Shown in pieces: positions 1-64,000 of a stretch of DNA of 64,000 nucleotides (positions within the stretch are counted from its first letter, which is position 1; each line of letters begins with the position of its first letter). The stretch is from Actinomycetota bacterium. Lineage in GTDB: Bacteria; Actinomycetota; Acidimicrobiia; Acidimicrobiales; RAAP-2. The stretch is from assembly GCA_009699875.1 (NCBI GenBank), contig WLNI01000002.1, forward strand, positions 62,001-126,000. Reading direction: 5' to 3'. Position numbers and translations under genes: made by a program. The notes below the pieces were generated by a model. It saw only the letters and a program-made list of their open reading frames with translations, was not told where the DNA came from and did no database searches.

Positions 1-889
1 AGGGGCGAGCAAAGCCACTCTTTTCGGCCCAGGTGTAGAGAATCTCCGCAGAGCGATCACATCTCCCTGTTGAAAAGTCGAGACCTCCGTTATCGTTCAT
101 CCATTTGATTTGCGACCTCAGGAGGTGAATGGTTGCAAGTGCGGGAGTGTTATACGTCTGGTCAAGGCGTGAGTTATCAAGCGCAATCTTCAAGTCAAAG
201 AATGCGGGGACCCAACGATCAGAGGCAGCGAGTGATTCAATGCGCTCGATCGCCGCTGGTGAGCACAAGGCCAGCCACAGCCCACCATCCGAGGCGAACG
301 ACTTTTGAGGAGCAAAGTAATAGCAGTCGAACTCATTGGCATCGACATAAAGCCCTCCCGCCGCTGACGTGGCGTCGACGGCAACAAGTCCAGAAGCATC
401 TGGTCGCGTGATCTTCATTGAAACACCTGTTGACGTTTCATTGTGGGTCAGCGCGTAGAGATCAATCTCGCTATTGGCGATCGCTGCAGGATGCGTTCCG
501 GGATCGGTCTTGATAATTTCAGGGTCATCAAGGAACGGTGCTTGCGAGGCAGCCGTGGCGAACTTCGAAGAAAATTCTCCGAAACTGAGGTGTTGACTTT
601 TCTTCTCGATGAGGCCAAATGTCGCGGCATCCCAAAAACAGGTTGTGCCCCCATTCCCGAGGAGCACCTCGTAGCCATCGGGGAGCGAGAACAACTCTGC
701 AAGACCGCTGCGCACGTCTCCTACGACGGACTTCACGGTTTTTTGTCGGTGGCTCGTCCCCAAGAAGTGAGGAGCGTCCGCCGCAAGGGCAGCGACCTGT
801 TCGGATCGAACCTTGGAAGGTCCGGCACCAAAGCGGCCGTCCTTCGGGAGGAGTTCAGCGGGGATACGAATGTCGGGTGTCTCTGCCAT
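1..889 (-). CDS. serC: Phosphoserine aminotransferase, 3' end cut by window edge
   Basis: Missing from the ORF track (no stop in window). Manual translation from ATG at 889: [35 protein letters not shown]...[68 protein letters not shown]...; SerC-like GAGPSKVR and SHR motifs. Confidence 0.9.
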
Positions 890-908
890 GTGTGGAATCA
901 TGTCACCT

Positions 909-2135
909 ATGGCAACCCCTCATGGCACAGCAGCAGATCGGCGAGTTTCACGCCTCCTTTCAGAGCTCCAGCCCTCGGCCACATTGGCCGTAGATGCTCG
1001 AGCCAAAGCCCTGAAAGCCGCAGGGGAAAACGTCATTGGGTTTGGTGCTGGTGAGCCAGACTTCCCAACCCCACAAGCCATCGTGGACGCCGCAGTGGCG
1101 GCCTGCCTCGATCCGAAAAACCATAAGTACAGTCCCGCCGCCGGCCTCCCTGAACTTCGAGATGCAGTGGCTCAAAAAACTCTTCGAGACTCCGGACTAG
1201 AGGTCAGTGCCGACCAAGTGATCATCACCAACGGTGGAAAGCACGCAGTGGCGAATACCTTCGAAGCGCTCCTTGATCCAGGTGATGAAGTCATCATCCC
1301 AGCTCCCTATTGGACAACGTATCCAGAGTCAGCAGCGCTGGTCGGCGGCGTGCCAGTGATCGTGCCTACAGATGAGTCAACTGGATTCAAAGTTACCGTT
1401 CCTATGTTGGATGCGGTCTGGACTGAGCGTTCAAAACTGTTGGTCTTTGTGTCGCCATCGAACCCCACTGGAGCGGTCTACGACGCAGACGAGATCGACG
1501 CCATTGGGGCATGGGCGGCATCTCGCGGCGTCTGGGTGATGGCCGATGAGATCTACGAGCATTTGACCTACGACAACACTCCTCTCCTTTCTCTTCCTGC
1601 CAGGTGTCCAGAACTCGGCGACCGCTGGGTCATCGTCAATGGTGTCGCGAAGACCTACGCCATGACCGGATGGCGAGTTGGCTGGATGATCGGACCGAAG
1701 GACGTCATCAGCGCTGCAACGAACTTACAAAGCCAGATCACCTCAAATGTCGCCAATGTCTCCCAGCGAGCTGCCCTTGCCGCAGTCTCCGGAGACTTGA
1801 TGGCCGTTGAGATGATGCGAGAGACATTTGACCGTCGGCGACGCACCATGACGTCGATGCTCAATGACATTGATGGCGTGAGCTGCCTAGAGCCAAAGGG
1901 TGCGTTTTACTGCTTCCCAAACGTGACGGGACTTCTCGGCAAGTCGATTGGTGGAGCAAGAGCGACAACGAGTGCCGAACTTGCAGAGATTGCTATTGAC
2001 CAGGTCAAGGTCGCTGTGGTGCCCGGTGAGGCCTTCGGAAGCCCTGGGTACTTTCGACTTTCCTATGCCCTCGGAGATGAGGATCTCGCCGAAGGCGTGG
2101 GCCGACTTGCTCAATTGTTTTCGACTGCGCAATAG
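909..2135 (+). CDS. Pyridoxal-phosphate aminotransferase class I/II, aspartate/aromatic type
   Basis: [19 protein letters not shown], Lys motif [16 protein letters not shown]; start could be 888, 909 or another ATG. Confidence 0.88.
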
Positions 2136-2186
2136 GTCCAAAAAACCCCCTACGATCTAGATACCCCACAACACCCAAGGAGCCCC

Positions 2187-3758
2187 GTGGCACGAGTACT
2201 CGTCACTGAAAAGATTGCCCAACCAGGACTTGACCAGCTGAGCGCCGCTGGACATGAGGTCGACGTGCAACTCGGCCTCTCGCCAGAGGAATTACTCGGA
2301 GCGATCGTGGGAGCACACGCCCTCATCATTCGATCCGCAACCAATGTCACTCCTGAGGTCTTGGCGGCAGGTACAAGTTTGGTGGTTGTTGGTCGAGCGG
2401 GAATTGGACTCGACAATGTTGCGGTTGACGTTGCGACTGAGCGGGGCGTCATGGTGGTCAATGCACCACAATCAAATATTCTCTCTGCCGCTGAACAGGC
2501 GATGGCCCTCTTGCTGGCACAAGCTCGCAATATCCCACAAGCCCATGCTGCGCTGGTGCAGGGAAAGTGGGAGCGAGCGAAGTGGGAAGGCGTCGAACTC
2601 TATGGCAAGACCCTTGGTGTGATTGGACTGGGTCGAGTTGGTGCCCTTGTCGCACAACGTGCCCTTGCCTTTGGCATGCGACTCGTCGCCTACGACCCGT
2701 TTGTCTCGGCAGACCGGGCTCGTCACATGGGAGTTGAACTGATGTCGTTGGAAGAAGTCTTTGGAATGTCCGACTTCATCTCGATTCACCTTCCAAAGAA
2801 CAAAGAGACCATTGGACTCATTGATGCCGCAATGCTGGCGAAGTCCAAACCTGGCATTCGAATCATCAATACCGCTCGTGGTGGGATCATCGTCGAGTCT
2901 GACTTGGCCGAAGCCGTGCGATCCGGAACGGTGCAAGGTGCGGGGCTTGACGTCTTTGAGGCGGAACCGACGACTGAGTCGCCACTCTTCGAACTCGAGA
3001 GCGTGGTGGTCACACCTCACCTCGGAGCCTCGACAGCAGAAGCTCAAGATAAGGCCGGAATGACCATTGCCGAGCAGGTCGAGTTAGCACTTGCAGGAGA
3101 TTTCGTCCCGTTTGCTGTGAATATCTCGGCCGGCGAGGTTTCTGAAGTCGTCCGACCCTTCATGGGTTTGGCCGAACAACTTGGGCGCTTCTTTGGTGGG
3201 CTCCATGAAAGCAGCCCCTCAAAGATTGAAATCAGTTATCAGGGCCAGCTCGCAGGAGCGGGAACTGGCATTTTGACGCTCTCGGTCTTGAAAGGATTCT
3301 TCGGCTCAACAAGTTCAGAGCCGGTCTCCTACGTCAATGCACCCGCACTTGCTGAAAGTCGAGGAATTGAAATCCAAGAGAACTCGAATATCACGAGTCA
3401 TGATTTCGTGAATTTGATCTCAATCCGTTCAAATGATCACAGCGTGGCCGGGACAATGACTGGCATCGGACACAAAGTAGAGAATCGGGTTGTCAGTGTC
3501 GACGATCACAACGTAGAGGTTCCTCCCGCTGATCACATGTTGGTCGTGAGAAACGATGACCGTCCGGGGATGATTGGCTCTGTGGGACGGTTCCTCGGAT
3601 CTGCGGGAATCTCAATCTCTTCGATGGCAGTCGGTCCAAACACCGACAAGGTCACCGCACTGATGGTGCTTTCAACTGATCAACCTGTTCCAGACAGTGT
3701 GATCAGTGAGATGGCAGCGAGTGACGGCATCCTGGACTTGCACCGCATCAGCCTCTAA
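2187..3758 (+). CDS. serA: D-3-phosphoglycerate dehydrogenase with C-terminal ACT domain
   Basis: 523 aa, GTG start; GLGRVGALVA, NTARGGIIVE, LGASTAEAQDKAG; C-terminal DDRPGMIGSVGRFLG ACT-like. Confidence 0.95.
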   Translation: MARVLVTEKIAQPGLDQLSAAGHEVDVQLGLSPEELLGAIVGAHALIIRSATNVTPEVLAAGTSLVVVGRAGIGLDNVAVDVATERGVMVVNAPQSNILSAAEQAMALLLAQARNIPQAHAALVQGKWERAKWEGVELYGKTLGVIGLGRVGALVAQRALAFGMRLVAYDPFVSADRARHMGVELMSLEEVFGMSDFISIHLPKNKETIGLIDAAMLAKSKPGIRIINTARGGIIVESDLAEAVRSGTVQGAGLDVFEAEPTTESPLFELESVVVTPHLGASTAEAQDKAGMTIAEQVELALAGDFVPFAVNISAGEVSEVVRPFMGLAEQLGRFFGGLHESSPSKIEISYQGQLAGAGTGILTLSVLKGFFGSTSSEPVSYVNAPALAESRGIEIQENSNITSHDFVNLISIRSNDHSVAGTMTGIGHKVENRVVSVDDHNVEVPPADHMLVVRNDDRPGMIGSVGRFLGSAGISISSMAVGPNTDKVTALMVLSTDQPVPDSVISEMAASDGILDLHRISL

Positions 3759-3776
3759 GGCGACGTCGCCGTTCAG

Positions 3777-3947
3777 TTAGGCGATGTTCTTCTCAGGAAC
3801 GTCTGGCCACGTATCAAGGCTCCCCGTAAGTGGAACCCCCGCGTCAAGGCTGGACTCTGGGGCTCGAGAGGAGCGGAGTTTGAGCACCAGGAAGGCAATG
3901 CCAGCAACCAAAAGGCCCAGAAGAATAAGTCGAATTGTTCGTGCCAT
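3777..3947 (-). CDS. Small single-pass membrane protein (56 aa)
   Basis: MARTIRLILLGLLVAGIAFLVLKLRSSRAPESSLDAGVPLTGSLDTWPDVPEKNIA; internal start of ORF 3777..4088. Confidence 0.5.
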   Translation of the reverse strand: MARTIRLILLGLLVAGIAFLVLKLRSSRAPESSLDAGVPLTGSLDTWPDVPEKNIA

Positions 3948-4008
3948 AGGTGCCCATGTTAGCCACAACGGCAGAATGGGCCAAGTCGAGGCACTACAAT
4001 GGAGACTA

Positions 4009-4044
4009 ATGAATACCACGACCAAGACCCTGCTGCTTCTCTGA
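4009..4044 (+). CDS. leuA leader peptide MNTTTKTLLLL
   Basis: GGAG at 4001-4004, ATG AAT ACC ACG ACC AAG ACC CTG CTG CTT CTC TGA; four consecutive Leu codons followed by hairpins and a U-tract, upstream of leuA. Confidence 0.85.
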   Translation: MNTTTKTLLLL

Positions 4045-4045
4045 G

Positions 4046-4124
4046 GCGAGCGCCACACTGCGCTCGCTAGTTCTCCTCCTGTGCCCATTGTGGCCAGGGG
4101 GTTTTTTATTGGGCCGACAATGGG
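4046..4124 (+). promoter_or_regulatory. leuA attenuator: hairpin, intrinsic terminator and pseudoknot-capable downstream arm
   Basis: GCGAGCG(4046-4052)/CGCTCGC(4061-4067); terminator CCTCCTG(4075-4081)/CAGGGGG(4095-4101)+T6; CCCATTGTGGCC(4084-4095)/GGCCGACAATGGG(4112-4124). Confidence 0.8.
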
Positions 4125-4144
4125 TGCTTGGTGAGGAAGAATAG

Positions 4145-6288
<2,144 letters not shown>

Positions 6289-6299
6289 GTGAGAGAGCG

Positions 6300-6893
6300 C
6301 TAGCGAGTCGAGGGAAGAAAGCGCAACCGAGAGGTTTCATAGGCTGCAAGATCGCTCTCATATCGCATCGAGAGACCAATATCATCCCAACCATTCAAGA
6401 ATCTGTCTCTCGTGAACTCATCGAGAGGGAATGTGGTTGAAAACCCAAGCGCAGGAACTTCGAGCGTTCCCTTTGCCACATCAATAGTGAATTCAAGTGA
6501 CGGGTCTGCAGCGACCGCATCGAGAAGTGTTCTCCCGGCCTCTTCTGTGACTTGAACCGGAAGCAAGCCTTGCTTCGTACAGTTGTTTCGAAAGATATCG
6601 GCGAAACGAGGGGAGATCACAGCTTCGAAGCCATAGTCAGTTAGGGCCCAGACAGCATGTTCCCGAGATGAACCAGTTCCAAAGTTTGGACCAGCGATTA
6701 ATACGTTGGCTCCCTGGAACTCTTCATTGTTGAGGATAAATGATCGGTCATCTTTCCACTCAGAGAAGAGGCCAGCTCCAAACCCGGTGCGCTCTACGCG
6801 CTTGAGCCAATCTGAGGGAATGATCTGATCGGTATCGACGTCGGAGCGATCCAGCGGGACGCCACGTCCAGTGATGACGATGACAGGTTTCAT
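6300..6893 (-). CDS. leuD: 3-isopropylmalate dehydratase small subunit
   Basis: [40 protein letters not shown]. Confidence 0.96.
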
Positions 6894-8299
6894 GAGTCAA
6901 GATCCTCCGGGGTAGCAAAATGACCGGCAACAGCGGTTGCCGCAGCAATTGAAGGAGAAACAAGGTGCGTGCGGCCTCCTCGGCCCTGTCGTCCTTCGAA
7001 GTTTCGGTTGGAGGTGGATGCGGATCGTTCTCCCGGTGCAAGTTTGTCTGGGTTCATCGCTAAACACATTGAACAACCAGGCTCTCGCCACTCAAAGCCA
7101 GCTGCAAGAAAGATCTTGTCGAGACCCTCTGCCTCTGCTTGATTTTTGACACGATGAGAACCAGGTACGACAAGAGCCCGCATTCCTTTTGCCACAGTTC
7201 TCCCGTCAAGGATTGACGCAGCAAGTCGTAAGTCTTCGATACGAGAGTTTGTGCACGAACCAAGAAAAACGGTATCAATGGGAATCTCTTTGACCGGCGT
7301 GCCAGCAGTTAGTCCCATGTAGGTCAGTGCTCGAGCAGCGGCGTCACGTTCATTTTCGGTCTCGTAACTTGCTGGATCTGGGATGACGCTGTCAATTGGA
7401 ACTACCTGAGCGGGATTCGTTCCCCACGTGACGTGGGGGACCAAGGTGGTGGCGTCGATTGAGACTTCAACATCGAATGTTGCACCCTCATCGCTCGGAA
7501 GCGACTTCCAATAGGTCACAGCTTCTTCCCATTCTTGGCCCTTCGGAGCGTGGTCGCGACCCTTGATGTAGGCAAAGGTTGTCTCATCGGGTGCGATGAT
7601 TCCCGCTCGAGCACCGGCTTCGATGCTCATATTGCAGACGGTCATCCGGCCTTCCATTGAGAGCTCTCGAATCGCACTGCCCCGATATTCGATGACGTGA
7701 CCGATGCCGCCACCAGTCCCAATCTTGCCGATGATGGCCAGGACAATGTCTTTGGCAGTCACGCCGTCGGGAGGATCACCTTCGACGTTGACAGCCATAG
7801 TCTTGGCTCGAGTCTGGGGGAGTGCTTGGGTAGCAAGAACATGTTCGACTTCGCTCGTTCCAATGCCAAATGCCAACGCACCAAAGGCGCCATGGGTTGA
7901 GGTGTGGCTGTCTCCACAGACAATGGTCATGCCCGGCTGGGTGAGTCCGAGCTCGGGTCCAATGACGTGGACAATTCCCTGGTTGGCGTCTCCCATCGGG
8001 TAACAGGTGATGTCAAACTCCGCGCAGTTCGCCGTTAAGACGTCAAGTTGTTTCGCCGAAATGGGATCAGCGATGGGTTTGTCGATGTCGGTGGTTGGAA
8101 CATTGTGGTCAGCCGTCGCAACGGTGAGCTCTGGATGACGGACACGACGCCCCTCGAGGCGCAGGCCGTCGAAAGCTTGAGGTGACGTCACTTCATGCAC
8201 CAAATGAAGATCGATAAAGAGAAGATCTGGTTCATCGACACCCTTGTGGACGACGTGGGCATCCCAAAGTTTTTCTGACAGCGTTCGAGGACTGGTCAT
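6890..8299 (-). CDS. leuC: 3-isopropylmalate dehydratase large subunit
   Basis: [66 protein letters not shown]. Confidence 0.97.
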
Positions 8300-8775
8300 G
8301 CGCTCACCTTCACAATCTGAACTTTCAACATCCCGCCCGGAGATTTGTACTCAACAGTGTCACCTTCAGACTTGCCCATGAGCGCAGCTCCAAGTGGTGC
8401 GGTCGGTGATGCCACTGGCAGGCCTCCTTGGCGCTCTTCGATGGAGCCCACGAAGAAGTCTTGGGTATCTTCATCGTCGTCTCCTTCGTAGCGAAGTGTG
8501 ACGGTCGAGCCTTCTTGGACTTCGCCGGAGTCAGAGGCCCCTTCAACAATGACAGCAGTTTTGAGGAGAGCCTGGAGCTGACGGATACGCGATTCCATCT
8601 TTCCCTGGGCGTCTTTGGCCGCGTGATAGTCACCGTTCTCAGAGAGGTCGCCCAACGCTCGGGCAGTCTCGATGTGGCCTGCGATATCAATCCGGCCCCG
8701 TGTGGTGAGGTCTTCAAGTTCAGCACTCAGCCGATCATGGGTCTCTTGGGTCAGTTTTGTGGGTGATTCACTCAC
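8296..8775 (-). CDS. greA: Transcription elongation factor GreA/GreB family
   Basis: [33 protein letters not shown]-terminal [26 protein letters not shown]. Confidence 0.93.
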
Positions 8776-8895
8776 GAGAAATCCTTCGAAAACGCTTCTT
8801 AGTAGGGTTCTCAGGCTACCGTGCCCAGCGGTACCCCTGCGACAGAACAGCGCTGGCCTTGACCCTGCCCGAAGAGTGCGAGAGACTGTAGCCCT

Positions 8896-8931
8896 GTGAA
8901 GACGACACCCCAGGTAACGATTATTCGATAG
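8896..8931 (+). CDS. Candidate leader peptide (M/V)KTTPQVTIIR upstream of leuB-ilvE-cimA
   Basis: GTG AAG ACG ACA CCC CAG GTA ACG ATT ATT CGA TAG; stop abuts hairpin at 8932; weak SD. Confidence 0.45.
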   Translation: MKTTPQVTIIR

Positions 8932-8988
8932 GCGTGTGAGGGATCCTCACGCGCCGTTCACGACCGTCCACCTTGTGGGCGGTTTTTC
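8932..8988 (+). promoter_or_regulatory. Candidate attenuator: tandem hairpins, second is an intrinsic terminator
   Basis: GCGTGTGAGG(8932-8941)/CCTCACGCGC(8945-8954); CCGTCCAC(8964-8971)/GTGGGCGG(8975-8982)+TTTTT. Confidence 0.7.
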
Positions 8989-9057
8989 ATTTCTCACCGG
9001 GCCTTCTGAGCAAAAATGCCAGATCAGCCCACAACGACGAGGACCGAAGGAGCAGAA

Positions 9058-10086
9058 GTGGCGAGCACGAAGAACTACAGAGTTGCAGTCATTGGGGGCG
9101 ATGGAATTGGCCCTGAAGTGACATCCGAGGCACTCAAAGTCGTCGCCGCGTCTGGAGTCAACCTTGAAACGACTGAATTTGACCTTGGGGCATCTCGCTA
9201 CCAGAGGACTGGCGAAGTCTTGAGCGAAGAGACTTTGGAAGAACTCCGTGGATTCGACGCCATCGTCCTTGGTGCGGTCGGACCAGCCATTGGCGACACG
9301 TCAGTTCCTCCAGGCACGCTTGAGCGTGGGTTGTTGTTGAAGATGCGGTTTGACTTAGATCTCTACGTGAACCTCCGTCCCTTTACGGGGGTTCCTGGTT
9401 CCTTGGCCGAAGGTTGTGACTTTGTCGTTATCCGTGAAAATACTGAAGGCATGTACGCGGGCGAAGGAGGATTCCTTCGCAAGGGGACTCCTGCCGAAAT
9501 CGCCACGCAAGGCTCTGTGAATACTCGTTTTGGTGTTGAGCGCTGCGTTCGCTTCGCGTTTGAACTCGCAAACTCTCGAGCAGCAAAACATCTAACGCTT
9601 GTTCACAAGACCAACGTGTTGACGTTCGCTGGAGATCTCTGGCAACGAACAGTGAACGCTGTTGGACTCGAGTACCCAGAGGTCACGACGGATTACAACC
9701 ATATTGATGCAGCATGTATCTACATGGTTGAAAACCCTGGACGCTATGACGTCATCGTGACGGACAATCTCTTTGGCGATATCTTGACGGACTTAGCCGG
9801 AGCAGTTGCGGGTGGAATTGGGTTTGCTGCATCTGCGAATCTCAATCCAGACCGGACTGGACCTTCGCTTTTTGAGCCCGTTCACGGAGCTGCCCACGAT
9901 ATTGCGGGACAACAGAAAGCCAACCCCTTGGCGGCGATTGTCTCCTCAGCTTTGATGCTGCAACATCTAGGAGAAGATGATGCTGCGCAGCGAATTATCG
10001 CTGCGGTTCGCGACTATGCCGATAATGACCCGAAGAAAGACGCATCGACCAGTGAAATTGGCGATGCCATTGCAGGAAAGGTTTGA
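9058..10086 (+). CDS. leuB: 3-isopropylmalate dehydrogenase
   Basis: VAVIGGDGIGPEVTSEALKV, LLLKMRFDLDLYVNLRP, NLFGDILTDLAG, EPVHGAAHDIAG; GTG 9058 preceded by AAGGAG. Confidence 0.95.
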   Translation: MASTKNYRVAVIGGDGIGPEVTSEALKVVAASGVNLETTEFDLGASRYQRTGEVLSEETLEELRGFDAIVLGAVGPAIGDTSVPPGTLERGLLLKMRFDLDLYVNLRPFTGVPGSLAEGCDFVVIRENTEGMYAGEGGFLRKGTPAEIATQGSVNTRFGVERCVRFAFELANSRAAKHLTLVHKTNVLTFAGDLWQRTVNAVGLEYPEVTTDYNHIDAACIYMVENPGRYDVIVTDNLFGDILTDLAGAVAGGIGFAASANLNPDRTGPSLFEPVHGAAHDIAGQQKANPLAAIVSSALMLQHLGEDDAAQRIIAAVRDYADNDPKKDASTSEIGDAIAGKV

Positions 10087-10089
10087 ACC

Positions 10090-11016
10090 ATGCCAATCAC
10101 CCCAAGTAAGAGCATCTGGATGGACGGCGAACTTGTCGACTGGGACAAGGCCACTGTTCACGTTCTCACGCACAGTCTTCACTACGGATCGGGAGCATTT
10201 GAAGGAATCCGTGCCTATAAAACCGACAAAGGTGTCGCCGTTTTTCGACTTCAAGATCACATTGAACGACTCTTTCGGTCGTGCCGGATCTTGATGATCG
10301 ATGTTCCTTACAGCGTTGAAGAGATCGTGAATGCGACAAAAGAAGTTGTTCGGGCGAATGAGCTCCACGATGGTTGCTACATCAGACCTCTGGTCTACCT
10401 CGGTTACGGCGAAATGGGATTGAATCCACTGCCGTGCTCGGTGAACGTCTCAATCGCAGCGTGGCCATGGGGGACCTACCTCGGCGACGAAGGGGTCAAT
10501 AATGGTGTCACGACGAAGATCAGTTCGTGGCAGCGCCATGACTCAAACGCAGTCCCAACCGCAGCGAAGAGCACAGGGATGTACGTCAACTCGTCTCTCG
10601 CCAAAGTCGAAGCGCTGAAGGCTGGGTATGACGAGGCGATCCTCCTCGCCCCAGATGGCAAAGTTTCTGAGTGCACGGGCGAGAACCTCTTCATCGTCCA
10701 TAACGGAGTGATCTACTCACCCCTGCATTCGGATCAAGGTTCCCTCGAGGGCATTACCGGAGAATCGATTGAGACGATTGCCAGAGACTTAGGCTTCGAA
10801 GTTCGCTATCAGCCGTTGATCCGAACGGATCTGTACCTTGCCGACGAGGCATTTTTAACGGGAACAGCAGCTGAAGTTGTTCCTATCCGTTCAGTGGATG
10901 ATCGCTTAGTTGGCGATGGAACGCCCGGGCCGATCACGAAGAAGGTTCAAAGCACGTACTTCGAAACCGTTCGCGGCGAACATAAGCAATATGACTCCTG
11001 GCTCGCGTATGTCTAA
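10090..11016 (+). CDS. ilvE: Branched-chain amino acid aminotransferase
   Basis: THSLHYGSGAFEGIRAY, AKSTGMYVNSSLAKVEA, ECTGENLFIV, TGTAAEVVPI. Confidence 0.95.
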   Translation: MPITPSKSIWMDGELVDWDKATVHVLTHSLHYGSGAFEGIRAYKTDKGVAVFRLQDHIERLFRSCRILMIDVPYSVEEIVNATKEVVRANELHDGCYIRPLVYLGYGEMGLNPLPCSVNVSIAAWPWGTYLGDEGVNNGVTTKISSWQRHDSNAVPTAAKSTGMYVNSSLAKVEALKAGYDEAILLAPDGKVSECTGENLFIVHNGVIYSPLHSDQGSLEGITGESIETIARDLGFEVRYQPLIRTDLYLADEAFLTGTAAEVVPIRSVDDRLVGDGTPGPITKKVQSTYFETVRGEHKQYDSWLAYV

Positions 11017-12646
11017 ACACAGTCATGACATGGAGTCGCATCACTACGACTTACCGAACCTCCCTCAAGCGGTTGACATCTTTGACACCATCTTGAGAGA
11101 CGGGAGTCAACAAGAAGGTCTCTCGCTCACGGTCGAAGACAAGATCCGAGTAGCTGAACAACTTGATCATCTTGGCGTCGCCTATATCGAGGGTGGCTGG
11201 CCAGGTGCGAATCCGAAAGATACCGAGTTCTTTCGCCGCTTCAAGCACGAGCTGACCCTCAAGACATCAACACTCGTGGCGTTTGGATCAACTCGACGTG
11301 CTGGTCATGCGACCGAAAGCGACGAAGTGTTGCGCGCCCTCGTTGAGGCAGACACCGAGGTGGTGTGCATCGTGGCTAAGACCTGGGACCGCCATGTCGA
11401 AGAGGCGCTCAAGACGTCGCTTGATGAGGCTGTCGCTATGGTTTCAGACTCGGTGGAGTTCTTAACGAAGAATGACAAAAGAGTGTTCCTAGACGGTGAA
11501 CATTTCTTCGATGGTTTTCGAGAGAATCCAGAGTTTGCGCTCCGAGTCTTAGGTGCAGCCGAACAGGCGGGCGCTGAGTGTCTTGTGCTTTGCGACACAA
11601 ACGGAGGGTCACTCCCTGGGGATATCACACACACCGTGGCGCACGTCCGTGAATCGATCACTTCGACGTCGCTAGGTATCCACTGCCATAACGATGCGGG
11701 CGTCGCTGTCGCGAACTCACTTGCAGCAGTTTCAGCTGGGGTAACCCAAGTCCAGGGCTGTATCAATGGGTACGGAGAGCGAGCGGGCAATACCGACCTT
11801 TCGGCAGCGATTCCAGACCTCTCCTTGAAACTCAATGTTCGAACCATTCCACTCGAGAGGCTGGAGCGGCTGACGCCAGTTGCTCATCACATTGCCGAGT
11901 TGGTCAACCATGCCCCTTCATCCCAACAGCCGTATGTAGGCACTTCGGTGTTTGCACACAAGGGTGGGCTTCATGCATCGGCAGTTGCAAAGTCGAAAGA
12001 TCTCTATGAGCACATCGATCCTTCTTTAGTTGGAAATGGAACTCGAGTGGTGGTCTCAGAGATGGCTGGTCGCTCTACATTGGCGATGAAAGCCACTGAA
12101 CTTGGCCTTGACCTTGATGGGGCAGTCCTCGGTGAGATCCTTGATGAACTCAAAGCGTTGGAGCACGCGGGCTATCACTTCGAAGTTGCAGATGGATCTC
12201 TTGAACTGCTCCTGCGTCGAGCGACGGGATGGAAGCCAGAGTTCTTTGACGTCGAGTCCTATCGAGTCATCACTGATCACACTGGTGATGACTCAGGAAC
12301 GGTTACGACCGAAGCCACGGTCAAGGTTCGAATTGGTGATCAGCGATTTGAGGCAACGGCCGAGGGGAATGGACCGGTCAATGCCCTTGATGCGGCACTA
12401 CGAGAATGTATTGGCTCTCATTTTGGGGCCCTCGCCCATATCCGCCTCACTGACTATCGGGTTCGGGTTCTCGATACCGGAGTTGGCACAGGAGCGGTAA
12501 CCAGAGTGCTGATTGACTCTGACGATGGTGAGAAGACCTGGACGACCATTGGGGTTTCTGAGAACATCATCGAGGCCAGTTGGCAGGCGCTCTATGCCTC
12601 GATCATTTTTGGTCTCGTTCATGCTCAATTACGCAGCGACGGCTGA
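11009..12646 (+). CDS. cimA: (R)-citramalate synthase
   Basis: DIFDTILRDGSQQEGLSLTVEDKIRVAEQLDHLGVAYIEGGWPGANPKDTEFF, GIHCHNDAGVAVANSLAAV; ATGTCTAA overlap with ilvE end. Confidence 0.92.
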   Translation: MSKHSHDMESHHYDLPNLPQAVDIFDTILRDGSQQEGLSLTVEDKIRVAEQLDHLGVAYIEGGWPGANPKDTEFFRRFKHELTLKTSTLVAFGSTRRAGHATESDEVLRALVEADTEVVCIVAKTWDRHVEEALKTSLDEAVAMVSDSVEFLTKNDKRVFLDGEHFFDGFRENPEFALRVLGAAEQAGAECLVLCDTNGGSLPGDITHTVAHVRESITSTSLGIHCHNDAGVAVANSLAAVSAGVTQVQGCINGYGERAGNTDLSAAIPDLSLKLNVRTIPLERLERLTPVAHHIAELVNHAPSSQQPYVGTSVFAHKGGLHASAVAKSKDLYEHIDPSLVGNGTRVVVSEMAGRSTLAMKATELGLDLDGAVLGEILDELKALEHAGYHFEVADGSLELLLRRATGWKPEFFDVESYRVITDHTGDDSGTVTTEATVKVRIGDQRFEATAEGNGPVNALDAALRECIGSHFGALAHIRLTDYRVRVLDTGVGTGAVTRVLIDSDDGEKTWTTIGVSENIIEASWQALYASIIFGLVHAQLRSDG

Positions 12647-12668
12647 GTCCAGGCGGTAAGTTACTTCC

Positions 12669-13175
12669 ATGACCCAGCCCACATTTGTCCCGATCACTGA
12701 TTCGGATCAAGTTCGCCCTTCATTTCATCTTGAGAGCGCGTCACACGTCGTGGGGAAACTTTCTGAGGTTCATACCCCTCAACAGCCTGAAGGAAATGGA
12801 TTAGGTTTTCACGGGCCAGACCAGGGCTACGCCCTGACTCTCGCGAAGAGGATGGCGAAAAAGTTTGTTCTCACGCCAGGTGAAAACTCAAAAGACGTTC
12901 AAGTTGGTGTTGCCATGATTGCGGGGCGCAGAGCAGCGCTGATTGGCCGTGCACCAACGGTCTATGACCTTGAAGTAGCACTTGGGATCTTTGGCTTCTT
13001 GATGGCCGCCCCCGATGATCTTGTGGCCTATAGAAAAGGCGTGTTTCAGTCGCTAAGCCACAACTATGTTTCGCAGCGTGATCTCGTGGACCAGATACCT
13101 GATGCCACGTTGAAGCTCACTCCGCAAGACGTGGCAAGCCCACGTGCAGATTGGCGAGAACTCGTCGGAGCCTGA
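12669..13175 (+). CDS. Protein of unknown function (168 aa)
   Basis: Open ORF directly after cimA; no recognised motif. Confidence 0.65.
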   Translation: MTQPTFVPITDSDQVRPSFHLESASHVVGKLSEVHTPQQPEGNGLGFHGPDQGYALTLAKRMAKKFVLTPGENSKDVQVGVAMIAGRRAALIGRAPTVYDLEVALGIFGFLMAAPDDLVAYRKGVFQSLSHNYVSQRDLVDQIPDATLKLTPQDVASPRADWRELVGA

Positions 13176-13196
13176 TCGTCGTCTGAAAATAACCCC

Positions 13197-13682
13197 TTAT
13201 TGAAGGGCTTTGATGACCGTCTTGTCACCATTTGAGACCGATGAGATCGGTGAAACATTTCCCTGCAGTGCCAGGGTCTCTCCGCTGGTGGAATTCTTAA
13301 AATAGAGGTGGCGGCTTAAGCCAAACTTCTTGATTGATACCTCCACCGATTTTCGCTCTATCGAATAGTAAAGCTTTGATGCTCCCTGATTCGTCACCCA
13401 GTCGAAAAGATGGATGTGAGAATCTCCCACAGCAACGAGGACTCGATAGCCGTCGTACCCTTGCTTTTGGGCTTCGTGACTTCTTTGTGCGTGCATCGCC
13501 CCCGCACTTCCAACTGCGTCACCGGCAACTCCAGCTATCGCACCCCCTGTCATGCCGCCGACTATGCCCCAACCAACAAGTTTGAGATATTTGTCTTTGA
13601 ACGCGAAAATCCCTGCGGCACCAATCGACTCATCACCACTCAAGGTTTTGGCACTTGCAATAAGTTGTTCAATATTGCTCAT
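13197..13682 (-). CDS. Protein of unknown function with Gly-rich hydrophobic segment
   Basis: LVGWGIVGGMTGGAIAGVAGDAVGSAGAM; 161 aa. Confidence 0.65.
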   Translation of the reverse strand: MSNIEQLIASAKTLSGDESIGAAGIFAFKDKYLKLVGWGIVGGMTGGAIAGVAGDAVGSAGAMHAQRSHEAQKQGYDGYRVLVAVGDSHIHLFDWVTNQGASKLYYSIERKSVEVSIKKFGLSRHLYFKNSTSGETLALQGNVSPISSVSNGDKTVIKALQ

Positions 13683-13825
13683 TCGAATGACACCTTTTCG
13701 CCGCCGATCACTCTGTTGCTCACCATAGCGTTACGAAGGTTCAATGGACGAGCACAACACCGGTCTCAAGCATCGAATCGAGAACGTCCACGCTCGGTTT
13801 CTGTGCCTGATCCGAGGCCATCCCG

Positions 13826-13842
13826 GCAATATTGAGTATTGC
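13826..13842. promoter_or_regulatory. Perfect inverted repeat GCAATA-N5-TATTGC, candidate operator
   Basis: GCAATATTGAGTATTGC, 52 nt upstream of the MFS transporter start. Confidence 0.4.
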
Positions 13843-13893
13843 GCAGTACCGTGACGATCAGATATTCAGAACCTTGCCAAAGGAGATCTTGCC

Positions 13894-15342
13894 ATGGCGT
13901 TTAAGCGTATTGCTTCACAAAACTTTGTGCTTGCGGCAATGATCGTGGCGGTGTCAATGACCTTCATTGACCAGACGATCATTGCCTTGGCGATTCCCCA
14001 GATTCAATCGAAACTGCATCTGACAGAGAGTGGCGTTCAATGGGTCATTAACGGCTACATCTTGGCTTTGGCGGCCTCGTTCATGATGGCGGGAAAGTTT
14101 GCAGATTCATTCGGTCACAGAAAGATGGTTCTTTTTGGAACCCTCCTATTTGCGGCCTCGTCAGCAGCATGTGGATTCACGCCGGTGAATGGTTCTTCAG
14201 AAGCCTGGATCATTGCATTTCGAGTCCTCCAGGGTGTGGGTGCAGCATTCTTATTCTCTGCAGCGCTGTCACTCGTAATTGCCACCATCCCACTCGCCCA
14301 AAGAGGTATCAAACTGGCAATCTTCTTTGCCATCACAGGAGCCATGACTGGAATCGGACCTCTTCTTGGTGGCTATCTCACCGAGTGGACCTGGCGAGCA
14401 GTCTTCTGGGTGAATATCCCCGTCGCGATAGTGGCGCTTGTCTTGATTCTCATGAGCGACCCCGTTGATGAAGTTCACAAGATGCCAATTGACTGGACTG
14501 GAACCGTGTTAGTCGCTGCTGGAATGTTCTTGAGCGTATTCGGTTTTCAGCACGCTTCGACTTGGGGATGGCAGAACGTCAAAACATTGGGGTGCATCAT
14601 TGTTGGCATCGCCATTTTGGTGCTCTTCGTTCTGGCGGAGCTTCGAGCGAAACACCCACTGATTAATTTGCGAATTTATAAGATTCGAGCATTTTTTGTA
14701 GAGAGTCTTGTCTTGTTTTTTGCATCGATGGTCTTTGTCTCTCTGTTCTTCTTTGCAAGTCTCTACGCTCAGGTGTCACTCGGAGATTCATCGTCACAGG
14801 CAGGGCTTTATATCCTGATCTTCTTCATCGGCTTTGCCCCAGCAGCGATGCGAGGTGGCAAAATTATGGACAAGGTGGGCGCCAAGGGCGTCGTGGTTGT
14901 TGGCGGCGCGGTAGCAACGATTGGGTTCTTTCTCTGGGCACAACGGCTTCCGGACCTCTCCTCTTCGAATCAGTGGTGGGCCATCATCATCGCTGGTGCT
15001 GGGATGGGTCTCATCATTGGTCCAGCGAGTACTGATGCGAGCAACCGTTCACCTCGCGAGACCTACGGAGAAGTCACGGGGATTCTCCAAACAATTCGCT
15101 ACTACGGCTCCTCGGTCGGACTTGCCGTCTTGGCAACGATTTTGGCAAATCGAACAATGTCGGGAACTACGTATCGCCAAGAAGCAAGCACGGCAGCTGG
15201 ACGTCTGGACTTTTCGAATGGGATGAAAGACGTGTTCTACGCCATGGCCGCCATCATGGCCGTCACCTTCGTCATTGCCCTCGTTGGGCTGCGAAAAGGG
15301 ATCCAAGAAGAGATCCCTGACCTTGAGGTCACCTCCGCATAG
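13894..15342 (+). CDS. MFS transporter, DHA2/EmrB-QacA-like drug:H+ antiporter
   Basis: MTFIDQTIIALAIPQIQ, GGYLTEWTWRAVFWVNIPVAI; many TM segments. Confidence 0.88.
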   Translation: MAFKRIASQNFVLAAMIVAVSMTFIDQTIIALAIPQIQSKLHLTESGVQWVINGYILALAASFMMAGKFADSFGHRKMVLFGTLLFAASSAACGFTPVNGSSEAWIIAFRVLQGVGAAFLFSAALSLVIATIPLAQRGIKLAIFFAITGAMTGIGPLLGGYLTEWTWRAVFWVNIPVAIVALVLILMSDPVDEVHKMPIDWTGTVLVAAGMFLSVFGFQHASTWGWQNVKTLGCIIVGIAILVLFVLAELRAKHPLINLRIYKIRAFFVESLVLFFASMVFVSLFFFASLYAQVSLGDSSSQAGLYILIFFIGFAPAAMRGGKIMDKVGAKGVVVVGGAVATIGFFLWAQRLPDLSSSNQWWAIIIAGAGMGLIIGPASTDASNRSPRETYGEVTGILQTIRYYGSSVGLAVLATILANRTMSGTTYRQEASTAAGRLDFSNGMKDVFYAMAAIMAVTFVIALVGLRKGIQEEIPDLEVTSA

Positions 15343-15422
15343 CCCAGAAGCCGAAGCAATTTCCCAGATTCATCGTCCACTTCTCACGCACGCAGGCTCA
15401 TATTTCTGACTGCTAAGTTTCG

Positions 15423-15434
15423 AGAACGTGTTCT
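15423..15434. promoter_or_regulatory. KstR-like palindrome AGAAC-GT-GTTCT
   Basis: 50 nt upstream of thiolase start; core AACnnGTT. Confidence 0.5.
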
Positions 15435-15468
15435 TGTTTCTTCTCGTTGTCAGAGAAGAAACCAATAG

Positions 15469-16656
<1,188 letters not shown>

Positions 16657-16803
16657 ATACGGTCTCTATCGACTGAGTATGAACTAAAGCGCCCAGTCCT
16701 CACTTCACCTCTGGAGTGTCTATGGATCAAGTGAGTTCCTAGAATTGCTGGGATCGACTCGAGCATATTTTGTCAGGGAGCATGAGTTAATGGAAGGAGC
16801 ATC

Positions 16804-17598
16804 ATGATCGGAACTGAAAATTTGACCTACGAGGTGGTGGGACAGACCGCAATCGTGACCATGAATCGGCCCGAAGCGAAAAATGCACTTTCGCTGCCAA
16901 TGCTGGTAGGGATGGTTGACAGTTGGATGGAGATTGACGCCAATGACGACATCCGCTGTGCAATTCTCACCGGGGCAGGCGGGACGTTCTGTGCGGGAAT
17001 GGATCTCAAATCCATGGGCGAGCCTGGTAACGAAATCTACGCAGAACGCATGGCGCAAGATCCTGACCTTCACTGGAAAGCACTGCTTCGCCACTACAAC
17101 GTCAAGAAGCCGTTGATCGCCGCCGTTGAGGGCTACGCGGTGGCGGGCGGCACCGAGATCCTCCAAGCCACAGATATTCGAGTCGCCGGTGAAAGTGCCA
17201 CGTTTGGCGTCTTTGAAGCTCGCAGGGGACTCTTTCCTCTCGGTGGCTCGACGGTACGACTCCGCCGACAGATCCCTTACACCGTGGCAATGGATTTGTT
17301 GTTGACAGGCCGCCCTGTGCCCGCTCAAGAGGCCAAAGAGATTGGGTTAATTGGCCACGTCGTCCCTGATGGGACCGCACTCGACAAAGCGATGGAGATC
17401 GCAGCGATGATCTGTGCCAACGGACCGCTCGCCGTCGAAGCCATCAAGCGATCCGTTCTTGAAACTGAAGGCATGAGTGAAGTCGATGGCTTAGCCAGAG
17501 AGCTTGAACTTGGCTGGCCAGTCTTTGCGAGTGATGATGCCAAGGAGGGCCCAAAAGCCTTTGCCGAGAAGCGTCCCGCAAACTTTAAAAAGAAATGA
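16804..17598 (+). CDS. Enoyl-CoA hydratase/isomerase (crotonase family)
   Basis: [46 protein letters not shown]. Confidence 0.92.
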
Positions 17599-18314
17599 CC
17601 AATCTTCGACCCGACTTACCAGATGATGCATCCGTCCGAAACGGAACTCCGCTCAGCTCGCACGACCATCCCCGCAACGATGTGGCGTCGTCGGTTCGCG
17701 ACGTGATCCACACGTTAGTGACCAAAGAGATTCCTGATGAGGTCTTGGAGGCAGAAGCAGTGGTGATCGCCGAGTCCGCTGATCGATTGAGAGACGCCGT
17801 CATTGAAGGCAAGCGTCCGCGAGATACGTCACCAGTGATTACTGATCACCCCCAAGACTTTTTTCCCTTTGGTCCAACAACCGGTCGGGCAAACCCCATG
17901 GCGCTCCCGATCGATATCTGGGCGGTCGATACCGAGACCTATCCCGAGATTCGAGGGCAAGCTGTCTTCACTGAGACCTATGAAGGCCCACCAACCTGTG
18001 TCCACGGTGGGATCATTTCCCTGATCTTCGACGAACTTTTGGGGAATGCCTCTCTCATCGCAGGAGTCCCCGCCATGACCGGAACGTTGACGATCCGCTA
18101 CAAGAAGCCAACCCCGTTACTTCACAAACTCGATCTCGTGGCCAAGATGGTGAGAGTTGAAGGTCGAAAAGCTCACGTCTACGGGTCAATCTCTCTCGAT
18201 GGAGAGGTCACCGCTGAAGCAGAGGGGATCTTCGTGGTCGTCCCCCACGAGAGAATGATTGACAACGCAGAGCGGCACTCCGCTCGTGTCGCCCAAGAGC
18301 GAACAGAGAGTTAG
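17595..18314 (+). CDS. PaaI-like hotdog thioesterase
   Basis: [45 protein letters not shown] overlap with upstream crotonase. Confidence 0.85.
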
Positions 18315-19864
18315 ATCGCTCGCTCGTGGCCTTCCCAGTAGGGATCGCGCAGTTTTCGCTTGTAGAGCTTTCCCGAGGGGTCTCGAGGCATCTCATTCGT
18401 GAAGTCAATTGACTTCGGCGTCTTGAACTTAGCCACCTTGTCAGAGAGAAACTCCAAGATCTCTGCCTCTAAGGCAGCATCACCAACTACGCCGTCAGCG
18501 GGTTCAATGACCGCTTTGACCTCTTCGCCCCAGTCGGCGTGGGGGATTCCAAAGACCGCAACGTCGCCGACTTTGGGATGCATGAGAATCGCTCCCTCAA
18601 TCTCAGCGGGATAGATGTTGGCCCCACCCGAGATGATCATGTCGGTCTTTCGGTCGCAGAGGAAGAGAAAGCCGTCTTCGTCGAGGTACCCAATATCTCC
18701 GACCGTGAAGAAGGTGCCAATGCGATTATCAGCGGTCTTCTCTTTGTCGTTGTGATACTCAAAGGTTCCCGTCTGCATTGACATGTAGACCGTTCCAATT
18801 TCATTGGGGGTTGCGATTCGATTGCCATCGTCATCGAAAATCCCAATCTCCGAAATAGGCCATGGCTTTCCAACGGTCCCGGGTTTGCCCAGCCACTCAT
18901 CTGCAGTTACCACCGTTCCGCCACCTTCGCTGGCGGCGTAGTACTCGTCAACGGCGTTTCCCCACCATGCGATCATCTGCTTCTTGATCTCGATGGGACA
19001 CGGTGCAGCTGCGTGGATCATGTGGCGCAGTGACGAGACGTCGTAGCTCATGCGCTCTTCTTCAGGAAGGCTCAAGAGCCGGTGAAACTGAGTGGGGACC
19101 ATGTGGGACGTCGTGACCTTGTACTTTTCGATGAGACGCAGCATCTCAGCAGGACTCCACTTGTCCATGATGACCAAGGTATGGCCCAAATGGATAGAGC
19201 CACCAGCGAATCGAAGCACGGCGGTGTGATAGAGCGGCGAGCCAACAATGTGGACATTGTCGTCTTGGGGTTGAATACCAAAGAGGAAGAGAATGCCACT
19301 TAATCCCAGTGCTGCTTCTTCGGGGCTAGCTCCCGAGAGTGCTCGATAGACACCCTTGGGTTTTCCGGTGGTTCCAGAGGTGTAGTTCATGACGTCACCA
19401 ATGGTTCTGTTCTCTGGGGTCGTCGTGGGCTGGACACTCAAGAGTCGTTCGTAAGAACTAAAGCCTTTAATTTCGCCTACGGCTAGACATGCCGTCCCTG
19501 GCATGCCGGCATCACCGGCAGCGTCCAAGGCAATGTCTTCAAAGCGTTCGTGGGTGATGAAGACTTGCGCACCAGAGTCCTCGAGGATGTACCCAACTTC
19601 GGATCCAACTAAGTGGAAGTTATTTGGAACCAAGTACCACCCGGCCTGGAGACAGGCGAGATAGACCTCAATCATCTCTTGTCCATTCGGCAGCAATGTG
19701 GCGACGACGTCGCCAGGTTTGAGGCCAAAACCTCGCAGAGCATGGACAAGTTGATTGGAGCGACCCAAGAGTTCCCCAGCGGTCACTTCCTTGCCATCAG
19801 GGGTCACCAGGGCCAAATGGTCCGGTGATTCGGTTGCGAATGCCCAGAATCCCAGATCACCCAT
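18311..19864 (-). CDS. Acyl-CoA synthetase (AMP-forming), FadD-like
   Basis: MNYTSGTTGKPKGVYR, YYAASEGGGTVV, GDIGYLDEDGFLFLCDRKTDMIISGGANIYPAEIE, PRDPSGKLYKRKLRD. Confidence 0.93.
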   Translation of the reverse strand: MGDLGFWAFATESPDHLALVTPDGKEVTAGELLGRSNQLVHALRGFGLKPGDVVATLLPNGQEMIEVYLACLQAGWYLVPNNFHLVGSEVGYILEDSGAQVFITHERFEDIALDAAGDAGMPGTACLAVGEIKGFSSYERLLSVQPTTTPENRTIGDVMNYTSGTTGKPKGVYRALSGASPEEAALGLSGILFLFGIQPQDDNVHIVGSPLYHTAVLRFAGGSIHLGHTLVIMDKWSPAEMLRLIEKYKVTTSHMVPTQFHRLLSLPEEERMSYDVSSLRHMIHAAAPCPIEIKKQMIAWWGNAVDEYYAASEGGGTVVTADEWLGKPGTVGKPWPISEIGIFDDDGNRIATPNEIGTVYMSMQTGTFEYHNDKEKTADNRIGTFFTVGDIGYLDEDGFLFLCDRKTDMIISGGANIYPAEIEGAILMHPKVGDVAVFGIPHADWGEEVKAVIEPADGVVGDAALEAEILEFLSDKVAKFKTPKSIDFTNEMPRDPSGKLYKRKLRDPYWEGHERAI

Positions 19865-19932
19865 TGGTCGCCTCTTTCTCTTGGTCTCACGATTGTGCTC
19901 AAAGCAGATAACGTCTCTGCCTAAGAGCACGG

Positions 19933-19946
19933 TAGAACACGTTCTA
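19933..19946. promoter_or_regulatory. KstR-like palindrome TAGAAC-AC-GTTCTA
   Basis: Fits TnnAACnnGTTnnA exactly; lies midway between divergent fadD-like (19864) and SDR (20016) starts. Confidence 0.6.
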
Positions 19947-20015
19947 AGGGGTCGTCAACGAGACGACCTAGCCAAGGTGACTACTGGGCAAGAACATCAA
20001 GAATTCGGAGGAATC

Positions 20016-20918
20016 ATGGCGAAGTATCTAGAAGGCAAAGTTGTAGCGATTACGGGTGCTGGAAGCGGAATCGGCCGCGCCGTCGCACTTGGAGCGGCCG
20101 CCGAAGGGGCCAAGATCGTGATTGCCGACATCGGCGTCTCAATGGCGGGTGCAGACCCCTCAAGCGAGGTAGCCGAAGGGGTCGCCGCGGAGATTACGGC
20201 CGCGGGTGGCGAGGCCATCGTGGCCATCGATGACGTCTCAACGATGGAAGGCGGCTCTCATATCGTTCAAAGTGCGATCGACACCTGGGGTCGTATCGAC
20301 GGTGTTGTCTGCGTTGCGGGCATCTTGAGAGAACGCATGTTGTTCAATATGTCAGAAGACGAGTGGGATGCCGTCATCGCCACCCACTTGAAAGGTCACT
20401 TCACCGTCTTTCGGGCAGCGTCCGCAGTGATGCGAAAGCAAGAAGGGGGAGGCTCCCTTGTGGCCTTTACCTCGGGGGCATTCGCCGGCAGCGTGGCCCA
20501 GGCCAACTACGCCTCAGCAAAGGGTGGCATTGTCTCGCTGGTGCGCTCAGCTGCCGCGGGTCTCTATCGCTACGGCGTGACCGCAAATGCGATCGCACCC
20601 GTGGCGCGAACTCGAATGAGTGAAAACGTCCCGATGGACTTAGCTGAAATGGGAGATCCAGAAGACATCGCACCAATGGTGATCTATCTCTTGAGCGACA
20701 AGGCCAAGCACATTACTGGACAGATCTACACCGTGGTGGGAAGCAAGATCGCAGTGTGGAATCAACCACGTGAAGTTCGAGCAATGTACGCAGAAGGCCG
20801 CTGGACCCCTGAAGAGATCGAGGCACGCCTTGATTCGAGTGTGGGGGTTGAACGCCTAGAACTCATCGACAAACTCGAAGAGTATCGACTTGCCGCAGAG
20901 GCTAAAGAGAAAGCTTAA
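20016..20918 (+). CDS. Short-chain dehydrogenase/reductase
   Basis: GKVVAITGAGSGIGRAVALGAAAEGAKIVIADIG; catalytic YASAKGG; GGAGGA RBS. Confidence 0.92.
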   Translation: MAKYLEGKVVAITGAGSGIGRAVALGAAAEGAKIVIADIGVSMAGADPSSEVAEGVAAEITAAGGEAIVAIDDVSTMEGGSHIVQSAIDTWGRIDGVVCVAGILRERMLFNMSEDEWDAVIATHLKGHFTVFRAASAVMRKQEGGGSLVAFTSGAFAGSVAQANYASAKGGIVSLVRSAAAGLYRYGVTANAIAPVARTRMSENVPMDLAEMGDPEDIAPMVIYLLSDKAKHITGQIYTVVGSKIAVWNQPREVRAMYAEGRWTPEEIEARLDSSVGVERLELIDKLEEYRLAAEAKEKA

Positions 20919-21739
20919 GAGCTCGTGGGGGCAACCTCGTGCGGTGCCTCGAGATAGACCTTCCAGCGACGTCGACTCGACAAGAGCAGGACAATACCGC
21001 CAATCACCAGAGCGACTCCCGCGAGCTGAACGAGTTGTGAACCAAGATCACCGGTTTGACCCAACCAGAAACGCTCGTCGAGGGTTCTCTCAATTCCCCA
21101 AAGGATCATCCCAACGCTCGTGACGATCCCAGCTGGGTAGTTCACCCGCTTCTCTCCGTTTGGGCCGCGTTCTAAGCGACGTTCGATCAGGATCAAGATA
21201 ATGAAGACAAAGATATCTTCGGCCGCTTGGAACAGAGGGACGGGAAGTCGCTTGCCGACTTGGCCGTCGTAGTACATGCCAAACCACTGGTTTGTCGCAT
21301 GTCCGCCACCGGCCACCATGAGTTGAGGTCCCAAGAGCCGACCCATGGCCCAAGCGGCTAAGAGGACCGGCACAACAATGTCGAGGCCTCGCAAGACACT
21401 GAGTTGTGGGCATTTTTTGTGGGCGATGATGAGCGCAACCGGAACTGCAACAAGCAAACCACCAAACGAAGAAAGTCCCCCTTGCCAGATCGCAACAATA
21501 TCTCCTGGGTGTGAGGAGTAGTAGCCGAGGTTTGAGAGGACGTGCATTGCCCGTGCGCCAAGGATTGCTGAGACGATGACCCAGACAAAAAGCGTGGCAA
21601 CCCAGTCCGTTGGATAGCCCCGTTGACGAAGGCGCCGTTCAAAGTAGCGATAGGCAAACCAGAACGTAAGAGCGAGGCCGATGCCATACGTATGGATCTG
21701 GAGTGGACCGAGATGAAAGGAAGTGGGGATTGGACTCAT
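20915..21739 (-). CDS. lgt: Prolipoprotein diacylglyceryl transferase
   Basis: Multi-TM; LQIHTYGIGLALTFWFAYRYFERR, GGLSSFGGLL, AWAMGRLLGPQLM. Confidence 0.85.
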   Translation of the reverse strand: MSPIPTSFHLGPLQIHTYGIGLALTFWFAYRYFERRLRQRGYPTDWVATLFVWVIVSAILGARAMHVLSNLGYYSSHPGDIVAIWQGGLSSFGGLLVAVPVALIIAHKKCPQLSVLRGLDIVVPVLLAAWAMGRLLGPQLMVAGGGHATNQWFGMYYDGQVGKRLPVPLFQAAEDIFVFIILILIERRLERGPNGEKRVNYPAGIVTSVGMILWGIERTLDERFWLGQTGDLGSQLVQLAGVALVIGGIVLLLSSRRRWKVYLEAPHEVAPTSS

Positions 21740-21779
21740 GGCCTTGTCGCCAGTGTACGCGTTTCGATGAGACTAAAGA

Positions 21780-22913
21780 CTAGGGCCGGCCGATGCCGGA
21801 GTACCCCATGCGCATTGGATTGATGCCGACGAAAGATCCCGTGTGTGGAGCCTCGATCATCATGCCACCACCGACGTACATCGCCACGTGGTCGCTGCCG
21901 CCTGGACCATAGAAGATCAAGTCACCAGGGGAGATGTTGCTAAATGGAACAGGAGTAGTGGCAGCCATTTGGGCCCCAGAGAAGTGAGGTAGACCAACTC
22001 CCGCTTGTCTCCATGCCCACATCGTCAAGCCAGAGCAGTCGAAACCTCCTGGGGAAGATCCTGCCCATACGTAAGGAGTTCCGATCTGTGATCGTGCTGC
22101 TGCGACTGCACCAGATGCTCCGGGAGATGGAGGAGGGGCGGGGAAGACTCGTTGGCTTCCGCCACCAGAAGATCCTGAGCTTGACCCACTGCTCACAGCG
22201 GATTGAGCGGCTGCTTGTTGCTGGGCCCGCTGTGCTGCTTGTTGTTGAGCCAACAGCGTGGCGACTTGGCCCTTGGCTTGAGAAAGTGCGGCATTTTGTT
22301 GTGCTTGAAGAGAGGCTGCTTGGCTCACGGCTGAGGCTGCGGCTTGGGTTGCTGATTCAGCAGCACCTTGTTGTGTTTGCAATTGAGCCTGCTGCGCATT
22401 GAGTTGGTCTTGAGAGTTGGCAAGTTTGGCAACGGCGGCATCAAGTGTCCCGTTGATAATCCGGCTGTACTCAGCTCGAGCTTGATAGTCCCGCTGGTTC
22501 GAAGCAAAAAGTGGGTTCGAGGATGATTGGGTTCCGTTCGAAATGTACGAGTTGATCGCAGCTTTCTTCAGTGAGACTTTGTCGGAGGCGACTTGCGCCT
22601 TGGTCTGATCGATCTGTGCTTGGGTCTGTGTGATTTGAGATTGAATCTGTCCGAGGTGATACTTGGCGCCGTTGTACTGCTCGCTGAGTGCTCCTAATTT
22701 GGAGTTCGTCGAGTTCAGTTCGGCCTGGATGGCTGAGGCCTGCGCCTGGGCAGTGGCGAGTGAAACTCCAGAGGCGGGGCGCGATGCTACAAACACCGTG
22801 CAGGAGAGCACAGTGATGAGGGCCAAAAGCGGACCTAGAGCCCAGCGGACATTGTGGTTGCCACGCTTGAACTGTGTCGTCGTTGGGCAGAAACTGCCGG
22901 CGGCGTCGTTCAC
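21780..22913 (-). CDS. Secreted NlpC/P60 peptidoglycan endopeptidase with coiled-coil
   Basis: N-terminal hydrophobic segment, long Gln/Ala coiled coil, C-terminal IGTPYVWAGSSPGGFDCSGLTMWAWRQAGVGLPHFSGAQ...DLIFYGPGGSDHVAMYVGGG. Confidence 0.92.
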   Translation of the reverse strand: MNDAAGSFCPTTTQFKRGNHNVRWALGPLLALITVLSCTVFVASRPASGVSLATAQAQASAIQAELNSTNSKLGALSEQYNGAKYHLGQIQSQITQTQAQIDQTKAQVASDKVSLKKAAINSYISNGTQSSSNPLFASNQRDYQARAEYSRIINGTLDAAVAKLANSQDQLNAQQAQLQTQQGAAESATQAAASAVSQAASLQAQQNAALSQAKGQVATLLAQQQAAQRAQQQAAAQSAVSSGSSSGSSGGGSQRVFPAPPPSPGASGAVAAARSQIGTPYVWAGSSPGGFDCSGLTMWAWRQAGVGLPHFSGAQMAATTPVPFSNISPGDLIFYGPGGSDHVAMYVGGGMMIEAPHTGSFVGINPMRMGYSGIGRP

Positions 22914-23080
22914 GATTCGTCTAGTCTCGCACCCTCTCAGGGGGGCCGCAAGGACACCTGTGCCTAGATGACCGAACCGACACGGGTCACTGAGGGTCGA
23001 AAGACCAGGTCACGGCAGGAATCTAGCCTTCCTTAGTGTTTCTCAGAAAAATGAGAGAAAGGGGGCTAGGTTCGTGGCTT

Positions 23081-23770
23081 ATGGGAGAAATCATAGAGTT
23101 TGCCGGTCAGTCTGAGACGCCAACTCGTGGGTATCTGGCAACCCCCGCATCCGGGAGTGGACCAGGCGTCCTCGTGATCCAAGAGTGGTGGGGATTGATC
23201 GATCAGATCAAAGGAGTCTGCGATCGCTTGGCCGATCTCGGCTTTCTGGCTCTGGCCCCCGACCTCTACGACGGTCGAGTCGTTCCTCTGGAAGAGCCCG
23301 ATGAAGCAGCCAAAACAATGATGTCACTGCAGTTCTCAGGAGCAGCAGACGATCTCTCCGGCGCTGTCGATGCGCTCTTGCAGCGAACTGGTCGACCAAC
23401 CATCGGGGTAGTGGGATTCTGCATGGGCGGGGGCTTGGCCCTTTTTCTCGCGAGTTCTCGACCCGATGCGGTCGCAGCCGTCGTCCCCTGCTACGGAGTC
23501 CTCCCCTGGGAAGAAGCTCATCCCGACTACACGGCGCTCAACGCAGCTGTTCAGATTCACTGTGCAGGAAAAGATGACTTCTTTACTCCAGCCGCAGCGG
23601 AAGAACTTGTTGGGGTGCTTTCAACTCTCGAAAAAGATGTGGAGCTGCATCTCTACCCAGAGAGCCAACACGCATTCTTTAATGAGGACCGACCCGAGGT
23701 TTTCGACGCGAACGCATCAAAACTGTTATGGGAGCGGACACTTCGATTCCTGAAAGAACAACTTGGATAG
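23081..23770 (+). CDS. Dienelactone hydrolase family protein
   Basis: GVLVIQEWWGLIDQIKGVCDRLADLGF, GVVGFCMGGGLAL, YPESQHAFFN; start uncertain (ORF opens 23036). Confidence 0.88.
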   Translation: MGEIIEFAGQSETPTRGYLATPASGSGPGVLVIQEWWGLIDQIKGVCDRLADLGFLALAPDLYDGRVVPLEEPDEAAKTMMSLQFSGAADDLSGAVDALLQRTGRPTIGVVGFCMGGGLALFLASSRPDAVAAVVPCYGVLPWEEAHPDYTALNAAVQIHCAGKDDFFTPAAAEELVGVLSTLEKDVELHLYPESQHAFFNEDRPEVFDANASKLLWERTLRFLKEQLG

Positions 23771-23813
23771 TCTCGTGTCTCAAGAACTATCTCTTCCTGT
23801 TACGATTTGACCC

Positions 23814-24755
23814 GTGTCTGAACGTTCTCGATATCTGCCCCGCCGCTCGTGCCTTTCGACCCCTGGGTCTTCGGAGCGGTTCTTGCAAAAAGCTCCAACG
23901 GTTGCAGCGGACATGACATTTTTAGACCTCGAGGATGCGGTGGCACCCCTTGAGAAGGTGCCCGCTCGAGCCAAAGTCGTCGAAGCAATTCGAAGCCAAG
24001 ACTGGGGAGATCGAGTTCTCTGCGTGCGAGTGAACGCATGGGATACCGAGTGGACCTACGGCGACGTTATTGAGGTCGTCGGAAACGCCGGAGAACGCTT
24101 GGACGAGATCATGATGCCAAAGGTTCAGTCAGCTGCTGACGTGATCGCTATGGATCTTCTCCTAACCCAAGTCGAGAAGAACTCTGGCTTGCCAGTCGGC
24201 CATATCGGTATCGAAGCGCAGATCGAAACCGCACGTGGGTTAATCAACGTTGAAGAGATCTGTGCAGCATCACCTCGAATGGAGACCATTGTCTTTGGTC
24301 CCGCTGACTTTGCGGCATCAATCGAGATGCCGATCTTGACCGGTGGCGTTTCCATCGCTGAGTACCCAGGCGATCACTTCCACTATGTGTTCTCAAAGAT
24401 CCTCATGGCGGGACGGGCCAACGGACTTCAAGTCATCGACGGCCCCTTCTTGAAGGTTCGCGAATTGGATGAACTGCGAGAGTATGCCCAGCGAACCAGA
24501 GTGTTGGGCTACGACGGCAAGTGGGCGCTGACCCCTGACCAAGCTGGCGTGTTGAACGAGGTTTACTCACCAACACAAGAACAGTTCGATCGAGCCTGGG
24601 ACATTCTTGAGGCCTATCGTCAAGCAACTGAGACAGACCTGCAAGGTGCCGTCATGTTCGGGGACGAGATGATCGATGAGGCCAGTCGAAAAATGGCCAT
24701 CAAGTTTGTTGACCGAGGAACACGAGCAGGGCTCGCGCGCTCGAAAGAAAGTTAA
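23814..24755 (+). CDS. HpcH/HpaI-CitE superfamily CoA-ester lyase, malyl-CoA/beta-methylmalyl-CoA lyase-like
   Basis: STPGSSERFLQKAPTVAADMTFLDLEDAVAPLEKVPAR, EAQIETARGLINVEEI, FGPADFAASI, GYDGKWALTPDQ. Confidence 0.85.
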   Translation: MSERSRYLPRRSCLSTPGSSERFLQKAPTVAADMTFLDLEDAVAPLEKVPARAKVVEAIRSQDWGDRVLCVRVNAWDTEWTYGDVIEVVGNAGERLDEIMMPKVQSAADVIAMDLLLTQVEKNSGLPVGHIGIEAQIETARGLINVEEICAASPRMETIVFGPADFAASIEMPILTGGVSIAEYPGDHFHYVFSKILMAGRANGLQVIDGPFLKVRELDELREYAQRTRVLGYDGKWALTPDQAGVLNEVYSPTQEQFDRAWDILEAYRQATETDLQGAVMFGDEMIDEASRKMAIKFVDRGTRAGLARSKES

Positions 24756-24815
24756 CGCGACCCAAACGAAGTGAGCGTTGTTTAGAAAAAAGAAGTTGCA
24801 GATCAGGGGGGGAAA

Positions 24816-25958
24816 ATGAACTATTTCAAATCAGTAATGTTCGCGGGGGTGGCCGCATCGGTAATCCTCGGAAGTGGACTTCCTGCTGGAGCAGCGTCCA
24901 GTCCAACGACTGCGAGTACGCCGCAGTACCAAAAGGCGGGCCCACTGCAAGTTGGGGTCACCACAATTGATCTTGGAAGTGCGGGAACGACGTTTGGTGA
25001 ACGAACTGCCACGGTGTTCTACCCCTCGTCGCTCACTGCTTCACAAGCAGCAACGACGGCAAAGTACAGCTACACCCAGGCGCAGACACTCCCCGCATCG
25101 ATTCAAGGGATTCTCCCCGCACAATTCAATACGACGACGACAATCAATGCTTACGGCGATGCCCCGGCATCAACGAAGGGTCCCTATCCCATCGTTCTTT
25201 TTAGTCATGGCTACGGAGGGGAGCGTTTGTACTACTCAAACCTCTTGGCAGGAATGGCGTCATGGGGCTATGTCGTTGTCAGCGCTGACTACTTTGAGCG
25301 AGGGATCGCAGCCCAAGCAATGAGTATCAAAACAAAACCAACTGCCGCCGATGACCAAAAGATCATGGCATCGTCACTCAGTGCCCTCAAAGCCGCCAAC
25401 ACGACAGCCACGTCGGTGTTGAACGGAGTGGCGAACCCAAAGAAGGTCGCAGCTGTCGGCCACTCCGCCGGTGGAGGAACGGCCTATACCGCGCTCAATG
25501 TTCCTGGCATCAAGACCGCTGTTGGATGGGCGCCTGTCGGGCCTTCCGGTAAGGCAAGCTCAAAGCCTGTGATGTTGATTGGGGCCCAAGGCGACAATGC
25601 AGTGACGCCAAAGTACGTCAAGAACGTGTACAACAAGTTCACTGGTCCAAAGTCACTGGTGCAAATATCTGGGGCTGGTCATGACACCTATACCGATGTC
25701 TGTGTCACGATCCGACAAGGTGGGGGACTGATCAACTACGCCCTGTCTCAGCATCTTGTAACACCTCAACTCGCCAAGTTGGCGACCAACGGATGCTTGA
25801 GCAGTGACCCGTCGCCTCAGTCGTTTTGGCCAGTGGTTCAGTACTACACAGTCTTTCAATTAGCGACGCAGTTCGCCAATAAAAACAGCACCGTCCCGGT
25901 TCCGGCAAAGGGTGCGTTCCCAGGCTTTCAAGTCAAGATCACTCAGCAGGGCACGTAA
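24816..25958 (+). CDS. Secreted alpha/beta hydrolase
   Basis: Signal-peptide-like N-terminus; PIVLFSHGYGGERLYYSNLLAGMASWGYVVVSADY; nucleophile elbow GHSAGG. Confidence 0.8.
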   Translation: MNYFKSVMFAGVAASVILGSGLPAGAASSPTTASTPQYQKAGPLQVGVTTIDLGSAGTTFGERTATVFYPSSLTASQAATTAKYSYTQAQTLPASIQGILPAQFNTTTTINAYGDAPASTKGPYPIVLFSHGYGGERLYYSNLLAGMASWGYVVVSADYFERGIAAQAMSIKTKPTAADDQKIMASSLSALKAANTTATSVLNGVANPKKVAAVGHSAGGGTAYTALNVPGIKTAVGWAPVGPSGKASSKPVMLIGAQGDNAVTPKYVKNVYNKFTGPKSLVQISGAGHDTYTDVCVTIRQGGGLINYALSQHLVTPQLAKLATNGCLSSDPSPQSFWPVVQYYTVFQLATQFANKNSTVPVPAKGAFPGFQVKITQQGT

Positions 25959-25993
25959 GTTCACCCGGTGAATTCTTCGATGAAGCGAATGAA

Positions 25994-27616
25994 CTAGGAA
26001 TCAGTCTCTAACAGGCGTCGTGCCACCACTTTGAGGCACAGCGTTTCGTCAGCTCCTTCGAAGATTGAAAGCACTCGAGCATCAACGAAGTAGCGGCTGA
26101 CGGCGTACTCTTCGGCGTAGCCCATTCCTCCGTGAATCTGCATTGCTTCTCGGGTGACCCATTCGGCAGCTCGACAGACATAGGCCTTGGCCATTGAGGC
26201 CTCTAACGCCCCTTCACCCTTGGCCATCATGTGGGCCACCTGGAGTGAGTACTGGCGACATGCCTGAATGATGATGGCCATACGAGTCAACTTCGTTCTC
26301 GTGAGCTGGTAGTCAATGATGGCCTCTCCAAAGACTTTTCGATTCTCGGCATAGTCATAGGCGGCCTCGTAGGCAGCCTGCATGAGACCGATCGCTCGAG
26401 CAGCAGTTTGAATGCGGCCGTTCTCAAAGCCAGCCATCTGGAGATAGAACCCTCGACCAATTCCCTCGTCGCCTCCGATGAGGTTGGCGTCAGGGACAAA
26501 CCAGTTATCAAAACTGATCTCATAGGAGTGCATACCGCGATAGCCAAGCGTGTCGATGGGTCGGCCTTCCATTCTGCCGTTGTCATCATCTCGACCATCA
26601 ACAGCTGCATCTTGCGAAAAGAGGAATCCATGGGCTTCGCCAACAGGCTTTTCAACAATAAATAACGAAAGGCCGCGGTGAGCTTTTGATCGGTCTGGAT
26701 CAGTTCGAGCAAGCAGCATCAGAACGTTGGCCCGAGCGCCAAAGGTGCACCAGGTCTTCGTTCCGTTAATCAACCAGCCGCCCTCAGTCTTTGTCGCTGA
26801 GGTGTTCAGGCCCGCAACGTCACTTCCATAATCGGGCTCCGTCACGGCTACTGCGGCCATAACTTCAGCGGTGGCTAGTTTGGGCAACCACTCCAGCTTC
26901 TGTTCCTCGGTCCCTCCATTGACGAGCGCTCTGGTCAAGATCTCTGGTCGGGTGATCAGAGAACCTCCGATACCAAGCGACCCCCAGGTCAACTCTTCAG
27001 TGGCCACAACCATCCCGACGTAGTCCTCGTCCCCGCCTGTGGCAAAGCCGCCGTACTCTTCGGGAACCGAGAGTCCAAGGCCGCCGATTTCAGCAAGTGC
27101 CTGAATCAAGTCTTCCGGGATATCGCCGTTGGTGCGGTGGATGTGTTCGGCCCGTGGTCGAACTTGTTCTTCGGCAAAACGGTGAAAGGTCTCTGCGACG
27201 AGTTGAAAGTCGTCATCGAGATGCCGGGGTCCTTGTTCGCCCGTCATGGATGCCAAGAACTCTGGGTCGCAGTAGGTCGTCACGAACTCTTCTGCGGGGA
27301 CCATCCAATCTCGTTTGATGCCAAAGAGTTTTTCTCGACCCATGACACGCTGACCGAGATCCCTGAGCGCATCAGCAATAAATGCACAGGCAATCCGGGC
27401 TTCATCGTCTCCTTTGGCGCCATAGTCAAGTGTCGACTTCGCTGTCGCCACTGCAGAAGCTGCGTGAGCAATGTCGTAGGCCACGACTTGATTCGCATCG
27501 ACACCACCGCTGGCTCGAAGCGTTGCAATCGCTGAGTCAACGACCCCTTGGGCGAGAGAAACTGCAGCTGCAGCGCTGGTCATGTCCGGAGAGTGGTTGG
27601 TATCCATGGCGCTCAA
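25994..27616 (-). CDS. Acyl-CoA dehydrogenase with long N-terminal extension, (2S)-methylsuccinyl-CoA dehydrogenase-like
   Basis: 540 aa; AVTEPDYGSDVAGL, GYRGMHSYEISFDNWFVP, QIHGGMGYAEEYAVSRYFVDARVLSIFEGADE; N-terminal extension before the ACAD core. Confidence 0.82.
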   Translation of the reverse strand: MSAMDTNHSPDMTSAAAAVSLAQGVVDSAIATLRASGGVDANQVVAYDIAHAASAVATAKSTLDYGAKGDDEARIACAFIADALRDLGQRVMGREKLFGIKRDWMVPAEEFVTTYCDPEFLASMTGEQGPRHLDDDFQLVAETFHRFAEEQVRPRAEHIHRTNGDIPEDLIQALAEIGGLGLSVPEEYGGFATGGDEDYVGMVVATEELTWGSLGIGGSLITRPEILTRALVNGGTEEQKLEWLPKLATAEVMAAVAVTEPDYGSDVAGLNTSATKTEGGWLINGTKTWCTFGARANVLMLLARTDPDRSKAHRGLSLFIVEKPVGEAHGFLFSQDAAVDGRDDDNGRMEGRPIDTLGYRGMHSYEISFDNWFVPDANLIGGDEGIGRGFYLQMAGFENGRIQTAARAIGLMQAAYEAAYDYAENRKVFGEAIIDYQLTRTKLTRMAIIIQACRQYSLQVAHMMAKGEGALEASMAKAYVCRAAEWVTREAMQIHGGMGYAEEYAVSRYFVDARVLSIFEGADETLCLKVVARRLLETDS

Positions 27617-27657
27617 TCTAGCCGCCTTGGAAGAATTTCAGTCCCCTAACGAGAGGC

Positions 27658-28341
27658 TTACTCGGGGAGGCGGGCCAACACCGTGACGAGAGGAGGCAAC
27701 ATGAGTGCGGCTTCGCCTGGATCAACCTCAGAAAGTTCCTCAAAATAGTCCTTCACGGGCCCAGCTCCCGCCCCTGCGGGTGCTTCAGACCAGGCATCAA
27801 CAAGTTCGAGACCGATCTCTCTCACCATCCGAGGCAGGAGCGCTCCGATATCGGGGTGTCGAGCGCTCGGCATGGACAACTCTGCTCCATCGATTCGTCC
27901 AGCCGAAGTGACTGGCTCTTGTGCGACGATCCAACCTCCTGGCCGAACTGAACTCGCCATCGAACGCAATGCGACGAGTGGATCATGAACGTGGAGTAAA
28001 AGGAATCGACAAAAAGCTAGGTCGACCGGTTCAGGAAGCGTGAGGTCTTCGACTGCCTGAGTGAGCGCAATGACCTGGGCGTAGGCAGCGGCTGCTTCGG
28101 CAACTGCATCGCGAGCAGCTGGGTCGACGTCAACAGCGTAGATTCGACCCTCTTTGCCAACGATGGTGCCAAGTTCAATGGAGACATCGCCAGTTCCCGC
28201 ACCAACGTCAACACATCGCCAGCCAGGACCGAGGCCGAGACGCTCGAAGGCGGTCGCCAAGGGGCGCCGGTACACATCATCTCGCAGACCTCTCCACTCA
28301 TTGTTGTCTGGGGTCATCACCATGATCCAAGCCTCGCACAT
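27658..28341 (-). CDS. Class I SAM-dependent methyltransferase
   Basis: WRCVDVGAGTGDVSIELG, VRPGGWIVAQEP; AGGAG RBS before ATG 28341. Confidence 0.85.
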   Translation of the reverse strand: MCEAWIMVMTPDNNEWRGLRDDVYRRPLATAFERLGLGPGWRCVDVGAGTGDVSIELGTIVGKEGRIYAVDVDPAARDAVAEAAAAYAQVIALTQAVEDLTLPEPVDLAFCRFLLLHVHDPLVALRSMASSVRPGGWIVAQEPVTSAGRIDGAELSMPSARHPDIGALLPRMVREIGLELVDAWSEAPAGAGAGPVKDYFEELSEVDPGEAALMLPPLVTVLARLPE

Positions 28342-28410
28342 TGATCTCCTAGAAGGATGCTCATTGGGCCCACCTTGCTCTGAAGCGTCGGCCCTCCTAG
28401 GGTTCGGAGC

Positions 28411-28839
28411 GTGAACGTAACCATGCTGTTGGCCGACGCGGCCCAAGTTGCTGATGGAAAGCTCTACATCCTGGGAGGAGGCTGGTCGTTGACCGGGCCT
28501 GAGCCCACCCCTTCTGCGGTGGCCATCAAACTCCAAGTTGATTGGCACGAGACGAACGTAGATCATCACTGGGAACTGTTCTTAGAAGATGCCGACGGCC
28601 AACCTGTTTTGATTCCAACCCCTGAAGGAGATCAACCGGTCGAGATTCGAGGAGACCTCTCAGTGGGTCTGCCAGAAGGAATCATTGAAGGGACCCCGGT
28701 CGACGTTCCAATGGCCATCAACTTGGGCCCCCTCCCGCTCCAACCGGGAACTCGATTTACCTGGAGATTCTTGGTCGACGGACAAGATTTAGCGGGAGGA
28801 TCTCTCTCGTTCTCTACTCGTCCTGCGCAGGTGATCTAG
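28411..28839 (+). CDS. DUF6941-like conserved protein
   Basis: MNVTMLLADAAQVADGKLYILGGGWSLTG...WRFLVDG pattern. Confidence 0.6.
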   Translation: MNVTMLLADAAQVADGKLYILGGGWSLTGPEPTPSAVAIKLQVDWHETNVDHHWELFLEDADGQPVLIPTPEGDQPVEIRGDLSVGLPEGIIEGTPVDVPMAINLGPLPLQPGTRFTWRFLVDGQDLAGGSLSFSTRPAQVI

Positions 28840-28892
28840 ATCGTGCAACGTACCCCCTTGCGTTTGTCGAAACGAGAGGCGACGATAGAGAC

Positions 28893-29405
28893 ATGAGCAT
28901 CCATGACAGGCCATTTGGCCGATACTTCGAAGATTTTGAAATCGGTGACGTCTACAAGCACTGGCCAGGAAAAACCATTACCGAATTCGATGATCATCTC
29001 TTCTGCATGCTGACGATGAACCATCATCCGCTTCATTCTGATGCATGGTTTGCAGAAACACAGTCAGTTCAAAAGAAAAATGTTGTTGTTGGCAACTTGG
29101 TCTACTCACTCATCCTCGGGATGAGTGTCCCCGACGTGTCCGGAGCGGCGATCGCAAACTTGGAGATTGAAACCTTGGTCCACAAGAACCCGACGTTTCA
29201 CGGGGACACTCTCTATGCCGAAACTCGAGTGCTTGATAAGAAGGCATCAACATCGAAAGATGATCGAGGTGTCGTTACCGTTGAGTCGAAGGGATTCAAT
29301 CAAGACGGTTTAGAGGTGTGCTACTTCCGTCGACGAGTTCTCGTCTGGAAATCTGGATCGGCCCCGCAACGACTTCGCCCCTATGACGACGGCGCCTGGG
29401 ACTGA
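28893..29405 (+). CDS. MaoC-family hotdog dehydratase, mesaconyl-CoA hydratase-like
   Basis: GRYFEDFEIGDVYKHWPGKTITEFDDHLFCMLTMNHHPLHSDAWFAE, ETLVHKNPTFHGDTLYAETRVL. Confidence 0.82.
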   Translation: MSIHDRPFGRYFEDFEIGDVYKHWPGKTITEFDDHLFCMLTMNHHPLHSDAWFAETQSVQKKNVVVGNLVYSLILGMSVPDVSGAAIANLEIETLVHKNPTFHGDTLYAETRVLDKKASTSKDDRGVVTVESKGFNQDGLEVCYFRRRVLVWKSGSAPQRLRPYDDGAWD

Positions 29406-30276
29406 ACTTTCACGAGCAGTACTGAACCGCTGGAGAACCCGGCTGGCCAAGCAACTCGGTGTAGAACGAGATCTCCCCTGGAGGCGGACTCGGGACCCCT
29501 GGGAAGTTCTTGTTGCCGAAGTGATGTTGCAGCAGACGCAAGTCTCCAGAGTGATCCCGGCGTGGACACGTTTCCTCGAGCTGTTCCCAACCCCTCGAGC
29601 ATGCGCGAATGCTCCTCAGAGCGAGATTGTTCGAGCGTGGGAAGGCCTTGGCTATCACCGTCGAGCCGTGGCACTTCATGGGGCAGCTCACGAAGTCGTT
29701 GCTCGCTTTGGTGGAACGTTGCCCGACAACCTTTCTGACCTTTTGTCCCTTCCGGGCGTCGGCCCCTATAGCGCTCGAGCTGTTCTTGCCTTCGCATTTG
29801 AAGATGACGTGGCGGTCGTCGATACCAACGTGGCTCGAATTCTCTCTCGTGCGGTGGCTGGAGAACCCCTCGGGGCAAAGCGGCTCCAAGAGATCGCTGA
29901 TGCCTTGGTTCCGAAAGGGGACGGATGGGCGCATAATCAAGCGATGCTTGATTTCGGAGCACTGCAATGCACGTCGCTCCCTCGGTGCCAAGGCTGCCCA
30001 CTGCGACGATCATGTCAATGGGCAAGATCGTCGTGGGCGTTGCCAGATCCAGCACGGCGTAGTGCGGGGACCTCTCGGCCACAACCTCGTTTTGAAGGGT
30101 CAGATCGCCAGCTCCGAGGGCTTGTCCTCGGACTTGCGCGAAGAGAAAATTGTACGAAATCTGAACTTGAAGCCCTGCGAGCGAAACATGGCGAGCAGCG
30201 CATGACCAACGTTCTTGCGTCGCTTGTCGACGACGGCCTTCTTACTCGCCATCGCGAGAACTTTGTCTTGGCGTAG
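29383..30276 (+). CDS. mutY: A/G-specific adenine glycosylase, short form
   Basis: LMLQQTQV-like (VMLQQTQVSRVIP), LPGVGPYSARAVLAFAF, VDTNVARILSR, C-x6-C-x2-C-x5-C (CTSLPRCQGCPLRRSC). Confidence 0.9.
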   Translation: MTTAPGTELSRAVLNRWRTRLAKQLGVERDLPWRRTRDPWEVLVAEVMLQQTQVSRVIPAWTRFLELFPTPRACANAPQSEIVRAWEGLGYHRRAVALHGAAHEVVARFGGTLPDNLSDLLSLPGVGPYSARAVLAFAFEDDVAVVDTNVARILSRAVAGEPLGAKRLQEIADALVPKGDGWAHNQAMLDFGALQCTSLPRCQGCPLRRSCQWARSSWALPDPARRSAGTSRPQPRFEGSDRQLRGLVLGLARRENCTKSELEALRAKHGEQRMTNVLASLVDDGLLTRHRENFVLA

Positions 30277-30285
30277 CCGAGTTAT

Positions 30286-31155
30286 TTAATCCTTCAAGAA
30301 GTTGAGAATTGAAGCCGCAACCTGTTCAGGCTGTTCAAGGTGGAGAAAATGGCCAGCATTTTGCACAATCTCGACCTTGGAGCCTTCGGGGAGAGAGGCG
30401 AGTGGATCGCCGATTGATTCAACACCGAAACAGCCGTCGGCTGCTCCGTGGAGATAGAAGGTCGGGACAGGGCTGGGGAGATTTAATGCATCTTGAATCT
30501 CTTGCAGCGCTGGGTCGAGCTCTTGTGGATTCAACATTGCTCGGTAATAGCCGATCGCTGCGGCCATCCTCTCCGGTTCGGCGAGTGCTGCTCTGACAAA
30601 ATCTACGTCTTGGCTGGCGTCATAGCCCGGAGACCAATCAGCCCAGAGACGAGCGATCAACTCCATGTCATTCATCGGTACAACAAAATCTGCCAAGTCG
30701 GTTTGAAAGAAAAACATGTACCAACTTCGTTTCAGCTGATCGACTTTCAGGAACGACTCAGCAACTGATGCCATTGGAGGAACAGCAAGGGCCACTAATT
30801 TTCTCCATGTCGATGGTGATGCTGCAACAGCGCCGTAGGCTGCGATGGCGCCCCAGTCGTGGCCGATGAGCACAGCGCGTTCATCGGCTCCGAGGGCTTC
30901 AGAAATCTTGATCGCATCAAGCGAGAGCGACGCAACTTGATAGTTGCCATTTGCTGGCACGTCACTCGGAGCGTACCCACGTAGAGCAGGGGCGACTGCA
31001 TGGTAACCAGCGTCGGCAAGTGGTTCGAGAAGATGTCGCCACGTGTGGTGAGAGTCAGGAAAACCATGGAGCAAGAGCGCAAGTGGTCCATCACTTGGTC
31101 CAGCCTGTTCTCCTCGAAAGGTCATTGAATTTGCGGTGATCTCAAGTGTGCTCAT
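30286..31155 (-). CDS. Alpha/beta hydrolase, epoxide-hydrolase-like
   Basis: LLLHGFPDSHHTWRHLLEPLADAGYHAVAPALRGYAPSD, VLIGHDWGAIAAY. Confidence 0.87.
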   Translation of the reverse strand: MSTLEITANSMTFRGEQAGPSDGPLALLLHGFPDSHHTWRHLLEPLADAGYHAVAPALRGYAPSDVPANGNYQVASLSLDAIKISEALGADERAVLIGHDWGAIAAYGAVAASPSTWRKLVALAVPPMASVAESFLKVDQLKRSWYMFFFQTDLADFVVPMNDMELIARLWADWSPGYDASQDVDFVRAALAEPERMAAAIGYYRAMLNPQELDPALQEIQDALNLPSPVPTFYLHGAADGCFGVESIGDPLASLPEGSKVEIVQNAGHFLHLEQPEQVAASILNFLKD

Positions 31156-31180
31156 TGTCCAACGCTACCAACGTGGAGAG

Positions 31181-32065
31181 ATGGGTAACGTGGGTCTTGT
31201 GAAGGTCACCTTTTTTGGAACCCGAGGTTCGTGCCCCTGTGCAGGAGACGCATATAAAACCTTCGGAGGAAACACATCATGTGTGGCGATTGATACTGGC
31301 GAAGAGGCCCCACTGATCCTCGACGCCGGCACTGGGTTACGGGCTCTCGGGGCATTCTTGCGTCCAAAGAATTCGAAGAAGAACCCGCCGCTTCATGCTC
31401 GACTCCTCTTGACGCACTTGCATTATGACCATCTCTTGGGACTTCCCTTCTTCAGCCCCTTGGAAGATCCTGGGTCACTGGTTGAGGTGTACGGCCCTCA
31501 GCAGGGAGACGCCGAATTCGCTGCGGTCATCGACAGCGCGGTCACACCACCATTCTTCCCCGTGCAGATGAAGGAGTTTCGTGGTGAAGTTCGACTCATC
31601 GGAGTTGGTGATGAGACGTTTCAACTCGGATCAGCAACGGTGAGCGCGCGGTGGATTCCCCATAGTGGTCCGACATTGGGATTCCGCGTTGATGTAGGTG
31701 GAGCATCGCTGGCCTACGTTCCTGACCACCAAGCCCCGAGCGACGGCCACAGCATCGACGATGCAGTGCTCGAACTCTGTGCAGACGTTGACGTTTTAAT
31801 TCATGATGCTCAGTACGACAACGATGAGTTTTCAGATAAATCTGATTGGGGGCACTCAACCACTGCCTACGCCGTCCATGTCGCAGCGCAATCTCGAGCA
31901 AAATCTCTGGTCCTTTTCCATCATGATCCAAGTCATGACGATGCTTACCTCCTCAACCTCGAGTCTGAAGCAGCTTCACTGGAAGAAGCTGCGGGCTTGG
32001 AGAGCGTGATCGCTGCTCGAGAAGGAATGACGCTTCATCTCGATCACCAGCCAGGGACACTGTGA
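31181..32065 (+). CDS. MBL-fold metallohydrolase
   Basis: FFGTRGSCPCAGDAYKTFGGNTSCVAIDTG, LLTHLHYDHLLGLPFF, HDAQY; start inferred inside ORF 31136. Confidence 0.82.
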   Translation: MGNVGLVKVTFFGTRGSCPCAGDAYKTFGGNTSCVAIDTGEEAPLILDAGTGLRALGAFLRPKNSKKNPPLHARLLLTHLHYDHLLGLPFFSPLEDPGSLVEVYGPQQGDAEFAAVIDSAVTPPFFPVQMKEFRGEVRLIGVGDETFQLGSATVSARWIPHSGPTLGFRVDVGGASLAYVPDHQAPSDGHSIDDAVLELCADVDVLIHDAQYDNDEFSDKSDWGHSTTAYAVHVAAQSRAKSLVLFHHDPSHDDAYLLNLESEAASLEEAAGLESVIAAREGMTLHLDHQPGTL

Positions 32066-32541
32066 GTAATCCTTTCGATCAGGCACGATTTCGAGAAGCT
32101 CTCGGCCATTTCGCTACTGGCGTCACCATCGTGACGGCTATGGAGGAAGAAGGTCCCGTCGGCTTTACTTGCCAAGCCTTCAGCGCACTCTCTCTCGACC
32201 CACCCCTTGTAGTGCTCGCTCCGGCAAAAAGTTCGACAAGCTGGCCAAAGATTGCGCAAGCAGGAGCGTTTTGTGTGAATATTTTGAGCTCACATCAAGA
32301 AGCGCTCTGCCGAGCATTCGCTGCGTCTGGGAGAGACAAGTTCGAGGGTGTGGGATGGTCTGTTGCGAGTTCAGGTGCACCCGTGCTCGACGGCGCACTT
32401 GCATTCGTTGACTGTGAGCTGGAAGTAGCCCATGACGCTGGCGATCATGAACTTGTGGTTGGAAGGGTCATTGATTTAGGTATAGGAGAAGGGACGCCAC
32501 TGCTCTACTACCGCAGTGGTTTTGGAAGCTTCGCAATCTAG
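32062..32541 (+). CDS. Flavin reductase-like FMN-binding protein
   Basis: FREALGHFATGVTIVTA, GFTCQAFSALSLDPPLVV, AFCVNILSSHQEAL; GTGA overlap with preceding gene. Confidence 0.88.
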   Translation: MSNPFDQARFREALGHFATGVTIVTAMEEEGPVGFTCQAFSALSLDPPLVVLAPAKSSTSWPKIAQAGAFCVNILSSHQEALCRAFAASGRDKFEGVGWSVASSGAPVLDGALAFVDCELEVAHDAGDHELVVGRVIDLGIGEGTPLLYYRSGFGSFAI

Positions 32542-32568
32542 GAAGATTTAGCAGTAGCCTCAGAATCT

Positions 32569-33120
32569 ATGGCACCTAAGAATCACCCAACCCCCATCGA
32601 AGGCGTCGCCCTTCTCGAACCTCAAGTCCACGGCGATGATCGAGGCCGCTTTATTGAGACCTACCGCCGAGAATGGCTTCCACAAGGTCGAGAGATGATT
32701 CAAGGGAACCGATCCGAGAAGTCAGCTGGCTCGCTCGTCGGGCTCCACTACCACCTCCATCAGGCGGACTACTGGTACGTACTTAGAGGGACGGCCCGTG
32801 TGGTCCTTGCGGATCTTCGAGTCGGATCGCCGAGCGAGATGAAGACATTCGTTGTCGACCTTGATGGGGACAACGAACGCGGTCTCTTCATTCCACCAGG
32901 GGTTGCCCATGGCTTTGCAGCGCTTAGCGATATGTTGCTGTGGTACTTGGTCGATGGCTACTACAACCCCGCTGACGAACTCGGTGTCGCCTATAACGAC
33001 CCAGCCTTGAACATCGACTGGGGGATAGAAGGACCTGTTGTCTCTCCACGGGATCAGACGAACCCAACGGTGGCAGAAATCCCAGAAGGCGTGCGCCCGA
33101 CATGGGGTCTGCGAACGTAA
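32569..33120 (+). CDS. dTDP-4-dehydrorhamnose 3,5-epimerase family protein
   Basis: PIEGVALLEPQVHGDDRGRFIETYRREWLP, GLHYHLHQADYWYVLRGTARVVLADLR, FIPPGVAHGFAALSD. Confidence 0.85.
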   Translation: MAPKNHPTPIEGVALLEPQVHGDDRGRFIETYRREWLPQGREMIQGNRSEKSAGSLVGLHYHLHQADYWYVLRGTARVVLADLRVGSPSEMKTFVVDLDGDNERGLFIPPGVAHGFAALSDMLLWYLVDGYYNPADELGVAYNDPALNIDWGIEGPVVSPRDQTNPTVAEIPEGVRPTWGLRT

Positions 33121-33169
33121 ATCCGCATATGGCGTGCCTGATCGCCCGTAATCGGGTTGAATAGGGGTC

Positions 33170-34138
33170 GTGCGCACCTTCTTAGGACTCGTCATCCTCA
33201 TTGTCGTGATCCTCATTGTGGTCGTCCTTCTTTGGCGTCGCCGCACGAAAGACGAGATTCACTCGATTGACCGCTACAAGAATGCGCTCGAGACGCTCCA
33301 AGAGATGAGGGGAGATACCGGCTCGACGAGTGTCCGCGTCCTTGACGAACAAGAAGCCCGTTCACTGCGACAACCACATGCGCCCAACATGATTCGCTCC
33401 AGTGACCGTGAGCGCCTTCCCGCATCTGGGCATCTTCGAGATGGTGAAGATGGTTTTGTCTTCGATGATGCAAATCCAGAAAGCCATGCGATTCGAGACC
33501 ATGAACATGCGCGTGGCCACGACAGCTCAGAGTGGGCAATTTCAAGAATGCAGAGTCGTCCTCCATTTCAGAATCGCCAGTGGTTGGTAGTTGGAGTTGC
33601 AACAGCGGTGATCTTGATACTTCTCATCGTTGGCACTCTCATCGGAAGCTCTTCAACGTCGTCGAATAGTGCGACGACGACGTCTAGCTCTGCTCCAAAG
33701 ACGTCAACAACAACTACTCCAAAGACCTCGCCAACAACACCACCGTCTGCCTATGTTCCACAAGCCGGGGCGACGGCCAATGCGGCGACCTACGTGGCGC
33801 CGAGTTCTCGCTATGTATTGGTGTTGACCGCGACGGGAGACTGTTGGACGACGGCCGTGACTTCCCCGGGGAATGCGCAACTCTTTGTCGGGACGATTTC
33901 TCCCGGAACTCCCCAGCGGATCTCGGTCACAGGCGGCGCACAGGTCTCTCTTGGCGCCCCTGGGAATATCACGATCACGCTAAATGGGCTCCCTGTGACG
34001 TTTCCGAGCGGCTTCCAAACCCCACTTGTGTTGACCTTTCAACCGGCCACGCCACCGACGACGACAACGACGGTGACGCCCTCGGTGACGACAACAACGG
34101 TCGCTCCCACCACAACGTCAACGACACAGAAGCCTTAA
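33170..34138 (+). CDS. Two-TM protein with Thr/Ser-rich linkers and RodZ C-terminal-like domain
   Basis: N-terminal TM, second TM WLVVGVATAVILILLIVGTLI, then RYVLVLTATGDCWTTAVTSPGNAQLFVGTISPGTPQRISVTGGAQVSLGAPGNITITLNGLPVTF, Thr-rich tail. Confidence 0.75.
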   Translation: MRTFLGLVILIVVILIVVVLLWRRRTKDEIHSIDRYKNALETLQEMRGDTGSTSVRVLDEQEARSLRQPHAPNMIRSSDRERLPASGHLRDGEDGFVFDDANPESHAIRDHEHARGHDSSEWAISRMQSRPPFQNRQWLVVGVATAVILILLIVGTLIGSSSTSSNSATTTSSSAPKTSTTTTPKTSPTTPPSAYVPQAGATANAATYVAPSSRYVLVLTATGDCWTTAVTSPGNAQLFVGTISPGTPQRISVTGGAQVSLGAPGNITITLNGLPVTFPSGFQTPLVLTFQPATPPTTTTTVTPSVTTTTVAPTTTSTTQKP

Positions 34139-36315
34139 GCAGTGGCGACCTCAAGTTGTTCGAGCAACCAGGACAGAACGTAAGCTTCGTCTTTCCACGA
34201 GTCGTATCGCCCTGAAGGCCCACCGTGGCCCGCCCCCATCTCTGTGCGCAAGAGGACAGGATTCTCAATATTCAATGAGCGAAGCCGAGCGACGAACTTT
34301 GCGGGTTCCCAGTAGCCGACACGCGTATCGTTGAGCCCAGCGGTGATGAGTAAGGGGGGGTATCGATGCGGTGATCCATCTGGATTTTTGCCGACGATAT
34401 TTTCATAGGGAGAATAGGATCGAATCGTTTGGTAGGCCTCTTCGTCGTCGCTCGGGTTCCCCCACTCTTCATACTCCCCAACTGTTAAGGGAAGAGAAGG
34501 ATCCAACATTGAGTTGAGGGCATCGACAAAGGGGACTTCTGCCAGCAAGGCGCAGAAGCGATCAGGTCCTCGGTTCGCCACTGCGCCCACCAGAAGGCCA
34601 CCGGCAGAACCCCCTCGAGCAGCAAGTTGATCTGGAGTGGTGACCCCACGTTCGATCAGATGATCAGCAGCGGCAATGAAGTCGTCAAAGGTATTTGTCT
34701 TCTGCGAGAGTCGACCCTGGTCATACCAGTGGCGCCCGAGTTCGCCCCCTCCTCGAATGTGAGCAATAACGAAGACGACGCCTCGCTCAAGCAAACTCAT
34801 CCGAGCTGTTGAGAAAGAAGGATCGATTGAAATTTCATAACTGCCATAGCCATAGAGAAGACATGGTGCAGGGGTAAGAGGAGCGTCGCCTGGGACTCCC
34901 TCTGGTCCAAGAAGGGAACGCAGGTGAACGATCGAAAGTGGAATCTTGGCTCCGTCGGCCCCAGTCGCCCAGGAGCGATAGGTCACGTAGTCATTCGGGT
35001 TATACCCTCCTGGAATTTCTTGTTGTTTGAGAATGGTGACCTCTTTGCTTGCAAGTGAGATCTGAGAAACAGTGTGGGGCATGACGAGAGAGTCTTGGCA
35101 GATGCGCAAGACCTCGGTATCGTTTTCTGCGTTTTGGCCAATCCATGTTGTTTGGGGTTGCTCATCAGCAACAATGACCCAGCTCTTCTCGGTGAGATCA
35201 TCTCCAAGGAATTGGCGATCATCTGTGAAAGGAATGATTCGAAGTTGCGTCTCGGCATTTTCTCGTTCTGAGAGCACGAGAAAGGTCGCAAACGTATCAA
35301 TGCCCTCAAGGCGGACTTTTGGACGATGCGCAATGACAGTCTTCCAATCGGGAGCACCCTGGGAATGGGGGCTTGCGTCAAGGCGAAAATCTTCTGCACC
35401 ATCTTGGTTGGTAAGGCGTAACCACCATTGTTCTCCTTGTTTGGTGGTGAGGTGCTCAACACTGTGCTCAACCCCATTGATCCGAGGGCAGAGGATCTCA
35501 AGATCAGCCTCTGGATTATCGGCCGCCAGAAAATAGGTCTCAGTTGTCGTTGACGAGCTGCTGGTGACGACCAGGACTTGTTCGTCTCGAGTACGACCAA
35601 GACCAATGTTGAATCGTGCGTCTGGCTCTTCGAGCACCAAGACATCAGTGTCAGGGTCCGTTCCTATTCGATGACGCCACAGTTGAAAAGGTCGCCATGC
35701 TTCATCGATTCGAGTGTAAAAAACAGTTGCTGAATCATTTGACCAGGCAAAGCCATAGGCAACGTCTCGAATAACTTCTGGTGGGTTCTCTTGACCGTCG
35801 AGGCGGCGGAAGGTCAGTTCGTGGCGCTCGTTTCCGACAGTATCAACTGCAATTGCCAAGACCATATGGTCAGGACTCGTCGAGACGATGCCGACAGAGT
35901 AGAAGTCGTGGCCCTCTGCTCCAATGTTCTCATCAAAGAGAATCTCTTCCTGTTGTGTTGCCTCAATGACGAGCGGGGGAATGCTTTCATTCTCGAATGG
36001 CCGACGACAAAAGATTGGATAATTCAGATCTTCAACTGTCCGCGAGTAGTACCAGTAGGGACCGCGCCGCACAGGAACCGACATATCGGTCTCGACAATC
36101 CGAGACTTAATTTCGTTGAAGAGTCCACTTCGTAGCGGTGCCAGATGCGCCAAGGACTCCTCGGTGAAGGCATTCTCTGCAGCGATATAGGCAATGACAT
36201 CGGGATTGTCACGTTCTCGTAGCCACGAGAACTCATCGACTCGAGTATCGCCGTGCATCGTTGTCGAGACCGGGAGCGATTGAGCAAGAGGAGGGGTGAG
36301 GGGTGAGGGGTTCAT
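34135..36315 (-). CDS. Prolyl oligopeptidase family (S9), oligopeptidase B-like
   Basis: DEFSWLRERDNPDVIAYIAAEN, YGSYEISIDPSFSTARMSLLERGVVFVIAHIRGGGELGRHWYDQGRL, ARGGSAGGLLVGAVANRGPDRF. Confidence 0.93.
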   Translation of the reverse strand: MNPSPLTPPLAQSLPVSTTMHGDTRVDEFSWLRERDNPDVIAYIAAENAFTEESLAHLAPLRSGLFNEIKSRIVETDMSVPVRRGPYWYYSRTVEDLNYPIFCRRPFENESIPPLVIEATQQEEILFDENIGAEGHDFYSVGIVSTSPDHMVLAIAVDTVGNERHELTFRRLDGQENPPEVIRDVAYGFAWSNDSATVFYTRIDEAWRPFQLWRHRIGTDPDTDVLVLEEPDARFNIGLGRTRDEQVLVVTSSSSTTTETYFLAADNPEADLEILCPRINGVEHSVEHLTTKQGEQWWLRLTNQDGAEDFRLDASPHSQGAPDWKTVIAHRPKVRLEGIDTFATFLVLSERENAETQLRIIPFTDDRQFLGDDLTEKSWVIVADEQPQTTWIGQNAENDTEVLRICQDSLVMPHTVSQISLASKEVTILKQQEIPGGYNPNDYVTYRSWATGADGAKIPLSIVHLRSLLGPEGVPGDAPLTPAPCLLYGYGSYEISIDPSFSTARMSLLERGVVFVIAHIRGGGELGRHWYDQGRLSQKTNTFDDFIAAADHLIERGVTTPDQLAARGGSAGGLLVGAVANRGPDRFCALLAEVPFVDALNSMLDPSLPLTVGEYEEWGNPSDDEEAYQTIRSYSPYENIVGKNPDGSPHRYPPLLITAGLNDTRVGYWEPAKFVARLRSLNIENPVLLRTEMGAGHGGPSGRYDSWKDEAYVLSWLLEQLEVATA

Positions 36316-36376
36316 CTCGACTCAGCCTGCCAGGCTCAAAGAGGGAGGGGTGCCACGAGTGCGTGGGGAGTTGTTA

Positions 36377-36388
36377 CTATGTCCATAG
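36377..36388. promoter_or_regulatory. Palindrome CTATG-TC-CATAG upstream of sufB
   Basis: TTGTTACTATGTCCATAGGAGTAATTATG; palindrome falls in the spacer between TTGTTA and an ATTATG -10-like box. Confidence 0.35.
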
Positions 36389-36435
36389 GAGTAATTATGC
36401 CTTCGTTCCTGGGGGCTGTAACTTCAGGAGGATAG

Positions 36436-37836
36436 ATGGCCATTCAAGACCTTGACTTAGGGAAGTACCAGCTCGGTTGGAGTGACGCTGAAGACTACGT
36501 CTTCAAGCCGAAGAAGGGCATCAACGAAGAGATTGTTCGTGAGATGTCGGCCATTAAAAAAGAGCCGGAATGGATGCGGGATTTTCGCCTCGCCGCTCTC
36601 AAGCGTTTTGAGCGTCGACCGATGGCGAAGTGGTTCGCCGTCAACATGCCCGATTTGGATTTCAACGACATTTACTACTACATCAAACCAACCGGTGGTC
36701 AGGTTGATAAGTGGGAAGACTTACCAGATGCAATCAAAGACACCTATGAAAAATTAGGTATCCCAGAAGCTGAACGAAAGTATCTCGCGGGCGTGACCGC
36801 TCAGTATGAATCTGAAGTCGTCTTTCATAGGAATCGTGAAGACCTAGAAGCACAAGGCGTCATTTTCACCGACATGGACACAGCCGTTCGAGATCATCCA
36901 GAACTTGTGCGTCGTTGGTTCGGAACAATCATTCCTCCCAATGACAATAAGTTTGCGGCACTGAACTCGGCGGTCTGGTCTGGAGGCTCCTTCATCTACG
37001 TGCCGCCCGGCGTCAAAGTCGACATGCCACTTCAGGCATATTTCAGAATTAATGCCGAAAACATGGGTCAGTTTGAGCGCACCTTGATCATTGCTGACGA
37101 AGGAAGCCAAATTCACTACGTCGAAGGTTGTTCAGCTCCGGTGTATTCAACAGACTCACTCCATTCGGCGGTCGTCGAATTAGTGGCTCTTCCTGGAAGT
37201 CGTATTACCTATACGACGATTCAGAACTGGTCGAACAACGTCTACAACCTGGTGACAAAGCGAGCACGGGCAGAAGCTGAAGCTCACGTCGAGTGGATCG
37301 ATGGAAACATTGGTTCTCGTTTGACGATGAAGTACCCAAGCGTCTACCTCATGGGCCCGAAAGCCTCTGGAGAAGTTTTGTCGGTGGCCTACGCAGGTGC
37401 TGGGCAGCATCAAGATGCTGGGGCCAAAATGGTTCACGCAGCGCCCGAGACGACGTCGACCATTGTGTCGAAGTCAATCTCAAAAGATGGAGGACAGACC
37501 ACCTACCGAGGTCTCGTCCATGTCGACAAGGGTGCCACCGGAGCGAAGTCATTTGTGCGTTGCGATGCCCTGTTGTTGGATGATTACTCAATCTCAGAGA
37601 CGAAGCCCTACATGGAGGTCGGTGAGCGTGATGCTAATATTGGCCACGAAGCCACCGTGTCGAAGGTCGGCGATGACCAACTCTTTTATCTCATGAGTCG
37701 AGGGCTTTCAGAGTCCCAAGCGATGGGGATGATTGTGAACGGCTTTATCGAACCTGTCACTCGAACCCTTCCCATGGAATATGCCGTGGAGTGGAGCCGA
37801 TTGATTGAACTCCAAATGGAAGGTTCAATCGGTTAG
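36436..37836 (+). CDS. sufB: Fe-S cluster assembly protein SufB
   Basis: SAVWSGGSFIYVPPGVKVDMPLQAYFRINAENMGQFERTLIIADEGSQIHYVEGCSAP, SRGLSESQAMGMIVNGF; AGGAGG RBS. Confidence 0.97.
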   Translation: MAIQDLDLGKYQLGWSDAEDYVFKPKKGINEEIVREMSAIKKEPEWMRDFRLAALKRFERRPMAKWFAVNMPDLDFNDIYYYIKPTGGQVDKWEDLPDAIKDTYEKLGIPEAERKYLAGVTAQYESEVVFHRNREDLEAQGVIFTDMDTAVRDHPELVRRWFGTIIPPNDNKFAALNSAVWSGGSFIYVPPGVKVDMPLQAYFRINAENMGQFERTLIIADEGSQIHYVEGCSAPVYSTDSLHSAVVELVALPGSRITYTTIQNWSNNVYNLVTKRARAEAEAHVEWIDGNIGSRLTMKYPSVYLMGPKASGEVLSVAYAGAGQHQDAGAKMVHAAPETTSTIVSKSISKDGGQTTYRGLVHVDKGATGAKSFVRCDALLLDDYSISETKPYMEVGERDANIGHEATVSKVGDDQLFYLMSRGLSESQAMGMIVNGFIEPVTRTLPMEYAVEWSRLIELQMEGSIG

Positions 37837-38462
37837 CGATTTTTCGTCATGCGGTGCATTCGCAAGAGTGGAGGACCAGCGCTTACTGGACGCAGTGCTT
37901 CAAGTTCGCTGAATCCAAATCGGCGGTAGTACGCGATGTTGTCTTGTTTTTGTGTCTCGAGGTAGACATCAATTCCTTGCTCATCGCAGAGTTCCAATAT
38001 TGGGGAAATGAGCTTCCCGCCAATCCCTTGACGTTGGAGTTCTGGGTGAACAGCGAGTAGCGCAAGATACCAAAGCTCTCCTTTGGGGTGCGCTTTTTCC
38101 ATTGCGGTGGTATATCGGAAGCCATCAACCACTGCTTTTGGTCGCGGGAGCAGCGACCAGAGCGCCCAGATCCCCTGGAGGACTTGGTCTCGTAGTGATG
38201 CCGGATACGACCCGGGTGGCGCCCAAGCAGCGACTCCAACGATCCTGTCTCCACGAGTAGCAATAAAGACCGAGCGACCTGCGCCGAGGTATTGCACGAA
38301 CGAGCGAAAGAAGATTCGCAGCCCCCTTCGACGAAGATGTTCTTTTGGGGAGAGGAACTCAAAGAAAGGGTCATCAAGGAACGCCTCCATCGCAACATCT
38401 GCGATTGCCGCTAGGTCCACTTTAGAAATGGGTTCCTGGATCTGGTGAATCTCTATATCCAT
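37833..38462 (-). CDS. GNAT family N-acetyltransferase
   Basis: WYLALLAVHPELQRQGIGGKLISPIL, YLETQKQDNIAYYRRFGF. Confidence 0.85.
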   Translation of the reverse strand: MDIEIHQIQEPISKVDLAAIADVAMEAFLDDPFFEFLSPKEHLRRRGLRIFFRSFVQYLGAGRSVFIATRGDRIVGVAAWAPPGSYPASLRDQVLQGIWALWSLLPRPKAVVDGFRYTTAMEKAHPKGELWYLALLAVHPELQRQGIGGKLISPILELCDEQGIDVYLETQKQDNIAYYRRFGFSELEALRPVSAGPPLLRMHRMTKNR

Positions 38463-38527
38463 GGGCCTCACCCTAGCCAGAGCATTACTGGATGGCATTG
38501 GGTAAGGAGAGATGGCACGATATTCGG

Positions 38528-38878
38528 ATGGCAATGAGAGAAGAGTGCAAACATTTCCAGTCACGGACCTACGACTCCGGTGAAGTTGCTCGCTACTGCG
38601 AACTTGATCTCGCCCCAGAGGCGCCGTGGAAGTGTCCAGAGAATTGTCCCTCATTCGCACCACGCCTTGCTGATGTTGGATGGGTCCACGGCAGCTTGGT
38701 GGAGCCGGCATTAGAAAATGAACCAAATCTTCCGGGTGACGAGATCGCACGTATTCTTGATTCAGCTGAAGACATTGTCAACGAGATTGCACCAGAAGTG
38801 CTCGCTGAGGTGCGGGCGTCAGAAGAAGCTCGGGAAAAGAAGCAAGGGAAAAAGTGGTGGCGCTTCGGTCGCTCGTAG
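38528..38878 (+). CDS. Small Cys-containing protein of unknown function
   Basis: MREECKHFQSRTYDSGEVARYCELDLAPEAPWKCPENCPSF; charged tail REKKQGKKWWRFGRS; start could be 38492, 38528 or 38534. Confidence 0.6.
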   Translation: MAMREECKHFQSRTYDSGEVARYCELDLAPEAPWKCPENCPSFAPRLADVGWVHGSLVEPALENEPNLPGDEIARILDSAEDIVNEIAPEVLAEVRASEEAREKKQGKKWWRFGRS

Positions 38879-38882
38879 CGGC

Positions 38883-39725
38883 TTAGGTCCCGGTATACGT
38901 TGGATCTCGTTTTTCCATAAAGGCAGTCATCGCCTCGACGAGGTCATTTGACTGAAGGTAGAGCGTATTCCATTGCGCAACAAATTCAAGGCCTTCTTCG
39001 ACCGTCACATCTTGGCTCGCAGCGAGGACCGCCTTTGTTCCTTGGACTGCAAGCGGTGAGTTGCTGGCTACTTCTCGAGCAAATGCGCGGGCTCGCTCAA
39101 CGACATCATCTGCCGATCCAAGCGCGTCGTTCACTAATCCAATCTCCGCCGCCCTTTGGGCCGTGATGTCTTTTCCTGAATAGGCCAACTCTTTTACGTG
39201 GCCGAGACCAATGATGTGGGGGAGTCGCTGAAGACTCCCGAGGTCGGCCACGATTGCAACTTTTGCTTCCCTCACTGAATAGAGCGCGTCTTGCGATGAG
39301 AAGCGAACATCGCAGGCAGCGATGATGTCGACGCCTCCACCAATACAGTAGCCATGAATGGCTGCGATCACGGGCTTTGGACACAATTCAATTGAAGTGA
39401 CTGAATCTTGCATGGTGCGAATCATGTTGTAACCGGCAGCATTCTTTGACGCCTGGCTTGAAGGGGTTCCCTCAGAGTTTGTGCCGCCCGACATGAGGGA
39501 TCCGCCCATGGCTTTGAGATCGAGGCCCACAGAAAAATGAGGTCCTTTTGCAGCAATCACGATGCAACGTATCGAATCGTCTTCACTGAGCTCTTTGATA
39601 GCTCGAGGAAGGTCTCGCCAGAAATCAGGTCCAAGAGCGTTACGAGCCTCTTCTCGGTCGAGCCAGATCGTAGCGACCGCTCCATCTTTTTCCATGCTGA
39701 TGACTGATGACTCAAAGGGTGTCAC
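38883..39725 (-). CDS. Enoyl-CoA hydratase/isomerase (crotonase family)
   Basis: AVATIWLDREEARNALG, AAKGPHFSVGLDLKAMGG, HGYCIGGGVDIIAACD. Confidence 0.92.
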   Translation of the reverse strand: MTPFESSVISMEKDGAVATIWLDREEARNALGPDFWRDLPRAIKELSEDDSIRCIVIAAKGPHFSVGLDLKAMGGSLMSGGTNSEGTPSSQASKNAAGYNMIRTMQDSVTSIELCPKPVIAAIHGYCIGGGVDIIAACDVRFSSQDALYSVREAKVAIVADLGSLQRLPHIIGLGHVKELAYSGKDITAQRAAEIGLVNDALGSADDVVERARAFAREVASNSPLAVQGTKAVLAASQDVTVEEGLEFVAQWNTLYLQSNDLVEAMTAFMEKRDPTYTGT

Positions 39726-39868
39726 TGTTTGCGCTCCTTCTTAGGTTTGACTCTCAAAGACTAGGTCGTGAGGCGATGTTTCCTTGTGAGAGCGAACAGA
39801 TGAGGCCACTACACTGGGAAGGTTGATTAAATCCCTCATATTTTGCCTTTTTGGCGAAAGGAACTGAC

Positions 39869-41110
39869 TTGCCACTCTTGACGTCTGACACAGCGGCCCA
39901 GCTTGGCGGGCCGGAGTGGTTAGTTGCCCGGCGAGAGGCTGGCGCCGCCACCTTTGAAAAGATTGGCATGCCCAACGCACGAGACGAAGTGTGGCGCTAT
40001 TCGCCTATTGGGGACCTTGATCTTGACCGCTTTTCATTGGCACAAGAGAACATCACGCTTGGAGAGACTTCTCTCGAAGCATTCTCGAACTTTTCAGGAA
40101 CGGTGGTCCACGTCGCAGCGACGGGTATTGAAATCCCAACAGCGAGTCCCAACGGCATCACTTTGGTAAAGGGATCTGAATACGGTGAAGCCTCTGAACT
40201 TTTTGGTTCTGTGGCGAACGATGCCGATGCCATGGTGGCATTGAATAGCGCTCACGTTCGAGATCCCTTGATCGTTGACGTGGCGAAAGGTTCTCTCAAT
40301 GATGAGCCAGTCGTTATTGTGCATCACGCATCAAGCGGCTCAATGTTCCCCCGGACGATTATTCGACTGGCTGACGGGGCAGTCGCATCGGTGATTGAAA
40401 TATTTGTTGGGGGAGACGCTGACACACTATCGATTCCGGTTACTGAAATTGAGGCCGGTGACGGGGCGAATCTTCGTTATGGCTCGTTGCAACTCCTCAA
40501 TCGAGTGGGATGGCATCTTTCGACTATTTCTGCACGCGTCGGCCGAGATGCCAATGTGATGCAGTTTACGACTGGCCTCGGGGCGGCCTACGACCGGTGT
40601 CGCAGCGACGTGGAACTTGCCGGCCAAGGCGCATCAAGCGTATTGCGATCAACCTATTTTGGATCTGGAGATCAGATTCACGATCTTCGAACTCAACAAG
40701 ATCATGTTGCCCCAAAGACAATCAGTGACCTTTTGTGCAAAGGGGCAGTAACGGGTTCGTCACGCTCTGTCTATACAGGGATGATCAAGGTTCGCAACGG
40801 GGCAATTCGTTCAAACGCCATGCAAACAAATCACAACTTGGTTCTCTCTGAAACCGCGCATGCTGATACGGTCCCCAATCTTGATATTTCTGAAAATGAT
40901 GTTCGCTGCTCACATGCCTCGACCGTTGGTCCGCTCGATGAAGATCAGAGGTATTACTTAGAGTCCAGAGGAATTTCCCCTGTCAATACTGAGCGACTCT
41001 TGGTTCGTGGTTTCTTCCGAGATTTACTTGAAAAAACACCACTTCCTCTGGGGACGGCTATTGCCCAGGAAGAGATTGAAGCCCGTCTGAGTCAGGAGTC
41101 CTTGGTATGA
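39869..41110 (+). CDS. sufD: Fe-S cluster assembly protein SufD
   Basis: SufBD core: SRSVYTGMIKVRNGAIRSNAMQTNHNLVLSETAHADTVPNLDISENDVRCSHASTVGPLDEDQRYYLESRGIS; TTG start after AAGGA, alternative TTG 39851. Confidence 0.93.
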   Translation: MPLLTSDTAAQLGGPEWLVARREAGAATFEKIGMPNARDEVWRYSPIGDLDLDRFSLAQENITLGETSLEAFSNFSGTVVHVAATGIEIPTASPNGITLVKGSEYGEASELFGSVANDADAMVALNSAHVRDPLIVDVAKGSLNDEPVVIVHHASSGSMFPRTIIRLADGAVASVIEIFVGGDADTLSIPVTEIEAGDGANLRYGSLQLLNRVGWHLSTISARVGRDANVMQFTTGLGAAYDRCRSDVELAGQGASSVLRSTYFGSGDQIHDLRTQQDHVAPKTISDLLCKGAVTGSSRSVYTGMIKVRNGAIRSNAMQTNHNLVLSETAHADTVPNLDISENDVRCSHASTVGPLDEDQRYYLESRGISPVNTERLLVRGFFRDLLEKTPLPLGTAIAQEEIEARLSQESLV

Positions 41111-41421
41111 CGACCCTGACGCTGTGTCCCTTTGATGAACTAGTTGACGGAGAAGCTCGAAGATTCGATATCGATGGGCATCGCTTCGCAGTAGCGCGAA
41201 TTGGTGAACAGGTCTTTTGCATCGATGATCGATGTAGCCACGAAGATTTTTCTCTGTCAGAAGGCGAAGTCCTCGTTGATGAGTGTGAGATTGAGTGTGC
41301 TCGTCACGGTGCCACGTTTGACCTCAAGACTGGTCTTCCACAATCACTGCCAGCAACAACTGGCGTTGCAACCTATCTGGTTACTGTGAATGACAATGAG
41401 GTACAGGTGGAGTTGCCATGA
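41107..41421 (+). CDS. Rieske [2Fe-2S] ferredoxin
   Basis: CIDDRCSHEDFSLSEGEVLVDECEIECARHGATFDLKTG (CxH and CxxH pairs). Confidence 0.92.
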   Translation: MTTLTLCPFDELVDGEARRFDIDGHRFAVARIGEQVFCIDDRCSHEDFSLSEGEVLVDECEIECARHGATFDLKTGLPQSLPATTGVATYLVTVNDNEVQVELP

Positions 41422-42140
41422 GTGATCATGTGCTCACAGTCTCAGGACTAACCGCCACTGCCGCCGGCAAAGAGGTCTTGACAGGAGTGAATCTCGAAGT
41501 TCGAAGTGGCGAAGTGCACGTCATCATGGGACCAAACGGCTCGGGAAAATCAACATTGGCGCACGCCCTGATGGGTCGACCTGGAACAGTTGTTACGGGT
41601 GGTTCCATCAAACTTGATGGTGTTGAACTCGTTGGCCTTCCAGCCCACGAGCGAGCCAAGGCCGGCCTGTTTCTTGCACTCCAGCAACCGATCGAAGTGC
41701 CAGGGGTTTCGGTGCGAGACGCACTCGTGGCAGCTGGCGTCGCTCCAGAGGACGTATCCACGACGTTGGTTAACGAAGCAGAAGCCGTCGGCCTCCGTAC
41801 GGCGTTGTTAGATCGACCTATGAACGTTGATCTTTCTGGGGGAGAAGCAAAACGAAACGAAATAGTTCAGCTCGCAACGCTTCGGCCAGCGTTTGCTGTT
41901 CTCGATGAAATCGATTCTGGACTTGACGTTGACGCTCTCGGATCTGTCTCGAGGCGAATTGAGTCCGCAACGAAAGAGTGGGGCCTTGGGGTCCTCGCAA
42001 TTACGCACTTCCAGAGGCTCCTTGACGAACTTCACGCTGACACGATTCACGTGCTTGTCAATGGTGCAATTGTTCAGAGCGGTGGACCGGAGCTCGCCAA
42101 AGAGTTGGAAGCAACGGGTTACGCGACATTTGCCAAATAA
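41418..42140 (+). CDS. sufC: SufC-type ABC ATPase, paralogue 1 (divergent)
   Basis: GPNGSGKSTLAHALMG, DLSGGEAKRNEIVQLATLRPAFAVLDEIDSGLDVDAL; ATGA overlap with Rieske gene. Confidence 0.88.
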   Translation: MSDHVLTVSGLTATAAGKEVLTGVNLEVRSGEVHVIMGPNGSGKSTLAHALMGRPGTVVTGGSIKLDGVELVGLPAHERAKAGLFLALQQPIEVPGVSVRDALVAAGVAPEDVSTTLVNEAEAVGLRTALLDRPMNVDLSGGEAKRNEIVQLATLRPAFAVLDEIDSGLDVDALGSVSRRIESATKEWGLGVLAITHFQRLLDELHADTIHVLVNGAIVQSGGPELAKELEATGYATFAK

Positions 42141-42198
42141 CCCTGTTCCTTGTGGGGTGCCATCTTCTCGGATCCAATCGTTGGTAGATTGAGTCGTC

Positions 42199-43575
42199 AT
42201 GGCAAGCGGGAGCAACTCTGGTGGTCCGCGCGACCCAAATCGAAAAAATAACGGCCTAGACGGGCTGCGCAAACTCGGCGATGACATCGAACCAACCCGT
42301 TCATCTCGACGCCGCTCCCGCTCCGTTGCGAACGAAGAGGGACTTGCTGGCGTGGGATCGCCCGAAAGCCGGGGTAGTCGACGCCGGAAGGTATCTCGTC
42401 GGGTTCGCCGGCGTCGAGTAATAGCGGCACTGTGTCTCGTCGTCGTTCTTCTCTTGGCCTTCTTTGGTGGGACATGGGTCTACTTGCAGTATCGCTTCGG
42501 TCAGATCTCCAAAGTGGATGTGTCGGCGACCCAAGCAACACAGTCGGGGGAGCCATTCAATATCATGTTGGTAGGTTCAGACTCCCGATCAGGCCTTACA
42601 GGGAAGCTGGCTGCTGACGCAGGAACGACGACAGACGTGCAAGGACAGCGAAGTGACGTCGTCATGATCTGGCACGTAGACCCAGCGACGAAGAAGATTA
42701 CGATTATTTCGATTCCTCGAGACACGATGGTCTCTGCTGGTCCCTTGGCCGCAACCGTTGGGACCTTCAACCGAATTAATACGGCATATGGATCTGGGCC
42801 AAACAACATGGTCAAAATCATTCAGAATAACTTTGGTATTCCAATCAACCATGTGGTTCAGGTCAATTTTTCTGGATTTGTTGGCGCAACCAACGCACTC
42901 GGAGGCGTCTGGCTCAACTTTCCGTACCCAGCTCGAGATGCCTACTCAGGCCTCGACATTAAGACGCCTGGTTGTCAACTCGTCAGTGGCTATCAGGCCC
43001 TCGCAACGTCTCGAAGTCGCCACTATGAGTACTACGCAAACGGATACTGGCATACCGACGGTTCGAGTGACTTTGGACGTATTAAGCGACAAGACGCTTT
43101 CCTCAAAAGTCTCGTGACTTCAGCGAAGTCGAAATACAACCCACTGACCATCAATGCGTTCCTTGGATCGATTCCACAAGGGATCAAACTGGACTCCCGG
43201 TTTTCTCTCAATGAGTTAGTTGGCCTGGGAGTTAATTTTCATAGCGTAAATCCAGATTCAATTTCGACGGAGACGATTCCGACCATGAGCAATGGCAACG
43301 TCGCGCCGTGGGGCTCCGTCCTCTTTGTCGACGAACCAGCAGCGCAAGAACTCCTAGTGAGTGTTTTCGGCAATCAGCTCATGAAACCGAAGACGCCGCC
43401 ACCTAATCCTTCGCTCCAAACACCGCAACCGCCCGTCGTGACGACGACGACGACGATGGCACCTACTCCGACGACATCAAAGACATCAAAGACAACGACC
43501 CCGGCACCGGTTGCAACGACCACGACGACAACGCCGACTCCATCGTTTGACCCAGTTCCATGCTCCCCTAAATAA
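42199..43575 (+). CDS. LytR-CpsA-Psr (LCP) family cell-wall ligase
   Basis: Single TM, GSDSRSGLTGKL, QRSDVVMIWHVDPATKKITIISIPRDTMV, RINTAYGSGPNNMVKII; Thr/Pro-rich C-terminus. Confidence 0.93.
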   Translation: MASGSNSGGPRDPNRKNNGLDGLRKLGDDIEPTRSSRRRSRSVANEEGLAGVGSPESRGSRRRKVSRRVRRRRVIAALCLVVVLLLAFFGGTWVYLQYRFGQISKVDVSATQATQSGEPFNIMLVGSDSRSGLTGKLAADAGTTTDVQGQRSDVVMIWHVDPATKKITIISIPRDTMVSAGPLAATVGTFNRINTAYGSGPNNMVKIIQNNFGIPINHVVQVNFSGFVGATNALGGVWLNFPYPARDAYSGLDIKTPGCQLVSGYQALATSRSRHYEYYANGYWHTDGSSDFGRIKRQDAFLKSLVTSAKSKYNPLTINAFLGSIPQGIKLDSRFSLNELVGLGVNFHSVNPDSISTETIPTMSNGNVAPWGSVLFVDEPAAQELLVSVFGNQLMKPKTPPPNPSLQTPQPPVVTTTTTMAPTPTTSKTSKTTTPAPVATTTTTTPTPSFDPVPCSPK

Positions 43576-43595
43576 GAAGAGCGTTGACGAGGGGG

Positions 43596-44066
43596 TTAGA
43601 CCCCAGCGTCGTCAAGAGTCTGAGCGAGGGTGTTCCAACTCAATGTTGCACATTTGATTCGCACCGGGAACTTGACGACCCCCTGAAGTGCCGCAAGTTC
43701 TCCAAGCGCATTGAGGTCAATGGGCTCTGGCTCAGGAGTATCGCTCTCTTCGAGCTGCGCTTCGTGAACTGACATCAAGGTTTTGAATGTTGCAATCGTC
43801 TTGCGAACCTCTGAGATGTTTTTTCCTTTGACGGCGGCTGACATCATCGACGCAGAGGACTGGCTGATAGAACACCCCTGGCCGGCAATTTTGATGTCGT
43901 CAACAATGCCGCCATTGACATCAAGAGTCACGACAATCTCGTCGCCACAGAGTGGGTTGAAACCTTCAGCTCGAAGTGCAGGAGGAGACGCTAACTCTCC
44001 TCGATTTCGAGGCGAGCGGTAGTGGTCGAGAATGATTTCTCGATAGAGCTCCTCGAGATCAGCCAC
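43596..44066 (-). CDS. sufU: SUF system NifU-like scaffold SufU
   Basis: LYREIILDHYRSPRNRG, NPLCGDEIVVTLDV, GQGCSISQSSASMMSAAVKGK, RIKCATLSWNTL. Confidence 0.95.
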   Translation of the reverse strand: MADLEELYREIILDHYRSPRNRGELASPPALRAEGFNPLCGDEIVVTLDVNGGIVDDIKIAGQGCSISQSSASMMSAAVKGKNISEVRKTIATFKTLMSVHEAQLEESDTPEPEPIDLNALGELAALQGVVKFPVRIKCATLSWNTLAQTLDDAGV

Positions 44067-44084
44067 AGTGGTCTTCGTTCTTCA

Positions 44085-45317
44085 TCACGCAAATAACTTA
44101 GCGGTCGCTTCGAGGCCCTCGAGGAGTACCTCAATATCATCGGTATCGTTGTAGAGCCCAAATGAGGCTCGGGCTGTTGCGGGCACCCCGAGGAATCTCA
44201 TCAAGGGCTTGGCGCAGTGGTGGCCAGGCCGAACGCAGACCCCGACCGAGTCGAGGATTTGGGCAACGTCATGGGCGTGGACGCCTTCGAGCGTGAGCGA
44301 CAAGACCCCACCTCGCAGATCACCTGCTGGAGGGCCATGGACGATGACTCGTGATCCAAACTGATCGTCGATGGCCTTGAGGGCCGTTGAGGTGAGTTCG
44401 CGCTCGTGGGTTCGGATTTCGTCAATTCCTATTCCTTGGATATAGCGAATCGCTTCGCTCAGCCCAACCGCTTCTGCGATGGGTGGTGTCCCTGCTTCAA
44501 AACGCTGAGGAGGGTTGGCCGCCAAGAAGCCATCGGTGCGAACATCCAAGATCATTCCACCGCCTCCTAAAAATGGAGGCATTGCTTCGAGCAAGTCACG
44601 TCGTCCCCAGAAGACGCCAATTCCTGTGGGGCCAAGTACCTTGTGTCCAGAAAACGAAAGAAAATCAATATCTGACGTCGCAACATCAGTGGGGAGGTGT
44701 GGCACAGATTGGGCCCCATCAACATGGATGAGGGCCCCGTGGGCATGTGCGGCTTGAGCGAGTTCCTTGATTGGATTAATCGTCCCGAGCACGTTCGACA
44801 TCGCAGTGATGCTCAGGAGCTTTGCTCCTTCGAGGAGCTGGTCGAGATCGTCAAGAACGAGGTACCCCTCGTCGCTCACCTGGAGAAATCTCAGTTCGAT
44901 GCCGATCTCTTCGGCCAGCATCTGCCAGGGGACGATGTTGGCGTGATGTTCCATGATCGACACAACGACAGCATCGCCAGCGGTCAGGTTTTTCCGACCC
45001 CAAGAATGTGCCAGCAAATTAATTGACTCAGTCGTATTTTTTGTAAAGACGATCTCCTCATCCGGATGGGGAGCTCCAAGAAAGCCACCAACGACTTTTC
45101 GTGAATGCTCATAGAGGCGGGTTGCTTCTTCCGCCGTGGCATAAACACCACGATGCACATTGGCGTGCGTGGTTTCGTAGTAGGTGCTCATGGCATCAAT
45201 GACACATTGTGGGGGGATGGAGGACGCAGCAGAGTCGAGATAGACCATGCGCCGGTCATGGACTTTTCGATCTAAGAGAGGAAAGTCTTTTCGAAGTGTG
45301 GCGACGTCAAGACTCAT
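44085..45317 (-). CDS. sufS: Cysteine desulfurase SufS
   Basis: VYLDSAASSIPPQCVIDAMSTYYETTHANVHRGVYATAEEAT, HVDGAQSVPHLPTDV, SFSGHKVLGPTGIGVFWG, RPGHHCAKPLM. Confidence 0.96.
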   Translation of the reverse strand: MSLDVATLRKDFPLLDRKVHDRRMVYLDSAASSIPPQCVIDAMSTYYETTHANVHRGVYATAEEATRLYEHSRKVVGGFLGAPHPDEEIVFTKNTTESINLLAHSWGRKNLTAGDAVVVSIMEHHANIVPWQMLAEEIGIELRFLQVSDEGYLVLDDLDQLLEGAKLLSITAMSNVLGTINPIKELAQAAHAHGALIHVDGAQSVPHLPTDVATSDIDFLSFSGHKVLGPTGIGVFWGRRDLLEAMPPFLGGGGMILDVRTDGFLAANPPQRFEAGTPPIAEAVGLSEAIRYIQGIGIDEIRTHERELTSTALKAIDDQFGSRVIVHGPPAGDLRGGVLSLTLEGVHAHDVAQILDSVGVCVRPGHHCAKPLMRFLGVPATARASFGLYNDTDDIEVLLEGLEATAKLFA

Positions 45318-46063
45318 GACTGCCATTTCTCGTAACCATTTTTCTCAACCTCAAGAGCGAGCTCTGGTCCGCCTGAGGCCACGACGCGGCCTTCAATCAA
45401 AAGGTGGACATGGTCGGGGGCGAGCTCGTTCAAGAGCCGCTGGTAGTGAGTGACGACCAAGACTCCCATGTCTGGCCGATTTGTTCGCACCGTTGCAACG
45501 CCGTCGGCAACAATCTGGAGCGCATCAATGTCTAATCCTGAATCTGTCTCGTCAAGAATGGCCATCGTTGGATCCAACAGCGCCATCTGAAGGATCTCAT
45601 TTCGCTTGCGCTCTCCTCCAGAGAAACCATCATTGAGATGACGCTCGGCAAAAGCAGGATCCATTTTCAAGCGATCCATCCAATCCATCATTTCCATGCG
45701 GACTTCTAAGATACTGAGTTCGTTGAGATCTTTTCTTGCGGCCATGGCTTGGCGAAGGAACTGGGTGACCGAGACACCTCCAATTGCTTCTGGGTGTTGG
45801 AAGGCCAGGAACATGCCAGCTTTAGCTCGCACGTCTGTGGACCAGGTGGTGATGTCTTCACCATTGAGTTTGATCGAGCCTTGCGTGACTTCGTAGGCCG
45901 GACTCGACATCAAGACAGATGCCAGGGTGGACTTGCCCGCACCGTTCGGCCCCATCAGGGCATGAACCTCTCCCGCTTGGATACTGAGCGACACGCCATT
46001 CAAGATGGGGATCTCTTCGGCACTGGCATGGAGGTCGATAATTTCAAGCAGGGGAGTGGTCAC
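45314..46063 (-). CDS. sufC: SufC-type ABC ATPase, paralogue 2 (canonical)
   Basis: ALMGPNGAGKSTLASVLM, FLAFQHPEAIGGVSV, DGFSGGERKRNEILQMALLDPTMAILDETDSGLDIDAL; ATGA overlap with sufS. Confidence 0.95.
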   Translation of the reverse strand: MTTPLLEIIDLHASAEEIPILNGVSLSIQAGEVHALMGPNGAGKSTLASVLMSSPAYEVTQGSIKLNGEDITTWSTDVRAKAGMFLAFQHPEAIGGVSVTQFLRQAMAARKDLNELSILEVRMEMMDWMDRLKMDPAFAERHLNDGFSGGERKRNEILQMALLDPTMAILDETDSGLDIDALQIVADGVATVRTNRPDMGVLVVTHYQRLLNELAPDHVHLLIEGRVVASGGPELALEVEKNGYEKWQS

Positions 46064-46108
46064 AAACCAAAATCTTAGCGTTTTGGTCGGGATTCAATTC
46101 AAAGTCGA

Positions 46109-46726
46109 CTACCAGCCTCGATTTACCCACACTTCGAGACTGGGTCGCTCTTGCCCGAGCGTGGTGTGGTCGCCATGACCAGGCAGGACGAGCGTCTCTG
46201 AGGGCAAGGCCTGGAAGAGTCGAGTATCGATCGATTTGATGATGGTGGCGAAATCGCCACCATCAAATGAGGTGTTCCCCGGACCACCAGGAAACAGCGT
46301 GTCCCCGCTGAAGAGCAATGGGGTTCCACTCACAGAGAAACACATCGAGCCCGGAGTATGGCCCGGGGTTGCCAGCGTATGAACCTCAAGCTTGCCAACC
46401 TTGAGCGCACTGTCATCATCAAGAATGAGGTCGTAGGACGGCAACATCGCTGCATCTGCCTCGGCGACGTAGACCTCAATGCCGGCCTCCCTCATAGCGG
46501 GAACCGCTTGAATGTGGTCATGATGTCCATGGGTCTCGAGGACCGAGGCCACGCCAAGTTCCCTAGAAAGTGCCAAGAGGTGCTCATGCTCGTCAGCGGC
46601 ATCGATCAGGACTGCCTGGCCGCTTTGGCGACACCGCAAGATATAGACATTGTTGGCCAGAGGCCCCACCACGGTGTGGTGCACCTCGCAGAGGGCATCT
46701 TCGTAGATCAGATCACTGTGGAGCAC
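46109..46726 (-). CDS. MBL-fold hydrolase, glyoxalase-II-like
   Basis: LETHGHHDHIQAVPAMREAG, ATPGHTPGSMCFSVSG, LFSGDTLFPGGPG, LPGHGDHTTLGQERP. Confidence 0.88.
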   Translation of the reverse strand: MLHSDLIYEDALCEVHHTVVGPLANNVYILRCRQSGQAVLIDAADEHEHLLALSRELGVASVLETHGHHDHIQAVPAMREAGIEVYVAEADAAMLPSYDLILDDDSALKVGKLEVHTLATPGHTPGSMCFSVSGTPLLFSGDTLFPGGPGNTSFDGGDFATIIKSIDTRLFQALPSETLVLPGHGDHTTLGQERPSLEVWVNRGW

Positions 46727-46740
46727 CCTTTGAGGTTCTC

Positions 46741-46759
46741 ACACGAGAAGGGTTCGTGT
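46741..46759. promoter_or_regulatory. Inverted repeat ACACGA-N7-TCGTGT, candidate operator
   Basis: Just upstream of the MBL gene start (46726, minus), in the divergent intergenic region with ACAD 46885. Confidence 0.35.
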
Positions 46760-46884
46760 CAGGCCCTAAATCTCCTTTTTTGGAAGAGGTGGGCCGTGAT
46801 GTAGTAGACCAAAGGGGGCTGAAAGTGCTTCAAAAGAGCATCTCGCTAAGGTGAAGAACAGGGTTCTAGGAAAAGGATCGACTT

Positions 46885-48000
46885 ATGAATTTCGCATTTA
46901 ATGAAGAGCAAGATGAACTTCGACGGATGGTCAATAAGTTTCTCGAAGAGAAATCTCCAGAGACCGAAGTGCGTCGACTCATGGCGACAACCGATGGCTA
47001 CGACCCCGCAGTGTGGTCGCAAATGGCAGAGCAGCTTGGACTCCAGTCATTGGCCATCCCCGAAGAGTTCGGTGGAGCGGGATACAGCTACGTCGAACTG
47101 ATTGTTGTCTTTGAAGAGATGGGTGCCGCACTTTTGTGTGCTCCGTACTTCGCCACCGTTGCTCTTGGAGCAAACGCGCTGCTGACGAGTGGTGACGATG
47201 CTGCAAAAGCAACGTACCTTCCTGGAATCGCATCTGGTGAGACCATTGCCACCTTGGCCTACACCGAAGACTCTGGTCGATGGGGACTCGATGACATCGA
47301 AGCGACAGCTACGCAAGACGGAGACAACTGGACGATTTCTGGAGCGAAGAACTACGTCATCGATGGAGCTACAGCGTCATTGATTTTGGTTGTTGCCCGC
47401 ACCAAGAACGGTGTCAGCCTGTTTGCCGTTGACGGTGACGCAAAAGGCCTCAGCAAAGAAGCACTCAACACGATGGATCAAACTCGAAAGCAGGCCCGCC
47501 TTGAGTTTGCGTCAACGCCAGCCACGCTTATTGGGGCCGAAGGAAAAGCAGGCCCTGGCATCGAAAAGACATTGCAACTCGCTGCCGTCGCACTTGCGGC
47601 TGAACAAGTAGGTGGGGCGCAGCGCTGTCTTGAAAATGCAGTTGACTATGCCAAGAACCGAATCCAGTTCGGCCGGCCCATTGGAAGTTTCCAGGCCATC
47701 AAGCACAAGTGTGCCGACATGCTCTTAGAGGTTGAGTCAGCAAAGTCAGCGGCGTACTACGCCGGTTGGGCTGCCGCTGAAGACAACGACGAGCTGCCTG
47801 TGGTGGCGAGTCTGGCAAAGTCCTACTGCTCGGATGCGTATTTCCACGCAGCAGCAGAAAATATCCAGATCCATGGTGGGATTGGCTTTACCTGGGAACA
47901 TCACGCGCATCTCTACTTCAAGCGTGCAAAGTCTTCAGAGCTACTTCTTGGGGATCCTGCCTACCACCGCGAACTCCTGGCGCAACAGCTCGGCATCTGA
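46885..48000 (+). CDS. Acyl-CoA dehydrogenase
   Basis: MNFAFNEEQDELRRMVNKFLEEKSPE, IPEEFGGAGYSYVELIVVFEEMG, QIHGGIGFTWEHHAHLYFKRAK. Confidence 0.93.
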   Translation: MNFAFNEEQDELRRMVNKFLEEKSPETEVRRLMATTDGYDPAVWSQMAEQLGLQSLAIPEEFGGAGYSYVELIVVFEEMGAALLCAPYFATVALGANALLTSGDDAAKATYLPGIASGETIATLAYTEDSGRWGLDDIEATATQDGDNWTISGAKNYVIDGATASLILVVARTKNGVSLFAVDGDAKGLSKEALNTMDQTRKQARLEFASTPATLIGAEGKAGPGIEKTLQLAAVALAAEQVGGAQRCLENAVDYAKNRIQFGRPIGSFQAIKHKCADMLLEVESAKSAAYYAGWAAAEDNDELPVVASLAKSYCSDAYFHAAAENIQIHGGIGFTWEHHAHLYFKRAKSSELLLGDPAYHRELLAQQLGI

Positions 48001-48023
48001 TCAGCTTTTTGTAGGCGTAACAG

Positions 48024-48770
48024 TTGGCGCCGAAACCTCTCTACATTGAAGGGCCGGTTGGTCCGCTTGAGACCTTCCTCTCTGTCCCGTCGGGAGGTTC
48101 AGAAAACGCACCCCTTCTGCTACTTTGTCACGGGCTGCCACTGAATCGCGAGGGATCTCGCACCGCTGCACTGCAACTCCCTGAACTTGGCGAGCGGCTC
48201 GCTGCCGAATCTGGATGGGCTGTTGGAGTGGCATCGCTTCGAGGGGTTGGGCAGTCTCCGGGGACCTTCAGCGCTTCAGGGTGGAAAGAAGACTTGAGCT
48301 GCGTGATTGCGTCCCTACGCGACGGGCGGCACCCAATCGTGTTGGCTGGATTTGGTATTGGCGGAGCCCTCGCCCTTCGGGTGGCAAGTGAGAGTGACGA
48401 TGTCCGAGGAGTGGCAATATTTGCAACACCATCAAATCTGTCGGGATGGTGTGGGTCGGAAGAAGAGTTTGCTCAGTCCTGCGAGCGTGCCGGCGTGATC
48501 GGATCAGAAGCACTCCTTGGTCCAAAGGAACTCCTTGCTGACGTCTTGGCGCTTGACCCACGGGGAGCGGCCGAAGGGATTCCTCCCAAACGGATGATGA
48601 TTGTCCACGGTTCAAATGACGCCATCGTCCCCGTAAGCGCAGCGCGAGAACTTCTTGAGGCAGCCGATGGGCACGGGGAACTACGGATTATTCAAGGTGC
48701 AGGACACTGGCTTCGAGCTGATCCGCGAATGTTTGCAACGCTCCTTGGATGGCTTGATCGCCAGCTCTAA
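48024..48770 (+). CDS. Alpha/beta hydrolase
   Basis: LLLCHGLPLNREGSR, VLAGFGIGGALALRV, MMIVHGSNDAIVPVSAARELLE; start (TTG) uncertain. Confidence 0.78.
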   Translation: MAPKPLYIEGPVGPLETFLSVPSGGSENAPLLLLCHGLPLNREGSRTAALQLPELGERLAAESGWAVGVASLRGVGQSPGTFSASGWKEDLSCVIASLRDGRHPIVLAGFGIGGALALRVASESDDVRGVAIFATPSNLSGWCGSEEEFAQSCERAGVIGSEALLGPKELLADVLALDPRGAAEGIPPKRMMIVHGSNDAIVPVSAARELLEAADGHGELRIIQGAGHWLRADPRMFATLLGWLDRQL

Positions 48771-48771
48771 C

Positions 48772-49398
48772 TTAATGAGCGAGGACGTGTTCGATAGAGC
48801 GCCGAAGTGCGGTCGCCATCTCCTTGGGGTTCGCGGCCTCCGTGAGCGCTCGAACCACGACGAAGTGTCGAACTCCAATTGCCCCGAGATCGAGAATCGA
48901 CTCAGGAGTGACACCCCCGGTGACAAAAACCGGGACAGGTGATTTTCTGAGTGCTTCTTTGACGTAAGCAGGTCCAGTTCCAGGCCGCCCTGGCTTTGTT
49001 GGCGTTGCTTCAACTGGACCGGCCGAGAGATACGTGACGTCCTCATCGATCGCCTGGTCGAGTTCTGAAGAGGCATGGGTGGAGAGTCCGATGATCGAGT
49101 CTGCCCCCAGGAGTCGACGGCAGAGATCAATGGGGGCGTCATCTTGACCAACATGGACACCATCAGCGCCTACTTCGAGAGCGAGATCAGGCCGATCGTT
49201 CATGATGAATGGGACGCCGAGGTCATTGCAGACACTCCGAGCACGTCTGGCTGCTTCGAGAATATGTTTGGCTTCGCTCTCTTTCTGGCGAAGTTGAACA
49301 ATGTCGACACCACCAGTGATGCATGAAGCAAGAAACTCCTCGAGGTCATCTCGGATCGGCGTACAGAGATAAAGGTGACGCCCCGTAAAATCAATCAC
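48772..49398 (-). CDS. thiE: Thiamine-phosphate synthase
   Basis: GVDIVQLRQKESEAKHI, PFIMNDRPDLALEVGADGVHVGQDD, PVFVTGGVTPESI. Confidence 0.92.
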   Translation of the reverse strand: MIDFTGRHLYLCTPIRDDLEEFLASCITGGVDIVQLRQKESEAKHILEAARRARSVCNDLGVPFIMNDRPDLALEVGADGVHVGQDDAPIDLCRRLLGADSIIGLSTHASSELDQAIDEDVTYLSAGPVEATPTKPGRPGTGPAYVKEALRKSPVPVFVTGGVTPESILDLGAIGVRHFVVVRALTEAANPKEMATALRRSIEHVLAH

Positions 49399-49994
49399 CG
49401 AGAAGCCTTGGCTGCTTTCTTCGCAGCGGCTTTGAATTCACGGACTTTCTCAAGGCTGTCGAGGTCCACGATGTCGGCTACCGAGCGGAACGATCCCTTT
49501 TCTCCGTAAGGGGCACACGCCTTCTCCCACCCGGGTGTGGTGATGCCAAGCTGCTTGCCCAACAGGGCGATAAATATTTTGGCTTTCATCTCGCCGAATC
49601 CAGGAAGTGCCTTCATCCGACGCAGGAGATCGCTTCCGTTTTCCGCACCTTTCCAGATCTCTTCGACGTCACCGCCATAGGTATCAACAATGACTTTCGA
49701 AACCTCTTGGGTGCGTTTTGCCATGGAGCCTGGATATCGGTGGAGTGCTGGCTTTGACGAGAAGATTGTCGCCAAGGTTTCTGGATCCATCGAAGCGATT
49801 CCCTCGGCAGTTAACGTGCCACCAATCCGCTGAGAGAGCTCGTAGGGGCCTCGAAAGGCCCACTCCATTGGGACCTGTTGGTCAAGAACCATCCCGAGGA
49901 GAAGAGCGAGGGGACTCGTCGAGAGGAGTTTGTCGGGCCCCTTCTCTCCTGTGAGGTGCAAACTGAGTGAAGCCATGGATGCATTGTCGCGCAT
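49395..49994 (-). CDS. HhH-GPD base-excision DNA repair protein
   Basis: LLLGMVLDQQVPMEWAFRGPYELSQRIGG, LRRMKALPGFGEMKAKIFIALLGKQLG. Confidence 0.85.
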   Translation of the reverse strand: MRDNASMASLSLHLTGEKGPDKLLSTSPLALLLGMVLDQQVPMEWAFRGPYELSQRIGGTLTAEGIASMDPETLATIFSSKPALHRYPGSMAKRTQEVSKVIVDTYGGDVEEIWKGAENGSDLLRRMKALPGFGEMKAKIFIALLGKQLGITTPGWEKACAPYGEKGSFRSVADIVDLDSLEKVREFKAAAKKAAKASR

Positions 49995-50043
49995 CTTTCA
50001 CGCGATGGTCGCCGACTCGAGTCCTCAGAAGGGGCAGAATCTA

Positions 50044-50057
50044 AGGGTGCTCACCCT
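50044..50057. promoter_or_regulatory. Inverted repeat AGGGTG-CT-CACCCT between divergent HhH-GPD/thiE and rnhA
   Basis: ctAAGGGTGCTCACCCTccg. Confidence 0.3.
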
Positions 50058-50099
50058 CCGCATCACGAGAACCCCAAGAAGGGCGCCAGAGGACCTTGC

Positions 50100-50546
50100 A
50101 TGGCAGTGATCATCTATACCGATGGATCGTGTCTCGGGAATCCTGGGCCGGGAGGCTGGGCCTGGGCGATTCCGGATGGGGCCTACGGATCCGGTCCAGA
50201 AGCGCAGTCGACGAATCAGCGGATGGAAGTCATGGCGGTCCTTGAGGCGCTGCGTTCAAATACAGACGCCGAGGTTGAGATCGTGAGCGATTCGACCTAC
50301 GTCATCAAATGTTTTCAGGACGCATGGTGGGCTGGGTGGAAGCGGAGAGGTTGGAAAAACTCCCAAGGCAAGCCTGTAGCGAACCGAGACCTTTGGGAGC
50401 CACTCTTCGAACTGGCGCTGGACCCGGCGCGATCGATTACGTGGACCTGGGTCAAAGGTCATTCGGGCGATACGTGGAATGACGTGGTCGACCTTTTGGC
50501 CCTGGAAGCCGCTCAGAGTCAGCGGCCAGTCAGTGGCACTCGCTAG
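50100..50546 (+). CDS. rnhA: Ribonuclease HI
   Basis: IIYTDGSCLGNPGPGGWAWAI, NQRMEVMAVLEAL, SDSTYVIKC, WVKGHSGDTWNDVVDLLA. Confidence 0.92.
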   Translation: MAVIIYTDGSCLGNPGPGGWAWAIPDGAYGSGPEAQSTNQRMEVMAVLEALRSNTDAEVEIVSDSTYVIKCFQDAWWAGWKRRGWKNSQGKPVANRDLWEPLFELALDPARSITWTWVKGHSGDTWNDVVDLLALEAAQSQRPVSGTR

Positions 50547-50623
50547 AAGCGTTCGATCACACCGGGCGTCCTAATCGCTAGTGTCTCTGAGGGAAGCCAA
50601 AAGAACCGAAAGAGAGCTCACCG

Positions 50624-64000: not shown

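Follow-up and report, generated by a model that had tools for sequence, protein, structure and literature searches.

A probable leucine-responsive attenuator ahead of leuA, with a leader plan shared across an actinobacterial order

Background

Attenuators of the E. coli trp, his and leu type and that of Corynebacterium glutamicum ilvBNC consist of a short open reading frame (ORF) that contains consecutive regulatory codons, an adjoining hairpin and a terminator before the biosynthetic gene, and their regulatory codons are biased, a known feature of attenuators that has been attributed to selective tRNA charging (PMC1183508). The leuA leader described here is like them in all these respects, but it has no coevolving antiterminator, its ORF is apparently leaderless, and its first hairpin, instead of overlapping the regulatory codons, starts beyond the stop codon.

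Upstream of actinobacterial leuA genes, Seliverstov et al. (2005) reported the LEU element (PMC1262725), whose leader peptide likewise contains a Leu run. Its description includes a conserved pseudoknot and a base stem, formed by the Leu codons and the leuA Shine-Dalgarno (SD) sequence, but no terminator, and the genome list of that paper includes no Acidimicrobiia. A preliminary description of the present locus cited such elements upstream of actinobacterial leuA as a precedent; the leader found here differs from the published element in having two independent hairpins, the second of which is a terminator, and no conserved pseudoknot. Candidate attenuators of leuS and ilvB in Streptomyces, Mycobacterium and Corynebacterium (PMC1262725) resemble it in their leaders with branched-chain amino acid codons, their intrinsic terminators and the kinds of gene that they precede, and ilvB1 of M. 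tuberculosis has a comparable leader with branched-chain amino acid codons and an intrinsic terminator (PMC13236596). An antiterminator is part of the leuS cases published for Streptomyces (PMC1262725), whereas here none was found and the distance from stop codon to hairpin is fixed. Regulatory ORFs at the very 5' end of the transcript are known from mycobacteria, in the form of leaderless polycysteine ORFs (Canestrari et al. 2020, cited in PMC9031893), and from rnTrpL of Sinorhizobium meliloti, where a leaderless ORF is likewise combined with a terminator (PMC7298713); both differ from the present case in amino acid and downstream mechanism.

Results and discussion

Structure of the leuA leader

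The window is a 64,000-nucleotide stretch of the genome of an Actinomycetota bacterium of the order Acidimicrobiales, and the parts of the leuA leader lie on its forward strand. Searches with LeuA assign it to a genome of Acidimicrobiaceae type. The controlled gene is leuA (4169–5848), which encodes a 2-isopropylmalate synthase (NCBIfam TIGR00970, 796 bits against a cut-off of 697). The leader ORF at 4009–4044, already recognized in the preliminary description and evident from the sequence, reads ATG AAT ACC ACG ACC AAG ACC CTG CTG CTT CTC TGA and encodes the peptide MNTTTKTLLLL; matching ORFs are present in 175 leaders of other genomes and of this one. Its four Leu codons, CTG CTG CTT CTC, occupy 4030–4041, and codon -2, counted back from the stop, is the rare CTT.

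Directly 3' of the stop codon lies hairpin 1 (4045–4068), whose arms GGCGAGCGC (4045–4053) and GCGCTCGCT (4060–4068) form nine base pairs, the outermost a G-U pair, around the loop CACACT. A hairpin after the stop had been proposed and is present, but not with seven pairs and a start one nucleotide after the stop as first described. It is followed by an intrinsic terminator at 4075–4101 with the arms CCTCCTG-T-GCC (4075–4085) and GGC-CAGGGGG (4092–4101) on either side of its loop, and then by six Ts (4102–4107), where the attenuated transcript is predicted to end; both stem and T-tract, as originally proposed, are borne out by sequence and fold, and the leuA ATG at 4169 is indeed downstream of them. 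RNAfold of 4009–4108 gave exactly hairpin 1 and the terminator (-34.2 kcal/mol, z -2.0). A simple terminator scan did not list the 4075–4101 terminator, probably owing to its bulged base.

We note three further points about the terminator region. Its 5' arm is kept across the order as CCUCCUG-N-GCC, with N mostly a pyrimidine, at window positions 4075–4085 and the same place in relatives, and this conservation exceeds what base pairing alone requires. In six Ilumatobacter-like leaders (L061, L064, L065, L067, L158 and L167) several bases separate the stem from the T-tract, and in these the second hairpin is perhaps something other than a standard terminator. L061 is the leader of Desertimonas flava, a cultured member of the Acidimicrobiia. 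A second ORF just past the U-tract (AGGAGG-N7-NTG) was considered and rejected: TTG, ATG or GTG stands there in 72 of 125 leaders, the frames vary in length and sequence, and the NTG is taken as part of the T-rich terminator tail.

Probable promoter and leaderless start

A -10-like hexamer, TACAAT (3995–4000), lies 8 nt before the leader start codon and is followed by GGAGACTA and then the ATG; the -35 region is weak, with no good hexamer. In relatives, -10 boxes peak at 6–10 nt ahead of the start codon (58 instances in a set of 163 leaders, against 0–2 at most other distances), with -35-like hexamers commonest at a spacing of 16–18 nt, and clear cases are seen at L003 (TTGACA-TAGCAT-ATG) and L008 (TATACT-GTG). 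The GGAG at 4001–4004, which had been taken for the SD site of the leader ORF, is doubtful in that role; it follows the -10-like hexamer, so the transcript probably starts at about 4007–4009 and the GGAG, lying between -10 box and transcription start, is probably untranscribed, and SD-like 4-mers precede just 19 of 171 leader starts. The position of the -10-like boxes thus points to a leader mRNA that is probably leaderless. In a few relatives (L044, L048) leuA starts within some tens of nucleotides of the T-tract, which leaves little room there for another promoter.

Conservation and covariation

The region upstream of leuA in relatives has the same plan in diverged sequence, and in the aligned relatives the leader directly precedes leuA. 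Our set of 175 distinct leaders has in common Leu-Leu-Leu, one more codon (usually Thr), a stop codon, a hairpin of 7–12 bp and an intrinsic terminator with a T-rich tail; the three Leu codons, at -4 to -2, and the tail must be read with the search pattern in mind, which itself demanded three Leu codons near the stop and a T-rich tail after the stem. Within the permitted offset of 0–2 nt from the stop, hairpin 1 begins at 0 nt in 116 leaders, at 1 nt in 58 and at 2 nt in one. Codon -1 is Thr in 115 and Leu in just 11, the window's among them, so that the run of regulatory codons falls one codon short of the stop in most relatives and abuts it in the window. Codon -2 is CTT (CUU) in 119 of the 175 (68%), whereas CTT makes up 5.1% of 2,688 Leu codons in leuA genes from a subset of the leader genomes; related genomes are not independent in this count, though the 397 genomes searched span some 60 families. 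The number and position of the Leu codons are constant across leaders while the other leader residues vary.

A covariance model, R1, built from 40 leaders matches 308 of the 397 genomes of the order, with one element each and rarely two, and 246 of the 292 genomes of good quality; the 89 genomes with no match may include some in which the contig in question is missing or the sequence has diverged too far for the model to recognise. In a phylum-wide draw 48 of 396 genomes were matched, 20 of them outside the order, mostly more weakly. When the 40 sequences were aligned independently with MAFFT, 9 of 19 pairs had changes on both sides (5 of the 9 in hairpin 1), with a covariation score of 0.189 against 0.127 for shuffled and at most 0.092 for slid partners; among 100 model-aligned sequences, an alignment that leans towards the structure, the figures are 14 of 19 pairs (9 of 9 in hairpin 1) and 0.314 against 0.155 and at most 0.077. 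Covariation of both stems and conservation of the Leu codons across leuA leaders, the comparison that the preliminary description had proposed as a check, are therefore both observed. Rfam 15 has no match in the window at the gathering threshold and only sub-threshold ones, mainly to sRNA families that match the hairpin and terminator, and no description of this leader class was found in Rfam or the open-licence literature; the leader is an uncatalogued variant of a kind of attenuator that is already known.

A probable transcription attenuator

We conclude that the leader is probably a leucine-responsive, ribosome-mediated transcription attenuator of leuA. The ORF, the fixed Leu codons, the rare-codon bias, the two covarying hairpins and the position before leucine genes all argue for this by comparison, and conservation, stem covariation and enrichment of the rare Leu codon lend strong support to the Leu-codon attenuator first proposed for this locus. 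Like known attenuators, it has consecutive codons for the product of the pathway, four Leu codons in the window, and an intrinsic terminator (4075–4107) between leader ORF and structural gene. With A and B denoting the 5' and 3' arms of hairpin 1, and C and D those of the terminator, no mutually exclusive antiterminator helix was found, A:C, B:C and leader:C having neither coevolution nor excess complementarity; for this reason we class the element as attenuator-like and not as a member of the classical three-helix group.

Transcription would start at the leader ATG or no more than about 2 nt away from it, and a ribosome would load on the leaderless 11-codon ORF. With ample Leu-tRNA it would clear the Leu codons and reach the stop, and transcription would end in the U-tract at 4102–4107; with scarce Leu-tRNA it would wait on the Leu codons, and RNA polymerase would read through into leuA. 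Most members of the order, which have the leader, thus probably shut down leuA under abundant leucine, if the leader arrangement is a guide to the direction of control.

The leading edge of a ribosome lies about 12 nt past the first base of the A site. A ribosome stalled on Leu would therefore reach just the base of hairpin 1, which would stay largely folded, whereas one at the stop codon would cover the whole 5' arm and open the hairpin; in the window, a stall at the fourth Leu codon would extend further into hairpin 1. The geometry of codons -4 to -2, spacer, stop and hairpin, together with this reach, leads us to prefer, with modest confidence, a mechanism that reads hairpin 1 itself. Its being folded or melted by the ribosome would decide either pausing or how closely a parked ribosome crowds the terminator, with no separate antiterminator helix. 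One possibility is a hairpin-stabilised RNA polymerase pause at CCUCCU|G; the spacing of this candidate pause site from hairpin 1 is mostly 9–12 nt, but the pause consensus calls for an upstream G, which is only weakly enriched. The broader proposal, that throughout the order the state of hairpin 1 alone decides termination by one of these two routes, and that such an attenuator serves leuA, ilvB and leuS, is tentative, and we regard it as possible rather than likely.

Alternative explanations

In the classical three-helix scheme, ribosome stalling would leave arm B of hairpin 1 available for pairing with arm C of the terminator. Such control is well established at other loci, for example at C. 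glutamicum ilvBNC (PMC11857589), and the window has a weak four-pair complementarity of the required kind, GCGC (4060–4063) with GUGC (4081–4084). Exchange of arms between leaders shows where partners have changed together: real arms pair at -18.1 kcal/mol in hairpin 1 against -13.3 when swapped, and at -18.8 against -15.8 in the terminator, while A:C, B:C, leader:C, leader:A and C with downstream sequence are all at chance, so that coevolution is confined to the two hairpins. B:C is also no stronger than with shuffled B, although a nearly constant B:C helix could escape the swap test, and shuffling of A strengthens its pairing with C and D: A:C and A:D lie above their own shuffle means in only 37 and 11 of the 175 leaders, which suggests selection for two independent hairpins. 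None of the antiterminator candidates A:C, B:C, leader:C and leader:A is thus supported in the swap and shuffle tests, and the 5' arm of hairpin 1 is 3' of the stop codon, so a Leu-stalled ribosome would mask little of it; the three-helix scheme is accordingly an unlikely account of this leader. Pairing of the Leu codons with the 3' arm of the terminator was also considered and rejected: it exceeds that of a shuffled Leu region, but random synonymous Leu codons pair more strongly.

The second alternative is an actinobacterial LEU element with a pseudoknot or alternative fold, in which Leu codons and the leuA SD form a base stem and which would affect translation or be the target of a protein. 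The reported element likewise has a Leu-run leader peptide (PMC1262725), and the complementary stretches singled out in the preliminary description, the terminator loop at 4084–4095 and GGCCGACAATGGG at 4112–4124, are found where it placed them; their pairing is strong (-21.8 kcal/mol, equalled by none of 200 shuffles and the strongest of the 175 leaders), and the fold of the read-through RNA in the window favours it. The pseudoknot or alternative fold built on them does not hold up, however: across the 175 leaders such pairing is at chance (10 at p <= 0.05, with 8.75 expected), it is not reached by six of seven close relatives examined and is absent in relatives of the genus, and arm swaps between leaders gave no coevolution of terminator and downstream sequence. 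The terminator stem, by contrast, is retained in 169 of the 175 leaders (186-nt fold), and a conserved intrinsic terminator is no part of the published LEU description (PMC1262725). To judge from these comparisons the loop-downstream pairing is at most a property of this genome, and a LEU element is very unlikely here.

A constitutive terminator that releases an sRNA or leader peptide with a role in trans, as with rnTrpL/peTrpL of S. meliloti, would fit a leaderless leader ORF that carries a terminator of its own (PMC7298713), but is most improbable as the main function, as the constant number and position of Leu codons amid varying residues indicates codon reading and not peptide function, and a trans role could exist in addition to attenuation.

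The same plan at other genes

Returning to the attenuator proposed for leuA, the same plan precedes ilvB in the same genome (G000 C2:58429-60108, locus L265), about 2–3.5 kb upstream of window position 1, where the leader ends LVVVP and is followed by a stop codon, at once by a 7-bp hairpin, and by a terminator; ilvB leaders of this plan occur in relatives as well (L264, L268, L269, L272, L273). The second LeuA family, TIGR00973, also has the leader, at L250 and L249 by family search and at L251, L252, L135 and L150 by sequence. Genome G160 has both LeuA types, each behind a leader (L148 and L249), and in G041, G043, G044 and G047 it is the second type that has the leader. In other classes the plan is found before leuS (L143, L152, L256), the reading frames of L143 and L152 being truncated and scoring slightly under the leuS cut-off, and before ilvB (L258); inspection by eye of leuS upstream regions in the close relatives examined gave no such leader. 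A further match in the same genome, C1:1451547 (E 0.67), was discarded, having neither a leucine leader nor a biosynthetic gene.

The element is thus a widely conserved, uncatalogued RNA element of genes for the synthesis of leucine and other branched-chain amino acids in a large, mostly uncultured actinobacterial order, and it raises the question of how a ribosome controls a terminator without a conserved antiterminator helix. Leaders of the same plan ahead of leuA (LLLT, stop, hairpin, terminator) are also present in two genomes labelled Rokuibacteriota and Methylomirabilota (L073 and L085), and reflect either transfer or mislabelled bins.
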